Source: Streptantibioticus cattleyicolor NRRL 8057 = DSM 46488
GTDB taxonomy: Bacteria > Actinomycetota > Actinomycetes > Streptomycetales > Streptomycetaceae
NCBI RefSeq assembly: GCF_000240165.1
Contig: NC_017585.1
Span: forward strand, 1,674,001-1,738,000
DNA: 64,000 bases
Direction: 5' to 3'
Part shown: positions 1 through 64,000 of the stretch, piece by piece
Position numbering within the stretch: the first letter of the stretch is position 1
Layout of the letters: every line of letters begins with the position of its first letter
Made by a program: the position numbers and the translations under genes
Notes under the pieces: generated by a model
What the model was told of the DNA's origin: nothing
What the model saw: only the letters and a program-made list of their open reading frames with translations
Databases searched by the model: none

Positions 1-1240
1 CGTGCGTCGCGCCGAGTTGTCCGTCCAGGGCGTGCGAGCGCCAGGCGAACTCGTAGGCGTGGGTGGCGGACCCCGAGTGGGCCGCGTGGGCGTCGGCCAG
101 AGCACGGCTGCCCGCACCGAAGAGCGCGTCGCCCATGATGGCGGAGCGCAGTTCCGCGAAGGACGCCTCGGGGCGTGACTCGCGGTAGGCGGCGACGAGT
201 CGTGCCGGATCGGGGTGGGAGCGCGCCGCGATCGCGTCGACGTCGGCGGCGGTCGAGGTGGCGTAGGTGCCCACCGGGACCAGGTAGAGGTTTCCCTCCT
301 CGGTGTTGGTGCCGACGAGCAGGTCGACGTCGGCGCTCAGGCCGGTGGCGACGGATTCGGCGGGCTGGGTGTCGAGGACGAGGCTGAAGGGGCTCAGTCC
401 GATCAGCGGGTCGCGGTGGGTCGCGGTGCGCAGGTCGATGCCCGCGAGCCGGGAGGCCGACTCGACCAGGCGCTCGTCGGGGACGTCCGCGAAGGCGTCG
501 AGGGTGGGCTCGATGCCCAGGGCCACGGCCGCCGCCCTGGTGACGCGGGCCGCCTGCTGGGATGTGAACGCTCCCAGGCCGCTGCCGCTCTGCGCGATCG
601 CCCGGCGGAACAGGCCGGTGGCCTCAGGGGTGGCGAGGACACCGCCGACGATGGTCGCCTCGGCCGACTGGCCGAAGAGCGTGACGTTGCCCGGGTCACC
701 ACCGAAGGCGGCGATGTTCTCCCGCACCCAGCGCAGCGCGGCGACCACGTCGAGCAGACCGCGGTTGGCGGGCGCGCCGGGGATGTCCAGGAACCCGGCG
801 ACGCCCAGCCGGTAGTTGTGGGTGACGAGGACGACACCGTCGCGGGCGAAGGCGAAGCCGTCGTACAGGGCCGACCGCGTCGATCCGGCGACGAACCCGC
901 CGCCGTGGACGAACACCATCACCGGCAGGCCCTCACCGCCGGCGGCGGGCGCGAAGACGTTGACGGTGAGGTAGTCCTCCCCACGGCTCCAACCGGCGCC
1001 GAAGTAGGGGGTCATGTCCACGTTGCCGAGTTTGCGTTCGGACTGCGGGGCGTTGGGCCCCGGCACGGTGGCGTCCCGTACGCCGTCCCACCGCTCGTGC
1101 GGGCGCGGCGGAGCGAACCGGCCGGCGCCGCGGGGCGGGGCGGCGTAGGGGATGTTCAGGAAGGTGAGGGGGGCGCCTCGGCGCAGACCGCGGACGGCCC
1201 CTTGAGCGGTGGTGACGACGGGGTCGGGGTGGTGGTTCAC
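1..1240 (-). CDS. Carboxylesterase type B, C-terminus beyond window edge
   Basis: Alpha/beta-hydrolase of the carboxylesterase/lipase type B family, expected to hydrolyse carboxylic esters. The reading frame opens at a GTG at 1240-1238, preceded by a GGAAAGG ribosome site, and runs off the left edge, leaving about 413 residues. Family landmarks visible in order are the N-terminal GAVRGLRRG and FLNIPYA segments, the oxyanion-hole HGGGF, and the nucleophile elbow GQSAE. The last departs from the usual GESAG but keeps the serine. The acidic-residue region (NTEEGN) follows. The catalytic histidine would lie near or beyond the edge. The downstream end of the MBL-fold gene is only 22 bases away on the same strand, so the two are probably co-transcribed and may act on a common ester or lactone substrate; that last point is inference. 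Confidence 0.9.
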   Translation of the reverse strand, partial: MNHHPDPVVTTAQGAVRGLRRGAPLTFLNIPYAAPPRGAGRFAPPRPHERWDGVRDATVPGPNAPQSERKLGNVDMTPYFGAGWSRGEDYLTVNVFAPAAGGEGLPVMVFVHGGGFVAGSTRSALYDGFAFARDGVVLVTHNYRLGVAGFLDIPGAPANRGLLDVVAALRWVRENIAAFGGDPGNVTLFGQSAEATIVGGVLATPEATGLFRRAIAQSGSGLGAFTSQQAARVTRAAAVALGIEPTLDAFADVPDERLVESASRLAGIDLRTATHRDPLIGLSPFSLVLDTQPAESVATGLSADVDLLVGTNTEEGNLYLVPVGTYATSTAADVDAIAARSHPDPARLVAAYRESRPEASFAELRSAIMGDALFGAGSRALADAHAAHSGSATHAYEFAWRSHALDGQLGATH

Positions 1241-1262
1241 AGCGGTGCCTTTCCGCGGGGGC

Positions 1263-2177
1263 TCAGACCTGCTCGGTGTACGGGGCGAAGGGCGCCCAGC
1301 CCTTGACGGCGAACCTCCCTCTCTCGCGGACGACTTCGGCGGCGCCGTGACCGCCCAGGTGCGCGGGGACGACGAGGGCGTTGTGGTCGGCGGCCCAGCC
1401 CAGGAGCCTGCGGCGGGTGGTGCGGGCTTCGGCGGGGTCCTCGCAGAAGCAGCTGTTGGAGTCGGGCTCGTGGATCTGGACCGGGTTGTGCAGCAGGCCG
1501 CCGACGAACAGGGCCCGGTCGCATCCGGATTCCAGCGTGAGAACCGACGAGCCCGGGGTGTGGCCGGGCGCGAGGTCGAGCCGCAGGTTGGTGTCGATGC
1601 GGTGGCTGCCCTCCCACAACTCGGTGCGGCCGGCCTGGTGGACGGGGGCGACGCTGTCTTCGAAGACGTTCTGGTTGCCGCGGCCGAGCAGCGGCTTGTG
1701 TCCGTTGGCGGGGTTCCAGAAGTCGAAGTCCGCCTTGGGCATGAGGTAGGTGGCGTTGGGGAACGTCGGAACCCAGGTCCGGCCGTCGAGGTAGGTGTTC
1801 CAGCCGACGTGGTCGATGTGCAGGTGCGTGTTGACCACGATGTCGACGTCCTCGGGGCGGACCCCGGCGCGGGCGAGGTTGTCCAGGAAGTCGGTGTCGA
1901 GCCGGTTCCACACCGGTGCGTACGGGCGGTCCTTGTGGTTGCCGACACCGGTGTCGACCAGGATGGTCCGGCCCTCGCTGCGCAGCACCCAGGTCTGGAT
2001 GGCCGAGTTGACGATCCGGGTCTCCGGGTTCACGAAGTCCGGCTCCAGCCAGGAACGGTGCGCCTCCCACGCCTCCGCCGGACTCTCGGGGAAGAACGCC
2101 TCGGGCGTCATGTCGACGGGACCGAAGTACTCCCGGACCCGGGTCAGCGTGACGTCGCCCAGGGTGATGGTGTCCAC
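1263..2177 (-). CDS. MBL-fold metallo-hydrolase with altered metal ligand
   Basis: Metallo-beta-lactamase fold hydrolase of 304 residues, similar to the lactonase/arylesterase-like MBL enzymes. The metal motif HLHIDH occupies residues 118-123 and the next histidine lies in APGHTPG (H206). A late PAHLGGHG gives the final histidine. At residues 224-230, FVGGLLH stands where relatives have GD; the bridging aspartate is therefore glycine (codon GGC), which may reduce dinuclear metal binding or indicate a mononuclear enzyme. The ATG start lies 318 bases from the divergent LAL regulator start. It is followed closely by the carboxylesterase gene. Substrate cannot be inferred from sequence. Confidence 0.88.
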   Translation of the reverse strand: MDTITLGDVTLTRVREYFGPVDMTPEAFFPESPAEAWEAHRSWLEPDFVNPETRIVNSAIQTWVLRSEGRTILVDTGVGNHKDRPYAPVWNRLDTDFLDNLARAGVRPEDVDIVVNTHLHIDHVGWNTYLDGRTWVPTFPNATYLMPKADFDFWNPANGHKPLLGRGNQNVFEDSVAPVHQAGRTELWEGSHRIDTNLRLDLAPGHTPGSSVLTLESGCDRALFVGGLLHNPVQIHEPDSNSCFCEDPAEARTTRRRLLGWAADHNALVVPAHLGGHGAAEVVRERGRFAVKGWAPFAPYTEQV

Positions 2178-2465
2178 GATTCTCTCCAGTTCGATCGCTT
2201 CCGGCGTGCCCGGAGCGCGGGTGCGGGCGGGACGCGGACGAGCGGCCGCTCATGTCGGGTACGGGGCGCCGCGCCCCGTGGACGCCCGTGCCGCACCATG
2301 GTGTGTCGCGTGGGGCGTGCCGCGGTATGCGTCAGGTGACTGCACCGTGGAGGCAGCGCGGGACGTGGCGGGACCGTGATGCGCCCGGGACCCGTCCGCC
2401 GTCGGAATATCCCGGACGGTGTGACCGTTGACCTCGCGGTCGGTCCGTCCGAGCAACCTCGATTC

Positions 2466-2505
2466 CTGGAGCACCCCGAAAGACACTGGAGCACCGTGAA
2501 AGACA
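2466..2505 (+). repeat. Tandem 20-bp direct repeat in regulator leader
   Basis: Two adjacent 20-base copies (2466-2485 and 2486-2505), each beginning CTGGAGCACC and ending GAAAGACA, differ only at two central bases (CC versus GT). The GT difference creates the GTG at 2496 that can start the LAL regulator. The repeat could be a simple duplication or a pair of binding sites. The remaining intergenic sequence, 2178-2465, carries no recognisable gene. Confidence 0.6.
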
Positions 2506-4735
2506 TCGGAAGCGCTCGGCGGAACGAGCGCCCGGTCGACGATCTCGAACTGCCGATGGTGGGACGGGAAGCCGAGACCGCGGACTTCGTGCGGCGGCTC
2601 GCCGCCGGCCGGTCCCACGGCGAGGTGCTGATCCTCACGGGCGACCCCGGGGCCGGCAAGAGCGTGCTGCTGGACTTCGCGGCCGACCGCGCGCGGCGTG
2701 AGGGCGGTCGGGTGCTGCGCGCGGTCGGCACCGAGTCCGAGGCGAAGCTCGGGTTCGCGGGGCTTCATCAGTTGTTGCGTCCGGTCCTCGGCGAGCTGGA
2801 CGGCCTGCCGTCGCGGCAGCGTTCCGCGCTCCGGACCGTCCTGGGGCTGGACGAATCCGCCGAGGCCTCCGATGGCATGCTCGTCGGTCTGGCCGTTCTC
2901 ACCCTGGTGTCGGATCTGGCGGAGCCGGCGCCGCTGCTCGTGGTGGCCGACGACGCCCAGTGGCTGGACCGCGCGTCGCTGGACGTCCTCTCCTTCGTGG
3001 CCCGGCGCATGGACAGCGAACCCGTCACGCTGCTGGTGGGTGTGCGCGCAGCGGCCCCGCTGCCCGGGTTCGACAACGGATACGAGCGCCTGGAGGTCGG
3101 TCCGCTGGACGGTGCGGCGGCGAACCGGCTGCTCGACCGGCAGCCGCTGCCGCCGCCCTGCAGCGCGCCGCCGAGTTGAGCCCACGCCGCGCGGAGCAGG
3201 CCCGGCTGCTGACCGAGGCCGCCGCCACGGCCGTCTTCACCGGCCAGCTCGGCTGGGTGGAACACCTGGCCGCCGAGGTCCGCGAGCGCACCGACGACCC
3301 GGCACTGATCGGCGGGGCCTCGCTGGCCGTCGGGCAGCTCATGGCCCTGCGCCGGCCCCACGCGGCGGCCCTCGCCCTGCTGACCCGCGTCGCGCACGAG
3401 GCCGCAGCCGCCCGCTCGCCCCGCCTGCTGGACGCGCTCGCCGCGACCGCGGTGGTCCGCTACTACTCGGGCGAGGAGTCCCCGCGACAGCAGATCGAGG
3501 CCCTGCTCGCCGCCGTGCCGGACGCCCCCGGCGCGGGTGCCCTGCGCGCCTGGGCGCTGGCCGTCTCCGATCCCAACGGGGCGGGTGCCGCGCTCGCCCC
3601 GGCACTGCCCGGGCTGATCGCCGAGGCCGAGGACGACGCCGGCCGCCTGACCGCCCTCGCCGTCGTGGCCTGGCTCCTGGACCTGACCGCCCTCGCCACC
3701 AGGACCTTCGCCGAGGCGTTCGACCGGTGGCAGGCCCGTGGCCCGCTGCCGGACGGACTGGGATGCGCCGTCGGCTGGGCGCTGCTGGAGCAGGGCCGGT
3801 GGGCCGAGGCCCGTTCGGTGGCCGCCGAGGTCGCGGCGGTGGCGTCGGCGGCCGGGCTGGACCACGCCGAGGCGTGCGCGCACGCGCTCGACGCGACGGT
3901 GCTCGCGCTGCTCGGCGATCCGGCCGGCGCGCGCCGGGGCGCCGAACGGGCGCTGGCCCTCGTCGACCCGCTGGAAAGCCGCTCCGTCGCGGTCTTCGCA
4001 CGCCGGGCCCTCGGCCTGGCCGCCGTGGCCGAGGGCGACTACGACACCGCGTACCCGCAGTTCCGTTCAGCCTTCACCGACGACGGCGATCCGGTGCACT
4101 ACCACGTCTCCTCCACCGTCCTGGCCGAACTCGCCGCGGCGGCCGTCCGCCGGGGCCGACGGGAGGACGCCGCCGGACTGCTGGAGCGGTCGGCCCGGCG
4201 CCTGGGCACCGGCGCGTCGGCACGGATCACCGCACTGCTCGACCGGGGCCGCGCCCTGCTCGCCCCACCGGAGCAGGCGGAACCGTACTTCCAGGCCGCG
4301 CTGGTGGATGAGATGGGCGAGCAACGGCCGTTCGAGCGGGCGCAGACACGCCTGGACTACGGGGAGTGGCTCAGAAGACAACGCCGCGTCGCCGAGGCCC
4401 GCCCACTGCTCACCGCGGCGCTCGACACCTTCCGACGACTCGGCGCGCGGCCATGGACCGAGCGGGCGACGGCAGAACTGCGAGCCGCCGGCATCGAGGG
4501 CGATGTGGGCGTGGCGCCCAGTGCCTTCACCCGACTCAGCCCTCAGCAACAGCACATCGTCCAGCTCGCCGCCCGCGGCCTGACGAACCGTGAGATCGGG
4601 GAGAGACTCTTCCTCTCCCCGCGCACGGTCGGCTCCCACCTCTACCGGGTCTTCCCCAAACTGGGCATCACCGCCCGGTCACAACTGCGCGACGTCGTCG
4701 AAGGCACCCTGTCGGGCACCGGTGCCCGGACCTGA
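2496..4735 (+). pseudogene. LAL-family LuxR regulator, internally deleted and frameshifted
   Basis: Remnant of a large ATP-binding LuxR (LAL/MalT-like) transcription factor. The first frame has VGREAE, a Walker A GDPGAGKS and a Walker B LLVVADDAQWLD, and ends at a stop at 3177-3179. The second frame picks up near 3150 with AAAALQRAAELSP and continues through the helical TPR-like region to a C-terminal GerE helix-turn-helix (LTNREIGERLFLSPRTVGSH) ending at 4735. Intact relatives are about 900 residues and carry roughly 150-200 more residues between the ATPase module and the ALQRAAELSP segment. So a deletion plus frame change at about 3150 has removed the middle of the protein. The start is taken as GTG 2496; an in-frame ATG at 2376 is possible. 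It is divergent from the MBL/esterase pair, which it may once have controlled. Confidence 0.75.
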
Positions 4736-4745
4736 GCCGATGGTG

Positions 4746-5762
4746 TCAGCCCGTGGTGCTCTCGCGGACGGCCAGGTGGTGGGGGGCCCACAGTTCGGCG
4801 GGCGGCTCGTCGGGGCCGTCGGTGAGGCGGCCGATGAGGCGCTGGACGGCGAGGCGGGCGATGGCGGCCTTGTCCGGCGAGACGGTGGTCAGGGTCGGGG
4901 TGCTGTAGAGGCCGGTCTCGATGTCGTCGAAGCCGACGACGGCGACGTCCTGGGGAACACGCAGGCCCCGGGTGAGCAGGGTGCGGATGGCTCCTTCGGC
5001 GAGCAGGTCGTTGTAGCAGAAGACCGCGTCGGGCGGGCCGTCGGGATGGTTGAGCAGGTCCGCCATCGCCGCGGCGCCGTCGGAGCGGTGGAAGCGGGCG
5101 GTGGGCACGATCAGGGAGTCGTCGACGGGCAGCCCGCGGGCGGCGTGCGCGTCGCGGTAGCCACGGGTGCGCAGTTGGGCGGTTTCGCCCGTGTCGTAGG
5201 GCTGGTCGCCGACCGCGGCGATCCGCCGGCGGCCGAGGCCGAGCAGGTGCTCGGTGGCGGTGCACGCGGCGGTGACGTTGTCGATGGCGACGTGGTCGTA
5301 GGGGCTGTCGGCGATGCGCTCACCGAGCAGCACCAGCGGCTCGGACCCGTCACGCCGCGCGAGGTCGGCCTGGGAGAGCGACAGCGGGCTGAGGATGACG
5401 CCGTCGAAGAGGGCGGCGCTGGCCCCGCGCATGATCAGTTCCCGTTCACGCTCCGGTTCGCCGTCGGTCTGGTCGACCACGACGGTGTAGCCGTACCGGC
5501 GGCCCTCGGCGATGACGAAGCGGGCCAGCTCGGAGAAGTACGGCACGTCCAGTTCGGGGACGACCAGCGCGAGCAGCCCGGTGCGTCCGCGCTTGAGGTT
5601 ACGGGCCAGCAGGTTGGGGCGGTAGCCGAGTTCGGCCACCGCCTCCTCCACCCGCCGCCGGGTCTCGTCGGAGACCTGCGCGTACCCGTTGACGACATTG
5701 GACACCGTGCGGATCGACACGCCGGCGCGGGCGGCGACATCACGCAGTCGGGTGGTGGCCAT
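4746..5762 (-). CDS. LacI-family transcriptional regulator
   Basis: Sugar-responsive repressor of 338 residues, the usual family length. The N-terminal helix-turn-helix (residues 5-24, LRDVAARAGVSIRTVSNVVN) and the hinge region NLLARNLKRGRTG are typical. The periplasmic-binding-protein-like effector domain follows (VVVDQTDG, DNVTAA, VVGFDDIE). It is the last gene of a minus-strand locus with sialidase, ABC importer and GH2 glycosidase. Palindromes TGCAACGTTGCA, the classic shape of LacI-family operators with central CG, lie upstream of those transcripts and are its likely targets. It is preceded by a strong hairpin at 5841-5872, so it probably has its own promoter in 5763-5840. The convergent LAL pseudogene ends 10 bases from its stop. 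Confidence 0.93.
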   Translation of the reverse strand: MATTRLRDVAARAGVSIRTVSNVVNGYAQVSDETRRRVEEAVAELGYRPNLLARNLKRGRTGLLALVVPELDVPYFSELARFVIAEGRRYGYTVVVDQTDGEPERERELIMRGASAALFDGVILSPLSLSQADLARRDGSEPLVLLGERIADSPYDHVAIDNVTAACTATEHLLGLGRRRIAAVGDQPYDTGETAQLRTRGYRDAHAARGLPVDDSLIVPTARFHRSDGAAAMADLLNHPDGPPDAVFCYNDLLAEGAIRTLLTRGLRVPQDVAVVGFDDIETGLYSTPTLTTVSPDKAAIARLAVQRLIGRLTDGPDEPPAELWAPHHLAVRESTTG

Positions 5763-5840
5763 CGTGGTCCTTTCGGGCCTGTGTGGCTCGGCCGAGCCGG
5801 GAGGGCAACAGCTTATTGAGTGTCCGTCACGGGTGATGCC

Positions 5841-5872
5841 GGCGCCGGGGCCCCGCTGCGGGCCCCGGCGCC
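5841..5872 (-). terminator. Strong hairpin after GH2 gene
   Basis: A perfect 13-bp inverted repeat (5841-5853 with 5860-5872) with a 6-base loop lies 11 bases beyond the GH2 stop on the minus strand. There is no T-tract, as is common for Streptomyces terminators. It separates the GH2 gene from the LacI gene. Confidence 0.65.
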
Positions 5873-5882
5873 CCGTGTCTTC

Positions 5883-7931
5883 TCACCTGTCGGCGACGTC
5901 CACGCACGTACGGGCGATCACGTGGCCGTCCTCGGCGAGGGCCAGCAGGTGCAGCCGCGCCGCGCCGAGGCCGTCCGGCAGGCTTTCGGAGACGTGGACG
6001 GGTTCGCTGAGTTGGTAGGGGTGCACGGTGACCGGGGTGTGACCGGTGCCGGGTGCCGGGTCGTCGGCCGAGCCGAGTTGGGGTCCCCACACGGTGGCCA
6101 GGGTGACCTCCACCGGTTCGGGGCCGTGGTGGGAGACGTGTACGTCGAAGGCGGCCGTGCGGTCGCTGCCGACCAGGAGGTCCCGGCCGGGCGCGACGGG
6201 CTCGACGTCCACGACGAGTACGGTGTCGGCGTTGGCGTGGGCGGCCGGGTTGGAGCCGCCGTCCTTCAGGGTCCGGTCGAAGGCGTAGATGCCGGCCATC
6301 TCGTGCTCGATGTCGTACAGCTCGGTCCACACGTAGCCGGAGAGCCCGTCGTGGCGGCGCAGTTCCTGGGTCTGCCAGCGCTGGTTCCAGCCGCGTTCGA
6401 CACTCGTTTTGCCGCCGCCGAACTCGCTGTTGAGGTTGGGGACGCCGACGGCGGGGCTGCCGTCGGCCATGACGAGCTTGCGCACGACGCGCCCGCCGCC
6501 CAGACCCACCGGGAAGCTCGTCTCGCCGTCGGCCAGCAGGGCCCGGACCTTGGCGGACCAGCCGGCCGGGGTCTCGTCGTAGATGTGCCAGTCGACGAGG
6601 TCGGTGGCCACGTGCGTCCATCCGGAGTTGTCGACCACGGGACGGGTGGCGTCCAGGCTCTTGAGCAGGTCGTAGGCGCGGCGGACGGCCTGCTGCTTGG
6701 CCGGGTCGCCGGGGACGTCCCAGTCCAGGCCCCATTCCTCGTTGTACAGGCCCCAGATGACGATGCTGGGGTGGTTGCCGTCGCGGGCGACCATCGGCTC
6801 TATCTGCGCGTCGAAGCGGGCCGCGGCCTGCTCGCTGTACACGCCGGTGGAGGCGGGCTCCGCCCACACCAGCATGCCGAGCCGGTCGGCGTGGTGCAGG
6901 AAGCGCGGGTCCTCCAGCTTCAGGTGCTTGCGGACCAGGTTGAAGCCGGCTTCCCGGGCCAGCTCCAGGTCGGTGATGAACGCCTCGTCGTCGGGGGCCG
7001 TCAGGCCGGTGCGCGGCCAGTAGCCCTGGTCCAGCACTCCGCGCACGTAGAGGCGTTCACCGTTGAGCAGCAGCGTGTCACCGCTGACCTCGATGCGCCG
7101 CAGTCCGGTGGCCGCGCCCACCCGGTCGGCGCCGTCCGCCGAGTCCAGCGTCACGGTGACGTCGTACAGGTACGGGTCGGTGGGCGACCACAGCCTGGGG
7201 GCGGCGACCGGCAGGGTCACCCGGACCGGACCGGCGGCGGGGGCCTCGACGGTCACCGGTTCGCCACCGGTGGCCTGGACGGTCAGCCGCGAGCCGGCGG
7301 CGTGCGGGCCGTCGAGCGTGACGTCGGCGGTGATGGCGTCGAGGTCCCGCGAGGGAGCCAGGGCGACGGAGGCGATGTGGGTGGCGGGCCGCGCCTCCAG
7401 CCACACCGGCTGCCAGATGCCGCTGGTGGGGGTGAACGCGCAGTCGTCGTAGTCGTCGCGCGGGATGCTGCGCTGCTTGCCGTGGACGATCTCCCGCTTG
7501 TCGATCGGCGCGTGGACGTGGACGAGCAGGGTGGCGGTGGTGCGTCCGGCGAGCGCGTCGGTGATGTCGAACTCGAACGGGGTGTAGCCGCCCTCGTGTT
7601 CACCGACCTCGGTGCCGTCGACCCACACCCGGGCGTGATGGTGGACGGCGCCGAAGTGCAGCACCACGCGCAGGCCCTGCCACGCCGCGGGGACGGTCAG
7701 GGTGCGCCGGTACCAGCCGTGCTCCAGCCAGTGCGTGGCGACGCCGGACGCCTCGGTCTCCCAGGCGAACGGCACGGTGATCCGCTGCGGCCACCGCGTG
7801 TCGTGGGCCAGATCCTCCGGCAGCGCGGTGCCCCGCGGGTCGGGGGCGAAGTCCCAGGTGCCGTTGAGGGATTGCCAGGCGTGGGAGCGGTCGAAGTGGG
7901 GACGGGGGTATTCGGGGCGGACCGAGGTCAC
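5883..7931 (-). CDS. Glycoside hydrolase family 2 (beta-galactosidase/glucuronidase type)
   Basis: Intracellular-type GH2 glycosidase of 682 residues, with no signal peptide. The N-terminal jelly-roll sugar-binding region contains SLNGTWDF and HHARVWVDG. The immunoglobulin-like middle and a TIM barrel follow. The acid/base glutamate lies in YNEEWG (about residue 399) and the nucleophile in NSEFGGG (about residue 502). The GTG start at 7931 has GGAG nine bases upstream; the frame is open further upstream but that part overlaps the next gene and shows no family similarity. It probably cleaves oligosaccharides taken up by the adjacent ABC importer. The exact sugar (galactoside, glucuronide or mannoside) cannot be decided from motifs alone. 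Confidence 0.92.
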   Translation of the reverse strand: MTSVRPEYPRPHFDRSHAWQSLNGTWDFAPDPRGTALPEDLAHDTRWPQRITVPFAWETEASGVATHWLEHGWYRRTLTVPAAWQGLRVVLHFGAVHHHARVWVDGTEVGEHEGGYTPFEFDITDALAGRTTATLLVHVHAPIDKREIVHGKQRSIPRDDYDDCAFTPTSGIWQPVWLEARPATHIASVALAPSRDLDAITADVTLDGPHAAGSRLTVQATGGEPVTVEAPAAGPVRVTLPVAAPRLWSPTDPYLYDVTVTLDSADGADRVGAATGLRRIEVSGDTLLLNGERLYVRGVLDQGYWPRTGLTAPDDEAFITDLELAREAGFNLVRKHLKLEDPRFLHHADRLGMLVWAEPASTGVYSEQAAARFDAQIEPMVARDGNHPSIVIWGLYNEEWGLDWDVPGDPAKQQAVRRAYDLLKSLDATRPVVDNSGWTHVATDLVDWHIYDETPAGWSAKVRALLADGETSFPVGLGGGRVVRKLVMADGSPAVGVPNLNSEFGGGKTSVERGWNQRWQTQELRRHDGLSGYVWTELYDIEHEMAGIYAFDRTLKDGGSNPAAHANADTVLVVDVEPVAPGRDLLVGSDRTAAFDVHVSHHGPEPVEVTLATVWGPQLGSADDPAPGTGHTPVTVHPYQLSEPVHVSESLPDGLGAARLHLLALAEDGHVIARTCVDVADR

Positions 7932-8011
7932 TCGTGTTCTCCAAGATGGATGGTTCGGACGCCGCTCGCGGCGGCACGGGGCGCGGCTGCCGGGGCCGGC
8001 CGCGCGGTGGT

Positions 8012-8923
8012 TCAGCCGGTGGTGCTGCCTTGCAGGGCCCCGCCCCGGAAGTACTTCTCCAGGAACAGGAAGAGCAGGATCAGCGGAAGGACGGTGACCA
8101 GACCGCCCGCGATCAGGACGGGGACCAGCTCGGCCTTGGAGCCGGTCTCGGCCGCGTGCGACAGCGAGGACAGGCCGACGGTCAGCGGATACAGGCTGCT
8201 GCGGTTGAAGACGATCAGCGGCAGGAAGTAGTTGTTCCACACCGCGACGACGGTCAGCAACACCACGGTGACCAGCCCGGGCACGGTCAGCGGCAGCACG
8301 ATCCGCACGAAGATGCGGATCTCGCCCGCACCGTCCATACGGGCCGCGTCGATCAGGTCGCGGGGCACGGAGGAGTCGATGTAGGTACGCATCAGATAGA
8401 CGCCGACCGGGGAGACCATGCTCGGCAGGATCATGCCCCACACCGAGTTGACCAGTCCCACCTTCGCGTACACCAGGAACAACGGCAGGGCCACGGAGGT
8501 GATGGGCACCAGCAGGGTCGACATCACCAGGTAGAACAAGGCGTTGGCGCCACGGAAACCGAAGCGGGCGAAGCCGTAGCCGGCCATCGCCGACAAGAGG
8601 GTCGCGCCGATCGCCGCGCACCCCGCGTACAGCAGGGTGTTGCCCAGCCAGTGCAGGTACACCCCGGCGCCGCTGACATCCCTTCCCAGGGCCGAGAGGT
8701 TCTGGAAGAGATGGAACGGCCGGGCGAACCAGAAGCCGTTGGTGCCGTAGACGTTGGCCTGCGTCTTGGTCGCGTTGATCGCCAGCCAGGCCACCGGGGC
8801 CAGGATGAACAGCGCGAACGCGGTGCTAACGAGGGTCAGTACGGTCACGGTGCCGCGGCGCAGCCCGTACAGGTGGAGCGGCACGGTGTCGGGCGGCTGC
8901 TCGGCGGTTCGTCGGTTGCTCAT
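8012..8923 (-). CDS. Carbohydrate ABC transporter permease (MalG type)
   Basis: Inner-membrane component of a CUT1-family sugar importer, 303 residues. Six predicted transmembrane segments include the first around residues 28-50. The family EAA loop is visible as LIDAARMDGAGEIRIFVRIV. The ATG at 8923 overlaps the TGA of the upstream permease by four bases (ATGA), which indicates translational coupling. The gene sits between the partner permease and the GH2 gene. No ATPase gene is present in the locus. CUT1 importers of Streptomyces commonly use a shared MsiK-type ATPase encoded elsewhere, which is the likely case here. Confidence 0.93.
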   Translation of the reverse strand: MSNRRTAEQPPDTVPLHLYGLRRGTVTVLTLVSTAFALFILAPVAWLAINATKTQANVYGTNGFWFARPFHLFQNLSALGRDVSGAGVYLHWLGNTLLYAGCAAIGATLLSAMAGYGFARFGFRGANALFYLVMSTLLVPITSVALPLFLVYAKVGLVNSVWGMILPSMVSPVGVYLMRTYIDSSVPRDLIDAARMDGAGEIRIFVRIVLPLTVPGLVTVVLLTVVAVWNNYFLPLIVFNRSSLYPLTVGLSSLSHAAETGSKAELVPVLIAGGLVTVLPLILLFLFLEKYFRGGALQGSTTG

Positions 8924-9906
8924 CGGAACTCCCCCGCCCGCTTGCGGATCGCGAAGGCGCCCAGCGACAGGGCGCCGATGATCAGGGCCAGGACGACGGC
9001 CGCGGCGGCGCCCAGGTTGTAGTCGCTGGTGCCCACGGCGGTGTTGTAGACGTACAGGCTGGGTGTGAAGCCGAACGAGACGGCCTGTGGCTGGAAGGCG
9101 GCCAGGATCGACGGCTCGGTGAACAGCTGGAGCGCGCCGACCGTGTTGAGGAAGCACAGCATGACGATGGTCGGGCGGACCATCGGCAGCTTCAGGCGCA
9201 TGATGATGGTGCCGAGCCTGGCGCCGTCCATGACGGCCGCTTCGGTGATGTGCTGCGGGATGGACTTCAGCGAGGTGTACAGGACGGTCACGTTGTAGCC
9301 GGTCCACTCCCACATCACGATGAGGATGATCGTCGGCAGGATCAGCTTGGAGGAGAAGAAGTCCACGTGCCCGAGGCCGAGGGCGCGCATCAGCTTCGCG
9401 TAGGGGCCGAAGTCCGGCAGCAGCAGGAAGGACCACATCACCGCGGCCACCACGCCCGGCACGGCGAACGGCATGAAGAACACCGTGCGGAAGAAGCGGG
9501 CGTACTTGACCACCCCGGCGTCGAAGAGCGCGGCGAAGAAGAAGGCCAGCGCGATCGTCACCGGCACCTGCACCACGGTGAAGACCAGCACGCGGCGCAC
9601 GCCGTCCCAGAACTCGGGGGAGTGCAGCACCGTGCCGTAGTTGGCCAGCCCCGAGTAGTGCGTGCCGCCGACCAGCCGTGTGGTCTGCAGGCTCTCGTAG
9701 ACCGCGTAGACCGTGGGCACCAGCATGAACAGGGCCAGCACCAGCATCTGCGGACTGATGAACACCGCCCCGGGCCACTGCCTGCCGCGGGCCCGGCGCC
9801 GGGCGGGCCGGCGCGGTGCTACGCGGCCGGGGGCGCCGGGCCCGTCGGGCACGGGGCCGCCGGACACGCGCGGCGGCGACGCGAGGTTCGCGGTTTTCTG
9901 GTTCAC
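8920..9906 (-). CDS. Carbohydrate ABC transporter permease (MalF type)
   Basis: Partner membrane subunit of the CUT1 sugar importer, 328 residues. A proline/arginine-rich cytoplasmic N-terminus is followed by six membrane segments. The EAA motif reads ITEAAVMDGARLGTIIMRLK. The start is GTG 9906, which has AAGGAGG about 12 bases upstream; codons further upstream lie inside the binding-protein gene in another frame. It ends in a four-base overlap with the MalG-type gene and begins 29 bases after the solute-binding protein gene, a standard importer operon order. Confidence 0.93.
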   Translation of the reverse strand: MNQKTANLASPPRVSGGPVPDGPGAPGRVAPRRPARRRARGRQWPGAVFISPQMLVLALFMLVPTVYAVYESLQTTRLVGGTHYSGLANYGTVLHSPEFWDGVRRVLVFTVVQVPVTIALAFFFAALFDAGVVKYARFFRTVFFMPFAVPGVVAAVMWSFLLLPDFGPYAKLMRALGLGHVDFFSSKLILPTIILIVMWEWTGYNVTVLYTSLKSIPQHITEAAVMDGARLGTIIMRLKLPMVRPTIVMLCFLNTVGALQLFTEPSILAAFQPQAVSFGFTPSLYVYNTAVGTSDYNLGAAAAVVLALIIGALSLGAFAIRKRAGEFR

Positions 9907-9935
9907 GAGCTCGTCCCCTCCTTTCTCATCCCTGC

Positions 9936-11312
9936 TCAGCCCTCGGTGACGGTGAAGCCCTGGGCCTTGGCGTACGTGACCATCTGCTGCTGGAAGGCTT
10001 TGAACGCCTCCGCCAGCGTCTCGGTGCCCTTGGTGACTCCGGCGAAGGCGGAGGTCCACTGGGTGAGGACCGCGGTCATGATCGGCGGCCACTGCGCGGG
10101 CCTGGTGTTCCGCGCCGCCTTGGCGAAGACCTTGTTGGGCTGCGAGGTACCGGAGATCGGCAGCGTCCTGCTTTGGAAGGCGGGCGAGTTCAGCAGCGGC
10201 AGGTAGCCGGGGAACGCGCCGGCGACATCACCGCTGAGGATCTGCCAGGCGTCGGCGGAGCCGCCGAACCACTTGACGAAGGTCGCGGCCTCCTTGGCGT
10301 GGCCGGTGCCCTTGACCACGGCCAGCGTGGAGCCGCCCCAGTTGCCTTCGAGGTCCTGGCCGGCCCGGGTCTGCGGCATGGGGGCCGCCCGCCAGTCGCC
10401 GATGGTCTTCTTGATGCTGCCCTGCATGCCCACCGGCCCCCACGCGGGGCTGATCCGGGCGGCGTTGGCGCCGCTGTCGAGGTTGGCCCACTGGGCGGGC
10501 GAGAAGTCGGCGGCGGTGGTGACCTCCTTCTTGTCGATCATCCCCTGCCACAGGTCGGCGAAGGCGGTCTGCGCGGGCCCGGTGAAGTCGATGCCGAGCG
10601 TGTCGCCGCCGCTGTAGGTGAACGGGAACGCGCCGTACTGCTGCATCAGCGCCAGGACGGGTTGGGCGTCGACGGGGTCGAAGTTGGTGATCGCGGCCTT
10701 GGGGTCGGCCGCGTGCAGGGCGTCGGCCGCGGCGGCGAAGGCGCTCCAGGTGGTGGGCACCGCGATGTCGTGCTCGGTGAAGACCTTGGCGTTGTAGTAG
10801 AGCCCGAGCGGGCCGAGGTCCACCGGCATCGCGTACTGCGCCGAGCCCTCGGTGACCTGTGACCACGCGGCGGGGGCCTCGTCGGCCCTCGCGTCGCCGA
10901 CGCCGTACGGGGCCAGGTCCACCAGCGACTTGGTGATCTCGAAGGACGGCAGCGCGAAGTACTCGATCTGCGCCACGTCCGGGGTGCCGGAGTTGGCCTT
11001 GAGCGCGTCGTTGACCTTGACGTACTCGTCGCTCGCGTTGCCCGCGTTCTCCAGCCTGACGCAGATGTCGGGGTGGGTCTGGTTGAACTTCTTGACCACC
11101 AGGTCGTACCCGGCCGACCAGCCCCAGAACGTCAGACCGGTGGCGCCGGCGTGGCAGCCGGATCCGCCGGACGCGGCGGTGTCGTCGCCGATGCTGCCGC
11201 ACGCGACCAGGACGACGGTCGCCAGCACCGCCGCTCCGGTCGCCGTGGCCCACCGGCGGCGCCGGCCGCGCGGGCGACCTCTGTCTGCCTCGTCCGCGGG
11301 CATCTCGCTCAT
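9936..11312 (-). CDS. Sugar ABC transporter solute-binding lipoprotein
   Basis: Extracellular substrate-binding protein, family 1, 458 residues. An arginine-rich n-region and hydrophobic core end in the lipobox LVAC, with the lipidated cysteine at residue 38. The mature protein starts with Gly-Ser. The fold signature TFWGWSAGYDLVVKKFNQTHP and the later PMPQTRAG and GTGHAKEAATFVKWF segments are typical of CUT1 binding proteins. The start is taken as ATG 11312; an in-frame GTG at 11315 is equally close to the GGAGG site. LacI-type operator sequences lie 26-68 bases upstream. It would deliver the oligosaccharide to the two permeases. Confidence 0.93.
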   Translation of the reverse strand: MSEMPADEADRGRPRGRRRRWATATGAAVLATVVLVACGSIGDDTAASGGSGCHAGATGLTFWGWSAGYDLVVKKFNQTHPDICVRLENAGNASDEYVKVNDALKANSGTPDVAQIEYFALPSFEITKSLVDLAPYGVGDARADEAPAAWSQVTEGSAQYAMPVDLGPLGLYYNAKVFTEHDIAVPTTWSAFAAAADALHAADPKAAITNFDPVDAQPVLALMQQYGAFPFTYSGGDTLGIDFTGPAQTAFADLWQGMIDKKEVTTAADFSPAQWANLDSGANAARISPAWGPVGMQGSIKKTIGDWRAAPMPQTRAGQDLEGNWGGSTLAVVKGTGHAKEAATFVKWFGGSADAWQILSGDVAGAFPGYLPLLNSPAFQSRTLPISGTSQPNKVFAKAARNTRPAQWPPIMTAVLTQWTSAFAGVTKGTETLAEAFKAFQQQMVTYAKAQGFTVTEG

Positions 11313-11337
11313 CACCTGAGTCCTCCATGGTGCGCAA

Positions 11338-11380
11338 TGCGACGTTGCACGGCGCCGGCCAGCGGCTTGCAACGCTGTAA
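11338..11380 (-). promoter_or_regulatory. LacI-type operators before the ABC operon
   Basis: Two sites resemble the TGCAACGTTGCA palindrome found before the sialidase gene. 11338-11349 reads TGCGACGTTGCA (one mismatch). 11367-11380 reads TTGCAACGCTGTAA (one good half-site). Their position just upstream of the binding-protein start fits repression of the importer-GH2 transcript by the LacI protein of this locus. Confidence 0.6.
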
Positions 11381-11429
11381 CGGGTTGGTTGGTCACGGTC
11401 GGTCCCGCCCGGGACGGCCGAGGGGGCGG

Positions 11430-11462
11430 CGTGCGGTGCCCCGGCGAGCGGGGCACCGCACG
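11430..11462 (-). terminator. Hairpin terminator after sialidase gene
   Basis: A 13-bp perfect inverted repeat (11430-11442 with 11450-11462) with a 7-base loop begins 8 bases beyond the sialidase stop on the minus strand. It makes the ABC operon a separate transcript, in agreement with its own operators downstream. Confidence 0.7.
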
Positions 11463-11469
11463 GGTGGGG

Positions 11470-13131
11470 CTACGGGAGGTTCCACACCTGGGTGAACAGC
11501 CCGTTGCAGTCGTAGATCTGCAGCTGGGTGCCGTTGTCGGTCTTGGCCTGCGGGTCGTCAAGGCAGCGTCCGGACTGCGGGTTCAGCAGCGAGCCGTTGG
11601 CCTGGTGGACCCACTTCTGGCCGCCGGCGGTTCCGCAGTCCCACAGCTGGACCGGCGTGAAGTTCGCCGTGCCGTTGCCCGTGATGTCCAGGCACTTGCC
11701 GAAGGCGCGCACGGTGCCGTCGGACTCCACCGACCACTGCTGGCCCGGGATGGCCGTGCTGTTGCAGTCCCACAGCTGGACCTTGTTGCCGCTGGTCGAG
11801 GTGTTGGTGTCCACGTCCAGGCACTTGCCGGTGGTGCCGGGGCCGGTGATGTGACCGGTGGGCCCGGGGGTCACGTCGATGCCGAAACGCACCTCGCACT
11901 TGCCGTTGCTCAGGTGGGTGCCGGCCATGTACAGGACCGTGGAGCCGTCGGCGGACGGCAGGATCGGTGAGCTGTACCCGGGGCACGGCGTCTCACCGGA
12001 GTCGTAGCCGCCGGTGGGGTCCACCACCACGGGCGCGGTGGTCTCGGTCCAGTTGCCGCTGCCCAGATTCGTGTTGGCCAGCAGGACGCTGCCGGACTCC
12101 TTCTGGACGGTGATGGCGCCGTCGTTCCCGTAGACCACGCGCTGGCCGGAGAGCAGCAGGGTGCCGTTGGCACCGCCGGAAGGGCTCCAGGCCAGTTGCG
12201 GGGTGTGCAGGAAGTGGCGGCCGTCCGCGGTCTGCGCCAGGTTGCCGAGGCTGCCGGGCGTCCAACCCAGCCCGTCCGGTGACGTCTTGACGTACACCGA
12301 ACACGCGGTGTCGGGGTCGTATCCCGCCTTGCAGTCCTCGTAGGCCATGGCGTACGAGCCGTTCGGCAGCTTGACGACCGAGGCCATGCCGGGCCGCTGC
12401 ACGCCGTCCTGCACGGCGACGTCGTACACCTCGTTGCCCCAGGTGGCGCCGCCGTCGGTGCTCACGACGTGGGCGACCACCTGGTTGTAGCTCTGCGAAG
12501 ACGGCCGCTCGTCGGAGAAGAAGCACACCAGGCTGCCGTTGGACGCCACGGTGAACTCCGGCTCCCAGATGCCGTGTCCGATGGTGTTCGCGGTCCCCGA
12601 CTCACTGGCGCAGGAGCTGCGGTACGACCAGGTGGCGCCGTGGTCGGTGCTGACGAACACCTCGACGGACTGCTGGGTGTAGTCGCCGTGGTTCCACGCC
12701 GTACCCGAGGCCAGCAGGGTCCCGGCCGGCAGCGACCCCTCGGCCTGCGGGAGTTCGTAGAGCGTCGGCCCGTCCAGGTCCCAGCCGTGCACGGTGTCGG
12801 TGACGGTCCCGATCGGCGAGGCGGTCCAGTGGTTGCCGCCGTCGGTCGAGCTGTAGATCGGGAAGTTCGCCTTGGTGCCGGCGACGCCGGAGTGGGCGAA
12901 GGTGGCGAGCAGGGTGCCGTTGGAACTGCCGCTGTGTTCCAGCCGGATCACTCGCGGATAGCTCGCGTCCTCGTTGGGGTTGGCCGAGATGTTCGGCGTG
13001 TACAGCGTGCCGGTGGTCGGCGCGGCCGAGGCGGAACCCCAGGAGAGCGCCAGGCCGGAGACGGCCAGGGCGATCGCGGCGAGAACGGCGCCCGGCCGGG
13101 ACAGCCACCGGGGTGTTCTTTTCCTGTGCAT
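11470..13131 (-). CDS. Secreted sialidase-superfamily glycosidase with ricin-type lectin domain
   Basis: Secreted enzyme of 553 residues. A Sec signal peptide ends near ASAAPTT (about residue 37). The catalytic part is a six-bladed beta-propeller with Asp-box motifs STDGGNHW, STDHGATW and STDGGATW. The C-terminal 130 residues form a ricin B-type carbohydrate-binding domain (CBM13), with CLDV/CLDI/CLDD starts and QQW, QKW and QVW repeats. Substrate is uncertain: sialidases and GH93 exo-arabinanases share this fold, and the plant or microbial polysaccharide context makes the latter at least as likely. The ATG at 13131 has GGAG upstream. Two TGCAACGTTGCA operators lie upstream, so it is probably co-regulated with the importer. 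Confidence 0.87.
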   Translation of the reverse strand: MHRKRTPRWLSRPGAVLAAIALAVSGLALSWGSASAAPTTGTLYTPNISANPNEDASYPRVIRLEHSGSSNGTLLATFAHSGVAGTKANFPIYSSTDGGNHWTASPIGTVTDTVHGWDLDGPTLYELPQAEGSLPAGTLLASGTAWNHGDYTQQSVEVFVSTDHGATWSYRSSCASESGTANTIGHGIWEPEFTVASNGSLVCFFSDERPSSQSYNQVVAHVVSTDGGATWGNEVYDVAVQDGVQRPGMASVVKLPNGSYAMAYEDCKAGYDPDTACSVYVKTSPDGLGWTPGSLGNLAQTADGRHFLHTPQLAWSPSGGANGTLLLSGQRVVYGNDGAITVQKESGSVLLANTNLGSGNWTETTAPVVVDPTGGYDSGETPCPGYSSPILPSADGSTVLYMAGTHLSNGKCEVRFGIDVTPGPTGHITGPGTTGKCLDVDTNTSTSGNKVQLWDCNSTAIPGQQWSVESDGTVRAFGKCLDITGNGTANFTPVQLWDCGTAGGQKWVHQANGSLLNPQSGRCLDDPQAKTDNGTQLQIYDCNGLFTQVWNLP

Positions 13132-13263
13132 CAAGCGCTCCTTCGCAGACAGGCGCCAGGTACAGCGGGGATCGAGGAACGTGCGGGAAGGTCGGAGGGC
13201 GTGCCGGACGACGCGTCTGACGCCGCGTCGGGCGGAGTCCTGAACTGATGGCTGTGGAGGCGA

Positions 13264-13310
13264 TGCAACGTTGCAAAACCGGTTTGGGGACCGGCCTGTG
13301 CAACGTTGCA
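13264..13310 (-). promoter_or_regulatory. Paired TGCAACGTTGCA operators before sialidase gene
   Basis: Two perfect 12-bp palindromes, TGCAACGTTGCA, lie at 13264-13275 and 13299-13310, with centres 35 bases apart. They are 133-179 bases before the sialidase start. The CG-centred inverted repeat is the form bound by LacI-family repressors. The LacI gene of the same locus is the obvious candidate. Confidence 0.75.
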
Positions 13311-13852
13311 AGGAATGGCGGGAGGCTACCCCGGCATCTCACGCCTCCACAACGGGCGTGGCCGAAAAAGTCGGTTGCGGTTCCTTCGGAGCGATAGGCT
13401 GAGCCTACCGGGGCCCGACCGGGCGGCGTCGCGAAGCCGCCGGCCCACCGGGTTCGCGGCACCCTGGAGAACGTGACGGGACCCGCCGGCACCACGGTCG
13501 GACGACCGGCGTTCAGCTCCGCGTGGTCGGCATGGCCATCACGCCGCGGGCAGTCGCCGACCGGCCGCGGCAACGGCACGTCCACGCCGACCCCGGGTAC
13601 GAACGGGGGGCCGGGGGACCCGCGTGCCGCCACCGGGTACCCCCGTGCGCGTCGGCGAGGCGGACGGCCGACACCATGGTGCGGGAGGGATCGTTCGTGG
13701 TCGCGCAAGCATGATCCAGCCAGGTCTAGACTTCCCGTGACCGGAGCCGCCGGGAGCGCGCGACGGCCCGGGCCCCGGTCACCGACGCGCGAACGGCCGC
13801 GTCGATGACCGGCGATGGACGGTGCGGCCGGAACAGAGGGATGGAACCAGGA
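13311..13852. other. Intergenic, no gene recognised
   Basis: The stretch separates the divergent sialidase and methyltransferase genes. Short open frames occur on both strands, but none has a ribosome site and family-like protein together. It probably holds the promoters for both neighbours, which I could not locate with confidence. Confidence 0.5.
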
Positions 13853-14749
13853 ATGAGCGTCATACCTGCCGGAGTGGGTTGGACGGCCCTGCTGACGGCG
13901 TACGGGAGAGCACAGGAGGCGTTGGAGGCGGAGCCCCGCTTCGCCGACGCGTGCGCGGCGGACTTCGTGGCGGCGGTCGCCGGGGCGCGACCGGCCGGGG
14001 GCGATCCGCTGCCGCGTCTCGGACCTGCCCGGGACGACGGTTCCTCCGTGCTCTGGGAGTCCTTCCGCTTCTGCTTCACGCAGCGCACCCTGTTCTACGA
14101 CCGGCACGTCCTGCGGGCGGTGGCGGCGGGGTGCCGGCAGGTGGTGGTCCTCGGCGCGGGGCTGGACTGCCGCGCCTTCCGTCTCGGACTGCCGGCCGAT
14201 GTCACGGTCTTCGAGGTCGACCGGGCGGCGGTACTGGACTTCAAGCACGAGGTGCTGGCGAAGAACGGCAGGGTGCCCACATGCCGCAGGGTTGCCTTGG
14301 CGGCGGATGTGACAGGTGGGCTGTCCGGGCCGTTGGCCGCCGCGGGCCTCGACCCCGCGAAGCCCGTGCTCTGGGTCGTCGAGGGGCTGCTGATGTACTT
14401 CACCGCCGATGTCGCGGACCGGGTGCTCACCGAGGTGACGAGCCTTTCCGCGCCCGGCAGCCTGATCGTGAGCGAGTACTTCGTCCGCTCCTGGGAGAAC
14501 GAGGACGTCGGGTACGACGCCTTGGACGAACAGGAGAAGGCGGCCTGGCACCTGTTGGTGGGCGCCTTCGAGTACGGCCCCATGGATCACAAGCCCGGCG
14601 ACTGGCTGGCCTCGCACCACTGGACTCCGGACGAGGTCACGACCGTCGCCGAAGAGGCCCGCGAGGAAGGCCGCGCCATCCCGGACGTGTTCGGCCGCCC
14701 CGGAGCCAACGACCTCTGGCTCTTCACCGGTACACGGGTGGCGGACTGA
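13853..14749 (+). CDS. SAM-dependent methyltransferase, TIGR00027/LCMT-like family
   Basis: Class I methyltransferase of 298 residues, of the actinobacterial family related to leucine carboxyl methyltransferases. The SAM-binding core is visible as QVVVLGAGLDCRAFRL (about residue 98), followed by VFEVDR and DFKHEVL. WVVEGLLMYF is the typical post-core motif. The start is taken as ATG 13853; an in-frame ATG 16 codons upstream is less well placed. It stands alone between two intergenic stretches, divergent from the sialidase. The substrate of this family is mostly unknown. A second member of the same family lies at the right end of the window (62991-63896). Confidence 0.87.
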   Translation: MSVIPAGVGWTALLTAYGRAQEALEAEPRFADACAADFVAAVAGARPAGGDPLPRLGPARDDGSSVLWESFRFCFTQRTLFYDRHVLRAVAAGCRQVVVLGAGLDCRAFRLGLPADVTVFEVDRAAVLDFKHEVLAKNGRVPTCRRVALAADVTGGLSGPLAAAGLDPAKPVLWVVEGLLMYFTADVADRVLTEVTSLSAPGSLIVSEYFVRSWENEDVGYDALDEQEKAAWHLLVGAFEYGPMDHKPGDWLASHHWTPDEVTTVAEEAREEGRAIPDVFGRPGANDLWLFTGTRVAD

Positions 14750-15683
14750 CCCGGTGGTCTCCGGCCCCCCGCACCGCAGGCCGAGCCGACGGCTGGAACG
14801 TATCCCACTCCAGGTCTTCGTCGGTCACCACGCGCCCGGGTCGTACGGCGGCGGAAGCCTCCTGAGCGTGTCGAGTCGGCTGACGGCGCTGTGGAGTTGG
14901 CGGGCGTCGCGAGGCGACGTGGCCGTATCACGGTGTCCGGAAGGGCTCGGGCGTCCAGGGGATCACCGCCGGCACCAGTGCGGGTGGCCGCGATCGTGGT
15001 CGTACCACAACTGACGCCGTCGACCCCTCGGAAGAAGTGCCGGACGCACCGGCGGGCGCACCTCCGGAGCGGACCTCGGCCGACGGGCCGGGCCAGGGCG
15101 GGCCGTCGGAGCGGGCCGCCGGAACTCGGCGGCACGCGCGGGCGTCACCTCGTGGCGGCGTCGTAGCCGGCTCGGGCGTCGGCGATGCCGGCCCGGTGAC
15201 GCTGCGCCCGTCCGACAACTCCGGTCGCACGCCGGGCGCCGTCGGGCCGGCCGGGGAGGGGGCAGTGTGCCAGGCCGGGCGGAACGTGTCCGGAGAACCG
15301 GTGATCCCGCCCGCGCGGCCGGCCGCGCCGCGTACTGTGACGGGCGCCTGACCAGGTCGGCCGCCGCGCGCCACCACGCGGCAGAGCGCCCGCCGCCGCG
15401 TCACACTGGCAGCGAGCCGAGGAGGTGAAGGGTCCGTGAGCGTCGCCGCCGCGTTCACAGCGGGCGATGGACGGTCGAGGACGTCCCGCACTGGCCGTCC
15501 CTCCCGGTGGCCGGCCGGAGGACGAAGCCGGTCCGGTGCCGGGGCCGGACGCCGTGCCCGGGTCGGCCGGGGTCGGGGCTCGCGCGGGTGACGGTGGCGT
15601 TCCGTCCGCGTTGGGCATACGCAACATCGGGCCCGCACGACACAACAAGGCGGGGCCGCGCTCGATCACGGGAGGCCGGGAAC
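14750..15683. other. Long intergenic stretch, no supported gene
   Basis: More than 900 bases without a convincing gene. Open frames on both strands exist but are proline/arginine/glycine-rich, lack recognisable domains and match no strong ribosome site. An upstream extension of the PP2C gene frame (from 15507) has the same composition and is not included. It may contain the phosphatase promoter and decayed sequence. Confidence 0.5.
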
Positions 15684-17450
15684 ATGGCAGGGGCGAAGGG
15701 CGTCGGGGCTGATCGGCAGCAGCGGGCAGATCACCCTCCCCGGCTCGCCGAGGCGTTGGAGGCCATCGGCGCCGGAGCGTATGTCGTCGACGAGCGGGGG
15801 CGCATCGTCGCGGCCAACAGCCGCGCGGAGGAACTGCTGGGCCGCCCCGTGGCGGACCTCACCGGGCAGGACGCCCACGAACTGCTGCACCGCGGGTGCC
15901 AGGGGCAGGCGCTGCCCGCCACGCAGTGCGGCATGCGGCAGGCGTTCCACGCCGGGCGGACGGCGCAGGGCGGAGAGGAGCACTTCGCCCGCCCGGACGG
16001 CTCGCTCCTGCCCGTCTCCTGGCTGATCACCCCCTATTCCGCCGACGGCCACCGCACCTGCACGCTGGTGATCTTCCACGCCTCCGGACACCCGCACGGC
16101 CCCGGGCCGGGAACGGCGCAGGCCGGCGAACCGCTGAGCGAACTGGAGCGGCTGGCCCTGCTGGCCGAGACCACCACCCGGCTGACCTCCACCCTGGACG
16201 TCGACGAGGCGCTGCGCCGACTGGTGGACCTGGTGCTGCCCCGGCTGGCGGACTGGGTGGTGATCGACCTGATCACCGAACACGACGAGGTGTGGCGCAC
16301 CGCCGTGGTCCACACCGCCGGCGACCGCCTGGTGCACCACGACGACCTCCAGGGGCCGATGCCGCCGGTGCCGGAGGACTCGCCGATGCCGTTGTCCCGG
16401 GCGCTGCGCGGGGTGGCCTCCGCCCTGGCCGGGCCGGAGACCTACCGGCGCCCCCCGGACTCCGGCATCGCGGTCGAACAGCGCCGGCTCTTCGACACCA
16501 CCGGCATCCGTTCCGCGGCGATCGCCCCGATCCGCGGTGCCCGGGACGTCCTGGGAGCCCTCACCCTCGGCCGCGCCGAGACGCCGGGCGGCTTCACCGC
16601 CACCGATCTGCCGCTGATCGAGGACATCGCCCGCCGGGCCGGGCTGGCGCTCGACAACGCCCGCCTCTACCAGCGCCAGCGCGCGGTCGCCGAGACCATG
16701 CAGAACCACCTGCTGCCGCAGATGCCGCGCGTGCCCGGCCTGCAACTGACCGTGCGCTATCTGCCCGCCCCCGACGCCTCACAGGTCGGCGGCGACTGGT
16801 ACGACGCCTTCACCCTGCCCGACGGTGCCACCGCCCTGGCCGTCGGGGACGTCATGGGCCACGACCTGGAGGCCGCCGCGGGCATGGCACAACTGCGCAA
16901 CATGCTGCGTGCCTACGCCTGGTCCCAGCAAGGACCTTCCAGCCGGATCGTGGAATGCCTCGACGAGGCGATCACACCCATCACCGATGTCTCCATGGCC
17001 ACCCTGATCTTCGCCCGCGTCACCCGCACGGGCGCCGACCCATGGCAGGTGACCTGGACCAACGCGGGCCACCCCCCGCCCCTGCTGGTCACCCGGGACG
17101 GCCTGACCCGCTACCTCACCGACGGGCACGGCCTCCTGCTCGGCACCGGGGTCCACACACCCCGCCCGGACGCCACCGTCGTCCTGCCGCCGGGATGCAC
17201 GCTTCTGCTCTACACCGACGGCCTCGTCGAAACCCCCGGACAAAGCCTCGACGACGGTCTCGACCAACTGCGCCAGCACGCCGCCGCGCTGGCCCACCGC
17301 CCCCTGCCGTTCTTCACCAACCAACTCCTCGAACGCGTCCAGCCGCCCGGCCTCGACGACGTCGCACTTCTCGCCGTGCGCACACCGTACCCGTCAAGTG
17401 GCGCCGACGGAGGGTTGGCCGGCGGTGACGGGGTAGGCGCCTTGCCGTAA
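15684..17450 (+). CDS. PAS-GAF-PP2C (SpoIIE-type) serine phosphatase
   Basis: Signal-transduction phosphatase of 588 residues that would dephosphorylate anti-anti-sigma-factor-like partners. A PAS domain lies at about residues 28-140 (GAYVVDERGRIVAANSRAEE). A GAF domain lies at about 165-335 (LTSTLDVDEALRRLVD to LALDNARLYQRQR). The C-terminal PPM/SpoIIE phosphatase runs from about 350 (GGDWYDAF, VGDVMGHD, TNAGHPPPLL, LLYTDGLVE), with the metal-binding aspartates present. There are no membrane segments. The ATG at 15684 has GGGAGG nine bases upstream. Many such proteins form the multi-sensor phosphatase repertoire of Streptomyces. The histidine-kinase-like ATPase at 37452 is the opposite type of partner, but linkage is only inferred. 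Confidence 0.93.
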   Translation: MAGAKGVGADRQQRADHPPRLAEALEAIGAGAYVVDERGRIVAANSRAEELLGRPVADLTGQDAHELLHRGCQGQALPATQCGMRQAFHAGRTAQGGEEHFARPDGSLLPVSWLITPYSADGHRTCTLVIFHASGHPHGPGPGTAQAGEPLSELERLALLAETTTRLTSTLDVDEALRRLVDLVLPRLADWVVIDLITEHDEVWRTAVVHTAGDRLVHHDDLQGPMPPVPEDSPMPLSRALRGVASALAGPETYRRPPDSGIAVEQRRLFDTTGIRSAAIAPIRGARDVLGALTLGRAETPGGFTATDLPLIEDIARRAGLALDNARLYQRQRAVAETMQNHLLPQMPRVPGLQLTVRYLPAPDASQVGGDWYDAFTLPDGATALAVGDVMGHDLEAAAGMAQLRNMLRAYAWSQQGPSSRIVECLDEAITPITDVSMATLIFARVTRTGADPWQVTWTNAGHPPPLLVTRDGLTRYLTDGHGLLLGTGVHTPRPDATVVLPPGCTLLLYTDGLVETPGQSLDDGLDQLRQHAAALAHRPLPFFTNQLLERVQPPGLDDVALLAVRTPYPSSGADGGLAGGDGVGALP

Positions 17451-17495
17451 CCGTACGGCCCGAGCGCAAGGCCGGGCCGGAGAGGATGGCGCAAC

Positions 17496-17669
17496 ATGAG
17501 TGGTGCGGACAAGGCCGACAACGCGACCAAGAAGGCCAAGGGCAAGCTGAAGGAGGCCGCGGGCAAGACGGTCGGCAACGAGCGTCTTACGGCCGAGGGC
17601 GAGGCCGACCAGGTGGCGGCGGACGCCAAGCAGGCAGGGGAGAAGATCAAGGACGTCTTCAAGGACTGA
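17496..17669 (+). CDS. CsbD family stress-response protein
   Basis: Very small hydrophilic protein of 57 residues, rich in Lys, Ala, Gly and Glu. It starts MSGADKADNATKKAKGKLKE and ends KIKDVFKD, the normal form of the CsbD family (general-stress proteins of unknown biochemical role). The ATG is preceded by GGAGAGG. It lies 45 bases after the PP2C gene on the same strand and is followed by a strong hairpin, so it may be co-transcribed with the phosphatase. That fits a sigma-factor stress circuit, though this is inference. Confidence 0.9.
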   Translation: MSGADKADNATKKAKGKLKEAAGKTVGNERLTAEGEADQVAADAKQAGEKIKDVFKD

Positions 17670-17685
17670 CCTCCTCCTCGAACGA

Positions 17686-17730
17686 AGGGCGGGGCCGCGG
17701 TCGAACTTCCGGGACGCGCGGCCCCGCCCT
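17686..17730. terminator. Bidirectional terminator between csbD-like and DUF4241 genes
   Basis: Perfect 14-bp inverted repeat, 17686-17699 with 17717-17730, with a 17-base loop, between two convergent genes that end at 17669 and 17745. Position and symmetry fit a shared factor-independent terminator. Confidence 0.75.
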
Positions 17731-17744
17731 CTCGTGCCGCCGTG

Positions 17745-18431
17745 TCAGCAGGGATCGTCCTCGTCGAACAGGGCGTCGAAGTCGGTAAGGAAACAGGCGA
17801 CGTCACCGTCGGCGGTGCGACCGATCCAGGTGGGGTAGACGCCGTCGCCCCAGCCGGTGCTGAAGACGACCACGGCGTGCCCGTCATCCTCCACGGCGAG
17901 GGTGACCGGGTCGGGCGTGCGCTTGGGCCCCGGGGCCCCGGCGTCGTCCTCCCACATGGCGGAGACCACGCGATCGGCGAAGTCTTCCTCCTCGCCGATG
18001 GCTTCGAAGGTCTGGGCATCGACGAAGCATCCGGTGCCGCCGTCGACGGGGTAGCCGAAGTACTCGTCGTCGGAGAGGCCCGCCGCGTCCTGCCCCGGCC
18101 TGAGGGCCAACTCCCAGGAGACCACCGGCTCGTCACGTATCTCCAGCCGCGCCGCGGCCACGCGGGTGTCCGTGACCTTCCCATCCTCACCGACCACGTC
18201 CACCATGACCAGCACGACCGGATAGGTACCCGGAGCCACCCGTTCGTCGAACGCCAGCTTCTCGGCGTCGTCGAAGCCGCACAGGAACGGCTCCATCGCG
18301 ATGACGCGCCCGGAAGGCAGCGACAGGGGAACGCCGGGTACCACCCGTACCCGCAGGCTGTCGCCGTCGGTGGACGGATGAATGGCGCCAGGCTCGAAAA
18401 GCCCTATGAAGTCAGGGGCCGCGAGGGGCAT
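17745..18431 (-). CDS. DUF4241 domain protein
   Basis: Cytoplasmic protein of 228 residues that matches the DUF4241 pattern: GTYPVVLVMVDV, VAAARLEIRDEPVVSWELAL, GYPVDGGTGCFVDAQTF, and the C-terminal STGWGDGVYPTWIGR. No catalytic function is established for the family. Members are often found near contact-dependent or polymorphic toxin loci as possible immunity proteins, but no toxin is seen here. The ATG has GGGAGAG upstream. It is strongly acidic at the C-terminus (LFDEDDPC). Confidence 0.85.
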   Translation of the reverse strand: MPLAAPDFIGLFEPGAIHPSTDGDSLRVRVVPGVPLSLPSGRVIAMEPFLCGFDDAEKLAFDERVAPGTYPVVLVMVDVVGEDGKVTDTRVAAARLEIRDEPVVSWELALRPGQDAAGLSDDEYFGYPVDGGTGCFVDAQTFEAIGEEEDFADRVVSAMWEDDAGAPGPKRTPDPVTLAVEDDGHAVVVFSTGWGDGVYPTWIGRTADGDVACFLTDFDALFDEDDPC

Positions 18432-18735
18432 GGTCTCTCCCGTGCTGTGAACACCGGCCGTACGGCCGGTGGCCGAGAACGTACCGTGCCGCGCGGCGGT
18501 GCGGGCCCGGCAGAGCAGGGATTCGGCCTGTTGGGCTGAGGGATTCTGCCCGCCAAGCCGTTCCCCGGCGTCAGGCGGGGCGGAGTTGGGTGGAGCGTTG
18601 GCAGGGCTCGCCGGGGAATTGTGCAGTGCGGTGGTCGGTGGGGCGCGGGTGGGGTAAGGAGGGGAGGACGGGGATCGGCGGGTGGCCGGTCCGTTGGCGA
18701 GGGGTGGTCCGGCGGTGTTGTCGGAGCGTGGTGGT

Positions 18736-19581
18736 GTGACGGGGGCGGGGATGCGGGTGGTGCGGGCGGGCGGGGTGTGGCGGGTGACCCGGCCGTTGCA
18801 TCCGGGGCTCCGTCCGTTCGTGTGCGGTTATGCCGGCTATCGGGTGGCGGTGGCCTTGCCGTATCAGGCACGGGTGGTCCCGACCGGGCGAGCGGTTGTC
18901 GTGATCAATCTGGCCGAGCCGTTCTCCCGGGTGCGGCGGTTGGGGCTGCCGGGCGCGGGCAGCGGACGGATCGGTTCCTTGGTGGTGGGGCTGGAGGACA
19001 GGCCGGCGATCTGCGAGCACCCCGGTGGGCAGGAGGCGATCCGGTTGGAACTCACCCCGCTCGGTGCCTACCGGCTGTTCGCCGTGCCGATGGGGGAGTT
19101 GACCAACCATGTGATCGAGTTGCCGGACGTGCTGGGCCCCGGCGCCGGTGAGCTGGTGGAACGCCTGGCGGCCACGGGGGACTGGACGGCGCGGTGCGAT
19201 CTGCTGGACGCGGCGTTGCTGGACCGGTTCGGCGAGGGTCCGGCTCCGGCGCCGGAGGTCGAGCATGCCTGGCGGTTGCTGGCCGCGACGGCCGGGACCA
19301 TCCCGATCGCCCGGGTCGCCGAGGAGGTGGGCTGGAGCCAGAAGCATCTGGCGCGCCGGTTCGAGCAGCAGGTGGGGCTGACGCCCAAGAGGTCCGCCCG
19401 CGTGCTGCGTTTCCAGCGGGCCATGGGGATGCTCACCGGCGGCAGGGCGTCGGCCGACACCGCCATGGTCAGCGGGTTCTACGACCAGGCCCATCTGGTG
19501 CGGGAGTTCCGGGCGCTGGCCGGCGTCACGCCGGGGCAGGTGGTCGGCGCGCGTCGGACGGAGGGGGCTCTGGTGCTGTGA
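18736..19581 (+). CDS. AraC-family transcriptional regulator
   Basis: DNA-binding regulator of about 281 residues. The N-terminal ligand domain starts VTRPLHPGLRPFVCGYAGY. The C-terminal double helix-turn-helix includes IPIARVAEEVGWSQKHLARR and the second helix pair SADTAMVSGFYDQAHLVREF, ending in AGVTPGQ. The start is uncertain: GTG 18736 has GGAG nine bases upstream, GTG 18682 would add 18 residues and ATG 18751 would remove five. The target is unknown. The divergent neighbour is the DUF4241 gene and the following gene is a DUF6585-like protein about 210 bases downstream. Confidence 0.87.
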   Translation: MTGAGMRVVRAGGVWRVTRPLHPGLRPFVCGYAGYRVAVALPYQARVVPTGRAVVVINLAEPFSRVRRLGLPGAGSGRIGSLVVGLEDRPAICEHPGGQEAIRLELTPLGAYRLFAVPMGELTNHVIELPDVLGPGAGELVERLAATGDWTARCDLLDAALLDRFGEGPAPAPEVEHAWRLLAATAGTIPIARVAEEVGWSQKHLARRFEQQVGLTPKRSARVLRFQRAMGMLTGGRASADTAMVSGFYDQAHLVREFRALAGVTPGQVVGARRTEGALVL

Positions 19582-19791
19582 GCGCGACGTCGTGGTGAGG
19601 GCGAGGTCGAATTCGTCCAATCCCCGTCCGGTGCGGCACCGTTAGCGTCCCTCGTGGGCGGTCGCGTCGTGTCGGGGCCGTCCGCAAGCCCGTTGGGTCG
19701 GAGAGAACGCGGAGCGGTGGTGGGCGACACCGACACGGGGACGCCGGCGATCGACCGACGCTGCCGCCACCGCCGCGCACGGAGGTCGCAC

Positions 19792-20508
19792 GTGGAGCTG
19801 ATGATCCTGCACGAGAACAGCGAGTGGGGGCAGCTGACCCACGAAGCCGGGGAGTTGGCCCGGCGGTTGGGACTCGGCGAGTTGCAGCACTCCCTGCCGA
19901 CCAAGGTGGGGGTGCGCAAGAAGAGCGTGCGCCGCGTGTACGTGTTCCGGGGCGGGGTGGTCTGGCAGGATCCCGACGCGGCGGAGCAGGCGCTGCGCTG
20001 GAACGACGTGGTCGACTGGCGCGAGTCGACCACGCACAACTACCGGTACTCCACCTACACCCACACCAACTTCTCCTACACCTTCACGGGAAGCGGCCAA
20101 CTCTCCCTGAAACTCGCGAGCTCCTTCCGGGACGGCAGGATGCACCAGCCGCCGATCGACCGGTTCGGGCCGCCGCAGGCATGCGTCTGCTCGGAGATCG
20201 GCCGGGAGATCTGCGACTACCTGGCCAGGACCAGACTGCCCGGAACCCTGGAAGCCGTCGGGCGCGGAGAACGGCAGACCTTCGGCAGCGTCTCCCTCGC
20301 CTCGGACGGGATCCAGGTCGGCGGGACCGAGGTGCCCTGGGAACTGGTGGAGGACCTGCGGGTCGACAAGGGCTGGTTCAAGGTGGCCGGTGCCGGACTC
20401 CGCCGCCCGCCGACCCGGGCGGTCAGCGACATACCGCGCTTCACACTGCTGAAGGCCGCTGCCGACGCACTACTGGAGAAGAACCGCGACCTGCCCCGGA
20501 TCGGTTGA
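19792..20508 (+). CDS. Uncharacterised protein, DUF6585-like
   Basis: Protein of 238 residues with an N-terminal helical part (residues 1-35) and beta-rich segments such as RRVYVFRGGVVWQDPDAAEQ and YSTYTHTNFSYTFTG. The repeated YRYSTYTHTNFSYTF pattern and a C-terminal PH-like stretch (VPWELVEDLRVDKGWFKV) recall the DUF6585 proteins of actinobacteria, whose function is unknown. There is no signal peptide or membrane segment. GTG 19792 has GGAGG six bases upstream, which decides the start over a longer arginine-rich extension from 19654. It is convergent with the following minus-strand gene. Confidence 0.75.
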   Translation: MELMILHENSEWGQLTHEAGELARRLGLGELQHSLPTKVGVRKKSVRRVYVFRGGVVWQDPDAAEQALRWNDVVDWRESTTHNYRYSTYTHTNFSYTFTGSGQLSLKLASSFRDGRMHQPPIDRFGPPQACVCSEIGREICDYLARTRLPGTLEAVGRGERQTFGSVSLASDGIQVGGTEVPWELVEDLRVDKGWFKVAGAGLRRPPTRAVSDIPRFTLLKAAADALLEKNRDLPRIG

Positions 20509-20561
20509 TCCGGAGCACGCCGGCAAGCCCGTGGCGCGGACCGGACCGGCGCGGAGCGACG

Positions 20562-21176
20562 TCAGCCGTGCGGGGCGGGCGCCGGGACCTCGAAGCAGGT
20601 CAGCAGCGCGCAGGTGTTGAGGTACTGGCCGATCAGGTTGACGAGCGCGACGAGGGTGTGGGTGCCGAAGGCCGCCACCGCCTCGTCGTAGAGGCCGGGC
20701 GGCACGTGGTGGTCGGCGACCAGGGCGATGGTCAGGCGGTGGGCGAGGTCGGTGTCGGCGCGCATCGCGGGGGGAGCCACGCCGTCGCGGAGGGCGGCGA
20801 CGGCCTCGCCGGACAGTCCGGCCCGCTCGGCGGCGGCGGTGTGGGCGTACAGCGCGTACTCGGCCCGCCAGTGGGCGGCGACGGTGAGGACGACCACCTC
20901 GCGGACGTCCGCCGGGATGCCGGAGCCGGCGATCGCCTGCCCCCACTCCAGCAGGGGCCAGGTGATGCCCGGGGCGCGGAGCATGGCGTTGAACGGGCCG
21001 ACGAGCCGCCCGTCGGGCAGCACGGCCTGGTAGCCGGCCCGCTGCGCCGCACGCCCCCGGGTGGCCCGTAGCCTCTCGTACAGACCGCGCTGCGCCTCGT
21101 CGAGGTCGTCCGGAGCGAGCAGCGGCAACCGGCCGCCCGAAGCGTCGTTGGTGGGGTCGTCGTTCATGGCCGCCAC
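20562..21176 (-). CDS. Carboxymuconolactone decarboxylase / AhpD-like protein
   Basis: All-helical protein of 204 residues from the carboxymuconolactone decarboxylase superfamily. Landmarks are GPFNAMLRAPGI, REVVVLTVAAHWRAEYALYAHTAAAERAG and the C-terminal LVALVNLIGQYLNTCALL. The AhpD CxxC pair is absent, while the E-x5-H arrangement in EYALYAH is present, so a peroxidase role is unlikely and a lyase, isomerase or ligand-binding role is more probable. The start is GTG 21176 or, three codons later, ATG 21167; neither has a strong ribosome site. No partner gene is adjacent. Confidence 0.83.
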   Translation of the reverse strand: MAAMNDDPTNDASGGRLPLLAPDDLDEAQRGLYERLRATRGRAAQRAGYQAVLPDGRLVGPFNAMLRAPGITWPLLEWGQAIAGSGIPADVREVVVLTVAAHWRAEYALYAHTAAAERAGLSGEAVAALRDGVAPPAMRADTDLAHRLTIALVADHHVPPGLYDEAVAAFGTHTLVALVNLIGQYLNTCALLTCFEVPAPAPHG

Positions 21177-21512
21177 GCTACGAAGCGGCGGGCCATTCCG
21201 CCAGCGAATGCTTGGTATGGCGGGTATGCGGCTTGCTCATGCGAGGGCATCGTGTTGTGAGTGGTGAGTTCGGGAACCGGTGGGTGGCTCAAAGCGTCCA
21301 TTGACGGCTGTGTCGGGGCCGTCCTGACGTCTGAGCGTCTGTTCGGCTCCGATCCGCTGTCAGACCGCTCGGGACACGAACGACGACACGTAGCCCACGA
21401 TCCCGATGGGCGAGCGCGGTCATCTCTTCGCGGATCCGTTGTCGGGTCCCGAAGGGGCCGAGCAGATGGGTTCTTTCCGCAAGCTCCGAAGTCATCGGCG
21501 AAAGGAAAACCC
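21177..21512. other. Intergenic, promoter region of secreted protein gene
   Basis: 336 bases between divergent genes. No gene is supported. The right end carries the AAAGGA ribosome site for the secreted-protein gene at 21513. No clear promoter or operator was found. Confidence 0.45.
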
Positions 21513-22031
21513 ATGGCACGCCGGCACCATGCGCGGAAACTGTGGCGGGCGTCGTTCGCGGCGGTGGCAGCACTGCTGGCCGTCCTCGCGTTCCAACTGC
21601 CCGCGCAGGCGCGGCCCAGTGCCGCCGCCCAGCCGAACGCGGCCCTCGCGGAGTGCAACGGTGGTGTTGACGTCTACACCTTCACACCGCCCCTGACCCT
21701 GACCCTGCAGTCCACGACGTTCAGCGGTGTGGGACAGGACCCGAGTTCCTGTGTGGCACCCAACTCGTTCAACGCGGCGCAGGTCAAGCTGCTCTCCGCC
21801 AAGGGGTCCTCCCCGTCCATGTCCTGCGAGGCCAGCTTCAACGTCACCGGCACCCTGGAACTCGGCTGGTACGACTCGACCGGCAAGCTGGTCGGCACCA
21901 GCACGGCCACGTTGATCCAATTCCTGCCGTCCCTCGACCCGAGCAACGTCAGCAAGGTGGTCGTCCTCAAGGCGAACATCACCGCGGGGCTCGGCGCCGG
22001 AAGCCTGCTGGTCATCAACTACGTCTCGTAG
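21513..22031 (+). CDS. Small secreted protein of unknown function
   Basis: 172-residue protein with a Sec signal peptide: basic MARRHHARKLWR, a hydrophobic core, and cleavage near AQARPSAAA. The mature part is about 135 residues with three cysteines (ECNGG, SSCVAP, MSCEA) and beta-rich repeats of Thr/Ser/Leu (TFTPPLTLTLQSTTFSG). It ends in a hydrophobic strand, LLVINYVS. No catalytic motif or known family is recognised. The start ATG has AAAGGA seven bases upstream. It is followed by a strong hairpin and is probably a single-gene transcript. Confidence 0.82.
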   Translation: MARRHHARKLWRASFAAVAALLAVLAFQLPAQARPSAAAQPNAALAECNGGVDVYTFTPPLTLTLQSTTFSGVGQDPSSCVAPNSFNAAQVKLLSAKGSSPSMSCEASFNVTGTLELGWYDSTGKLVGTSTATLIQFLPSLDPSNVSKVVVLKANITAGLGAGSLLVINYVS

Positions 22032-22175
22032 GCCGACACCGAGAAGTGCCTTGAAACGCCCCCAACGGCCTGAGCCCCGTCTTCGGCACGGTCGGCACCC
22101 TGACCGTCGGCTGACCCAGGCCGTCGCCGATCGGTCCACGGCGGCGTCCCCGAACCACCCGGCCCACGCACCAAC

Positions 22176-22222
22176 GGCCCCGGGAGGCAACGGGCCACGG
22201 TGACCGCCGGCCTCCCGGGGCC
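22176..22222. terminator. Hairpin terminator between convergent genes
   Basis: 12-bp perfect inverted repeat GGCCCCGGGAGG / CCTCCCGGGGCC (22176-22187 with 22211-22222) with a 23-base loop. It lies between the secreted protein gene (ending 22031) and the minus-strand gene ending at 22306. Confidence 0.65.
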
Positions 22223-22305
22223 CACGTACGCGCCCGCCGCCGGCGACTCCGCCCACCGCGCGAGGCTCCACCACGGGGCGGCGAAAGCTGAGACCGCGGG
22301 GTTCC

Positions 22306-22743
22306 TCAGTAGCCGATGACGTCCGTGTAGCCGTGTCCGTCGATCTCCTCTCCCGCGCAGGCACCGGTCACCTGGCATGCGCCGGTGTAGGCGCCCGGGG
22401 AGCCGGGCAGTTCGCGCCGGGTGATCGCGAGGGAGGCGTCGAGGCCGGGGACGGTCAGCAGCCAGTGGCCGTCGTGGTCGGTGCGCCGGGCGTGGGTGAT
22501 GAGGTGGGAGCCGTCCGCCTTGAGGGCGGTGAGCCAGGAGGTGCCGTCGCCGGTGGTGTCCCACACGCTCAGGTACCGGCCTTCGCCGAGGTCGAGTCCG
22601 AGCCAGGTGAAGCGTGGCGGTTCGGTGGCTCCGCTCGCCGCGCCCGGCGGAAGCCGAGTGTGAGGCCCGGCGAATGCCGACCGTGGGCGGCGGCAACCGG
22701 CCAGTGAACGGCCACAGTGAGGGCATTGGTTTTCGAGGTCCAC
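22306..22743 (-). CDS. Hypothetical protein with N-terminal zinc-ribbon-like motif
   Basis: 145-residue protein of no recognised family. The N-terminus has CPHCGRSLAGC, which could bind a metal as half of a zinc ribbon. The rest is a compact beta-rich region with several Trp/Asp-Gly turns (LSVWDTTGDGTSW, DHDGHWLLTVPGLD) and two more cysteines near the end (ACQVTGACAGEE). There is no signal peptide or membrane segment. It starts with GTG 22743, with only a weak ribosome site. It is divergent from the response regulator at 23001. Confidence 0.6.
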   Translation of the reverse strand: MDLENQCPHCGRSLAGCRRPRSAFAGPHTRLPPGAASGATEPPRFTWLGLDLGEGRYLSVWDTTGDGTSWLTALKADGSHLITHARRTDHDGHWLLTVPGLDASLAITRRELPGSPGAYTGACQVTGACAGEEIDGHGYTDVIGY

Positions 22744-23000
22744 CGCATCCAGGATATTCGCGTATCACTTCGGCGTTTTCCTAATACGGCGACCAGCCAG
22801 GTCATATGCCACGAGCAATATCATGGATCAACTGGCCGGAAATACCCTGGGGAACTCCCCGTGCCGTCGATAACGTGTCCCGCATCCATGGGCAGGGAGC
22901 GAACTGTGGACGACCACCGCGGCGGGCCGTTCGGTCCGCCGATGGACGACGGGGTGAAAGCGACGACAAAACCGGCGGGCCGGGATGGAAAGGCCTTGCC

Positions 23001-23657
23001 GTGCCCGTGAGGATCGTGCTCGTGGGACTGGGTTCCGCTGCCGCCGACGGGATACGCGACGTGTTGAACGCCGCCGGGGAATCGGTCGTCGTGGCCGAGG
23101 CGCCGGGAACGGGTGAGGCCGCTTCCGCGGTCCGCCGCCGGCGTCCGGACGTCGTGGTGGTCGACGCGGACGCGCAACCGGACCGCTGGACCGACCGGTT
23201 GCCGGCGCTCCTGGCCCGCTCCGCGGCCCCGGGGGCGCGCGCGGTGGTGCTGACCGCCGCCGCGGGGGACGTCGACGTGGCGCGGGAGGCGGCGGCCGGG
23301 GTGAGGGGATGGGTGCTCAAGGACGACGCCGCCGCCTCGCTCGTCACCGCTGTCGAGGCGGTCGCGGCGGGGCACGCCTGGCTGCCGCCGCCGCTCGCCC
23401 GCCGGCTGCTCGGGGACCACCTGGCGTTGGTCTCCCCGCCGGCCCCGGGACCGGCCGAGGCCGGACAACTCAGCGCGCGGGAACGGAGCGTGCTGCGTCT
23501 GCTGGCCCAGGGGCGGTCCAACGCCGAGATCGCGCGGGAACTCGTGCTCGGTGAACCGACGGTGAAGACCCATGTGTCACGGCTGCTGGCCAAGCTCGGC
23601 CTGCGTAATCGCGTGCAACTCGCGGTTTTCGCCCTCCGCAGCGGCATGAGCGAGTGA
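23001..23657 (+). CDS. NarL/FixJ-family response regulator, orphan
   Basis: Two-domain regulator of 218 residues. The receiver domain has the acceptor region [12 protein letters not shown], the switch threonine in VVLTAAAG and the lysine in WVLKDDA. The C-terminal LuxR helix-turn-helix reads [20 protein letters not shown] and on to [14 protein letters not shown]. No sensor kinase is next to it. GTG 23001 is chosen because GGAAAGG lies seven bases upstream; the frame extends to 22806 but that extension shows no receiver similarity. A 12-bp palindrome lies just downstream at 23660. It could regulate the exporter and lyase genes that follow. Confidence 0.9.
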
Positions 23658-23659
23658 CC

Positions 23660-23671
23660 TGTTGCGCAACA
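23660..23671. promoter_or_regulatory. Perfect palindrome TGTTGCGCAACA
   Basis: 12-bp perfect inverted repeat immediately after the response-regulator stop and about 280 bases before the MFS exporter gene. It could be an operator for the downstream transcript; no promoter elements could be assigned. Confidence 0.35.
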
Positions 23672-23945
23672 CCTCGGAAACAAAAGGCGCCGAAATGGCG
23701 TCAGCATTGCCGGTACGTTTCCTCTTCCCCTGTCGTCCGCCGAACGGCGAGCCCACGCCGGATTCGCGCGGACGCCCCCGTGGAGATTCGGCCGGACGGA
23801 TGAAGACAGTGTCTCCGTGACGGCGTAGCGTTGGGGCGCCGAGGAAAAGCACTGGCATTCGACGGCCGTACTGCAAAACCGTCGACGCGAGTTCCGGCCG
23901 TGACCGGTCCCGGTCGCGGCGGCGAGGGCGGCAGGAAGGACTGCG

Positions 23946-25388
23946 GTGAGAAAGCGGTTCGCGACCACGATCACCGTCCCACACCGGCCCGGCCCGGCGG
24001 CGGCCGGCGAGAAATTGCCGCACCGGATACGCGTGCTCGCGGGGTTGCTCACCCTCGGGGCGGTCATGACCCAGCTCGACTCCACCGCGGTGAACGTCGC
24101 CTTCGACTCGATACGCGGTGACCTGCACGCCTCACTGGGCGGCGCGCAATGGGCGATCACCGGTTACCTGCTGGCCATGGCCGCGACCGTGCCACTGGTC
24201 GGCTGGGCCGCCGATCGGTTCGGAACGAAACGGCTGTGGATCTGTTCCGTCACGTTGTTCGTCGTGGGCTCGGCGCTGGCCGGGCTGTCCTGGTCCATCG
24301 GCTCCCTGATCCTCTTCCGGGTTCTCCAGGGGATGGGCGGCGGGTTGATCGTGCCGGTGGCCCAGACCATCATGGCCGCGGCGGCCGGCCCCCACCGGTT
24401 GGGCAGATCGATGAGCCTGCTGGGGCTGACCACCCTGCTGGGACCGATCCTGGGTCCGGTCCTCGGCGGCGTCCTCGTGCAGTACGCCGACTGGCACTGG
24501 ATCTTCTACGTCAACGTCCCGGTCGGCGCCGTCGCGTTGGCGGCGGCGGCCAGACTGCTCCCCGACCGCCGTGCGGGTGAGCGCCGGCCCTTCGACGCCG
24601 TCGGCATGGCGCTGATCTCCGCCGGAGTGACGGCGGTTGTCCTCGGCCTCTCCGAAGCGGCCGGCCCCTCGGGCGTCCGCGGGGCCGTGACCGCCGGTCT
24701 GGGGGCGGGACTTCTGGCGGCGTTCGTCCTCCACAGCCTGCGCCGGGGACCAACCGCGCTCATCGACGTGCGTTTGTTCCGTCACCGGTGCTTCTCGGTG
24801 GCGTCGGTGTTCCTGTTCGTCGTCAGCACGGTGCTGTTCGGCGCGCTGCTGCTGGTGCCGCTGTACTACCAGGTGGTGCGCGGCCAGGGCGCGTTGACGT
24901 CGGGGCTGCTGCTCACGCCGCAGGCGATCGGCACGGCCGTCGTGATGCCGGTGGCGGGAAGGCTGACGGACCGCTTCGGTCCCCGGGCGGCCGTGCTGCC
25001 CGGCCTGGTGCTCGCGGCGCTGGGAACGCTCGTCTACGCGCACGTGACGTCACGCAGCCCCATGACGCTCCTGGCGGGTGCGCTGGTGGTACGGGGCTTC
25101 GGGATCGGCCTCGTCATGACACCGACGACGGCCGCCTCGTACGTGTCCCTGCCGGGCGGCGCCCTGGCCCGCGCGGCCGGGGTCACCACGATCCTGCGGC
25201 AACTCGGCGCGTCCGTGGGGACCACGGTGTTCGCGCTGCTCCTGGCCGGCGACCTCGCCCACACCCGGCAGGCCGCGGCGTTCCGGGACACCTTCCGGGT
25301 CGTCGTCGCCCTCACCGGGCTCCTGGTGGTACCGGCGGCGCTGATGCCGGGGAGGCCGGGGACGCCCGGGAGCACCGCGCCGGGATGA
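23946..25388 (+). CDS. MFS drug exporter, DHA2 (EmrB/QacA) family
   Basis: Proton-driven efflux transporter of 480 residues with about 14 membrane segments. Family motifs are LDSTAVNVAF (motif D1) in the first segment, WAADRFGTKRLW (motif A) in the first cytoplasmic loop, and the motif C-like GPILGPVLGGVL in segment 5. The GTG start has AGGAAGGA upstream. It heads a plus-strand series with a CitE-like lyase and a PapA-type acyltransferase, spaced 60 and 48 bases apart. That suggests one transcript making and exporting an acylated product, which is inference. The EmrB-type substrate range is broad, so the compound cannot be named. Confidence 0.93.
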   Translation: MRKRFATTITVPHRPGPAAAGEKLPHRIRVLAGLLTLGAVMTQLDSTAVNVAFDSIRGDLHASLGGAQWAITGYLLAMAATVPLVGWAADRFGTKRLWICSVTLFVVGSALAGLSWSIGSLILFRVLQGMGGGLIVPVAQTIMAAAAGPHRLGRSMSLLGLTTLLGPILGPVLGGVLVQYADWHWIFYVNVPVGAVALAAAARLLPDRRAGERRPFDAVGMALISAGVTAVVLGLSEAAGPSGVRGAVTAGLGAGLLAAFVLHSLRRGPTALIDVRLFRHRCFSVASVFLFVVSTVLFGALLLVPLYYQVVRGQGALTSGLLLTPQAIGTAVVMPVAGRLTDRFGPRAAVLPGLVLAALGTLVYAHVTSRSPMTLLAGALVVRGFGIGLVMTPTTAASYVSLPGGALARAAGVTTILRQLGASVGTTVFALLLAGDLAHTRQAAAFRDTFRVVVALTGLLVVPAALMPGRPGTPGSTAPG

Positions 25389-25448
25389 CGTCCGGCAGCC
25401 CTCGACCACAACCACCCACCGGCCACCGTCGCACCAGGGAGTACCCGT

Positions 25449-26273
25449 ATGAGCAGCATCTGGGGTTTCACCGCTCGTGCTCGTTCCTTCCTCTTCGTCC
25501 CCGGCCATCGGCCCGACCGTTTCCCCAAGGCCGAGGCCAGCGGGGCCGACGTGGTCGTGCTGGACCTGGAGGACGCCGTCGGGCCGGAGGCGAAGGCAGC
25601 GGCGCGGGAGAACGTCAGCCGCTGGCTGACGCCGGGCAAGGCGGCCGTGGTCCGCGTCAACGGGGCGGACACCCCGTGGCACCGACGGGACGTGGCGTCG
25701 CTGGCGGGCCGTCAGTGCGCCGTGATGGTCCCCAAGGTCACCCGGCCGGACGAAGTGACTCAGGTGATACGGGAGTTGGCGCCCGGCTCGTGCGTCATGC
25801 CGTTGCTGGAGACCGCGGCGGGGATCCTCGGGGCACGGGAGGTGTGCCGCGTTCCCGGTGTCGTGCGCGCCGTCTTCGGCAACGCGGACCTGGCGCGTGA
25901 ACTCGGCATCGACATGGGCGACCGGGCGGCCCTGGCGTTCGCGCGGTCGGCGATCGTGCTGGCGTCGGCGGCCTGCGGGCTCGTTCCCCCGGTGGACGGC
26001 GTCACGGCGTCCCTGTCCGACGAGGGCGCGCTGCTGGCCGACGCGGAACACGCCGCGGCGCTGGGGTTCACCGCCAAGCTGTGCGTCCACCCCTGCCAGG
26101 TGCCGACCGTCACCGCGGTGTTCTCCCCGTCGACCGAGGAACTGCGCTGGGCCCGCCAGGTGGTGGCCGCGGCGGCCGGGGACGGCTCGGTGGCCGCTGC
26201 CGACGGGCAGATCATCGGCAAGCCCATCGTGGACCGCGCCCGCCGGTTGCTCGCCCGGGCGGAGCGCCGCTGA
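25449..26273 (+). CDS. HpcH/HpaI-CitE family aldolase/lyase (first copy)
   Basis: 274-residue TIM-barrel C-C lyase of the citrate lyase beta-subunit superfamily, which cleaves (3S)-citryl- or malyl-CoA-type thioesters or joins acetyl-CoA with glyoxylate. Motifs are SFLFVPGHRPDRFPKA at the start, VVLDLEDAV (metal/substrate site), VVRVNG, PLLETAAGI with the metal-binding glutamate, FGNADLARELGID and KLCVHPCQV. The ATG follows a GGGAGTACCCGT leader. It is paired with the acyltransferase gene 48 bases downstream. A second, divergent CitE paralogue lies 2.2 kb downstream in the IclR operon. The chemical role here is uncertain. Confidence 0.9.
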   Translation: MSSIWGFTARARSFLFVPGHRPDRFPKAEASGADVVVLDLEDAVGPEAKAAARENVSRWLTPGKAAVVRVNGADTPWHRRDVASLAGRQCAVMVPKVTRPDEVTQVIRELAPGSCVMPLLETAAGILGAREVCRVPGVVRAVFGNADLARELGIDMGDRAALAFARSAIVLASAACGLVPPVDGVTASLSDEGALLADAEHAAALGFTAKLCVHPCQVPTVTAVFSPSTEELRWARQVVAAAAGDGSVAAADGQIIGKPIVDRARRLLARAERR

Positions 26274-26321
26274 CACGCCAGATCCCACCCCCCTCACCCC
26301 TCACCGGAGAACAGGCCGACT

Positions 26322-27527
26322 GTGCTGCAACGGTATCTGGACGCCATCGAGGAGCGGCATGTGAACGCCGCCCCGGCGCACGCCGCCGAATACCGCGGAA
26401 CCGTGGACGAGGCGGCGCTTCGTCACGCCTTCGAGCTGGTCTGCGTGCGCCACCCCGTCCTGCGGGCACGCGTCCGGGCGGGTGAGCGCGGACACCTGCT
26501 GTACGTGCCGCCGGGACACTGGCCGGAGGTGACCGTCCTGGACGGTGACGGCACCACACTGCTGCGTGCGGTCCACGCCCCCTGGGACCCCGCCCGCGCC
26601 GTGAGCAGGCTGATCCTGGTCAAGGGGGAGAACCACGGTTTCGTCGCGCTCAGGGTCGACCACTCGGTCATGGACGGCCACAGCTTCAGGGCGATGTTCG
26701 AGCAGTTGTGGAACCTCTACGGTGACCTCCTCGGCGCCGCCGACGTGTCGGTGCCCGTGGGCCGGTCGCTGCCGTGCCCGCCCTCGGAACTGCTCGGTGA
26801 GCGGTGGCACGGCGCGTCCTGCGCCCCGCCGCCCGAAAGCCCGGACGCCGCGCCGGGGACGTCCACCGACGGCCCGGTCAGGCCGGTCCAGGGCTACATC
26901 CGCCTGAGCGGGGCGCAGACCGAGCGGCTGCTGTCGGTGGTGCGGCGGCGGAAGACATCGGTGCACGCGGCCGTGTGCGGAGCGGTGCTCGCCACCCACC
27001 GGGCACACGGAGCACCACCGGAGGGCGGCGGCGAACCGATGTACTGCCTGTCACCGGTGAACCTGCGCGACCGGGTCACCCCGCCGGTCGGGGTGACGCA
27101 GACGACGATGTTCGTCGCGGTGCACGCCGCCCGGGTCACCGTACCGTTCGACGCCGATCCGCTCGCGGTCGCGCACAGCGTGAAGGAGCAACTGGATACC
27201 GCCGTCGCCCGCCGGGAGCTGCTGCTGTCGCTGGACGCGGGAAGGCTGCTGAAGGCGACCGGCCCGGCATCACTCGACGCGCGCCTGCGGATCGCGCAGG
27301 TCAGCAACAACGGCGTGCTCCATTCCGCCCTGCGTGACCCGCGTCGGGTGGAGGTGGTGCGGTTCCTGATGCCGGCCGACGTGACCTCCTCCGTCTTCCC
27401 GATCTACAGCGTCTACACCTACCGAGGACACCTGAGCATCCGTTACCTGTATCCGTCGACCCTGTTCTCCCGCGCGCAGGCCGATCGGCTCAGCGCCTCG
27501 GTCACGACCCGGCTGACCGCCATGTGA
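26322..27527 (+). CDS. PapA/condensation-type acyltransferase
   Basis: 401-residue enzyme of the BAHD/condensation-domain superfamily, related to polyketide-associated acyltransferases that transfer acyl groups from carrier proteins or CoA to alcohols or amines. The active-site motif reads VDHSVMDGHS, so the first histidine of HHxxxDG is aspartate while the catalytic second histidine and the DG are kept. N-terminal and C-terminal CAT-like halves are visible, with a linker at about residues 165-195. A GTG start (26322) follows a GGAG about 14 bases upstream. The neighbouring CitE-like gene and exporter suggest a small acylated metabolite; product unknown. Confidence 0.82.
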   Translation: MLQRYLDAIEERHVNAAPAHAAEYRGTVDEAALRHAFELVCVRHPVLRARVRAGERGHLLYVPPGHWPEVTVLDGDGTTLLRAVHAPWDPARAVSRLILVKGENHGFVALRVDHSVMDGHSFRAMFEQLWNLYGDLLGAADVSVPVGRSLPCPPSELLGERWHGASCAPPPESPDAAPGTSTDGPVRPVQGYIRLSGAQTERLLSVVRRRKTSVHAAVCGAVLATHRAHGAPPEGGGEPMYCLSPVNLRDRVTPPVGVTQTTMFVAVHAARVTVPFDADPLAVAHSVKEQLDTAVARRELLLSLDAGRLLKATGPASLDARLRIAQVSNNGVLHSALRDPRRVEVVRFLMPADVTSSVFPIYSVYTYRGHLSIRYLYPSTLFSRAQADRLSASVTTRLTAM

Positions 27528-27640
27528 GACGTCGTCCGCCCCGCGCGACCGGTGTCCGGCCCTTCCGTCATCCCGTCCACTTTCTTCAACGCGGCTTCTT
27601 GTCGGCCGAGTTGCGCGGTCGTATCCTCCCGGCTCCAAGG

Positions 27641-27666
27641 GTGAGACGGGCTCTCACCAGGTGAGA
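27641..27666 (+). promoter_or_regulatory. GTGAGA/TCTCAC operator before IclR gene
   Basis: Inverted repeat GTGAGA (27641-27646), 5-base spacer, TCTCAC (27652-27657), followed by a third direct half-site GTGAGA at 27661-27666, ends 11 bases before the IclR start codon. The arrangement fits autoregulation by the IclR protein. Confidence 0.55.
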
Positions 27667-27677
27667 GGACGACGGAC

Positions 27678-28475
27678 GTGAGTCAGGCAGCGGAGAAGGT
27701 CCTGGCCGTGCTGGAGCATGTGGCCGGCGGGCGGGAACCGATGACGGCGATGGCGATCGCGGCCGGTCTCGGGCTGGACAAGTCGACGTGTTCCCGCTCG
27801 CTCGCGGTGCTGGTGGAGCGCGGGTGGCTGGTGCGGGACGAGCGGACGCGGCTGTTCGGTCCGGGGCCGGTGCTGGTGGGTCTGGCGGCGACCGCGGCGG
27901 TCAGCGGCCAGCTCCAGGCGATCCTGCTGCCCACCCTGGCTCGGCTGCGTGACGCGACGGACGAGACGGTGAGCTTCCACCGCCGGGTCGGGGACCGCCG
28001 GGTCTGCGTGGCGGGGCTGGAAAGCAGGCAGGTGATCAGGCGGGTGCTGCCGATCGGCGACTCCTTCCCGCTGCCGGTGGGTCCGTCCGGCAAGGTGATC
28101 CTGGCCTTCGTCGACTCCGCGCAACGCGAAACGCTCCTGGCCGCCCTCGACCCCGCCGAGCGGTCCGAGATCCGGTCCTGGATCAACGCCGCGATACGCA
28201 CCGGGGTCGTCTCCACCGACGGCGACCACATCGCGGGGGTCGGCGCGGCGTCCGTACCGGTCTTCGGCCGCGAAGGTGTCTTCGGCTCCCTGACGGTGGC
28301 GGGCCCGCTGCCGCGCTGGAACGCCGTCCGCCGCACGGAGGCGACCGGGCTGCTGCTGGCCGCCGCGCGCTCGCTGTCCGAGACGCTCGGAGGCGCGCGC
28401 CTGGCCGACTACGAACGGTGGATCGGGACGTGCGCCGAGACCCCCGCCACCACGGAGAGGGTGACGACGCCATGA
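27678..28475 (+). CDS. IclR-family transcriptional regulator
   Basis: 265-residue regulator. The N-terminal winged helix (residues 3-60: KVLAVLEHVAGG, AIAAGLGLDKSTCSRSLAVL) is followed by the GAF-like effector domain with ETVSFHRRVGDRRVCV, LPVGPSGKVILAF, and VGAASVPVFGREGVFGSLTV. It starts with GTG and its TGA overlaps the ATG of the next gene by four bases, so the regulator is the first gene of the CitE-CaiB-hydrolase-importer operon. IclR proteins of this type usually sense the organic acid or CoA-pathway substrate of the operon they head. Confidence 0.93.
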   Translation: MSQAAEKVLAVLEHVAGGREPMTAMAIAAGLGLDKSTCSRSLAVLVERGWLVRDERTRLFGPGPVLVGLAATAAVSGQLQAILLPTLARLRDATDETVSFHRRVGDRRVCVAGLESRQVIRRVLPIGDSFPLPVGPSGKVILAFVDSAQRETLLAALDPAERSEIRSWINAAIRTGVVSTDGDHIAGVGAASVPVFGREGVFGSLTVAGPLPRWNAVRRTEATGLLLAAARSLSETLGGARLADYERWIGTCAETPATTERVTTP

Positions 28476-29350
28476 GGCGCAGCTGGCTGTTCTTCCCCGC
28501 GGACAACGAGAGGTTCGCGGCCAAGGCGCTCGCGGGCCCCGCCGACGCCCTCATCTTCGACCTGGAGGACTCCGTCGTCCCGGCCCGCAAGGAGGACGCG
28601 CGCGCCCAGGTCGTCCAGCACACCCAGGACCCGGGCAACGCCGGCCGCGGACTGTTCGTCCGCGTCAACGGGCTCGACACCCCGTACGCGCTGAGCGACC
28701 TGGTGACGGTGGTGGGGCCCGGCCTCGACGGCGTGGTGCTGCCCAAGATCGACTCCGCCGCCGACGTGCGGATCGCCGACTGGTTGCTCACCAACGCCGA
28801 ACGGGCCGGCGGTCTGCCCGGCGGCAGCGTCTCGATCGTCGCGCTCATCGAGACGGCGGCGGGGCTGGTGCACCTCGGCGACATCCTGCACGCCAGCCCC
28901 CGCGTCACCACGGTCGCCTACGGCTGCGGTGACTTCGCCGCGGACTCGGGCATGGCAGGGCAGTGGGCCGGACGCAGCGAGACCATCCGTACCCTGCTGA
29001 CCGCCCACTCCAGGGAAGCCGGGTGCGAGCCGCCCGTCGACTCGGTGACCATGGCCGTCGACGACCTCGACGAGCTGCGCATCCAGGCCGAACAGGCTCG
29101 ACACCTCGGCTTCCAGGGCAAGTTGTGCGTCCACCCCGACCAGGTAGACGCCGTCAACGAGGTCTTCACCCCGCAGGCGGCGACCGTCGACTGGGCCCAC
29201 CGGGTGCTCGACGCGGCCGGCGCGGCGGAGGCGTGCGGACGCGGGGCCGTCAAGTTGGACGGCACACTCGTCGACCGGGCCACCGTGGCCGCCGCCCGGC
29301 GCATCCTGGAGACCTCCCGGGCCCTGGCGGACCACCGCGCCCACCGCTGA
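28472..29350 (+). CDS. HpcH/HpaI-CitE family lyase (second copy)
   Basis: 292-residue CitE-like C-C lyase. Motifs are SWLFFPADNERFAAKA, ALIFDLEDSV, FVRVNGLDTPYA, VLPKID, ALIETAAGLVHLGD with the metal-binding glutamate, and GKLCVHPDQVDAVNE. It is translationally coupled to the IclR gene through an ATGA overlap. The next gene is a CaiB-type CoA-transferase: a CoA-transferase that makes a citramalyl- or malyl-CoA-type thioester and a lyase that splits it form the core of known C5-dicarboxylate (for example itaconate) breakdown. No hydratase is seen nearby, so the substrate is inference. It differs clearly from the copy at 25449. Confidence 0.9.
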   Translation: MRRSWLFFPADNERFAAKALAGPADALIFDLEDSVVPARKEDARAQVVQHTQDPGNAGRGLFVRVNGLDTPYALSDLVTVVGPGLDGVVLPKIDSAADVRIADWLLTNAERAGGLPGGSVSIVALIETAAGLVHLGDILHASPRVTTVAYGCGDFAADSGMAGQWAGRSETIRTLLTAHSREAGCEPPVDSVTMAVDDLDELRIQAEQARHLGFQGKLCVHPDQVDAVNEVFTPQAATVDWAHRVLDAAGAAEACGRGAVKLDGTLVDRATVAAARRILETSRALADHRAHR

Positions 29351-29444
29351 CACCACCCGGCCCCGGCACCGCTGACACCACACACGGCACCACACCGCCG
29401 GCACCCCCGTGCCACCACGCACCGGCGCCGGACCCGACACACCT

Positions 29445-30659
29445 GTGAACGAGATCCCCGTGTCCCTGGGGTTACTGGAGGGGTGCACCGTCATCGACAT
29501 GTCCACCCTGTTCGCCGGGCCGTTCGCGGCCACCCTCCTCGGCGACCACGGAGCCGACGTCATCAAGGTCGAGCATCCGCGGGGGGACGACCTGCGCAAC
29601 TGGGGGCCGCGCAAGGACGGGCACCCGCTGTGGTGGAAGGTCGTCAACCGCAACAAACGCAACGTCTGCCTCGACCTGCACCAGCCCGCCGCCCAGGAGG
29701 TGGTGCGCCGGCTCGCCTCCCGGGCCGACGTGCTCATCTCCAACTTCCGCCCCGGCCGCCTCGACGCGTGGGGCCTGGGCTGGTCGGCCCTGCACGAGGT
29801 CAACCCCCGCCTGATCATGGCCGAGGTGTCGGGTTTCGGGCAGAGCGGACCGTACTCCGGCTTCCCGGGGTTCGGGACCCTCGCCGAATCGATGAGCGGG
29901 TTCGCCGCCGTCACCGGGGAGGCCGACCGCCCGCCCATGCTGCCCCCGTTCGGCCTCGCGGACGGGATCGCCGGCCTGACCACCGCGTTCGGGATCGCCT
30001 CGGCGCTGTGGGACCGGGAACGCGGCGGCGCCGGAACACGCATCGACAGCGCCCTGTACGAGCCGCTGATGTGGATCGTCGGCAGTCACATCATCGAGTA
30101 CGACCAACTCGGCGCCGTCCAGCGGCGGATGGGCAACGCGGTGCCGCAGGCGGTGCCGCGCAACGCCTACCGCACCGGGGACGGCAAGTGGGTGGCGCTG
30201 TCGGGCGCCGCGCAGACCGTCACGGCCCGGCTGTTCGCCCTGATCGGCCGGGCGGAGGCCATCGACGACCCCCGGTTCGCCACCAACGAGGCCCGGATCC
30301 GGCACCGCGAACTCATCGACACGATGATCGGCGACTGGATCGCGGCCCGCACCCTGGACGAGGCCGTGGCGGCGTTCCGCGCGGCGGACGTGGCCATCGC
30401 CCCGGTCTACGACGCCCCGGCCATCGTGGGCGACGAGCACTTCCGGTACCGCGACAGCGTCATCGAGGTCGACGACGAGGACCTCGGAACGATCCGGATG
30501 CAAGGGGTCGTGCCGAGGATCCATCAGAAGCCCGGCGCCGTCCGGTGGACCGGCTCCAGCGTGATCGGGTCCGACACCGAGGAGATCCTGCGCGGCCTCG
30601 GCTACCCGCCCGAGCAGATCCGGCAACTCGACGAAGCCGGCGCCATCAAGCGCGGCTGA
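29445..30659 (+). CDS. CaiB/BaiF-type CoA-transferase, TTA codon near start
   Basis: Class III CoA-transferase of about 404 residues. The pattern LEGCTVIDMSTLFAGPFAATLL, then GDHGADVIKVE, NRNKRNVCLDL and ADVLISNFRPGRLDAWGL is diagnostic, and the catalytic Asp region (PPFGLADGIAGL) is present. The start is uncertain: GTG 29445 has no strong ribosome site, and GTG 29460 or 29409 are alternatives. Codon 10 is TTA (29472-29474), one of the very few in this window. In Streptomyces, TTA requires the bldA tRNA, so translation may depend on development. It lies after the CitE-like gene and before a CocE-type hydrolase. Confidence 0.9.
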   Translation: MNEIPVSLGLLEGCTVIDMSTLFAGPFAATLLGDHGADVIKVEHPRGDDLRNWGPRKDGHPLWWKVVNRNKRNVCLDLHQPAAQEVVRRLASRADVLISNFRPGRLDAWGLGWSALHEVNPRLIMAEVSGFGQSGPYSGFPGFGTLAESMSGFAAVTGEADRPPMLPPFGLADGIAGLTTAFGIASALWDRERGGAGTRIDSALYEPLMWIVGSHIIEYDQLGAVQRRMGNAVPQAVPRNAYRTGDGKWVALSGAAQTVTARLFALIGRAEAIDDPRFATNEARIRHRELIDTMIGDWIAARTLDEAVAAFRAADVAIAPVYDAPAIVGDEHFRYRDSVIEVDDEDLGTIRMQGVVPRIHQKPGAVRWTGSSVIGSDTEEILRGLGYPPEQIRQLDEAGAIKRG

Positions 30660-30680
30660 CCGAAGCGGTTGGAGACACCC

Positions 30681-32699
30681 ATGCCCACCCTCACACCCAC
30701 GACGCCGCCGGCCGGTGACCCACCGCCCGGCCCCCGCCCGGTCCGCGTCGTCCGGGACGCCCGCGTACCCACCGCCGACCCGCGGTGCACCCTGTCCGCG
30801 GACCTCTACCTCCCGCACCACGACGACCCGGTCCCCGCACTGGTCACCGTCCTTCCCTACCGCAAGGACCTGGAACACGGTGAACTGCCGCGCTCACTGC
30901 GCTGGTTCGCCGAACGCGGCTACGCGTGCGTGCTGGTGGACCACCGCGGCGTCGGCTCGTCCGACGGAACCCCGCACCCGCCGTGGACCGAGGGCGAGAC
31001 CGACGACGCCATCGCCACTCTCACCTGGGTCCGCGCCCAGCCGTGGTGCGACGGCGGTATCGGCATGTGGGGCCATTCGCACGGCGGCTTCACCGCCATG
31101 CGCGCCGCCTGCCGCAAGCCACCGGGCCTGAAGGCCATCGCCCCGATCATGAACGCGCTGGACGTCGAACGCGACATCATGCACCCCGACGGGGCCCGCG
31201 GCGATCTGGTGCGCCTGGCCTCCTGGGGCGGCATGATGCTCCTCCAGCAGCTCCTGCCACCCCTGCTGCACCACACCTCCGCCGAGGAACGGGAGCGCTG
31301 GCACGGGCGGTTGAACGGCACCGAGCCGTTCGTCATGGAACTCGCCCGCCTGGGCCCCGGCGATCCGGCCTGGCGGGAACGGGTGATCGACGCGTCGCGC
31401 GTCACGGTGCCGACACTGTGCGTCGGCGGCTGGCACGACATCTACCCGGACGCCGTCTGGCGTGCCTACGAACAGATCCCGGCGCCGAAGAAGCTGCTGA
31501 TGGGACCATGGGGCCACACCCTTCCCCACGCCTCGCCCACCGGCCCGATCGACTTCCTCCCGATGCTGCTGCGCTGGTGGGACCACTGGCTGCGGGGCGC
31601 CGCCAACGGCATCATGGCCGAGCCCCCGGTGACCCTCCACGTACGCGGGGCCAACCCCGGCTGGCGGGCGTACCCGTCCTGGCCCCCGGCCGGCGGCGAA
31701 CTGACCCTCGCCGCCGACCCGCTGGGACGACTGCGAACGCCGCCGCCCCACCCGCACGCGCCCGACGAGGCCATCGCCCGCTACGACCCCGATCCGACGA
31801 CGGGCACCGCGGGCGGACTGGCGGGGGTGGGCTTCGGCTCCTTCGCCCCGCCCGGCGACCAGGCCGACGACGACGCCCGTTCGCTGACGTTCACCAGCGG
31901 TGACCTGCCCGCGGACCTGTCCGTCGTCGGACGCCCCAGCGTGGTGGTGCGTCTGGACGAGGCGCCCTCGACCACGTCCGGGCGGCGCGTCGTGGTGCGG
32001 CTGACCGACGTCGACCAGGAGGGCCGTTCGGTCCTGATCACCTCGGGAACGGCGAGCCCCGGTGACGGCGAGCGGACCGTCCGGGCGGTGCTGTGGCCCA
32101 CCGCGTACCGGATCGCGGCCGGACACCGTGTCCGCGTGGCGCTCGGCGACTCCGACTTCCCGCGGCTGACGCCCCTGACCGAGCCCGTCCCGTTCCATGT
32201 CACCGGCCTGGAGGTGACCGTCCCCACCACGGCCGGCGAAGCGGGCCGCCCCGCCGACATCCCCGCCATCGGCCTTCCCGCGCCCCGCCCCGACGAGCGC
32301 GCCGACCACTGGACCGTCACCCGCGACCCCCTCCACGACGCCGTCGACGTCACGGTCACGACCAGCACCGGCGGCATCCCCACCAGCCAAGGACACCTCC
32401 TGGAACGGACCGCGGAGATCCGGGCGTCCGTGGCGCGCACCTCACCGGCCTCGGCGCACACCAGCGGAACCCACCGCGCACGCCTCCGGCTCGGCGACGG
32501 GCGGGACGTCGCCGTCACCGCGTCCGTACGGTGCGCCCGAACGACGCTGTGGGTGCACGGTGAGGTCACCGTCGACGGCCACCCCGTCTTCACCCGCACC
32601 TGGGAAACGTCCCTCGACCCCGCCGCCGGAGCCCGCCCGGACACCGCACCGCCCACCGCGCGGAGCACCACCGCACCGGACCACCGTCGCACCGCATGA
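30681..32699 (+). CDS. CocE/NonD family hydrolase (X-Pro dipeptidyl-peptidase type)
   Basis: 672-residue alpha/beta-hydrolase of the CocE/PepX group, which cleaves esters or X-Pro peptides. It has the N-terminal hydrolase domain and a C-terminal jelly-roll. The catalytic serine sits in MWGHSHGG; relatives usually have Tyr where the second His is. The aspartate is in CVGGWHDIY and the histidine in LLMGPWGHT. The C-terminal domain begins near residue 370 (LPADLSVVGRPSVVVRL). There is no signal peptide. ATG 30681 has GGAG upstream. Next to an oligopeptide importer, a role on imported peptides or an ester conjugate is plausible, but the importer is partly decayed. Confidence 0.9.
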   Translation: MPTLTPTTPPAGDPPPGPRPVRVVRDARVPTADPRCTLSADLYLPHHDDPVPALVTVLPYRKDLEHGELPRSLRWFAERGYACVLVDHRGVGSSDGTPHPPWTEGETDDAIATLTWVRAQPWCDGGIGMWGHSHGGFTAMRAACRKPPGLKAIAPIMNALDVERDIMHPDGARGDLVRLASWGGMMLLQQLLPPLLHHTSAEERERWHGRLNGTEPFVMELARLGPGDPAWRERVIDASRVTVPTLCVGGWHDIYPDAVWRAYEQIPAPKKLLMGPWGHTLPHASPTGPIDFLPMLLRWWDHWLRGAANGIMAEPPVTLHVRGANPGWRAYPSWPPAGGELTLAADPLGRLRTPPPHPHAPDEAIARYDPDPTTGTAGGLAGVGFGSFAPPGDQADDDARSLTFTSGDLPADLSVVGRPSVVVRLDEAPSTTSGRRVVVRLTDVDQEGRSVLITSGTASPGDGERTVRAVLWPTAYRIAAGHRVRVALGDSDFPRLTPLTEPVPFHVTGLEVTVPTTAGEAGRPADIPAIGLPAPRPDERADHWTVTRDPLHDAVDVTVTTSTGGIPTSQGHLLERTAEIRASVARTSPASAHTSGTHRARLRLGDGRDVAVTASVRCARTTLWVHGEVTVDGHPVFTRTWETSLDPAAGARPDTAPPTARSTTAPDHRRTA

Positions 32700-32714
32700 C
32701 CCGGAGGCCGCCAC

Positions 32715-33960
32715 GTGCCCACCCCACCTAGCACGGCCCCCTTCCGTGACCGCGGACCGAGCCGACCGCGACACCGCACCGCCCTGGCCGCCCTCGCCCT
32801 CACCGCCCTGCTGGCAGGCGGCTGTTCGGCCGGCGCCGACCAGTCCCCGAACGGCCCCGGCGTCCTCGCCGTCGGTACCGGATTCACCCCCGACAGCCTC
32901 GACCCGGCGCGGATCAACACCGCGTTCACCTGGTACGTCGACCCCGCCTACGACCCGCTCATCTACCTGGCCCCCGACGGCAGCCTCCACCCCCGCCTCG
33001 CGCTGTCGTGGAGGTACGTGGGCTCCGGGAACCGGGTGTTCGAGATCCGTCTCCGCCCCCACGTCAGGTTCAGCGACGGAACGCCGCTCACCGCGGACGT
33101 GGTGAAGAGGAACATCGCCTACTTCCGCGGCGCGGGCGGCGGCGCGGCGCCGTATCTCGCCCCGGTCACCTCGGTCGACGTGATCGACCCCCTCACCGTC
33201 CGGCTGACGCTGTCCAGGCCCGATCCGCTGCTCGCCCAGGTGTTCACGCAGGACCACCAGGCCGGCGACGTCATCAGCGCCACCGCCCTCGACCGGCCGG
33301 GCAGGCTGGCCACCCGCACCTTCGGCGCCGGACCCTACGTGCTGGACGCCGCCGCCACGGTGGCCGACGACCACTACACGTACGTGCCGAACCCCGGCTA
33401 CTGGAACCGGGCGGCGGTGCCCCGCCACAAACTCGTGATCAAGGTCCTGCCCAATGCCGACACCGCCCTGGCGGCCCTGAGAACCGGGCAGGTCGACGCC
33501 GTCCAGGGGGACCAGACCACCGTCGACGCGGCCCGGACCGCGGGGCTGAACATCGCCGACGCGCCCCATGTCGTGTGGGGTCTCGCCCTCGCCGACCGGG
33601 CGGGAACCCTCAGCACACCACTGGGCGACGTGCTGGTCCGGCAGGCGCTCAACTACGCCGTCGACCGGCGCGCCATCACCAAGGCATCTTCGGCCGCTAC
33701 GGCACCGCCACCGAACAGCTCGTGCCCCCCGGCCAGGACGGATCCGACCCCGACGACCGCTACCCCCACGACCCGGCCCGGGCCAGTTACCCGGACGGCT
33801 TCACCCTGCCGGTCGTCGTCAGCCCCAACGGCAGCCTGATGAGCCAGGCCGTCGCCGATGACCTCGGCAGGATCGGCGTGCGGCTGCGGATCACCACGGA
33901 CACCAACGCGGCCCAGTACCTCGGCGACATGGCCGCCCGGAAGTACCCGGCGTCCTGGGC
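32715..33960 (+). pseudogene. Peptide ABC transporter binding lipoprotein, frameshifted and truncated
   Basis: Remnant of a family-5 (oligopeptide/nickel) substrate-binding protein. A GTG start with GGAGG seven bases upstream opens a lipoprotein signal with lipobox LAGGC. Family segments include TPDSLDPARINTAFTWYV, VKRNIAYFRGAGG and LVRQALNYAVDRRAITK. Immediately after AITK (33683-33684) one G is missing from the expected AAGGGC, which shifts the frame. The true continuation GIFGRYGTATEQLVPPGQDG is readable in another frame until KYPASWAG at about 33960. There it stops abruptly and permease coding begins. About the last 100 residues are gone. The gene cannot make a functional binding protein. 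Confidence 0.88.
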
Positions 33961-34518
33961 CGGTCGGTGGACGTGCTGGCGCTGGCCGGGTTCGCCCTCC
34001 CCAGCTTCTGGCTGGCGCTGGTGCTCGTCACGGTGTTCGCCGTGCTGGTCCGAATCTTCCCGGCCACCGGATACGTGCCGCCGGAGGTCTCACCGGGCCA
34101 GTGGCTGCGCTGCCTGGTCCTGCCCATGACGGCGCTCGCGGTGCACGGCATCGCGGTGATCGCCAAGTAGACACGGGACGGGATGCGTCAGACGCTGGCC
34201 CGGGACTTCGTGCACACCCTGCGGGCCAACGGCGCGTCGGAGTCCTCGATCGTCCTCCGCCACGCCCTGCGGAACGCCGCCGTCCCCGTGGTGACCGTGA
34301 TCGGGCTCGTCTTCGTCAGCCTGCTCAACGGCACCGTGCTGGTGGAAGCCGTCTTCGCCATGCCCGGCCTGGGCGGACTGGCCGTGCAGTCCACCACCGA
34401 GCACGACCTGCCGGTGCTCCAGGGGGTCGCGGTGGCCTTCACCCTCGTCGTCGTGGCCACCAACCTCGTGGTGGATCTGGCCTACGGCCGGCTGAACCCG
34501 AAGGTGCGTGTGCCATGA
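33961..34518 (+). pseudogene. Peptide ABC transporter permease (DppB type), truncated with amber codon
   Basis: Only the C-terminal half of a DppB/OppB-type permease remains. It begins RSVDVLALAGFALPSFWLAL, joined straight to binding-protein coding. After AVHGIAVIAK a TAG stop (34168-34170) stands where relatives have CAG (Gln), and the same frame then continues TRDGMRQTLARDFVHTLRANGASESS with the EAA-loop helix, to the normal C-terminus PKVRVP. Its TGA overlaps the ATG of the next permease by four bases, showing the original operon design. A deletion of the N-terminal half and a nonsense change are both present. Confidence 0.88.
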
Positions 34519-36509
34519 CCCCACCGGAGGGGACGAGGACGCGGGAGGGCCGGCCGGAACGGATCCGGCGCACCGTCCTGCGCCGCCCGCTCGCCCTGGC
34601 CTCGCTCGGATACCTGGCCCTCGTCCTCGCCGGGGCGGTGTTCGCCCCGCTGCTGGCACCGTACGGCCCGACCGCCACCGACCTGCAACACGTGCTCTCC
34701 GGGCCCTCGCCGGACCACTGGCTGGGCACCGACAGCCTGGGCCGCGACGTGCTCTCACGGCTGCTCCACGGAAGCCGCGTCACGTTCCTCGGGGTGGGCG
34801 AGGGCGTGGCCACCGCGCTCGTCGTCGGGGTGACGACCGGTCTGCTCGCCGGTTTCCTCGGCGGCTGGACCGACCGCCTGGTCTCGTGGCTGACCGACGT
34901 GGTCCTCGCGGTACCGGTGATCGTCAGCCTGCTGGTCGTCCTCGCCGTCTTCGGCAGCGACGAGACCGCCGCGATGGTGGCGTTCGGCGTGCTCGCCTCG
35001 CCCGGACTCGCCCGGGTGGTGCGCGGCGCGACCCTGGTGGTGCGCCGGGAACCCTACGTCGCCGCCGCCCGGGTGGCGGGGCTGCCGCGCCGGCGGATCC
35101 TGCGCGGCCAGGTGCTGCCCCGGGTGGCCGGACCCGTCATCGTCCAGGCGTCACTGCTCGCCGGGTCCGCGCTGCTCACCGAGACCGGCCTCGGCTACCT
35201 GGGCCTCGGCGTCCAGCCCCCGGCGCCGACCTGGGGGAACATGGTGGCCGACGCGTCACACGTCATCGACCGGCAGCCCTGGCTCCTGGTGCCGCCCGGC
35301 GTCGTCATCGGGCTGGCCGTCCTCTCCTTCGGCCTCATCGGCGACACCGTCCGCGACGCGACCGCCGACCGCGTTGCCTCCACACCAGCACCACGCCCGA
35401 TCCGGCGGGCCCGTGCGACCACCACGCGGCCGGTCCCGGCCGCCAACGCCAACGCCACGGCGCTGCTGTCGGTGGAGGAGCTGACGGTCGCCCTGCCCAC
35501 CGGTGACGGGCTCACGCCGGTCGTCGACGGCGCGAGCCTGGAGATCGGCAAGGGGGAGACGGTGGGCCTGGTCGGCGAGTCCGGATGCGGCAAGACCCTC
35601 ACCGGACGGGCCATCCTCGGCCTGCTGCCACCGGGCGGCCGGATCACCGCCGGACGCGTCCTGTTCGACGGCGCCGACCTGGCCACGCTGGGCCCACGGC
35701 AGTGGCGCGGGGTGCGCGGCGCACGGATCGCCCTGGTCTCCCAGGAACCGATCGGCAGCCTCGACCCGATGGTCACCGTCGGCCGGCACGTGGACGAACT
35801 GGTGCGCCGCCACCACGGCGGCAACCGGAAGGCGTCCCGCGCCCGCACCCTCGACCTCCTCTCCGCCGTGCGCCTGCCCGACCCGGAACGGACGGCCGAC
35901 CGCTACCCGCACGAACTCTCCGGAGGCATGGCCCAACGCGTCGCCATCGCCATGGCCCTGGCCGGCGAACCGGAACTGCTGATCGCCGACGAACCGACCA
36001 CGGCACTCGACGTCACCGTCCAGGCCGAGATCCTCACCCTCCTGCGGACGTTGCAACACGACAAGGGCACCGCCATCCTCCTGGTCAGCCACGACTGGGG
36101 AGTGGTGGCCGAGATGTGTTCGCGCGCGTACGTGATGTACGCCGGGCACATGGTCGAATCCGCCCCCGTCACCAGGCTGTTGGACCACCCCCGGCACCCG
36201 TACACCGCCGGTCTGCTCGCGTGCGCCCCCCGCCACGCGCGGCCGCGCGGCCGGCTGCCGTCGATCCCCGGCACGGTGCCCGACCCGGGCCGACGGCCGG
36301 ACGGATGCCACTTCGCCCCGCGCTGCCCGCTGTCCACCACCGAATGCACCACCGGCCCGGTACCGGTCTTCCAGCCCGATGCCGGCCACCGCACCCGATG
36401 CCTGCACCACACCGACGTGGCGAAGGAAGTCAACGATGAGCAGCCGGCCGGCGCCCCTCCTCCAGGTACACGACCTGACCGTCACCTTCCCCGGCCGCCG
36501 CGGGGGTGA
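34515..36509 (+). CDS. Fused DppC-DppD: peptide ABC permease plus ATPase
   Basis: 664-residue fusion of two importer subunits. Residues 20-295 are a DppC-type permease: [25 protein letters not shown]-loop region [17 protein letters not shown], and [15 protein letters not shown]. After a short Pro/Ala linker, residues 315-640 form an oligopeptide-type ATPase with Walker A GESGCGKT (353-360), signature LSGGMAQR, Walker [13 protein letters not shown] and the C-terminal CHFAPRCPL of Dpp/Opp ATPases. The ATG overlaps the stop of the broken permease. The gene itself shows no lesion, though its partners do. Such fusions are known in actinobacteria. Its end overlaps the next gene by 74 bases. Confidence 0.9.
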
Positions 36510-37452
36510 GCCACCGCGCGCCGTGGACGGCGTCGACCTCACCCTCGACGCCGGAGAAACCCTCGGCCTGGTGGGCGAGTCCGGATCCGGCAAGTCCACG
36601 CTGGGCAACGCGCTCCTCGGCCTCGCCGAGCCCACCGCAGGCCGGATCCTGCTGCACGGCGACGACATCACCCACGCCCCGCCACGGAAGCGGCGCACCC
36701 TCGCCCGGCACATCCAGGTCGTCTTCCAGGACCCCTACGGCTCGCTGAACCCCTCACGCACCGTCGGGGACACCCTCGCCGAACCACTGCGTTTTCATTT
36801 CGGGGCGACCCGCAAGGAGGCGATGCGCAGGGCCGGTGAGGCGCTGGAACGGGTAGGGCTGCCCGCCGCCGTGACCGCCCGGTATCCACGTCAGTTCTCC
36901 GGCGGCCAACGGCAACGCATCGCCATCGCCCGCGCGTTGCTCCTCGAACCCGAACTCGTCATCTGCGACGAGCCGACCAGCGCCCTCGACCTGTCCGTCC
37001 AGGCCCAGATCCTCAATCTCCTGCTCACCCTCCAACGACAACTCGGCTTCGCCTACCTGTTCGTCTCCCACGACATCGACGTCGTGCGCCACCTCGCCCA
37101 CCGCGTCGCGGTCCTCCTCGCCGGACGGCTCGTCGAGGAAGGCCCCGTCGACCAGGTCACCGAGGCCCCCAGCCACCCCTACACCCGCGCGCTGCTGGCC
37201 GCGGTGCCGACGACGAGGCGGCGGAGAGCGGAGACGACGCCCCCGCCCGCACCCCCGCCCGCCCGCTCCGCGACAGGGTGCCCGTTCGTCACCCGCTGCC
37301 CATCGGTGCTGGACCGGTGCGCCACCGTCCGGCCGCCCCTGCGTCCCACCGGTGTCGGCGGTGTCGCCGCCTGCCACCTCCACGCCCCGGAACCGGCGTC
37401 CCGCACCGCCGTGACCGCCCGGACCTGTTCGACCACGACATGTGACACGTGA
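36436..37452 (+). CDS. Oligopeptide ABC transporter ATPase (DppF/OppF type)
   Basis: 338-residue second ATPase of the importer. It has Walker [10 protein letters not shown]-loop [10 protein letters not shown], signature [11 protein letters not shown], Walker [14 protein letters not shown] and the switch histidine in FVSHDID. The C-terminal cysteine cluster [15 protein letters not shown] is typical for the OppF family. The ATG at 36436 follows GAAGGAAG. No lesion is visible. It works only with a complete permease pair and binding protein, which this locus no longer provides, unless a homologue elsewhere supplies the missing parts. Confidence 0.92.
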
Positions 37453-37955
37453 TGCCCATGACTTCCTCGCCCGCCTCCCGCCTGCCACACCACGTCCCGC
37501 TGACGACCGGACGTCCGAGCCGCACCGGCGACGCCCCGTGCCACGCGCTCCTCGCCCTGCCCGCACACGACGTCCACGTCGCGAGCGCACGCCACTTCAC
37601 CGCCGACTGGCTCGCCTTCTGGGGGCTGCCCGGTGAGGAACGCGACACCGCGACGCTCATCGTCGGCGAACTGGCCGCCAACGCCGCGCTGCACGGACGA
37701 AGCGACATGACGCTACGCCTCTGCCTGGCCGACGACGCCCTCCACATCACCGTGACCGATCACGGCACACCCTCCCCGCACGGCACCCCGGCACACCGCG
37801 ACGCGGACGAGTACGGACGGGGCATGCACATCGTGTCGGTGCTCTCCGACCGGCTGGAGATCAGCTACCGGCCCGGCGGATGGTCCGTGCGCGCGGTCGT
37901 GGCGGTGCGGAAGCCGTGCGACCGGTGCGCTGCGTGGCGGCCCGGCCACGGATGA
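37452..37955 (+). CDS. Histidine-kinase-like ATPase (anti-sigma factor type)
   Basis: 167-residue single-domain HATPase of the RsbW/SpoIIAB type common in Streptomyces. The N-box is IVGELAANAALHG, the G1 region VTDHGTPSP and the G2 region EYGRGMHIVSVLSDR. It would phosphorylate an anti-anti-sigma factor or bind a sigma factor. The ATG at 37452 overlaps the stop of the ATPase gene (TGATG), so it sits at the end of the importer operon, though its function need not be related. In-frame GTG 37449 and ATG 37458 are alternative starts. It ends ahead of a strong hairpin. Confidence 0.88.
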   Translation: MPMTSSPASRLPHHVPLTTGRPSRTGDAPCHALLALPAHDVHVASARHFTADWLAFWGLPGEERDTATLIVGELAANAALHGRSDMTLRLCLADDALHITVTDHGTPSPHGTPAHRDADEYGRGMHIVSVLSDRLEISYRPGGWSVRAVVAVRKPCDRCAAWRPGHG

Positions 37956-37969
37956 CGTCGGCCCGAACG

Positions 37970-38013
37970 CGATCTGCCTGCCCGCGCCGTCCTGAGCGCG
38001 AGCAGGCAGATCG
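37970..38013. terminator. Bidirectional hairpin between convergent genes
   Basis: Perfect 12-bp inverted repeat CGATCTGCCTGC / GCAGGCAGATCG (37970-37981 with 38002-38013) with a 20-base loop, between the ATPase gene ending 37955 and the surface-protein gene ending 38027. It likely ends both transcripts. Confidence 0.7.
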
Positions 38014-38026
38014 TCGTTGCGTTCGT

Positions 38027-40516
38027 TCAGCGCTTCCGGGCGCGGCGCTTCCGGGCCATGAACGTGATGGCCGAGCCGGCGCCCACCAGTATGGCGACCA
38101 GGGCGACCAGTTGCGGCACCCCGGACGTACCGGTGTGGGCCAGCGAACCCGTGCTGCCGCCGGGCGGGGCCGGGTTGGCGGGCGGCGCGGGTGACGGCGG
38201 CGTGGAGGCCGGCGGCGAGGACGGCGGCGAGGACGGGGGCGGCGTCGCCTTCGGGACGTAGACCCCGGCGTCGATCGTGTGGTCGACACCGCCCGGGGTG
38301 TCCGGCGCCGTGACGGGCGCGTAGCCGTTGCACAACTGCCCGCTGGTCGGCGGGGTCACGTTGGAGTCGTGCGCACGGTCGGCGCCGGCCCGCGGCAGGG
38401 TGAACCGCAGCTCACTCGCCGGAGGCCGGCCCGGTACCTTGCCGGTGTCCGCGGTGCACACGTCGAACTGCACGGTGTACTTGGCGCCGGGCGTCAGCTC
38501 GTACGCGGCGCCGACACCGCCGAAGTAGTATTCCCCGTCGGCGTCCGTCCTGGTCGTGGCGACCTTCTTGCCGCTCGCGTCCAGCAGGTTGACCGTCGCC
38601 CCGGGCAGCTTGACCTCCGCCGGGTCCTGGATGCCGTTGTGGTCGCCGTCGAACCACACGAGGTTGCCGATCTGGATCGGCGCGTTCGCCGCCGCGTACG
38701 CGATGTCACCGAGCCCGCCGGCCTTGCCGAACCCGTTCTGTTCCTGACCGACGAACTGGTACGCGTTCTCGGTCGGGCTGTTGCCGGGGCCCTGACCGGT
38801 CGTGACGTCGTAGTAACCGGTCCCGGCGGATTCGACGTTGATGGTCGGGTCGAACTCCGTGCTGACGACCCACTGCTGCCGGGGGATGTAGGCCACCGAC
38901 CCCAGCGCGGTCTCCTGGTGCGCGCCGGCGAAGAAGTCACCCGGGAAGTATTCGACGACACCGTCGTCCTGGCCGCCGTCGTTGGCGGGGGTGGCGTGGT
39001 TGGGGCAGTTGCCGGTGCCTTCCCACGCGTACCCGCCGGCCGGATCGGCGCAGGCCATGTTGATGTCACCACCGGACATCCCCATTTCCTGCGCGTTGTT
39101 CCCCGGGCGGGGGTCCAGCCCCTTGGCGCTGAGCACGTCCATGAACCGGTCGCGGAAGCCCAGGATCATCGAACCGTCGCGGGTGAAGGCCAGGGAGGCC
39201 AGCTCCGGCTGCGGATCGATGAAGGCACCCATGTTCCGGTCGTCCCAGGTGGCCAGGGAGGTGTTCCACGGGTTCCAGTGGGTGGCCTGGTCGGCCTTGG
39301 CGGCACCGCGGATGACGGCACCGCGCTTGTCGGTGAGCGCGTGGGTCAGCACCGTGGTGAACCGCTTGCCGTCGTAGGCGTAGACGACGGCCTTGAGATC
39401 CGTGCGCTGCTGGGTGCTCTCCGCGTCGCACACGCCGCCGACGTACAGCGTGTTGTCGTGGACCGAGAGACCGAACGGCCGCCAGTCGCCGGAGCTCGCG
39501 CACCCCGGGTCCGGGATACGCACCGTCGACCTGGGTGCCGAGGCGGTGGCCCCGGTCGCGTCGAAGGCCACCAGGCTGCGGGTGCGCAGGTTCACCGCGT
39601 ACAGCGTGCGGCCGTCCTCGGACAGGGCCAGGCCGCCGATGCTCTCCTTGCCCGGTGCGTCGATGAACCCGGGGTCCTTGAGCATGTCGGCCGTGTCATG
39701 CTGCGTCACCGCGACGTCCGGCACCTGGGCGAACAACTCCGGCGCGCCCGAACTCCCGGTCGGCACCGTGTAGATCGCGCCGGGGCCCTTCGGCCCGTAC
39801 GGGGCGTACCGGCGGGCGAACGCGCTCTGGAAGAGCCGGCCGCGGTACTTGTCGTACGCCAACCCGAACGTCGTGCCCACCTGGGCCTGCGTGTCCAGCG
39901 TGGCCGGGCACGACACATCCGTGGGACACGTTCGCCGGGTGTCCGTACCGAAGGCCACCAGCGCCCGGGTGTCGGCTCCGCCGGCGCCGTTCTGGACCGG
40001 TACGAAATACCGTGAGTCCGGCAGCGTGTAGTCGGCCGGGTCCCACACCCCCGTCACCACCGAGGCGTTCTTTCCGGCCGATACGTCCACGAACGACGTG
40101 AAGCTGTCGAAGTGGTTGGCCGACGTCGCCGCGGGCGCCGCCCGCAGATATCCGCTGTACGGTGCCGGGATACCGACGTCGACGCGATATTGGCCGCCGC
40201 TCAGCACCGTCGAGTGCGGCACCACCACTTTCCCGGTGGCATCCGTGACGCCGGAGACGGCGTGCCCGGCAGGGTCGGAGACCTCCACCTTCATGCCCCG
40301 CTGCGGCACGTCCATCGTCGCGTTGATCACGCCGGTGCCGAAGAAGTCCCGCAGCACCTGGACGGTCAGCGTGCCGTCGGCGGCCGAAGCGGTGGCCGGC
40401 CCGGCCGCCGCGCCCACGCCGCCGCCGGCCAGCAGCACGACGGATAACCCCATGCGCGCCAGCGGCCCCGTGAGCCTCCAGGCCGTCCGGCGCGAGTCCT
40501 TGCCGACTTGGTTCAT
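38027..40516 (-). CDS. LAXTG-anchored surface protein with SdrD B-like domain
   Basis: 829-residue cell-wall protein. A Sec signal peptide (residues 1 to about 47, ending ATASAADG) is followed by a large beta-propeller-like region (GLALSEDGRTLYAVNLRTRSL). An SdrD B-type Ig domain begins at about residue 612 (IGNLVWFDGDHNGIQDP). A Pro/Ser-rich wall-spanning stretch follows, then LAHTG at about residue 790, a hydrophobic segment and the basic tail RKRRARKR. LAXTG is the class E sortase signal of actinobacteria. Codon 24, in the signal peptide, is TTA (40447-40445), so translation probably needs the bldA tRNA, which fits expression on aerial hyphae. ATG 40516 has GGGGGTG upstream. No sortase gene is nearby. 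Confidence 0.9.
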   Translation of the reverse strand: MNQVGKDSRRTAWRLTGPLARMGLSVVLLAGGGVGAAAGPATASAADGTLTVQVLRDFFGTGVINATMDVPQRGMKVEVSDPAGHAVSGVTDATGKVVVPHSTVLSGGQYRVDVGIPAPYSGYLRAAPAATSANHFDSFTSFVDVSAGKNASVVTGVWDPADYTLPDSRYFVPVQNGAGGADTRALVAFGTDTRRTCPTDVSCPATLDTQAQVGTTFGLAYDKYRGRLFQSAFARRYAPYGPKGPGAIYTVPTGSSGAPELFAQVPDVAVTQHDTADMLKDPGFIDAPGKESIGGLALSEDGRTLYAVNLRTRSLVAFDATGATASAPRSTVRIPDPGCASSGDWRPFGLSVHDNTLYVGGVCDAESTQQRTDLKAVVYAYDGKRFTTVLTHALTDKRGAVIRGAAKADQATHWNPWNTSLATWDDRNMGAFIDPQPELASLAFTRDGSMILGFRDRFMDVLSAKGLDPRPGNNAQEMGMSGGDINMACADPAGGYAWEGTGNCPNHATPANDGGQDDGVVEYFPGDFFAGAHQETALGSVAYIPRQQWVVSTEFDPTINVESAGTGYYDVTTGQGPGNSPTENAYQFVGQEQNGFGKAGGLGDIAYAAANAPIQIGNLVWFDGDHNGIQDPAEVKLPGATVNLLDASGKKVATTRTDADGEYYFGGVGAAYELTPGAKYTVQFDVCTADTGKVPGRPPASELRFTLPRAGADRAHDSNVTPPTSGQLCNGYAPVTAPDTPGGVDHTIDAGVYVPKATPPPSSPPSSPPASTPPSPAPPANPAPPGGSTGSLAHTGTSGVPQLVALVAILVGAGSAITFMARKRRARKR

Positions 40517-40916
40517 GACATCACCCCCCACACCTTTCTTGTCAGGGAAAACGAAGCCCCCGCTATCGCCGCACGCCGTTTCGTGGCTCCGGACGCGGAT
40601 ACCGGTCGCGGACGCCACGGAAAAGAAAAAGGGCCCACCGCCGTGGCGTGGGCGCTTCCTGATGATCGCTCGAAGAAATCGCGGGCGAGCCGTAAACGTC
40701 GCACGCCAGGAAAAGCGAACGCGCGTTCAGAGCCTCGGGCGGAACCGCCGTGAACCGTGTGCTTTCGCAGCTCCATCACGGCGCTCTCGCCCCCCGCCGG
40801 CCTCACCGATCGCCATCGCGAGCAGCGCGCGGCATTCTATCCACGGGAGCCGCGCCGCCACCAGCGAAAGCGCTGACATTCATGGTGACCTGGCGCCCGG
40901 GATCCCGGGGCCCTCA
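40517..40916. other. Intergenic leader with higher A/T content, no gene
   Basis: 400 bases between the decarboxylase stop and the surface-protein start, both on the minus strand. It is poorer in G/C than its surroundings (for example GGAAAAGAAAAAGGG at 40619-40633). It holds a minus-strand terminator-like hairpin (40633-40653) and presumably the surface-protein promoter. No open frame here looks like a real protein. Confidence 0.5.
40633..40653 (-). terminator. Rho-independent-type hairpin with T-tract
   Basis: On the minus strand, GCCCAC (40653-40648), a 9-base loop and GTGGGC (40638-40633) are followed by CC and then TTTTTCTTTT. A U-tract after a GC hairpin is unusual in this genome type. 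It lies 264 bases after the decarboxylase gene and 117 bases before the surface-protein start, so it could be an operon terminator or an attenuator. Confidence 0.55.
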
Positions 40917-42065
40917 TCAACTGCCGCGAAGGTCGGCGCAAAGGGCGTCGACGGCCTGCGGCGTCACGTGCGGCATGGCCACGAGGTGGGCGCGGTCGCC
41001 CTGGGTGGCCAGGTGCCAGGTGGCGCAGGTCCGCGGGCCGGGGCGGTCGAACGTCACGGTCAGGGCCCCGGGAAAACGCTCCGGGTGGGCCCCCGCCGCC
41101 GCCAGGGCCTCGGTGGCGTACGCGGCGGTGCGCCGGCACCGGTGGACGGTCTCGCGCACGCCACGGGTGCCCGCCTCGCGCAGCCTGCACCACAGCAGCG
41201 CGGCCGCGAGGCCGCTTCGGGAGCAGCCCAGGGTGTGGTCGGGGGCGCCGAGGTACTGTCCGGTCGGCGCCGGGGGCAGGTACCGACGGGGTGTCAGGAC
41301 CACGCCGCACGGCACCGGACAGCCCAGCAGTTTGTGCCCGCTCACCGACACGCTGTCAGCGCCGTGGGCGAGGTTCCAGGCGGGCTCCGGGTGGCAGAAC
41401 GCCGCCACCAGACCGCCGAGGGCGGCGTCCGCGTGGAGGTGGACGCCACCGGCCGCCAGCGCGGCTTCCCGCAGCGCCGGCAGGTCGTCGACGGCTCCCC
41501 GCATCACGGTGCCGATGGTGGCCACGACCACCGCGCCGTCGCCGGGCCGGCCACCCCGCGCGTCCCGATGCCTGCGGCACAGGCGGGCCAGCGCCGACGG
41601 ATCCATCGTCCCGTCGTCCCGGCAGGGCACGGTGACGGTCTCCATGCGCAGGATGGTGGCTGCCTTGCGGACGCTGTAGTGCGCGTCCGCCGAGAGGTAC
41701 ACCGGCGCCCGGGGGAACCGGTGCCGCGCGACGAACAGCCCGAACAGGATGCCCTCGCTGCCGGAGGCGGTGACGTACCCGTAGGTGTCCCGGTCGCCGC
41801 CCGCGATGCCGGTGAACCAGGAGAGCACCGCCCGCTCGAAGGACTTCACGTCGTTGCCCGAGTCGTCGTGCTCCGACGGATCGCCCGCGTTGTTGATGAG
41901 CATGGACAACAGGCTGTGCGCGGCCGAGGCGTCCCACGCGAGGTTGGCCGGGAAGCCGAGCATCCGCGGTACCCGCTGCCGCAGTTCGCCGACCATGGCC
42001 GTCACCACGGACCACACCTGCTCGGCGGCGACACCGTCCTCCTCGATCCGCAACGGGCTGTTCAC
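40917..42065 (-). CDS. PLP-dependent group II amino acid decarboxylase (histidine-decarboxylase-like)
   Basis: 382-residue fold-type I PLP enzyme similar to bacterial histidine/aromatic amino acid decarboxylases. The PLP lysine is K245 in SVSVSGHKLLG. The pyridine-nitrogen aspartate is D213 in HLHADAALGG and the stacking histidine is H129 in SADAHYSV. The phosphate-binding part is YVTASGSEGILFGLF. It would turn an amino acid into an amine with loss of CO2; the amino acid is not predictable. The GTG start (42065) overlaps the end of the acyltransferase gene, so it is the last gene of the terpene-P450-acyltransferase operon. Decarboxylases are unusual in terpene clusters and suggest an amine-bearing product. 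Confidence 0.87.
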   Translation of the reverse strand: MNSPLRIEEDGVAAEQVWSVVTAMVGELRQRVPRMLGFPANLAWDASAAHSLLSMLINNAGDPSEHDDSGNDVKSFERAVLSWFTGIAGGDRDTYGYVTASGSEGILFGLFVARHRFPRAPVYLSADAHYSVRKAATILRMETVTVPCRDDGTMDPSALARLCRRHRDARGGRPGDGAVVVATIGTVMRGAVDDLPALREAALAAGGVHLHADAALGGLVAAFCHPEPAWNLAHGADSVSVSGHKLLGCPVPCGVVLTPRRYLPPAPTGQYLGAPDHTLGCSRSGLAAALLWCRLREAGTRGVRETVHRCRRTAAYATEALAAAGAHPERFPGALTVTFDRPGPRTCATWHLATQGDRAHLVAMPHVTPQAVDALCADLRGS

Positions 42066-43357
42066 GCACGGTCACTACCCGGAAATGGAATGAGATATTC
42101 CGACCGCTTCCCCCGGCTCGTCCAGGACCCTGGCGAGCTGATCGGCGAGGGAGCGGGCCAGACCGGCCGCCTGGGCGGCGTCGAACCAGGCGCGCGGGGT
42201 GGCCAGGTGGAACCCCAGGCACCGGCGGGTGCGGGTGACGAAGACGGTGGGAACGGGGCCGGGGGCGGGGCGTAGGCGAACAGCCCGGTGACCGCCGTGC
42301 CGGGCGGCGGGTCCAGGCGGACCGGACAGGCGGCCAGATTGCTGACCATGGCGGTGAACGGCAACGGCGCGGGACCGGCCAGCAGGCGCCCGGCGGCCAT
42401 GACCTGCCGTTCGGGCCAGGCGTCGGCGAGGGCGGAGGCGAGCTGTCCGGCCACCGTCCGTGCGATCGCCGCCGGGGCATCACCCGCTGCCACCGGTGCC
42501 GTGACGGGTACGAGGGACGCGGCTTGCATGATGTGGTGGCGGGGGACGGGCGGTGCCGTGCGGCTGCGCAGATCGACGGTGACACCCAGGGCCAACGGCA
42601 GGGGCCCGGCGTCAGGGCCGAGCCGGGCGCGGGCGGCGAGCATGATGAGCGCGCAGACCAGGGCGGCGGGTGTGGTCCCCGCTTCGCGAGCGGTCCGGTA
42701 GAGCCGTACCGCCTGCGCGCTGGTCAGCTCGGTGGTGTGCAGGTGGGCGCCGTGCGGGGGACCGGTCCCGGGAGGGGTGCCGCGGGCCGGGAGCCGGGCG
42801 GGTGCGGGCTGTCCGGCCGAGGCCGCTTCCTGGCGGGCGAGCCAGGCGTCGATGTCGTGCCGAGGGTGCCGCCGCGCCAGCAGTTCGTCGACGGCGCGGG
42901 GGAGTTCCGCCCTGGTCGGAGGCGGAGCCGGGCGCACTCCGGCCAGGAGCGCGGTATAGGTCTGCCACAGGCGGGACAGAGCCGTCAGGGCGGACATCCC
43001 GTCGCTGACGGCGTGGTGGAGGGCGAAGGCGAGCAGGTGGGTGTCGTCCGGCCGGTGGACCACGGTGGCCCGCATCAGGGGTTCGTCCAGGGCGAAGGGC
43101 GCGTCGACGGGCCACGGGTCATCACCCGCCGACTCGCGCAGCGGTGGCCGGCGGCGCGGTGTGGTGACCAGGCTGGGGCCACCGACGGTCCCGGTGATGC
43201 GACAGGTGAGGACCGGGTGCCAGGAACACATCAGTTCCATGGCACGTGCCAGAGCACCGGTGTCGAGGCGGCCGTGGACGGTGACGCCGGTCACCGCCGG
43301 GGTGCCGGTGCGCGCCAGGGCGGCCTCGCCCGGGGAGAGCGAACGGTGGGTTCCCAT
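42062..43357 (-). CDS. Condensation/PapA-type acyltransferase, frameshift near 3' end
   Basis: Condensation-superfamily acyltransferase of 431 residues as it stands. The active site HHAVSDG is intact, and a CAT-like N-half (GRLDTGALARAMELMCSWHP) and C-half (GVTVDLRSRTAPPVP) are present. After TGLFAYAPPPA the frame becomes Pro/Ser-rich nonsense. The neighbouring frame reads PVPTVFVTRTRRCLGFHLAT and continues with a normal family C-terminus to a TAG at 42077-42075. One missing C in the GGCCCC run (plus-strand G run about 42255-42270) would restore a 427-residue protein. So this is either a sequencing slip or a true 3' lesion. The ATG has GGAGG upstream. It would join an acyl group to an alcohol or amine. 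Confidence 0.78.
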   Translation of the reverse strand: MGTHRSLSPGEAALARTGTPAVTGVTVHGRLDTGALARAMELMCSWHPVLTCRITGTVGGPSLVTTPRRRPPLRESAGDDPWPVDAPFALDEPLMRATVVHRPDDTHLLAFALHHAVSDGMSALTALSRLWQTYTALLAGVRPAPPPTRAELPRAVDELLARRHPRHDIDAWLARQEAASAGQPAPARLPARGTPPGTGPPHGAHLHTTELTSAQAVRLYRTAREAGTTPAALVCALIMLAARARLGPDAGPLPLALGVTVDLRSRTAPPVPRHHIMQAASLVPVTAPVAAGDAPAAIARTVAGQLASALADAWPERQVMAAGRLLAGPAPLPFTAMVSNLAACPVRLDPPPGTAVTGLFAYAPPPAPFPPSSSPAPAGAWGSTWPPRAPGSTPPRRPVWPAPSPISSPGSWTSRGKRSEYLIPFPGSDRA

Positions 43358-43420
43358 GTGCGGGTCGTCCTCCTTCGGCGGTGCTTCGGCGGTGGCCTGC
43401 CCGGGGTGCGCGGCGGGCTG

Positions 43421-44524
43421 CTACGGTCGCCCACCGAGCGGATCCCACCACCACGCGATGGAGGGGATCGCGGGCGGGGAGGTGTCGGCGGGCGGGTCGG
43501 TGTCGCGGGAGGCGGTGGTGGTGACGGCGCCGGGGGTGCGGCCGTCGGGGTTGCGGTAGCGGTCGGCGGTCAGACCCCATTCGAGGTTGCCGGGCAGCAG
43601 GTGGCAGAGGTGGTCCAGATAGGCACGCAGCGGCGCGCTCGCGTCGGGCAACACCCGTTCGCGCAAGGCGATGAAGCGGTGGGTGAGCCGGTTGCACAGG
43701 CACACCGCCGCGCGGAGCGCCTCGGGCCGGCCGCAGCGGTTTTCCCGGCGCAGGATCTCCACCAGGCCGAGTCCCGACGGTGCGGTGCCTTCGGCGCGGG
43801 CGACCCACAGTTCCTTCCCGTAGGAGAAGAGGTCGTCGTCGAAGGCGGCGGTGGTGAAGGCCAGTTCGGTCAGAGCACGCACCTCGGGGGAGGACAGCTC
43901 ACGGTCGGGGATCTCCGCCCCGTCCACGATCTCGGCCCAGGCCAGCGTGGCCGCGCCGGCCGCCGTGTGCTGCCGCATGTGGGCGTAGTCGTTGAGGGCC
44001 GGGGTACTCCGCGCGGCCCGGTGGCCCAGTTCCCACGCAACGGCCAGGAACCACGCCCGGTGCGCCTCGGCACAGCGGCGCATCTGCGCGGGGGTGGCCC
44101 ATCGGCGCGCCCGCAGCGCCAGGTCCCGCACCGGCGCCAGCATCGTGTCACCGGGACCCTCCAGGCGCGCGTCCGGTGCCTCCAGCACCCGTACGATCCT
44201 GGTGGCCAGGTCCGCGAACCGGGCAGCGCGCCCGGTGGCCGGACCCTCGTCGCAGTGCACGTCGTCGAAGTGGAACATCACGGTGCACCAGTCGACCGCC
44301 AGTTGCAGTCGGTCGGTCGGCGAGTGCGGCATGATCCGTCCGTAGAAGCCGGGGCAGTCGTTGCCGCGCATACGGGCGCGCTGTTGTGGCGTCAGTTCCA
44401 GGTCGAAGCCGTCGATCCAGTCGGCGGTCCGGCGGGCCAGCACGGTCTCGTCGGGATGCCGGGCAGTGGGCAGCGGACAGTAGCGCGGCGGGATCTCCAC
44501 GGACAGCGTGCCGGGGACCGGCAT
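43421..44524 (-). CDS. Class I terpene cyclase
   Basis: 367-residue terpene synthase of the bacterial class I alpha-helical type, which ionises and cyclises a prenyl diphosphate with three magnesium ions. The acidic metal motif is DDVHCDE (residues 87-93). The NSE triad is DDLFSYGKE (D230, S234, E238), with aspartate in place of the first Asn, as in many actinobacterial enzymes. The effector Arg region and the C-terminal RY pair ([10 protein letters not shown]) are present. The ATG has AGGAGGTG upstream. It is not a two-domain geosmin-type enzyme and has no C-methyltransferase partner, so it is not a 2-methylisoborneol synthase. It lies 66 bases after the P450 and 63 before the acyltransferase. 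The product is unknown; sesqui- or diterpene is possible. Confidence 0.92.
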
Positions 44525-44590
44525 GGTTCACCTCCTGCCGTGTCGGGGGCGACGACCGGGCGGGGCCACGGCGTGCTCACCCGACGGTCC

Positions 44591-45958
44591 TCACTTCGGG
44601 AGTCCGCGTCGGGCCGAGGTCTCCATCAGCAGCCGTCGGGGGCGCAGCGCGGTGGAGAGCGCCACCGGGCGGACGTCACAACCGGGCGCGGGGCGCAGCC
44701 GCCAGCGGCTGACGATCGTGGCCAGCAGCAGAGTGCATTCGGTGAGGGCGTAGGCCTCGCCGGCGCACTTGCGGGCGCCGCCGCCGAAGGCGGTGAAGGC
44801 CCCGCGAGGCAGGGTACGGGCGCGTTCCGGCAGCCACCGGTCCGGATCGAACTCCTCGGGATCGTCGTACAGTTGGCGCCCGCGGTGCACCGCGGGGGCG
44901 CAGAAGGCGACGGTGGTTCCCGGTGGCAGGCGGTGGCCGCCCAGCTCCGTCTCGGCGGTGGTGACCCGCGTGAACAGCCAGCCTGGCGGGTACAGGCGCA
45001 GCGCCTCGGTGATCACCCGGCCGGTGTGGGCCAGAGCGGGGACGTCGTCACCACGGGCGGCCCGGCCGGCGAGCACCGCGTCCACCTCCCGCTCCAGCCG
45101 GTCGAGCGCTTCGGGGTTCCGGTCGAGCAGGTAGAGCGCCCAGGACACGGCGGCGGTGACGCTGTCCGAGCCGGCGGTCAGCATGGTGAGGACCTGGTCG
45201 TGGATCTCGGTGTCCGTCAGGCCGGTTCCGCACCCGGTGCCGTTCTCGTCGTCCTGGGCGGTCATCAGGGCGGAGAGCAGGTCTCCGCGGTCGGTGCGGT
45301 CGCGGCGGCGCTCGGCGACCAGGTCGTCGATGCCGCGTCGCAGGTCGGCCACGGCGCGGTCGAACCGCCGGTTGACCGGGAGGGGCAGCCGTAGCAGTGG
45401 CGCGGGGACGAACATCCGGGCGGTGAGCTGCTGGAGCACCGTCTCCACCGAGGTCCGGAACCGGTCCACCACCGCATCGCCGGCCCGGGTGGCGAACAGG
45501 GTGCGCAGCACCGAGCGCAGAGCGGCCCCGAACAGGGACCGGTAGGCGTCGATCACCCCGCCGTCGTCCCAGCGCTCCGTCAGCGCGGCGGCCTCCTCCT
45601 CCATCACCGCCGCATAGCCCTTCAACCGCGCGGGCTGGAAGGACGGCTGGATGAGCCGGCGCTGCCGGCGGTGCTCGCCGTACGGGCAGGCCCCGACCCC
45701 GTTGCCGATCGTCGCGCGCACCCGGTCGAAGAACGGACCGCCCTTGTCGAAGAGCCGGTCGTCGGTGAGCACCCGCCACAACAGCTCGGGATCGCACGGC
45801 ACTTGGGCCCGCACCGGGCCGAGGCGTACCTCGACCAGATCACCGTGACCGGACAGCGACTGCGCGAACCGCAGAGGACGGCGCATCAACGGCCACGCGT
45901 GGCCGACCATCGGGAACGCCCCAGGCACCACCGGCGTCGCGCAGGTCCTCGAGGCCAT
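44591..45958 (-). CDS. Cytochrome P450, terpene-cluster type
   Basis: 455-residue class I-type P450 similar in layout to the long actinobacterial terpene oxidases. The I-helix oxygen motif is AGSDSVTA, the K-helix ExxR is EALRLYPP, the PERF-like region is FDPDRWLPER, and the heme ligand is in FTAFGGGARKCAGEA. A proline-rich N-terminus (TPVVPGAFPMVGHAWPLMRRP) replaces a membrane anchor. ATG 45958 has GGAGGGGATCCG upstream. As first gene of the four-gene operon it would oxidise the terpene made by the next gene, giving an alcohol that the acyltransferase could modify. Redox partners are not encoded nearby. Confidence 0.92.
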   Translation of the reverse strand: MASRTCATPVVPGAFPMVGHAWPLMRRPLRFAQSLSGHGDLVEVRLGPVRAQVPCDPELLWRVLTDDRLFDKGGPFFDRVRATIGNGVGACPYGEHRRQRRLIQPSFQPARLKGYAAVMEEEAAALTERWDDGGVIDAYRSLFGAALRSVLRTLFATRAGDAVVDRFRTSVETVLQQLTARMFVPAPLLRLPLPVNRRFDRAVADLRRGIDDLVAERRRDRTDRGDLLSALMTAQDDENGTGCGTGLTDTEIHDQVLTMLTAGSDSVTAAVSWALYLLDRNPEALDRLEREVDAVLAGRAARGDDVPALAHTGRVITEALRLYPPGWLFTRVTTAETELGGHRLPPGTTVAFCAPAVHRGRQLYDDPEEFDPDRWLPERARTLPRGAFTAFGGGARKCAGEAYALTECTLLLATIVSRWRLRPAPGCDVRPVALSTALRPRRLLMETSARRGLPK

Positions 45959-46191
45959 CGGATCCCCTCCGTTTCCCGCGGCACGCCCCCGTCCGCCGTC
46001 GTCCCCACGCGCGTTGACGTCCCGCTCACGGATCTCCTCGTACGAAGACCGTGAAAACAGTGCAACTCATCGCGTCAACCAACAAAAGGCGTGGTAGCCG
46101 TTTTTCACTCGAACGTGTTGGAGTCCGCCCGCGGCTCCGCATCGCGCGGACCAGGCTCCAGCGGCGCGCCGGTGCGTGGGAGCATGGGAGG

Positions 46192-47100
46192 GTGACTCCC
46201 ACCTTCGACGACCGGAACCGCGTGGCGACCCCCGTCCTCGACATCGCGTACGAACAGGCGGGTGAGCGTACCCCGGGTGCGGGGGTGCCGGTGATCCTGC
46301 TGCACGGCTTCCCTTACGACGTCCGGGCGTTCGACGAGGTCGCGGCCCGGTTGGCGGCGCGCGGCAGGTTCGTCCTGGCGCCGTACCTGAGGGGCTTCGG
46401 GCCGACCGCGTTCCGGCACGCGGAGACGATGCGCAGCGGGCAGCAGGCCGCGCTCGGGCAGGATCTGCTGGACTTCATGGACGCGCTGGGCATCGAGCGG
46501 GCCGTGGTCGCCGGCTACGACTGGGGCGGGCGCGCGGCCTGCGTGGCGGCAGCCGCCTGGCCGGAGCGGATCCAGGGGCTGGTGACCGCGGGCGGCTACA
46601 CCATCCAGGACATCGCCCGCGCGATGGAGCCCGCCGCGCCGGAGGCCGAGCACAACTACTGGTACCAGTACTACTTCCACTCGGAACGTGGCCGCAGGGG
46701 GCTGGAGCGGAACCGTGAGGAGCTGTGCGGGCTGCTGTGGCGCCTGTGGTCGCCGACCTGGCGGCAGGCCGGGGAGGCGTTCGCCGCGTCGGCGGCCAGC
46801 CTGCACAACCCGGACTTCGTCGACGTGGCGATCCACTCCTACCGGCACCGGTACGGCCTGGTGGCCGGAGACCCGCGCCACCAGGCGCTGGAGGACCTGC
46901 TCGCCGGACGGCCGCGGATCACGGTGCCCACGGTCGTGCTCGTCAGCGGCGCCAACGGTGTGATCGCGCCCGCCGACCAGCGGGGCACCGAGCACTTCAC
47001 CGGCCCGTGCGACCTGAGGACTCTGCCCGGGATCGGCCACAACGTACCGCAGGAGGCACCGGAGGCATTCGCCGAGGCGATCCTGAGCCTGCCCTCCTGA
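46192..47100 (+). CDS. Alpha/beta-hydrolase, epoxide hydrolase/haloalkane dehalogenase type
   Basis: 302-residue hydrolase whose nucleophile motif is AGYDWGGRAA: aspartate in place of serine marks the epoxide hydrolase/haloalkane dehalogenase branch. The oxyanion region is LLHGFPYDVRAFDEV, a lid domain of about 60 residues contains YWYQYYFHSERGRRGL, and the catalytic histidine is in LPGIGHNVPQEAPEAF. The start is GTG 46192, with GGGAG nine bases upstream; the frame is open to 46051 but that part is not family-like. It is divergent from the P450 operon, 233 bases away. It could act on an epoxide made by the P450, but this link is only positional. Confidence 0.88.
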   Translation: MTPTFDDRNRVATPVLDIAYEQAGERTPGAGVPVILLHGFPYDVRAFDEVAARLAARGRFVLAPYLRGFGPTAFRHAETMRSGQQAALGQDLLDFMDALGIERAVVAGYDWGGRAACVAAAAWPERIQGLVTAGGYTIQDIARAMEPAAPEAEHNYWYQYYFHSERGRRGLERNREELCGLLWRLWSPTWRQAGEAFAASAASLHNPDFVDVAIHSYRHRYGLVAGDPRHQALEDLLAGRPRITVPTVVLVSGANGVIAPADQRGTEHFTGPCDLRTLPGIGHNVPQEAPEAFAEAILSLPS

Positions 47101-47167
47101 CGCGCCGGGCCGCCGCTCCGTCGTGGGCGTGTACCCGCTGCCACGGCGGTGCGGGCACCCGGTTCCG

Positions 47168-48547
47168 TCACCCCTGACGGTCCACCGACGCCGCAGCCGT
47201 CAACGGGGCGAAGACATGCCGCAGATCGAGCACGGCGTCGGCGCCCATCACCCACGCCAGCGGGGCGTAGCGCGTCGTGATCCCGGCCGGCGGCTGGAGC
47301 AGCGGGTCGCCGGCGGTGTCCTGGGGCCATTCGACGGTGCCGGTGAGGGTACGCGCCGGGACGAGCCAGTGGTCGCCGGTGCGGTAGGTGCCGCCGGGTT
47401 CGAACCACACCTGGACACCGTCCTCCAGGTCGGTCCAGGCGCCCTCGGTGATCGGCGGGGCGCCGTCCTCCGCCCCGGTCGCGGGGTGGTCCCAGCGGCG
47501 CAGGAACGGATGGCGGGCGGCGAGCCGTCCCACCCCGGGCGCCGGCTCGCCGGACAGCCGCACCCGGCGCCCGGGCAGGTCCACCTCCTCCACCCGCGAC
47601 AGCGGGAACGCCTCCAAGCGGCTGACGGTGGCGGAGTCGGCCACCTCCACCAGGTCGCCGGGGTCGAGGGTGAGCCTGTCGTCGTCGCCGAGCGTGGCCA
47701 GGTCCACCCAGGTGCCCTCGACGGCGGTGACCGGGAAGACCACGCTGCCGTTCTCCCGCGACCACATGAAGGAGGCCCCCTCGGCCGCCGTGCCACCACG
47801 GTGGACCTCGATCCGGTGGAGCTGGTTCTCCGGCCCCCGGTAGGCGGCGTCCGGACGGGCCAGGCACGGCTCGTCGTCCGCGCCGTCCGGGCGGCGGGTG
47901 CGCACCGCCAGCCGGCCCCCCGCCCGCTGACGGGGCCGCGCCCAGGCGTCGAAGGCGGCCCGCACGGTCTCCGCGCCGCCGTCCGGCACCGGCAGCTCAC
48001 CGGCGTCCAACGGCAGCACCTGCCACACCACCTTGCGCCACACCACCGTGTCCGGCAGCGCCGCGCCCAGCGCCACCTCCCGGATCGCCGGGTCCTCCAC
48101 CGCGCTCACCGAGCGCTCCCACACCTTGAGGTGGGCCAGGAACGGGAACCGGTCGGGCAGCCGGTCACCGGCGCGTTCCGGATCGCGGTAGGCGTCCGGC
48201 TGGTCCCAGTACGTCCATCCGGCGGGCGGCGGCGGAACCGAGGGGTCCGGGGCGTCGGCGTCCCGCGCCGCCGCGTCGTCCGGGGGCACCGCGGTCCCGG
48301 GCGTCGGGCGGGTGGCGTCGCACAGGATGCCGTCCACGTAGTAACGGCCGCCGCCGATGGCCAGGTCGGCGAGGTCGTGGTGTCCGGCCCGGTAGCCGAT
48401 GGCGAAGCCGGCCGCGCCGGCCGGTCCGCCGTGCCGCCCGATGAGGTCGGCGGCGAGGGTGCGGGCGCGGTGCAGTTCGATCGCCGCCCGCTCGTTGGCG
48501 TCGGCGTCCGGTAGTTCGCGTTCCAGCAGCAGCGCCAGGTCGGTCAC
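47168..48547 (-). CDS. DUF6519 phage-tail-associated protein, N-terminus altered
   Basis: About 459-residue protein of the DUF6519 type, which occurs with phage tails and contractile injection systems. The family core DADANERAAIELHRARTLAAD is followed by GGRYYVDGILCD. Later comes YRGPENQLHRIEVHRGG, then ASFMWSRENGSVVFPV. The normal N-terminus (about 18 residues before the VLLDADANE region) is not found. The best start is GTG 48547 with no clear ribosome site, and the frame stays open upstream with unrelated, Pro/Arg-rich sequence. So the gene may be 5' truncated or rearranged. It lies in a trio with the holin-like and lysin genes. Its function is unknown; a structural role in a tail-like particle is likely for the family. 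Confidence 0.7.
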   Translation of the reverse strand: MTDLALLLERELPDADANERAAIELHRARTLAADLIGRHGGPAGAAGFAIGYRAGHHDLADLAIGGGRYYVDGILCDATRPTPGTAVPPDDAAARDADAPDPSVPPPPAGWTYWDQPDAYRDPERAGDRLPDRFPFLAHLKVWERSVSAVEDPAIREVALGAALPDTVVWRKVVWQVLPLDAGELPVPDGGAETVRAAFDAWARPRQRAGGRLAVRTRRPDGADDEPCLARPDAAYRGPENQLHRIEVHRGGTAAEGASFMWSRENGSVVFPVTAVEGTWVDLATLGDDDRLTLDPGDLVEVADSATVSRLEAFPLSRVEEVDLPGRRVRLSGEPAPGVGRLAARHPFLRRWDHPATGAEDGAPPITEGAWTDLEDGVQVWFEPGGTYRTGDHWLVPARTLTGTVEWPQDTAGDPLLQPPAGITTRYAPLAWVMGADAVLDLRHVFAPLTAAASVDRQG

Positions 48548-48815
48548 GGTGGCTGGCGCGGTGCCGGTCCTGGACCGGCTGGGTGAGGTCTGGCAGCCCG
48601 CGGCGAACGGCTTGGAGACCGTACCCACCGGGTCCGGCCGCTGCGGGACGAGGAACTTCCCCCCGGGCCGAAGGCCGTGCCGCAGTTGCCCACCGTCTCC
48701 ACGAAGTCCGGCCGGTCGGGGCGGGCCGACGCCCGGTGAACAGCTCCAAGGCGCTGCCCGGAGCGTGATCCTCGGCCGTGGCCGAGCGCGTCTCCTTCCC
48801 GCCGGCCGTACGCCG

Positions 48816-49100
48816 TCAGCCGCCTTCGGGCAGCGAGGAGTAGTCCACCGGCGTCGGTGCCGCGGCCTTCGGCTGGTAGGACGGCGGCCGGGCCGCCCCC
48901 AGGAACCAGCCCCAGCGGCGGCCGAGCCGCGCCTCCAGGTACCGGAAGACGGCGTAGTACACCGTCCCGAACCCGGTGGTCAGCGCGGAGGAGACGGTGG
49001 CGTCGTCGATGCGCACCCCGAGCCTGGCGGCCTGGACGGCCAGGAACGCCACGACGTACGGCACGCAGGTGCGCCACAGGGACAAGGCGAGTTGATACAT
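48816..49100 (-). CDS. Holin-like small membrane protein
   Basis: 94-residue protein with a membrane segment near the N-terminus (LALSLWRTCVPYVVAFLAVQ) and a second hydrophobic stretch (VSSALTTGFGTVYYAVFRYL). A positively charged turn LEARLGRRWGWFLG and a soluble Pro-rich tail follow. ATG 49100 has GGAGG upstream. Small membrane proteins of this form lie beside endolysin genes in actinobacteriophages and are taken as holins or holin-like proteins. Here it lies 33 bases after the lysin gene, matching that layout. Function is inferred from topology and context only. Confidence 0.7.
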   Translation of the reverse strand: MYQLALSLWRTCVPYVVAFLAVQAARLGVRIDDATVSSALTTGFGTVYYAVFRYLEARLGRRWGWFLGAARPPSYQPKAAAPTPVDYSSLPEGG

Positions 49101-49133
49101 GAGCCCTCCGTATCGCAACGGACCGGCGGCCGG

Positions 49134-50843
49134 TCAGCGCACGGTGAAGCCGTGCGCCCGGCCGAGCCGGGTGAGGGATTCGGTGCCGGGGATGCCGTCG
49201 GCCATCTGCCCGGAGTAGCCGTAGCGCCGCTGAAGCTCCGCATAGGCTGTGATCGTCCTGGTGCCGAACGAGCCGTCGGCCCACTCGCGGTCCAGCAACC
49301 CCTCGTCGACCAGGGCGAGTTCCACCGTGAAGACATCGTCCGGGTGGCTGGTGGCACCCTGCGGCGCCCCGGGGTCGTGGTGCGCGGCGGCCACCACGTC
49401 GGCGTGCGAGACGGACGCCAGCGGGATCGGCCCGCCGAAGAGTTGGCGCAGCGACGTCTCGCCCGGTATGCCGTCCGCGTCCGCCCCCCGGTACCCCAGA
49501 CTGCGCTGGAAATCGGCGTAGTTGAGGGTGTCGGCCTGCGTCCAGTCGGGGCCCGGGCCCGCGCTGTAGTGGCTGCCGAAGCCGGCCGCGACCAGGGCCC
49601 GGCCGACCGCGGTGACGTGCGCCCCCCGTGCCCCGTCCCCGTACCGGAGCCCGCCGATCACCACGGAGCGGCCGGCCGGCGGTGTCGGACCGGAGGGCGG
49701 CGCCGGGGTGCCCGAACCGGCCGGACGCGGCGCCCCCGCCCGCACCCACGCGTAGAGCGTGTCACCCGGGCACTCGGTGGCGTAGCCGTCCCGGTGCCCC
49801 TTGATCTCGTCGCCGGCCGGGCCGTCCTGGCGGCAGAGTTCGATGGCGTCGCGCAACCCGTTGAGCTGGTCGTCGGTGGGACGGGTGTCGCCTTCGGAGC
49901 CGACCAGTCCGCACACCGCGTAGTGCGCCTCGTTGAGCGGCACGTCACCGTTGGCGCTGTTGCGGCGCTTCAGGCCGCGCCCCTCGAAGACGTATCCGTG
50001 CTCGCACACCACGAAGCTGTACCCGATGTCGGACCAGCCGTCCACGTCCATGTGCGAGTCCTGGATCCTGCGGACGTAGGCCGGGCACGTGTCGTGGGCA
50101 CCGAAGGTGTACCGGGTGCCGAGGTAGTGGATCTTCACCCCGGCCCGCGGACCGGCGTAGGGGATCGACCCGTTGGGCTCCCGCCACGGCCGCGCCCCCC
50201 ACTCCTGCCGGGTCACCAGGCGCAGCCCCGACCAGGGCTTGGGGGCGGGCGTCGGGGGCGGGGCGGGGGTCGGCGTGGGTGTGGTGCGGTGTCCGGCCCA
50301 GGCGCGCAGTTCGTCCAGGGTGCCGTGGTAGACGTCGGTGTCCAGCGGGGTGTCGGTGTACTGGTGGAACGTCCAGGTGGCACGGATGCGTGGTGCGCCG
50401 GCCGGTACGTAGTCGGCGATCCAGAGGAAGTCACCGGCGTTGTCGTCGGTGCGCAGCCAGTAGTCCCGGTTGGTGTAGAGCCCCACCCGGTTGTGCGGGT
50501 AGCGCTTCTTGACCGCCGTCAGCCACTGGTTCTTCACCGCGGTGGCATGGGTGTCGGAGACCCCCTGCCCGTACGGTTCGAAGTCGAGCACCAGCAGCTC
50601 ACCGGCGGGCACCGTGCCGACCACCCGGCAGAAGTGGTCGATCTCGCCCTGCACCGGGTTCTCCGCGTGCAGGAAGTGGTAGTGCCCGGTCACCAGGCCG
50701 CGACGGCGGGCCTCCGCCAACTTGTTCCGGTACCCGGCCTGCTCGGTACGGGCGCCCTCGGTGGCCTTGATGAACACGAACTGCGCGTCGCCCGGTATCC
50801 CCGACTGGTAGTCGGACACGTCGTAGCCTTTTGCGTTCGCCAT
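49134..50843 (-). CDS. Two-catalytic-domain lysin: GH25 muramidase plus PGRP amidase
   Basis: 569-residue peptidoglycan hydrolase. A GH25 muramidase covers residues 1-200 (KGYDVSDYQSG, LLVLDFEPYGQG, WTFHQYTD). A Pro/Thr linker follows. An N-acetylmuramoyl-L-alanine amidase of the PGRP type covers about 235-410 (VTRQEWGARPW, VKIHYLGT, GHRDGYATECPGDTLYAWV with zinc ligands). Two peptidoglycan-binding-like repeats lie at the C-terminus, each containing ADGIPGT or similar and RYGYSG/SLGYRG. There is no signal peptide: residue 1 is followed directly by the catalytic domain. So export would need a holin or tail-like delivery. ATG 50843 has GGGGGAGG upstream. The protein likely comes from a phage or tail-like particle locus. 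Confidence 0.9.
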   Translation of the reverse strand: MANAKGYDVSDYQSGIPGDAQFVFIKATEGARTEQAGYRNKLAEARRRGLVTGHYHFLHAENPVQGEIDHFCRVVGTVPAGELLVLDFEPYGQGVSDTHATAVKNQWLTAVKKRYPHNRVGLYTNRDYWLRTDDNAGDFLWIADYVPAGAPRIRATWTFHQYTDTPLDTDVYHGTLDELRAWAGHRTTPTPTPAPPPTPAPKPWSGLRLVTRQEWGARPWREPNGSIPYAGPRAGVKIHYLGTRYTFGAHDTCPAYVRRIQDSHMDVDGWSDIGYSFVVCEHGYVFEGRGLKRRNSANGDVPLNEAHYAVCGLVGSEGDTRPTDDQLNGLRDAIELCRQDGPAGDEIKGHRDGYATECPGDTLYAWVRAGAPRPAGSGTPAPPSGPTPPAGRSVVIGGLRYGDGARGAHVTAVGRALVAAGFGSHYSAGPGPDWTQADTLNYADFQRSLGYRGADADGIPGETSLRQLFGGPIPLASVSHADVVAAAHHDPGAPQGATSHPDDVFTVELALVDEGLLDREWADGSFGTRTITAYAELQRRYGYSGQMADGIPGTESLTRLGRAHGFTVR

Positions 50844-51049
50844 GGTGTCGCCTCCCCCTTGATCCCCCGTGGCGGGAGTGTCCCCGTGGTGATGGCACCG
50901 GTGACGGCCGGTCACGGGGTGGCGTGGATAGGAGATACCCATTCCACGCCGCCGTTACCGGAGGCGCCTGGTTGTTCGCAGTTCCCTCACACGCGGCGGA
51001 TCGGCCCGATGCGAGGACGGCGACCGTGCGGCGTTGGCAAGATGTCCCC

Positions 51050-51691
51050 ATGGCGGACACCGCGGCGATCTACGGGTTGGTCGGGGCGATAGGCGGGGCC
51101 CTGCTGGGGGCCGGAGCGGCTGTCGCCGTGCCTGTGCTTCAGAACAGAAGCGCGGCGCGCGCTCGCCGTTGGACGCTGGCGGAGGCCGAGATCACCCGAC
51201 TGGTCAAGATCCGGAGCGGCGTCCGTGCGGTGCTCCAGCTCCAGGCTGAAGCCGTCGACGCGCTGGCGGCCGGACGGGAAGTGGCGGCCGACGGTTTCGC
51301 GGCCGCCATGTCCACTGCCTTCTCCGACCTGCGGAAGGCGGCGGACGACGCTCTCATCGACGGCCTCGTGATCCCGCAGTCCGGGGGCGGTGACCTCCCG
51401 GCCTACGGATGGAGTCCGCCGAGCGGCGGGGGTCGGATCGGCACGCGAGGACGGCTCCACCAGGAAACGATCACATCTCCGATCGTGGTGACCATGCAAC
51501 GCCTCAACGACGACATCCGCTCCGCCTTGGACTCTGCTTCGGAAGGGGTCTCCGCCGCGACCGTCGACAGCCTGCGGGGCCAGGTCGAAGAAGTCGAGCG
51601 TCTCCGCGCCGAACTGATCTCGTTGCTCCTGGACCGCGTCGAGACGGCGCGAGGTCGCACCGGCGCACCCCGCGACACCGACACCGCCTGA
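51050..51691 (+). CDS. Hypothetical protein with N-terminal membrane anchor and coiled coil
   Basis: 213-residue protein with no recognised family. Residues 5-30 (AAIYGLVGAIGGALLGAGAAVAVPVL) form a membrane segment, and the rest is helical and soluble with heptad-like stretches (ITRLVKIRSGVRAVLQLQAE; QVEEVERLRAELISLLLDRVE). The start is uncertain: ATG 51050 lacks a good ribosome site, and an in-frame start exists at 50831. It is divergent from the lysin gene and may belong to that region, but no function can be assigned. Confidence 0.6.
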   Translation: MADTAAIYGLVGAIGGALLGAGAAVAVPVLQNRSAARARRWTLAEAEITRLVKIRSGVRAVLQLQAEAVDALAAGREVAADGFAAAMSTAFSDLRKAADDALIDGLVIPQSGGGDLPAYGWSPPSGGGRIGTRGRLHQETITSPIVVTMQRLNDDIRSALDSASEGVSAATVDSLRGQVEEVERLRAELISLLLDRVETARGRTGAPRDTDTA

Positions 51692-51870
51692 GACCGCATC
51701 ACCGCCCCCGGGCGGCGGCGAGACCGCCGCAGCTCGCAAGAGACCGACACCATCACCTCCTTCCCGTATGAACCGCCCGTGCCGCAAGCGCTTTCGCGTC
51801 ACGCGCAATCCGTTCGCCGTCCGCGCACAACCGTTCCGCCGGTGCCGTGGCGGCGCCGAGACTCGTGCCC

Positions 51871-52917
51871 ATGAAGCTTCTCGTGATCGGTGGATCGGTG
51901 TTCGTCGGGCGTGCCTTCGCGGTGGAAGGGGTGCGCCGCGGCTGGGAGGTGACCGTCTTCAACCGGGGCCGTTCCCAGGCCGACCCGCCCGGCGTCCGTG
52001 TCCTGCGCGGGGACCGCACGGACGCGGCCGACCTCGCCGCGATGGCCGCCGCCGGGCCCTACGACGCGGTGGTGGACGTGTGCGGGTACGTGCCGCGTGA
52101 GGTGGGGAAGTCGGCCGCCGCGTTGGCCGGGCACGCGGACGCCTACCTGTTCGTCTCCACCATCAACGTCTACCCCGGCTACCCCGCGCTGCCGACCGAC
52201 GAGTCCTCCCCGCGCCAGGGCGGCACCGCCGACGCCGGGCCGGAGGACGGTGACTACGGCTGGCTCAAGGACGGTTGCGAGAAGGCGGTACGGCAGGCCT
52301 TCCCCGGACGGGTCGTGGTGCTCCAGCCGGGTCTGATCGTCGGGCCGCACGACCGCGCCCGGCGCACGGCGGCCTGGCTGCGCCGCGCCGCGCTCGGCGG
52401 CCCGATGGCCGTCCCCGGCACCCCGGACCGGCCGCTGCGGGTCATCGACGTGCGCGACCTCGCCGCCTTCGGCCTCGACCTGCTCGCCGGCGCGCCGAAG
52501 GACGAGGTCGAGGACTACATGGTGCCCGGCGCGCCGGACAACGGGAACTGGGGCGACTACCTGGACGCCTGCGTCGCCGCCACCGGGAACCGGGCCGAGC
52601 TGGTCTACGTCGACGACCGGCACTTCGTCGACCACGGGGTCGAACCGTGGACGGAACTCCCGCTCTGGCTGCCGCCGGCCCCGCAGACCGCCGCCGTCTG
52701 GACGGCCTCGTGCGCGAAGGCGCTCGCCGCCGGCCTGCGCTGCCGCCCGGTCACCGATTCGGTTCGCGACACAGCCGCCTGGCTGTTCGCGCCCGGCGGC
52801 GAACAGGAAGCCTTCGAAGACTACAAGCACTTCACCCAGTGGACGCCGTTCCTCTCACCCGACAAGGAGCGGGCGATCCTCGCCGCCCACGCGACCGAGC
52901 AGTCCCGCACCAGGTGA
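51871..52917 (+). CDS. NAD-dependent epimerase/dehydratase family protein
   Basis: 348-residue extended short-chain dehydrogenase. The Rossmann motif is LLVIGGSVFVGRAFA (residues 3-17), and VVDVCGYVPR and YLFVSTINVYPGY follow. The catalytic YxxxK of the classic epimerases is replaced here by YGWLKDGCEKA, which retains the Tyr and Lys. RVIDVRDLAAFGLDLL is typical of the family's second half. The start is ATG 51871; upstream sequence has no strong ribosome site. No sugar-biosynthesis neighbours are present, so the substrate is unknown. Confidence 0.87.
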   Translation: MKLLVIGGSVFVGRAFAVEGVRRGWEVTVFNRGRSQADPPGVRVLRGDRTDAADLAAMAAAGPYDAVVDVCGYVPREVGKSAAALAGHADAYLFVSTINVYPGYPALPTDESSPRQGGTADAGPEDGDYGWLKDGCEKAVRQAFPGRVVVLQPGLIVGPHDRARRTAAWLRRAALGGPMAVPGTPDRPLRVIDVRDLAAFGLDLLAGAPKDEVEDYMVPGAPDNGNWGDYLDACVAATGNRAELVYVDDRHFVDHGVEPWTELPLWLPPAPQTAAVWTASCAKALAAGLRCRPVTDSVRDTAAWLFAPGGEQEAFEDYKHFTQWTPFLSPDKERAILAAHATEQSRTR

Positions 52918-53102
52918 ACGCCGGCGCGGTCGAGCTGGATCCGGCACGAGTGGTCCGGCTTCGGACGTCGGGTACGGGAGGGCGTCGCCCACCTCGCGCA
53001 CGCCACCGTCGTCTGCACGTGACCGCGGCCCGCAGCGGTACGCGTGGGCACGACGGTCTCCGTACCCCCCGTACCGACGGATCTTCCGACGGCGGCAGCC
53101 AA

Positions 53103-53116
53103 TCGGAGCGCTCTGG
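53103..53116 (+). promoter_or_regulatory. CebR-like operator before GH5 cellulase gene
   Basis: The sequence TCGGAGCGCTCTGG contains the palindromic core GAGCGCTC and matches 10 of 14 positions of the Streptomyces CebR box TGGGAGCGCTCCCA. It lies about 170 bases before a CBM2-GH5 cellulase. The rest of the stretch 52918-53284 carries no recognisable gene. Confidence 0.55.
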
Positions 53117-53284
53117 CACCTTACCGGTTAAGTAGCCCGCGTCAACACCGCTGGAACGCAAGCGCGGCGCAAGGAATGCGGGCCGCAGATCTGTCATGTC
53201 ACCGTCTGCTTCGCTACGGTGAGCCCCGGCAGCCAGGAGGAGCGCATCCACCGCCATGGACCACCGGGTCCGAAGGAGGGTTCG

Positions 53285-54745
53285 ATGAGCTCCCGTACCA
53301 TCCTCGCCGTCGCCGCGGCGGGCACGGCCGCCCTCGCGGCCACACTCGTACCGGCGGCGGCACCGGCCGCCGCCAACACCGCGCCCGGTTCCGCGGCAAC
53401 CGGCATCGCCTGCTCCGTCGACTACCGGACCAGCGACTGGGGCGGCGGCTTCACGGCCGGCGTCACCATCACGGACACCGGCACCACCGCCATCAGCGGC
53501 TGGACGCTGACCTACGCCTACAGCGGCGACCAGACCCTTCAGAACGGCTGGAACGGCACCTGGTCCCAGTCCGGCAAGAACATCACGGTGACCAACCCGG
53601 CCTGGGCCCCCACCATCGCGGCCGGCGGCAACTACGCCACCAGCGCGAACTTCAGCTACTCCGGCCCCAACACCGCCCCCACCGCCTTCGCCGTCAACGG
53701 AACCCCCTGCGGCGGGACCGCGCCCTCGGCGGGCGCGCCCCAACTCCATGTGTCCGGGAACCAACTCGCCGACTCCAGCGGCAAGACGATCACCCTCCAC
53801 GGGGTCAACCGCTCCGGCGCCGAGTTCTCCTGCGTCCAGGGAACCGGCATCTTCGACGGACCGACCGACCAGACCTCCGTCACGGCGATGACCTCCTGGC
53901 ACATCAGCGCGGTCCGCGTACCACTGAACGAGGACTGCTGGCTGGGCCTGCCCGACGTCAACTCCGCCTACGCGGGCGGCAATTACATCAACGCCGTCAA
54001 GTCGTACGTCTCGCTGCTGGAACGCAACGGCCTCGACGTCATCCTGGACCTGCACTGGACCGACGGCGTCTACACCGGCCCCTCCTCCGGCTGCTCGTCC
54101 ACCACCGCGACCTGCCAGAAACCCATGCCCGACGCCGCCGAGGCCGTCCCCTTCTGGACCTCGGTCGCCAACGCCTTCAAGGGCGACGACGCGGTACTGT
54201 TCGACCTGTTCAACGAGCCCTACCCGGAACGCGCGACCGGGAGCGAGGCGAGCGGCTGGAACTGCTGGCTCGACGGCGGCACCTGCCCCGGCATCGGCTA
54301 CCAGGTGGCGGGCATGCAGACCCTGGTCGACGCCGTCCGCGGCACCGGCGCGGACAACGTCGTCATGCTCGGCGGCCTGGCCTACGCCAACGACCTGACC
54401 TCCTGGCTCGACCACGAACCCACCGACCCGGACCACAACCTGGTCGCCTCCTGGCACTCGTACAACTTCAACTCCTGCGCCGACGACACCTGCTGGGCCG
54501 ACCAGATCGCACCGGTCGCCGCCCGGGTCCCGCTGGTGACCGGCGAGCTCGGGGAGAACGACTGCGGAACCGGCTACCTCGGCTCACTGCTTCCCTGGCT
54601 CGACACCCACGGCGTCTCCTACCTGGCGTGGACCTGGAACACCTGGGACTGCTCCTCCGGGCCCGCGCTCATCAGCGACTACGACGGCACCGCCACCGCA
54701 TACGGGGCCGGCTACAAGGCACACCTCGCCGCGCTCGCGGGGTGA
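53285..54745 (+). CDS. Secreted GH5 endoglucanase (cellulase) with N-terminal CBM2
   Basis: 486-residue secreted cellulase. The Sec signal peptide ends near AAPAAANTA (about residue 33). A family 2 cellulose-binding domain covers about 40-145 (IACSVDYRTSDWGGGFTAGV, ISGWTLTYAY, NGTWSQSGKNITVTN, TAFAVNGTPC). A short linker follows. The GH5 catalytic barrel has HGVNRSGAEFSC, the acid/base glutamate in FDLFNEPYPE, the nucleophile in LVTGELGEND and the HSYNFNS segment. It would cleave beta-1,4-glucan outside the cell. ATG 53285 has GGAGG upstream. A CebR-like box upstream suggests induction by cello-oligosaccharides. Confidence 0.93.
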   Translation: MSSRTILAVAAAGTAALAATLVPAAAPAAANTAPGSAATGIACSVDYRTSDWGGGFTAGVTITDTGTTAISGWTLTYAYSGDQTLQNGWNGTWSQSGKNITVTNPAWAPTIAAGGNYATSANFSYSGPNTAPTAFAVNGTPCGGTAPSAGAPQLHVSGNQLADSSGKTITLHGVNRSGAEFSCVQGTGIFDGPTDQTSVTAMTSWHISAVRVPLNEDCWLGLPDVNSAYAGGNYINAVKSYVSLLERNGLDVILDLHWTDGVYTGPSSGCSSTTATCQKPMPDAAEAVPFWTSVANAFKGDDAVLFDLFNEPYPERATGSEASGWNCWLDGGTCPGIGYQVAGMQTLVDAVRGTGADNVVMLGGLAYANDLTSWLDHEPTDPDHNLVASWHSYNFNSCADDTCWADQIAPVAARVPLVTGELGENDCGTGYLGSLLPWLDTHGVSYLAWTWNTWDCSSGPALISDYDGTATAYGAGYKAHLAALAG

Positions 54746-54902
54746 AGCGGTTAAGCGGTCGCGCCTCCACGAGACGACCAGGGCCCCGAGCCCGCGTCCC
54801 AAGTCCCCCGGTGCGTCAGGAGGATCACCCTGCCGGGAGAATGGCGGCGGATCCACGACCGCCGCTGGGTGGGTCGTGTTCTCTACAAGGGAGATGTATC
54901 TC

Positions 54903-55940
54903 GTGGTATCCGCTGTGACCTCGTCCCGTGGGACGGTCGGCGCCGGGACGCCGGCCGTCGAGGCCGTATCCGCCGCCCCCGCCGGGGAACGCATATCCGC
55001 CGGCCGCAAGCGCAGGCTCGGGGCCGCCGCGCTGGCCGGCGGGCTGCTGCTGAGCGCCGTTTCCACCGCCACCGCCCAAGCCGCCCCGGCCCGGTCCGCC
55101 GCGGCGACCGCCACCCCGGCCCCCACTGTCTCCGCCAAGGGCGCCTACCTCCTCGACCGGACCACGGGCAAGGCGCTGTTCGCCAAGGACGCCGGCACCA
55201 GCCGGCAGATGGCCAGCACCACGAAGGTCATGACCGCCACCGTGGTGCTCGGCCGGCCCAAGCTCGACCTGAAGCGCCTGGTGACCGTCAAGCAGACCTA
55301 CCGTGACTACGTGACCCAGGTCGGCGGGAGCACTGCGGACCTGCGCACCGGTGACAAGCTCACCGTCGGGCAGCTGCTGTACGCCCTGATGCTCCCCTCC
55401 GGCTGTGACGCCGCCTACGCGCTGGCCGACACCTACGGCACCGGTTCGACCACCGCCGCCCGCGTGAAGTCGTTCATCGGCATGATGAACACCAAGGCCC
55501 GCGAACTGGGCCTGAAGAACACGCACTACGACTCCTTCGACGGCATCTCCTCCAAGGGCGCCAACTACACCACGCCCCGCGACTCCGCCGTCCTGGCCGG
55601 CAAGGCACTGGGCTACGGCACGCTGCGGACCGTCGTCGGGAGCGCCAAGACCGTGCAGAAGGCCACCAACGGCCGCACCTACACCTGGTACAACACCAAC
55701 CGGCTGCTCGGTTCCTACCAGGGCGCGATCGGCGTGAAGACCGGCACCGGCACCGCGGCCGGGCCCTGCCTGGTCTTCGCCGCCGTCCGGGGCGGACACA
55801 CCGTGATCGGCGTACTGCTGAACGACGCCTCCCGCTACGACGACGCCGTCAAGATGCTCAACTACGCCTTCCACGTACCGACCGCGAAGACCGCCCCGAT
55901 GCGACTGCGGGTGCTGCCCGCCGGTGCGCAGCGGGACTGA
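54903..55940 (+). CDS. D-alanyl-D-alanine carboxypeptidase (PBP5-type, S11)
   Basis: 345-residue penicillin-binding serine carboxypeptidase that trims peptidoglycan stem peptides outside the membrane. An N-terminal signal segment (RKRRLGAAALAGGLLLSAVS) ends near AQAAPARS. The active-site SxxK is in MASTTKVMTA, the second motif is SGCDAAY (Cys where many relatives have Asn) and the KTG is in IGVKTGTG. There is no C-terminal membrane anchor, so it is probably secreted. The GTG at 54903 is preferred because AAGGGAG lies nine bases upstream; ATG 54894 lies on top of that site. It has no visible link with the cellulase upstream. Confidence 0.92.
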   Translation: MVSAVTSSRGTVGAGTPAVEAVSAAPAGERISAGRKRRLGAAALAGGLLLSAVSTATAQAAPARSAAATATPAPTVSAKGAYLLDRTTGKALFAKDAGTSRQMASTTKVMTATVVLGRPKLDLKRLVTVKQTYRDYVTQVGGSTADLRTGDKLTVGQLLYALMLPSGCDAAYALADTYGTGSTTAARVKSFIGMMNTKARELGLKNTHYDSFDGISSKGANYTTPRDSAVLAGKALGYGTLRTVVGSAKTVQKATNGRTYTWYNTNRLLGSYQGAIGVKTGTGTAAGPCLVFAAVRGGHTVIGVLLNDASRYDDAVKMLNYAFHVPTAKTAPMRLRVLPAGAQRD

Positions 55941-55950
55941 CCGTGAGAAT

Positions 55951-56052
55951 GTGACGTGGTGACGCCGCTGGTGGGTCCGTCCCGGCGACTGCCTGACGTC
56001 CCCGACGGCCCTGTCACGGATGTGGCGGCCTGCCGGGCGTCACCACCGTCAC
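55951..56052. repeat. Long-armed inverted repeat between convergent genes
   Basis: The 16-base arm GTGACGTGGTGACGCC (55951-55966) pairs with 56036-56052 with a single bulged base, across a 69-base loop. It lies between the carboxypeptidase stop (55940) and the minus-strand hydrolase stop (56129). It may form the transcription end for both genes. Confidence 0.5.
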
Positions 56053-56128
56053 CGTGGGCCGGGGGAGCGCGGCTGAACTGGTCAGCCGAACGGCGGTGTT
56101 GACACCGAAGGTGGCGCCCCCGGTGGTG

Positions 56129-57346
56129 TCAGCCGCGTCCCATGGTGTCGTCGAGCCAGTCGTAGATGCGGGCGTAGGCCAGGCGTTGGGCGCCGGCGTG
56201 GCAGTGGGCGTCGGCGGCGTCGGCGGCGGTGAACTCCAGCAGTGTTTTGGGGCAGGTCAGGTGCTCGTGGAGGAGTTCGGGCTGGCCTTTGAAGAATCCG
56301 TCGTCGGCGGCGGCGCAGACCAGGGTCGGGCAGGTGATCTTCTCGGCGATGCCGTCGCGCAGGTTGTAGTCGAGGAAGGCGGCGCCGAACGCGCGGGGGG
56401 TGTCGGCGCCCATGACGTACATGCCGTTCTCCATGGCCCACCGCTGCACCGGGTTGGTGGCCATGGCCGCCTGAAGGGCCGCGTCGAGTTCGGGGTCGTG
56501 GGCGGCGCGCAGTCGTCGTTCGGCCTCGGCGCGGTCGCCGGGGATGCCGGAGGTGACCATGGTGCCCAGGTCGTAGACGCCGTCGACGGCGATGAGGGCG
56601 GCGACGCGGTGGTCGAAGGCGGCGGCGCGCGGGGCGAGTACGCCGCCCATGCTGTTGCCGAGCAGGGCGATCCGGGCCGGGTCCACTTCCGGGTAGGTGA
56701 GGGCGTGGTCGAGGACGGGGCCGACCACGTTCTCCCAGTCGGGGCGGAAGACCAGGCCCTGGTGGTGGCGGGTGCCGGGCTGTCCGGGCCCGTCGAAGGA
56801 CAGGACGTTGTAGCCGCGTTCGACCGCCGCCGCGGCTCCGGCGAAGTGCATCTCCTCGGCCGACCCGTCGAACCCGTTGAACATGACCACGGTCGGCCGG
56901 GGGATGCCCGAGTCGTCGGCCCGGTAGAGGTAGCCGGGCAGGGTGGTGTCCTCGTAGGGGATCCGCACCGGTTCGATGGCCGGGGTGAAGAGCGCGGCGG
57001 CCTGGCGGAAGCAGGCCACCTGGGCGTCGTAGGCGCGGTTGGCGCGGGGGTCGGCGGGGTTGCCGTGCAGGAAGAACTCGGCGCTGCGGTAGTAGTTCGA
57101 GGCCCGCAGGAAGGCGTCGCGTGCGCTGATCCGGTGGCCGCCGGCCAGCGCGGTGCGGGCCTCGCCCGCCACCCGCTCCGCGGTGGCCAGCCACTCGTCG
57201 TGCCAGCTGTCGTAGTCCCCGGCGGTGATGCGCCGGGCCGTCGTCGCGACCTCGGCGAAGTCGCCGCCGCCGTAGGGGATGTGTCCGAACATCCGCAGCG
57301 TCTCGTACCAGAACGTGGGGTCGTCCGGGAAGAACAGCGGCTCCAT
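56129..57346 (-). CDS. Alpha/beta-hydrolase, FrsA/DUF1100-like
   Basis: 405-residue hydrolase with a helical N-terminal cap (residues 1-135: FWYETLRMFGHIPYGGGDFA, NYYRSAEFFLHGNP). The hydrolase core follows: VVMFNGFDGSAEEMHF, VLSFDGPGQPGTR, nucleophile in LLGNSMGGVLAPRAA, acid in CAAADDGFFKG and histidine in DAHCHAGAQR. This layout resembles FrsA and the C-C bond hydrolases of the 2,6-dihydroxypseudooxynicotine type. ATG 57346 has AGGAGGA upstream. It is divergent from a TetR regulator 92 bases away, which probably controls it. The substrate is unknown. Confidence 0.88.
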   Translation of the reverse strand: MEPLFFPDDPTFWYETLRMFGHIPYGGGDFAEVATTARRITAGDYDSWHDEWLATAERVAGEARTALAGGHRISARDAFLRASNYYRSAEFFLHGNPADPRANRAYDAQVACFRQAAALFTPAIEPVRIPYEDTTLPGYLYRADDSGIPRPTVVMFNGFDGSAEEMHFAGAAAAVERGYNVLSFDGPGQPGTRHHQGLVFRPDWENVVGPVLDHALTYPEVDPARIALLGNSMGGVLAPRAAAFDHRVAALIAVDGVYDLGTMVTSGIPGDRAEAERRLRAAHDPELDAALQAAMATNPVQRWAMENGMYVMGADTPRAFGAAFLDYNLRDGIAEKITCPTLVCAAADDGFFKGQPELLHEHLTCPKTLLEFTAADAADAHCHAGAQRLAYARIYDWLDDTMGRG

Positions 57347-57371
57347 GGCTCCTCCTAAAGCAGCTGGTTAC

Positions 57372-57412
57372 TGCGTTTGATGGAACCGTAGAGCCGGAGA
57401 AGGGCAAACGCA
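57372..57412. promoter_or_regulatory. TetR operator candidate between hydrolase and regulator
   Basis: Inverted arms TGCGTTTG (57372-57379) and CAAACGCA (57405-57412) lie in the 92-base divergent region. A further half-site-like CTGCGTTAAG starts at 57421, just upstream of the TetR start. The arrangement fits repression of both promoters by the TetR protein. Confidence 0.5.
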
Positions 57413-57438
57413 AGTCGTGGCTGCGTTAAGGTGGAGGC

Positions 57439-58038
57439 ATGACCGAAGAACGAGAACGGGCCCGGCGGCCCGGCGGACGCAGCGCCCGCGTCCGCGCGGC
57501 GGTGCACCAGGCCGTCACCGACCTGGTCGCCGAGCGCGGCTACGGCAACTTCACCGTGGGGGACGTCGCGGCCCGCGCGGGCGTGGCCGACACGAGCATC
57601 TACCGCCGCTGGGGCAACCTCGAAGCGCTGACCCAGGACGTGGCGATCACCCGGCTGACCGAGCAGTCGCCGATCCCCGACACCGGAAGCCTCGAAGGCG
57701 ACCTGCGCGACTACGCGGCCAAGGTGGCCCGGGACGTCAGCGGACCCGACGGCCCCGCGGTGCTGAGCCTGGTCGTCGCGCTCTCCACGGCGGGCCCGGA
57801 CGGCGCGCGGGCCCGCGACGACTTCCTCGCCGAGCGCACCCGCCAGCTCCAGGTCATGCTGGACCGCGCCCGTGACCGTGGCGAACAGCCACCGGACACC
57901 CTGGCCGTCCTCGACCACATCCTCGCCCCGATGTACGTGCGCGTCCTGTTCGGAGCCGGCCCGCTCGACCCCGACTACGCCGACACCCTCGTCGACCACC
58001 TACTGGCCCTCCACGCGGCCCCGCCCCCCGCGCCGTAA
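57439..58038 (+). CDS. TetR-family transcriptional regulator
   Basis: 199-residue repressor. The DNA-binding helices span residues 18-64 (VRAAVHQAVTDLVAERGYGN, VGDVAARAGVADTSIYRRWG). The C-terminal ligand domain reads RDVSGPDGPAVLSLVVALST and LDHILAPMYVRVLFGAGPL, of the TetR C-terminal domain 11/16 type. It is divergent from the FrsA-like hydrolase and is likely to sense that enzyme's substrate. The ATG starts two bases after a GGTGGAGG ribosome-site region. Confidence 0.93.
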   Translation: MTEERERARRPGGRSARVRAAVHQAVTDLVAERGYGNFTVGDVAARAGVADTSIYRRWGNLEALTQDVAITRLTEQSPIPDTGSLEGDLRDYAAKVARDVSGPDGPAVLSLVVALSTAGPDGARARDDFLAERTRQLQVMLDRARDRGEQPPDTLAVLDHILAPMYVRVLFGAGPLDPDYADTLVDHLLALHAAPPPAP

Positions 58039-58382
58039 CCGAAACCCACCGGCCCCCGACGTACCGCCTCGGCGGGAGGCGCCGCCCGGTCCGACCTCGC
58101 GGATTCGTCCGAGCAAGCGCCGTGGTTGTTGTGCTCGGCCCCGTCGGCAAGCGGCGGGGTCGGCCGGGGCGGCGGCATGACAGCACGTGCCCTCGGCATA
58201 CCTCGTCCGCGCCCATGACCGGGGCACCCGCTGCGGCTGCGGCGCGAGTTCGCCCGCCGGGCCGGCGGCGTCGTCGAACCCGACGCCGGTCAACACCGTT
58301 CCTCTTCACGGGTGTTCGGCGCCGCCCTGCCCGTCGAACCGCCGTGGCCGGGGGTGGTTGGGGCCCGGCCGGCGGGGCTCCC
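58039..58382. other. Intergenic between convergent genes, no gene recognised
   Basis: 344 bases with only short, Pro/Arg-rich open frames. A weak 6-bp hairpin (58065-58081) lies after the TetR gene. Nothing else could be assigned. Confidence 0.45.
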
Positions 58383-59165
58383 TTACCGTCGTGCCTGCGT
58401 GGGCAGGGTGAGGATCTCCGCTCCGGTGTCGGTGATGGCGATGGTGTGTTCGCTGTGCGCGGTCCGGCAGCCCGTGGCGCTGCGCAGCGTCCAGCCGTCG
58501 GCGTCGGTGACGAGGGTGGCGGTGTCGGCCATGATCCAGGGTTCCAGGGCGAGCAGCAGTCCGGGGCGCAGTTGGTATCCGCGGCCGGGCCGACCGGTGT
58601 TGGCGACGTGCGGGTCCTGGTGCATGGTCGAGCCGATGCCGTGGCCGCCGAACTCGGTGTTGATCGGGTAGCCCGCCTCGCTGAGGACCGTGCCTATGGC
58701 GTGGGAGAGGTCGCCGATGCGTGCCCCGGGCTTGGCGGCGGCGATACCGGCGGCGAGTGCGCGTTCGGTCGTCTCGATCAGCGCGACGCTCTGGGCCGGC
58801 CTGGCCGTGCCCACCAGAAAGCTGATCGCGGCGTCGGCGGCCACCCCGTTCCTGGACACGGCGAGGTCGAGGGTGAGCAGATCGCCGTCCGCCAGCGTGT
58901 AGTGGTGGGGCCGCCCGTGGAGCACCGCGTCGTTGACGGCCGTGCAGATGTAGTGCCCGAACGGGCCGCGTCCGAAGGACGGCGCGTAGTCGACGTAGCA
59001 GGACTGCGCCCCCGCCTCGGTGATCATCTCCTTGGCCCACTGGTCGATGTCCAGCAGGTTCGTCCCGACCGTGCTGCGCTGCTTCAGCGTGTGCAGGATG
59101 TGCCCGACCAGGGCGCCGGTGTCCCTGGCCCGCTCCAGCCGCGCGGCGTTCAGGATCTCGATCAT
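58383..59165 (-). CDS. map: Type I methionine aminopeptidase (additional copy type)
   Basis: 260-residue metallopeptidase that removes the initiator methionine. The five metal ligands are recognisable: D in LLTLDLAVSRNG, D in VAADAAISF, H in GGHGIGSTMH, E in LALEPW and E in AHSEHTIAI. The substrate-pocket histidine is in AVNDAVLHG. The N-terminal zinc-ribbon extension of some actinobacterial copies is absent. The start is ATG 59165 with GAGAGG upstream. A gene away from the usual ribosomal-protein locus and paired divergently with an XRE regulator points to an auxiliary, regulated copy rather than the housekeeping one. Confidence 0.92.
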   Translation of the reverse strand: MIEILNAARLERARDTGALVGHILHTLKQRSTVGTNLLDIDQWAKEMITEAGAQSCYVDYAPSFGRGPFGHYICTAVNDAVLHGRPHHYTLADGDLLTLDLAVSRNGVAADAAISFLVGTARPAQSVALIETTERALAAGIAAAKPGARIGDLSHAIGTVLSEAGYPINTEFGGHGIGSTMHQDPHVANTGRPGRGYQLRPGLLLALEPWIMADTATLVTDADGWTLRSATGCRTAHSEHTIAITDTGAEILTLPTQARR

Positions 59166-59230
59166 GGGGGACCTCTCAGGTATGTCCAATAACTATCCCG
59201 GGCTAACTGTACCGGTATTAGAATGGGGTC

Positions 59231-59536
59231 ATGGTCAGGTTGCCGCTCACCCCCGCCGAGGTCGAACGTGGAGAGCGCCTCGGCGCCCTGCTCCGCCGGG
59301 CCCGGGGCCGCCGCTCGATGCTGGACGTGGCGCTCGCATCGGGCATCTCGCCGGAAACGCTGCGCAAGATCGAATCCGGTCGTGTGGCCACCCCCGCCTT
59401 CCCGACCATCGCGGCGATCGCCGACACCCTCGGCCTGTCCCTCGACGCCCTCTGGGCCGAGATCAGCCGGACGGAGCGAACCGCCGAGGATCAGCCGGTC
59501 CCGCCCGTCGCACTGCGCCCGTCGCTGGTGTCATAA
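59231..59536 (+). CDS. XRE-family helix-turn-helix regulator
   Basis: 101-residue single-domain regulator. The helix-turn-helix covers residues 17-70: LGALLRRARGRRSMLDVALA, SGISPETLRKIESGR and TPAFPTIAAIADTLGLSLDA. It is divergent from the methionine aminopeptidase with 65 bases between the starts. That region is A/T-richer than its surroundings and contains TACCGGTA, so it likely represses both genes. The C-terminus is short and acidic. Confidence 0.88.
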   Translation: MVRLPLTPAEVERGERLGALLRRARGRRSMLDVALASGISPETLRKIESGRVATPAFPTIAAIADTLGLSLDALWAEISRTERTAEDQPVPPVALRPSLVS

Positions 59537-59643
59537 CACCGCACGCGGAAAGTCAGCGGTGCCTGCGCGCACGCTGGTCACCTTCCAGCGACCAGGCGGT
59601 CGCGGGCCGGCCGTGGCCCAGGCGCCGGCGGATTCGTCACGGC

Positions 59644-60471
59644 TCAGCGGCTCGCCAGCAGACCGTACAACAGCGGGATGCGGGGTTCGGGCAGCCGCCA
59701 CCAACCGTTGGGCGTGCGGACCATCCGCGGCCAGCGCGGCCACGGCAACTCCGGCTCCTCCCTCAGCCGCCGGATCGTCATCCCCGCCCCGCTCACGGCG
59801 TTGACCACCTCGGCGACCCCGTGCATCCACTCGTAACTGTCCCGCGCGCCGTCGACGGCCGGACCGTCGGTGTAGGTGTACGTCGCGTCGCGGTGAACGG
59901 GCCCGCCGCCGCCCAGGTAGTCGTGGCGCAGCAGCAGTTCGCTGCCCTCACCCGGGGCGGCGGTCGGGCCGAGGGCGTTGAGCAGGGGGTGGAACTCCAC
60001 GACGTACAGCCGGCCGCCCGGACGCAGCAGACGCGCCACGGTCCGCGCCCACCGCGGCAGATCCGGCAGATAGCACAGGGCTCCCTTGCCGGTGTAGACG
60101 ACGTCGAAGCGCGCCTCCCCGAGCGCTTCGACGGCCTCGTACACGTTGGCCCGTACGTAGGTCACGTCCGCGCCGGCCCGGTCGGCGATGTCGCGGGCGG
60201 CCGTGATCGAGGCGGCGGAGAAGTCCAGGCCCACCGTCCGCGCCCCGCGCCGGGCGAAGGCGATCGTCTCGGTTCCCAGATGGCACTGGAGGTGCAGTAC
60301 GTCGCGTCCCGCGAGATCTCCCAGGTCGTCCCACTCGTAGGGAGCGAACCAGCGCGCCGCGTCAACGCCTTGTTCCAGCCCGTAGAACCGGCTGGCCACG
60401 TGTACGGGGGTACGCGCGTCCCAGTTCGCCTCGTTGGCCCGCATCAGCCGCTCGTGTCCGTCGCTACTCAT
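59644..60471 (-). CDS. Class I SAM-dependent methyltransferase
   Basis: 275-residue methyltransferase of the Methyltransf_25/11 type. The SAM-binding GxG-type loop is DVLHLQCHLGTETIAFARRG, followed by VGLDFSAASITAARDIA, then FDVVYTGKGALCYLPDLPRW and LLRPGGRLYVVEFHP. The C-terminal part (YEWMHGVAEVVNAVSGAG, RTPNGWWRLPEPRIPLLYGL) is characteristic of a widespread small-molecule methyltransferase family with unknown substrate. ATG 60471 is used; longer upstream reading is Arg/Pro-rich and not family-like. No obvious partner gene. Confidence 0.88.
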   Translation of the reverse strand: MSSDGHERLMRANEANWDARTPVHVASRFYGLEQGVDAARWFAPYEWDDLGDLAGRDVLHLQCHLGTETIAFARRGARTVGLDFSAASITAARDIADRAGADVTYVRANVYEAVEALGEARFDVVYTGKGALCYLPDLPRWARTVARLLRPGGRLYVVEFHPLLNALGPTAAPGEGSELLLRHDYLGGGGPVHRDATYTYTDGPAVDGARDSYEWMHGVAEVVNAVSGAGMTIRRLREEPELPWPRWPRMVRTPNGWWRLPEPRIPLLYGLLASR

Positions 60472-60728
60472 GCGGACATCCAACCGCCACGGCCCGGGTG
60501 GGCCAAGGCGTGCGGGCAGGCCGGGTTGCGCGACGGCGCCGTGCGCGCTCCTGCGGTGCGGTTCGAGCGGGGAGTGCGCGCTTGCCCGGCGGGTGCGTGC
60601 GGTCGGCCGGCGCTCCGGCGGCGCCTCCGCACGCCGTCGCACGGGGGTCGTCCGGGCGGGTGCGGGGTGTGTGAGAGTTCACCGTGCGAAACGCAGTGCC
60701 CAGGACCCGGCCCTCGAAGGGAGTCATC

Positions 60729-60800
60729 ATGGGCTTACGCACCTGTCTGACGGCGATGAGCGCGGCGGTGCTGCTCGTCGGCGGAGCGAGCGTGCTTCGA
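60729..60800 (+). pseudogene. Possible 5' remnant of a secreted-protein gene
   Basis: ATG 60729 follows GAAGGGAGTCATC and opens MGLRTCLTAMSAAVLLVGGA, a plausible signal peptide with a TTA third codon. The frame continues but soon becomes Arg-rich and unlike any protein, and overlaps the MfnB-like gene in another frame. I read it as the leftover start of a deleted or shifted gene. The rest of 60472-60999 shows nothing else. Confidence 0.3.
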
Positions 60801-60999
60801 CTTCGAGGTCGCGCCCCGACGCGCCGACGGGGCACCGCCGTGCGTGTCCGGTTTCCACCGGCGCGGGACGGCGCACTGGGGGCGGACGCGTTCGGGCTCC
60901 GCGCGCCCTACCGGTGGTCATGGGGCGCGGCGATGATGAGCGGACCGCACGTGACCCGAACGCCTCCGCAACGCCTGCCCCCGGCCAGGCGGACATGCC

Positions 61000-61770
61000 G
61001 TGAAGGAGCCCACGTTGTTGCTTCTCATCTCCCCGGACAGCGTCGAGGAGGCCCTGGACTGCGCGAAGGCGGCGGAACACCTCGACATCGTGGACGTCAA
61101 GAAGCCCGACGAGGGCTCGCTCGGCGCCAACTACCCGTGGGTGATCAGGGAGATCCGCGACGCGATCCCGGCGGACAAGCCGGTGTCCGCCACCGTCGGA
61201 GACGTGCCGTACAAGCCCGGAACGGTGGCGCAGGCGGCGCTCGGTGCGGTGGTGTCCGGAGCCACGTACATCAAGGTCGGCCTCTACGGATGCACGACAC
61301 CCGACCAGGTCGTCGAGGTCATGCGAGGGGTCGTCCGGGCCGTCAAGGACCACCGGCCGGACGCGCTCGTGGTCGCCTCCGGCTACGCCGACGCCCACCG
61401 CATCGGGTGCGTCAACCCGCTCGCCATCCCCGGCGTCGCCCAGCGCTCCGGGTGCGACGCGGCCATGCTCGACACCGCAGTCAAGGACGGAACCCGGCTC
61501 TTCGACCACGTTCCCCCCGATGTCTGCGGCGAGTTCGTGCGGCTGGCCCACGAAGGTGGCCTGCTCGCCGCCCTCGCGGGCAGCGTCAAGGCGGAAGACC
61601 TCGGCGCGCTGACCCGCATCGGTACGGACATTGTGGGGGTGCGCGGGGCGGTCTGCGAGGGCGGCGACCGCAACGCCGGCCGGATCCAGCCGCACCTGGT
61701 GGCCGCCTTCCGCGCGGAGATGGACCGGCACGCCCGGGAACACGCCGCTGTCGTCACCCCCACGGGCTGA
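61000..61770 (+). CDS. mfnB: (5-formylfuran-3-yl)methyl phosphate synthase homologue (MfnB)
   Basis: 256-residue TIM-barrel aldolase homologous to the first enzyme of methanofuran biosynthesis, which condenses two glyceraldehyde-3-phosphate molecules to the furan phosphate. It starts [20 protein letters not shown], then [20 protein letters not shown] with the conserved D32-V-K34, and later [16 protein letters not shown] with D158 and Schiff-base-region K162, matching the family's paired Asp/Lys sites. The start is GTG 61000; the ribosome site GGCGGA is moderate. The zinc alcohol dehydrogenase 92 bases downstream could reduce the aldehyde. Actinobacteria do not make methanofuran for methanogenesis, so a furan-based secondary metabolite is likely. 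Confidence 0.92.
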
Positions 61771-61861
61771 CCCCCGCCGTCCGCCGCGAAGGCACCGGGG
61801 CGGCCGAACGCCACGCGGATCCCGGGTCGTTGGCCGTCCACCGTCCGGAGGGGACGTGACC

Positions 61862-62950
61862 ATGAGGTTCCGCGCGGCGGTACTGCGTTCGTACACCGGT
61901 CGGTTCACCGTCGAGGAGGTGGTCCTCAAGGAGGGGCCGGCCGAAGGCGAGATCCTGGTCAGGATCGCCGGCTGCGGAATGTGCCGGACCGATCTGGCGG
62001 TGCGGCGTTCGGCGGGCCGTTCACCGCTGCCGGCGGTACTCGGACACGAGGGGGCCGGAGTCGTGGCGGAGACCGGCGGCCCGGGCACCGGCCTGCGCGT
62101 CGGCGACCACGTCGTGCTGAGCTTCGACTCCTGTGGACACTGCCGCAACTGCCTGGGCGCGGTCCCCGCCTACTGCGACTCCTTCGCCTCGCTCAACCTC
62201 TTCGGCGGGCGCGAGACGGACGCGGCCCGGTTCACCGACGCGGCCGGGGCCGAACTGGCCCCCCGATGGTTCGGCCAGTCGTCGTTCGCCGAGTACGCGC
62301 TGGTCAGCGCCCGCAACGCCGTCCGCGTCGACCCGGCGCTCCCCGTGGAACTGCTCGGACCGCTCGGCTGCGGCTTCCTCACCGGGGCCGGAGCGGTCCT
62401 GAACGCCTTCCGGGCCGGCCCCGGTGACACCGTCGCGGTCTTCGGCGCCGGAGCCGTGGGCCTGGCCGCGGTGATGGCGGCCACCGCCGCCGGTGCGACG
62501 ACGGTAGCCGTCGACCGTCACGCCCGACGGCTCGCGTTCGCCGAGCGGTTCGGCGCGATTCCGTTGCAGGTCACATCGTCCGGCCTGCCGGACCGCGTGC
62601 GGCGGTTGACCGACGGTGGCGCACAGTACGCCGTGGACACCACCGGCTCCGTCCAGCTCATCAACGACGCGCTCCGCTCCCTGCGTCCGACCGGCCACCT
62701 CGGTCTGGTGGCACGGCTCCACACCGCGCTGTCGCTGGAACCCGGAACACTGGACCGGGGCCGGCGGATCTCCCACATCTGCGAGGGCGACGCGGTGCCG
62801 AGCCTGCTGATCCCGAGGCTGACCGCGCTGTGGCAGGCCGGACGGTTCCCGTTCGACCAGCTGATCCGCACGTATCCGCTCGCCGATGTCAACGAGGCCG
62901 AACGCGACAGCGACCTGGGATGTGTGGTCAAGCCGGTGCTCGTGCCGTAG
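61862..62950 (+). CDS. Zinc-dependent alcohol dehydrogenase (aryl-alcohol type)
   Basis: 362-residue medium-chain dehydrogenase. Catalytic zinc ligands are Cys41 in GMCRTD and the His/Glu pair in LGHEGAG (62-63), plus a later Cys. The structural zinc cysteines lie in SCGHCRNCLGAVPAYC, and the NAD(P)-binding loop is FGAGAVGLAAV. The form resembles aryl/benzyl-alcohol dehydrogenases. ATG 61862 has GGAGG upstream (GTG 61856 in frame is an alternative). It follows the MfnB homologue on the same strand and may reduce or oxidise the furan aldehyde/alcohol. The convergent methyltransferase ends 41 bases downstream. Confidence 0.92.
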   Translation: MRFRAAVLRSYTGRFTVEEVVLKEGPAEGEILVRIAGCGMCRTDLAVRRSAGRSPLPAVLGHEGAGVVAETGGPGTGLRVGDHVVLSFDSCGHCRNCLGAVPAYCDSFASLNLFGGRETDAARFTDAAGAELAPRWFGQSSFAEYALVSARNAVRVDPALPVELLGPLGCGFLTGAGAVLNAFRAGPGDTVAVFGAGAVGLAAVMAATAAGATTVAVDRHARRLAFAERFGAIPLQVTSSGLPDRVRRLTDGGAQYAVDTTGSVQLINDALRSLRPTGHLGLVARLHTALSLEPGTLDRGRRISHICEGDAVPSLLIPRLTALWQAGRFPFDQLIRTYPLADVNEAERDSDLGCVVKPVLVP

Positions 62951-62990
62951 GGCGGGGAACCGGTGCCTGCCGTCGCCCCGCCCGGAGCGG

Positions 62991-63896
62991 TCACGGACGC
63001 GGCTTGTCCGCGAACACCCACCGGTTGCCCGCCAGCGCGTCGTTCGGCTCCGGCAGCGGTCCGCGTCCGTACCGACGGGTGAACTCGAAGGGGGTGTGCA
63101 CCGAGGTGGACCAGCCCTTGGCGGCCAGATCACCCGCGGAGTCGGGCCGCGGTTCGAGGGAGAACAACGTGAGCAGGTCGATGCCGATCTGCTCCCGGGT
63201 CGCGGTGTAGGTCGGGCTGTCGCGGTAGGCCAGCAGGTCCTTCTCGAGCTTGGCCTCGTACGCCAGAGCGCTTCCCGCCGCGGCCAACCGGTCCACCGTG
63301 TCGATGAGATACCTCTCGGCGGCGTTGGGCAGGTAGAACAGCAACCCCTCGGCCAGCCACACGCTCGGCACCGTCGCGTCGAAGCCCGCATCGGCCAGCG
63401 CCCCGACCCAGTCGGCACGCAGATCGGTCGGTACCGGGACGCGTGCCGTCCTCGCGGTGGCCGACAGCCCGCCGAGCACCTCGTGCTTGAACGCCAGCAC
63501 GCCCTCCCTGTCGATCTCGAACATCACGCAGCCGGCCGGCCAGTCGAGTCGGAAGGCACGGGAATCCAACCCGGCCCCCAGCAATACCACTTGACGGGCG
63601 CCGGCCTGCGCCGACCGGAGGAGGAAGTCGTCGAAGACCCTCGTCCGCAGCCCGAAGTACCGCGCGAACCGCCCCCACAACGGGTTCGCGTCCCCGTCCG
63701 GCACCTGCTCCATGCCGACCGGCCACCCCGCGGACGCCGGTGCCGCCCGTACGAAGTGTTCGGCGTACACGTCCCGTACCAGACTGTCGGGCCGGTGACT
63801 CTCGATCGCCCGAGCCGCGGCGACCAGGAGCGCGGTCAGCCCGACCCCCCCTTCCACGCCCCCCACACCCGTGTCCCGACGCGCTGCGCCCACCAT
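62991..63896 (-). CDS. SAM-dependent methyltransferase, TIGR00027/LCMT-like family
   Basis: 301-residue class I methyltransferase of the same family as the gene at 13853. It has ALLVAAARAIESHRPDSLVR, the SAM loop QVVLLGAGLDSRAFRLDWP, then MFEIDREGVLAFKHEVL and VWLAEGLLFYL. The ATG at 63896 has GGAGGGCAC upstream and is preferred over a longer start at 63932. It is convergent with the zinc alcohol dehydrogenase, so it need not be part of the furan module. The substrate is unknown. The final 104 bases of the window hold no recognisable feature. Confidence 0.88.
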   Translation of the reverse strand: MVGAARRDTGVGGVEGGVGLTALLVAAARAIESHRPDSLVRDVYAEHFVRAAPASAGWPVGMEQVPDGDANPLWGRFARYFGLRTRVFDDFLLRSAQAGARQVVLLGAGLDSRAFRLDWPAGCVMFEIDREGVLAFKHEVLGGLSATARTARVPVPTDLRADWVGALADAGFDATVPSVWLAEGLLFYLPNAAERYLIDTVDRLAAAGSALAYEAKLEKDLLAYRDSPTYTATREQIGIDLLTLFSLEPRPDSAGDLAAKGWSTSVHTPFEFTRRYGRGPLPEPNDALAGNRWVFADKPRP

Positions 63897-64000
63897 GTGC
63901 CCTCCGTTGCCTTGAGCGGATCCCACCGACATCGCCGAACAGCGGTGACGGAAAGGTCCTGGCGGCCGTCGTGGTCAGCGGCTGCCGCGACGAACGACCG

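What the first reader, a model, noticed from the sequence alone, without database searches (positions are those of the whole stretch)
47168..50843. Phage-tail-like and lysis-like trio on the chromosome
Seen: a DUF6519 protein, a 94-residue holin-like protein and a two-domain lysin without signal peptide, contiguous on one strand, with no capsid or replication genes in the window. Established: DUF6519 accompanies phage tails and contractile injection systems; holin next to lysin is a phage lysis layout. Inference: remnant or outlying part of a tail-like particle, or a domesticated lysis unit.
Basis: partly seen in the sequence, partly recalled or inferred. Interest (0 to 1): 0.52.

Follow-up and report, generated by a model that had tools for sequence, protein, structure and literature searches.

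The report
Scar of a deleted injection machine
Three odd phage-like genes in a soil bacterium are the two ends of a once complete protein-injecting nanomachine whose middle, about 26,500 bases, was lost, leaving an apparently intact cell-bursting gene pair and a fused fragment.

Summary
The trio is real and is a deletion scar. Six other genomes of the family (one with the cluster split over two contigs) carry orthologues of the same lysin and holin at the head, and of DUF6519 at the tail, of one contractile-injection (eCIS) cluster with sheath, tube, Pvc16_N, AAA, eCIS_core and baseplate genes between. In the five clusters on one contig, 26.4-26.6 kb lie between the points joined in the window. 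The window keeps lysin and holin whole, about 240 bp of decayed sheath gene (four indels), and DUF6519 without its first ~24-28 residues, fused in one frame with the sheath remnant. No other copy of the missing part was found; the genome has a separate, distant CIS. DUF6519 was published in 2026 as "eBAP5", a fibre-to-baseplate anchor of an actinobacterial eCIS subtype. Perhaps new: close members of this subtype carry a peptidoglycan hydrolase, either GH25-amidase lysin plus holin before the sheath, or an amidase behind DUF6519, which suggests release by lysis. The window lysin is under strong purifying selection over its branch; whether the lysis pair is still used is open.

The parts
49134..50843 (-). 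Lysin: GH25 muramidase + Amidase_2 + two PG_bind_siph stretches; head gene of the ancestral eCIS cluster, intact
   Evidence: 72-77% protein identity to nine named-genome loci; Shine-Dalgarno-like GGGGGAGG before ATG; GH25 D-x-E (LDFE) kept in 11 of 11 aligned copies (meaning of the motif recalled)
48816..49100 (-). Holin-like small membrane protein, 94 aa, 33 bases behind the lysin, intact
   Evidence: phrog_10742 5e-9; 63-81% identity to eight other family genomes; phage Hiyaa homologue gp31 directly behind endolysin gp30; hydropathy
48509..48747 (-). Decayed remnant of the tail sheath gene (about residues 196-291 of 658 in G052), indels of -1, +2, -1 and -50 bases, and a 9-base gap at the joint
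   Evidence: pairwise alignment firm from 48711, start at ~48747 from the multiple alignment
48503..48520 (-). Deletion joint: somewhere in these bases; GGACGCC (48503-48509) occurs in both partners; 26.39-26.61 kb missing relative to five intact clusters
47168..48509 (-). DUF6519 (eBAP5, fibre-to-baseplate anchor) without its first ~24-28 residues
   Evidence: PMC12923769 passages
47168..48628 (-). Chimeric ORF P0001: ~40 sheath-derived residues (part of them out of the old frame) fused in frame to DUF6519; GTG start without a clear Shine-Dalgarno sequence

Best explanation
The trio is what is left of a complete eCIS cluster of the DUF6519/eBAP5 subtype. In intact relatives the order is lysin, holin, sheath, tube, T4-type baseplate protein, Pvc16_N, AAA, a ~2,100-aa eCIS_core protein, CIS_tube, a tail-X-like protein, a 392-aa protein, spike (Phage_base_V), baseplate J, two further large proteins, DUF6519. 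In the lineage of the window a deletion of roughly 0.6-0.8 kb removed the start of the sheath gene, another of ~26.5 kb joined sheath codon ~290 to DUF6519 codon ~25-29 (shown by alignment; the number, order and mechanism of the events are inferred; the shared GGACGCC suggests end joining at microhomology). Inferred function: in intact clusters holin and lysin open the producer cell so that assembled particles get out, and DUF6519 anchors or forms the fibre at the baseplate. In the window no particle of this type can be built; the lysin-holin pair may still lyse cells or may be idle; the fused DUF6519 ORF has lost the family's conserved start and is probably not functional as an anchor.
For: Holin orthologues at 71-81% identity lie 27.5-27.7 kb upstream of DUF6519 on the same strand in five genomes (G052, G113, G136, G191, G066). 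Blastn of the 16-kb window locus hits those clusters only in lysin-holin, in a sheath block and in DUF6519. 10 of 10 loci with a full-length lysin of this type (68-90% to G052, or G052 itself) and the holin continue into the sheath gene. 26,391-26,610 bp separate the joined points in 5 of 5 clusters with both ends on one contig. Sheath remnant with four indels, and GGACGCC present in both partners, at the join. In the own genome 14.5 kb and 18 kb of the G066 cluster hit the window blocks; other hits are the separate CIS (sheath 66%, AAA 76%) and six short matches of 34-163 bp. Sheath, gp25, Phage_base_V and Pvc16_N each occur once in the genome, all at contig 1, 1.3607-1.3727 Mb, the separate CIS. 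Intact clusters hold Phage_sheath_1C, gp19 tube, T4_baseplate, Pvc16_N, AAA, eCIS_core, CIS_tube, Phage_base_V, Baseplate_J over their cut-offs (tube and T4_baseplate scanned in G066, the others in G052).
Against: No intact copy from the same genus is held (the genus has one genome), so the ancestral state comes from other genera of the family. The DUF6519 ORF is open over 446 codons and its window branch is far from neutral (omega 0.149, 2dlnL 21 against 1), which a long-dead gene would not show; the deletion must be fairly recent or the ORF still used. Window flanks outside 50876-47196 do not align with the flanks of the intact clusters, so the locus is not at the same chromosomal place. Searches scored only 40 of 1769 and 40 of 1565 first-look candidates, and the 738-aa search (nothing found) had no positive control; the family searches scored all candidates. 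L131 (Catenulispora MAG, 65% lysin over residues 1-374), L132 (55% over 182-568) and G046 (lysin pieces 41-53%, holin 51%) have such relatives without a sheath match in the DNA held.
Confidence: 0.93

Rival explanations
1. Domesticated lysis unit: after loss of the particle the lysin-holin pair (perhaps with the fused ORF) was kept by selection for programmed lysis or wall turnover in development. Compatible with the deletion history; it is a claim about what happened afterwards.
For: Lysin and holin intact with good ribosome sites; lysin omega on the window branch 0.044 against 0.085 elsewhere, no relaxation; the sheath remnant of the same locus carries four indels while lysin (573 codons read), holin (94) and DUF6519 (446) are open to their ends and align throughout; the 1-base and 50-base losses in the sheath remnant together restore the frame into DUF6519.
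Against: The window branch includes time before the deletion, so constraint need not postdate it; with G066, which has the whole cluster, as test branch the lysin value is the same (0.046). Sheath-remnant omega (0.19, rough 95% range 0.05-0.8) cannot be told from that of DUF6519 (0.149); DUF6519 tends upward (2dlnL 3.6 against one ratio), while G066 as test branch gives 0.062, as after a recent loss. No adjacent trio was seen elsewhere.
Confidence: 0.3
2. Outlying fibre and lysis genes that serve the genome's other CIS at contig 1, ~1.358-1.373 Mb.
For: That CIS has sheath, two gp19 tubes, gp25, Phage_base_V, Pvc16_N and baseplate J, and neither lysin query matches in the 30 kb around it.
Against: Its sheath is 32-40%, its AAA 40% and its J protein 32% identical to the DUF6519-type cluster; no isolated DUF6519 among 38 loci fetched; the window DUF6519 lacks the conserved N terminus.
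Confidence: 0.06
3. Assembly artefact that collapsed an intact cluster.
For: Only one assembly was looked at; no reads were available.
Against: The join lies inside a contig of 1.8 Mb in an 8.1-Mb assembly of two contigs rated 100% complete; the sheath remnant has diverged and carries indels, which a collapse would not make.
Confidence: 0.02
4. The adjacent trio is an ancient minimal phage lysis and tail unit into which the particle genes were later inserted.
For: Little beyond adjacency; the holin family also sits behind an endolysin in phage Hiyaa and behind an amidase beside siphovirus tail genes in G055.
Against: A sheath fragment and a DUF6519 without its start point to a larger cluster as source.
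Confidence: 0.01

Closest known systems
DUF6519 (eBAP5) eCIS subtype of Actinobacteriota (PMC12923769, passages read)
   Same: Same DUF6519 family; intact relatives carry eCIS marker families that the paper names (DUF4157, here under the Pfam name eCIS_core, an equation I recall; Pvc16_N; CIS_tube; DUF6519)
   Different: The window keeps only DUF6519 without its start, fused to a sheath remnant; the term search for 'holin' in that paper gave 0 and 'lysin' matched only 'lysines', so lysis genes are not discussed under those words
Streptomyces cytoplasmic CIS (type IId; PMC10020575 passages; PMC10066040 and PMC12237407 abstract starts in a listing only)
   Same: Contractile tail-like particle; a CIS with sheath, two tubes, gp25 and J is also in this genome (that it is type IId is my inference, not tested)
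   Different: Distant in sequence (32-40%), no lysin match in its 30 kb; described in print as cytoplasmic
MAC arrays and R-tailocins with endolysin/holin release (PMC8910223 and PMC10598620, passages read)
   Same: Tail-like clusters that carry endolysin/holin pairs for release by lysis
   Different: In Gram-negative producers; here GH25-amidase lysin and a phrog_10742-type holin. No sequence comparison with them was run
Streptomyces phage lysis genes (Hiyaa gp30-gp31; endolysin of Sycamore)
   Same: Amidase and wall-binding part 56% identical in Sycamore; holin homologue (32%) directly behind the endolysin in Hiyaa
   Different: No phage record covers 80% of the lysin in one place (0 of 223 with a match); no phage record matches DUF6519 by tblastn

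Membership tests
DUF6519 / eBAP5 | Match over Pfam PF20129 cut-off | tested here: met
   201 bits against 22.4
DUF6519 / eBAP5 | Conserved N-terminal start of the domain | tested here: not met
   Model positions 1-24 and the first ~28 residues of the G052 orthologue have no match, sheath-derived residues instead
eCIS locus (functional), at the window | Sheath, tube, baseplate, AAA and eCIS_core genes in one cluster | tested here: not met
   Only a ~240-bp sheath remnant at the window locus; sheath, gp25, base_V and Pvc16_N each once in the genome, in the separate CIS; DNA searches
eCIS locus, in the intact relatives | Sheath, tube, baseplate, AAA and eCIS_core genes in one cluster | tested here: met
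Phage-type lysis cassette | Muralytic enzyme with catalytic and wall-binding domains next to a small membrane protein | tested here: met
Phage-type lysis cassette | Holin forms membrane lesions and lysin degrades wall | not testable with these tools
   Needs expression and lysis assays
Prophage | Capsid, terminase, integrase genes | tested here: inconclusive
   None among the proteins scanned of the intact clusters or the 11 window flank ORFs; not every ORF was scanned
R-type tailocin | No eCIS_core-bearing protein; kills bacteria without injected protein | tested here: not met
   Intact clusters have an eCIS_core protein (2.1e-24); that tailocins lack it is recalled; killing not testable here

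The most novel reading that the evidence does not exclude
The remnant is not dead: the lysin-holin pair, and perhaps the in-frame sheath-DUF6519 chimera, have been kept after loss of the particle as a stand-alone self-lysis module, i.e. a contractile injection system reduced to its release device.
Probability: 0.12. Interest if true: 0.62.

Novelty: new member of a known kind. Interest (0 to 1): 0.42.

Why it matters
It shows that adjacent holin, lysin and DUF6519 genes on a chromosome need not be a working unit: they can be the two ends of a lost injection machine, readable base by base. The comparison also shows that the DUF6519-type CIS of streptomycetes commonly carries its own wall hydrolase, in one of two places: of 26 close loci 20 have an amidase right behind DUF6519, 5 have the lysin-holin pair in front of the sheath and 1 has neither. 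That predicts release of this CIS by lysis, unlike the cytoplasmic CIS of the same bacteria, and it can be tested directly.

Tried and rejected
Rejected: outlying genes of the genome's own CIS (too distant); phage origin of DUF6519 (no phage match); hidden second copy of the missing genes. A simple codon-position count seemed to show the sheath remnant decaying while DUF6519 did not; the codon model showed that 77 usable sheath codons cannot separate the two, so I do not rest on it. The codon model is my own script; its optimiser was limited to 40-100 iterations and convergence was not checked apart. Motif checks: LDFE in 11 of 11; my other GH25 pattern matched only 2 of 11 (the rows printed for the others have F for Y), and the amidase pattern was typed with wrong spacing and matched none (the window reads GHRDGYATECPG in the printed alignment). 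The two lysin positions are not strictly exclusive: G066 has the front lysin-holin and also another Amidase_2 gene behind DUF6519, which does not match the rear amidase of the others in the tblastn. Whether the rear-amidase clusters have a holin of their own was tested only with the G052 holin query (no match). tRNA and Rfam scans of the window found nothing. Not done: structure prediction, scan of all window genes for capsid proteins, a tree of the whole cluster.

Paper searches. Of the listings I read passages of PMC12923769, PMC10598620, PMC10020575 and PMC8910223; all others only as listing with abstract start. 'Perhaps new' for lysis genes in the DUF6519 subtype rests on these open-access searches only.

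Full report
WHAT IS THERE. The three ORFs lie as described on the minus strand: lysin 49134-50843, holin-like protein 48816-49100, DUF6519 ORF 47168-48628. The window is bases 1,674,001-1,738,000 of contig 1 of an 8.1-Mb two-contig assembly; no other genome of its genus is held. The lysin carries GH25, Amidase_2 (just under its cut-off) and two PG_bind_siph stretches; its amidase part resembles peptidoglycan recognition protein chains (4e-18) and its N-terminal part GH25 lysozymes (4e-9) in the PDB. The holin-like protein matches phrog_10742 (5e-9) and six Streptomyces phage records at 30-38% identity, four annotated 'membrane protein', two (VWB) 'hypothetical protein'; in phage Hiyaa the homologue lies directly behind the endolysin. 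DUF6519 occurs in one gene of the genome and in no phage record.

RELATIVES. DUF6519 occurs in 52 of 297 family genomes searched, the own one included; all 52 are also in the list of the 186 of 297 genomes with a Phage_sheath_1 match (overlap read from the two lists; for the own genome that match is the separate CIS). I fetched 38 DUF6519 loci of 37 of the other 51 genomes, and later G113. All 38 have a baseplate-J-like match (in L050, cut by a contig end, only the weaker secondary one); 26 have a DUF6519 at least 58% identical to that of G052, G052 itself counted.

THE HOLIN GIVES THE KEY. P0002 rings in 35 of 297 genomes, the own one included. Eight other genomes have it at 63-81%. In five of them (G052, G113, G136, G191, G066) it lies 27.5-27.7 kb upstream of DUF6519 on the same strand. 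G200 has both but on different contigs; G212 has no DUF6519 match and its holin contig is 7.5 kb; G055 is a different thing, an Amidase_2 gene and the holin beside siphovirus tail genes, with no CIS gene match in 58 kb. Reading the clusters: lysin, holin, sheath, gp19 tube, T4_baseplate, Pvc16_N, AAA, eCIS_core protein, CIS_tube, a tail-X-like protein (weak, under cut-off), a 392-aa protein, Phage_base_V, Baseplate_J, two large proteins (seen as such in G136 and G191), DUF6519. Tube and T4_baseplate were scanned in G066, the others in G052. A scan of named genomes with the lysin gave 22 loci, nine of them 72-77% identical over the full length. With G191 this makes ten loci with lysin and holin; 10 of 10 go on into the sheath gene. 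Weaker cases do not: L131, L132 and G046 show no sheath match; the remaining 11 loci were not examined.

THE JOIN. Blastn of the 16-kb window locus hits the five intact clusters in lysin-holin, in a sheath block of ~125-200 bp (in G113 with a second piece) and in DUF6519 from its interior, and nowhere else in them. Alignment of ten intact sheath genes with the window shows the remnant from ~48747 to 48509 with indels of -1, +2, -1 and -50 bases. Roughly 0.6-0.8 kb between holin and remnant is also missing (estimated from coordinates). The second break joins sheath LLERKLRALPDA to DUF6519 LDADANE. Its exact place is uncertain within 48503-48520: a 9-base gap lies there, and in G191 the DUF6519 match reaches 48520. 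GGACGCC stands in both partners in G191. The points are 26,391, 26,502, 26,608, 26,506 and 26,610 bp apart in G052, G113, G136, G191 and G066. The ORF given as DUF6519 therefore begins with ~40 residues of sheath origin. The 1-base and 50-base losses cancel in frame, so the last sheath part and DUF6519 lie in one frame.

IS THE REST ELSEWHERE? The first 14.5 kb of the G066 cluster hit the window blocks, the sheath and AAA region of the genome's other CIS (66% and 76%) and six short matches of 34-163 bases, three of them to the lysin part; the remaining 18 kb hit only DUF6519 in the window (only the best 40 candidates were scored in each). Family searches find one sheath, one gp25, one Phage_base_V and one Pvc16_N in the whole genome, with all candidates scored, all at contig 1, 1.3607-1.3727 Mb. 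That CIS also has two gp19 tubes and a J protein. So the middle is lost, not moved.

AFTERMATH. A two-ratio codon model written for this purpose gives, for the window branch against the rest, omega 0.044 against 0.085 for the lysin (2dlnL 69 against omega 1; 6.6 against one ratio), 0.149 against 0.085 for DUF6519 (2dlnL 21 and 3.6), 0.10-0.13 against ~0.04 for the holin (2dlnL 3.1-4.7 against 1, 85 codons, so neutrality is barely or not rejected), 0.19 against 0.06 for the 77 usable codons of the sheath remnant. As control, G066 as test branch gives 0.046 for the lysin and 0.062 for DUF6519. Trees were built per gene and differ in where the window falls; subsets of 6-7 taxa were used of the 11 (lysin, holin), 7 (DUF6519) and 11 (sheath) available. 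Reading: the lysin shows no relaxation, DUF6519 and sheath remnant perhaps a little, the deletion is probably recent. This neither proves nor excludes continued use.

TWO PLACES FOR A LYSIN. In 10 further DUF6519 clusters read through to the sheath neither the front lysin nor the holin is found in front of the sheath; a ~291-aa Amidase_2 protein with a wall-binding end stands right behind DUF6519 in 7 of 10. Over the 26 close loci it is there in 20; five of the other six have the front pair (G052, G066, G136, G191, G200), G241 has neither. The 12 distant loci have no such amidase. G066 has both the front pair and another amidase behind DUF6519. Thus a wall hydrolase belongs to 25 of 26 close members examined.

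LITERATURE. PMC12923769 (passages) names DUF6519 as eBAP5, a baseplate anchor of fibre proteins, tied to Actinobacteriota and to an eCIS subtype previously missed; the term search found no holin there. Endolysin/holin pairs in other eCIS and tailocin clusters are known (PMC8910223, PMC10598620, passages). I therefore file the find as a degraded member of a known kind, with the lysis module of that subtype as the part that may be new.

Noticed in passing
window 40917-45958, minus strand: Terpene synthase (Terpene_syn_C_2, 1.4e-33) beside a cytochrome P450 (1.6e-68), followed by a PapA/condensation-type acyltransferase and a pyridoxal-dependent decarboxylase: looks like a small terpenoid gene cluster.
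   Followed up: no
L041 7993-8868 and equivalents in 19 further loci: Amidase_2 protein with wall-binding end directly behind DUF6519 in 20 of 26 close DUF6519-type CIS clusters, an alternative lysin position.
   Followed up: partly
G123 contigs 1 and 4: Five copies of the holin family in one genome at 45-49% identity; several prophages would explain it, not checked.
   Followed up: no
G101, oriented block, 14963-18688: Two sheath-gene matches in tandem in one distant DUF6519-type cluster.
   Followed up: no
window 51050-51691, plus strand: 213-aa protein with an N-terminal hydrophobic stretch (read by eye), divergent from the lysin, no Pfam family.
   Followed up: no
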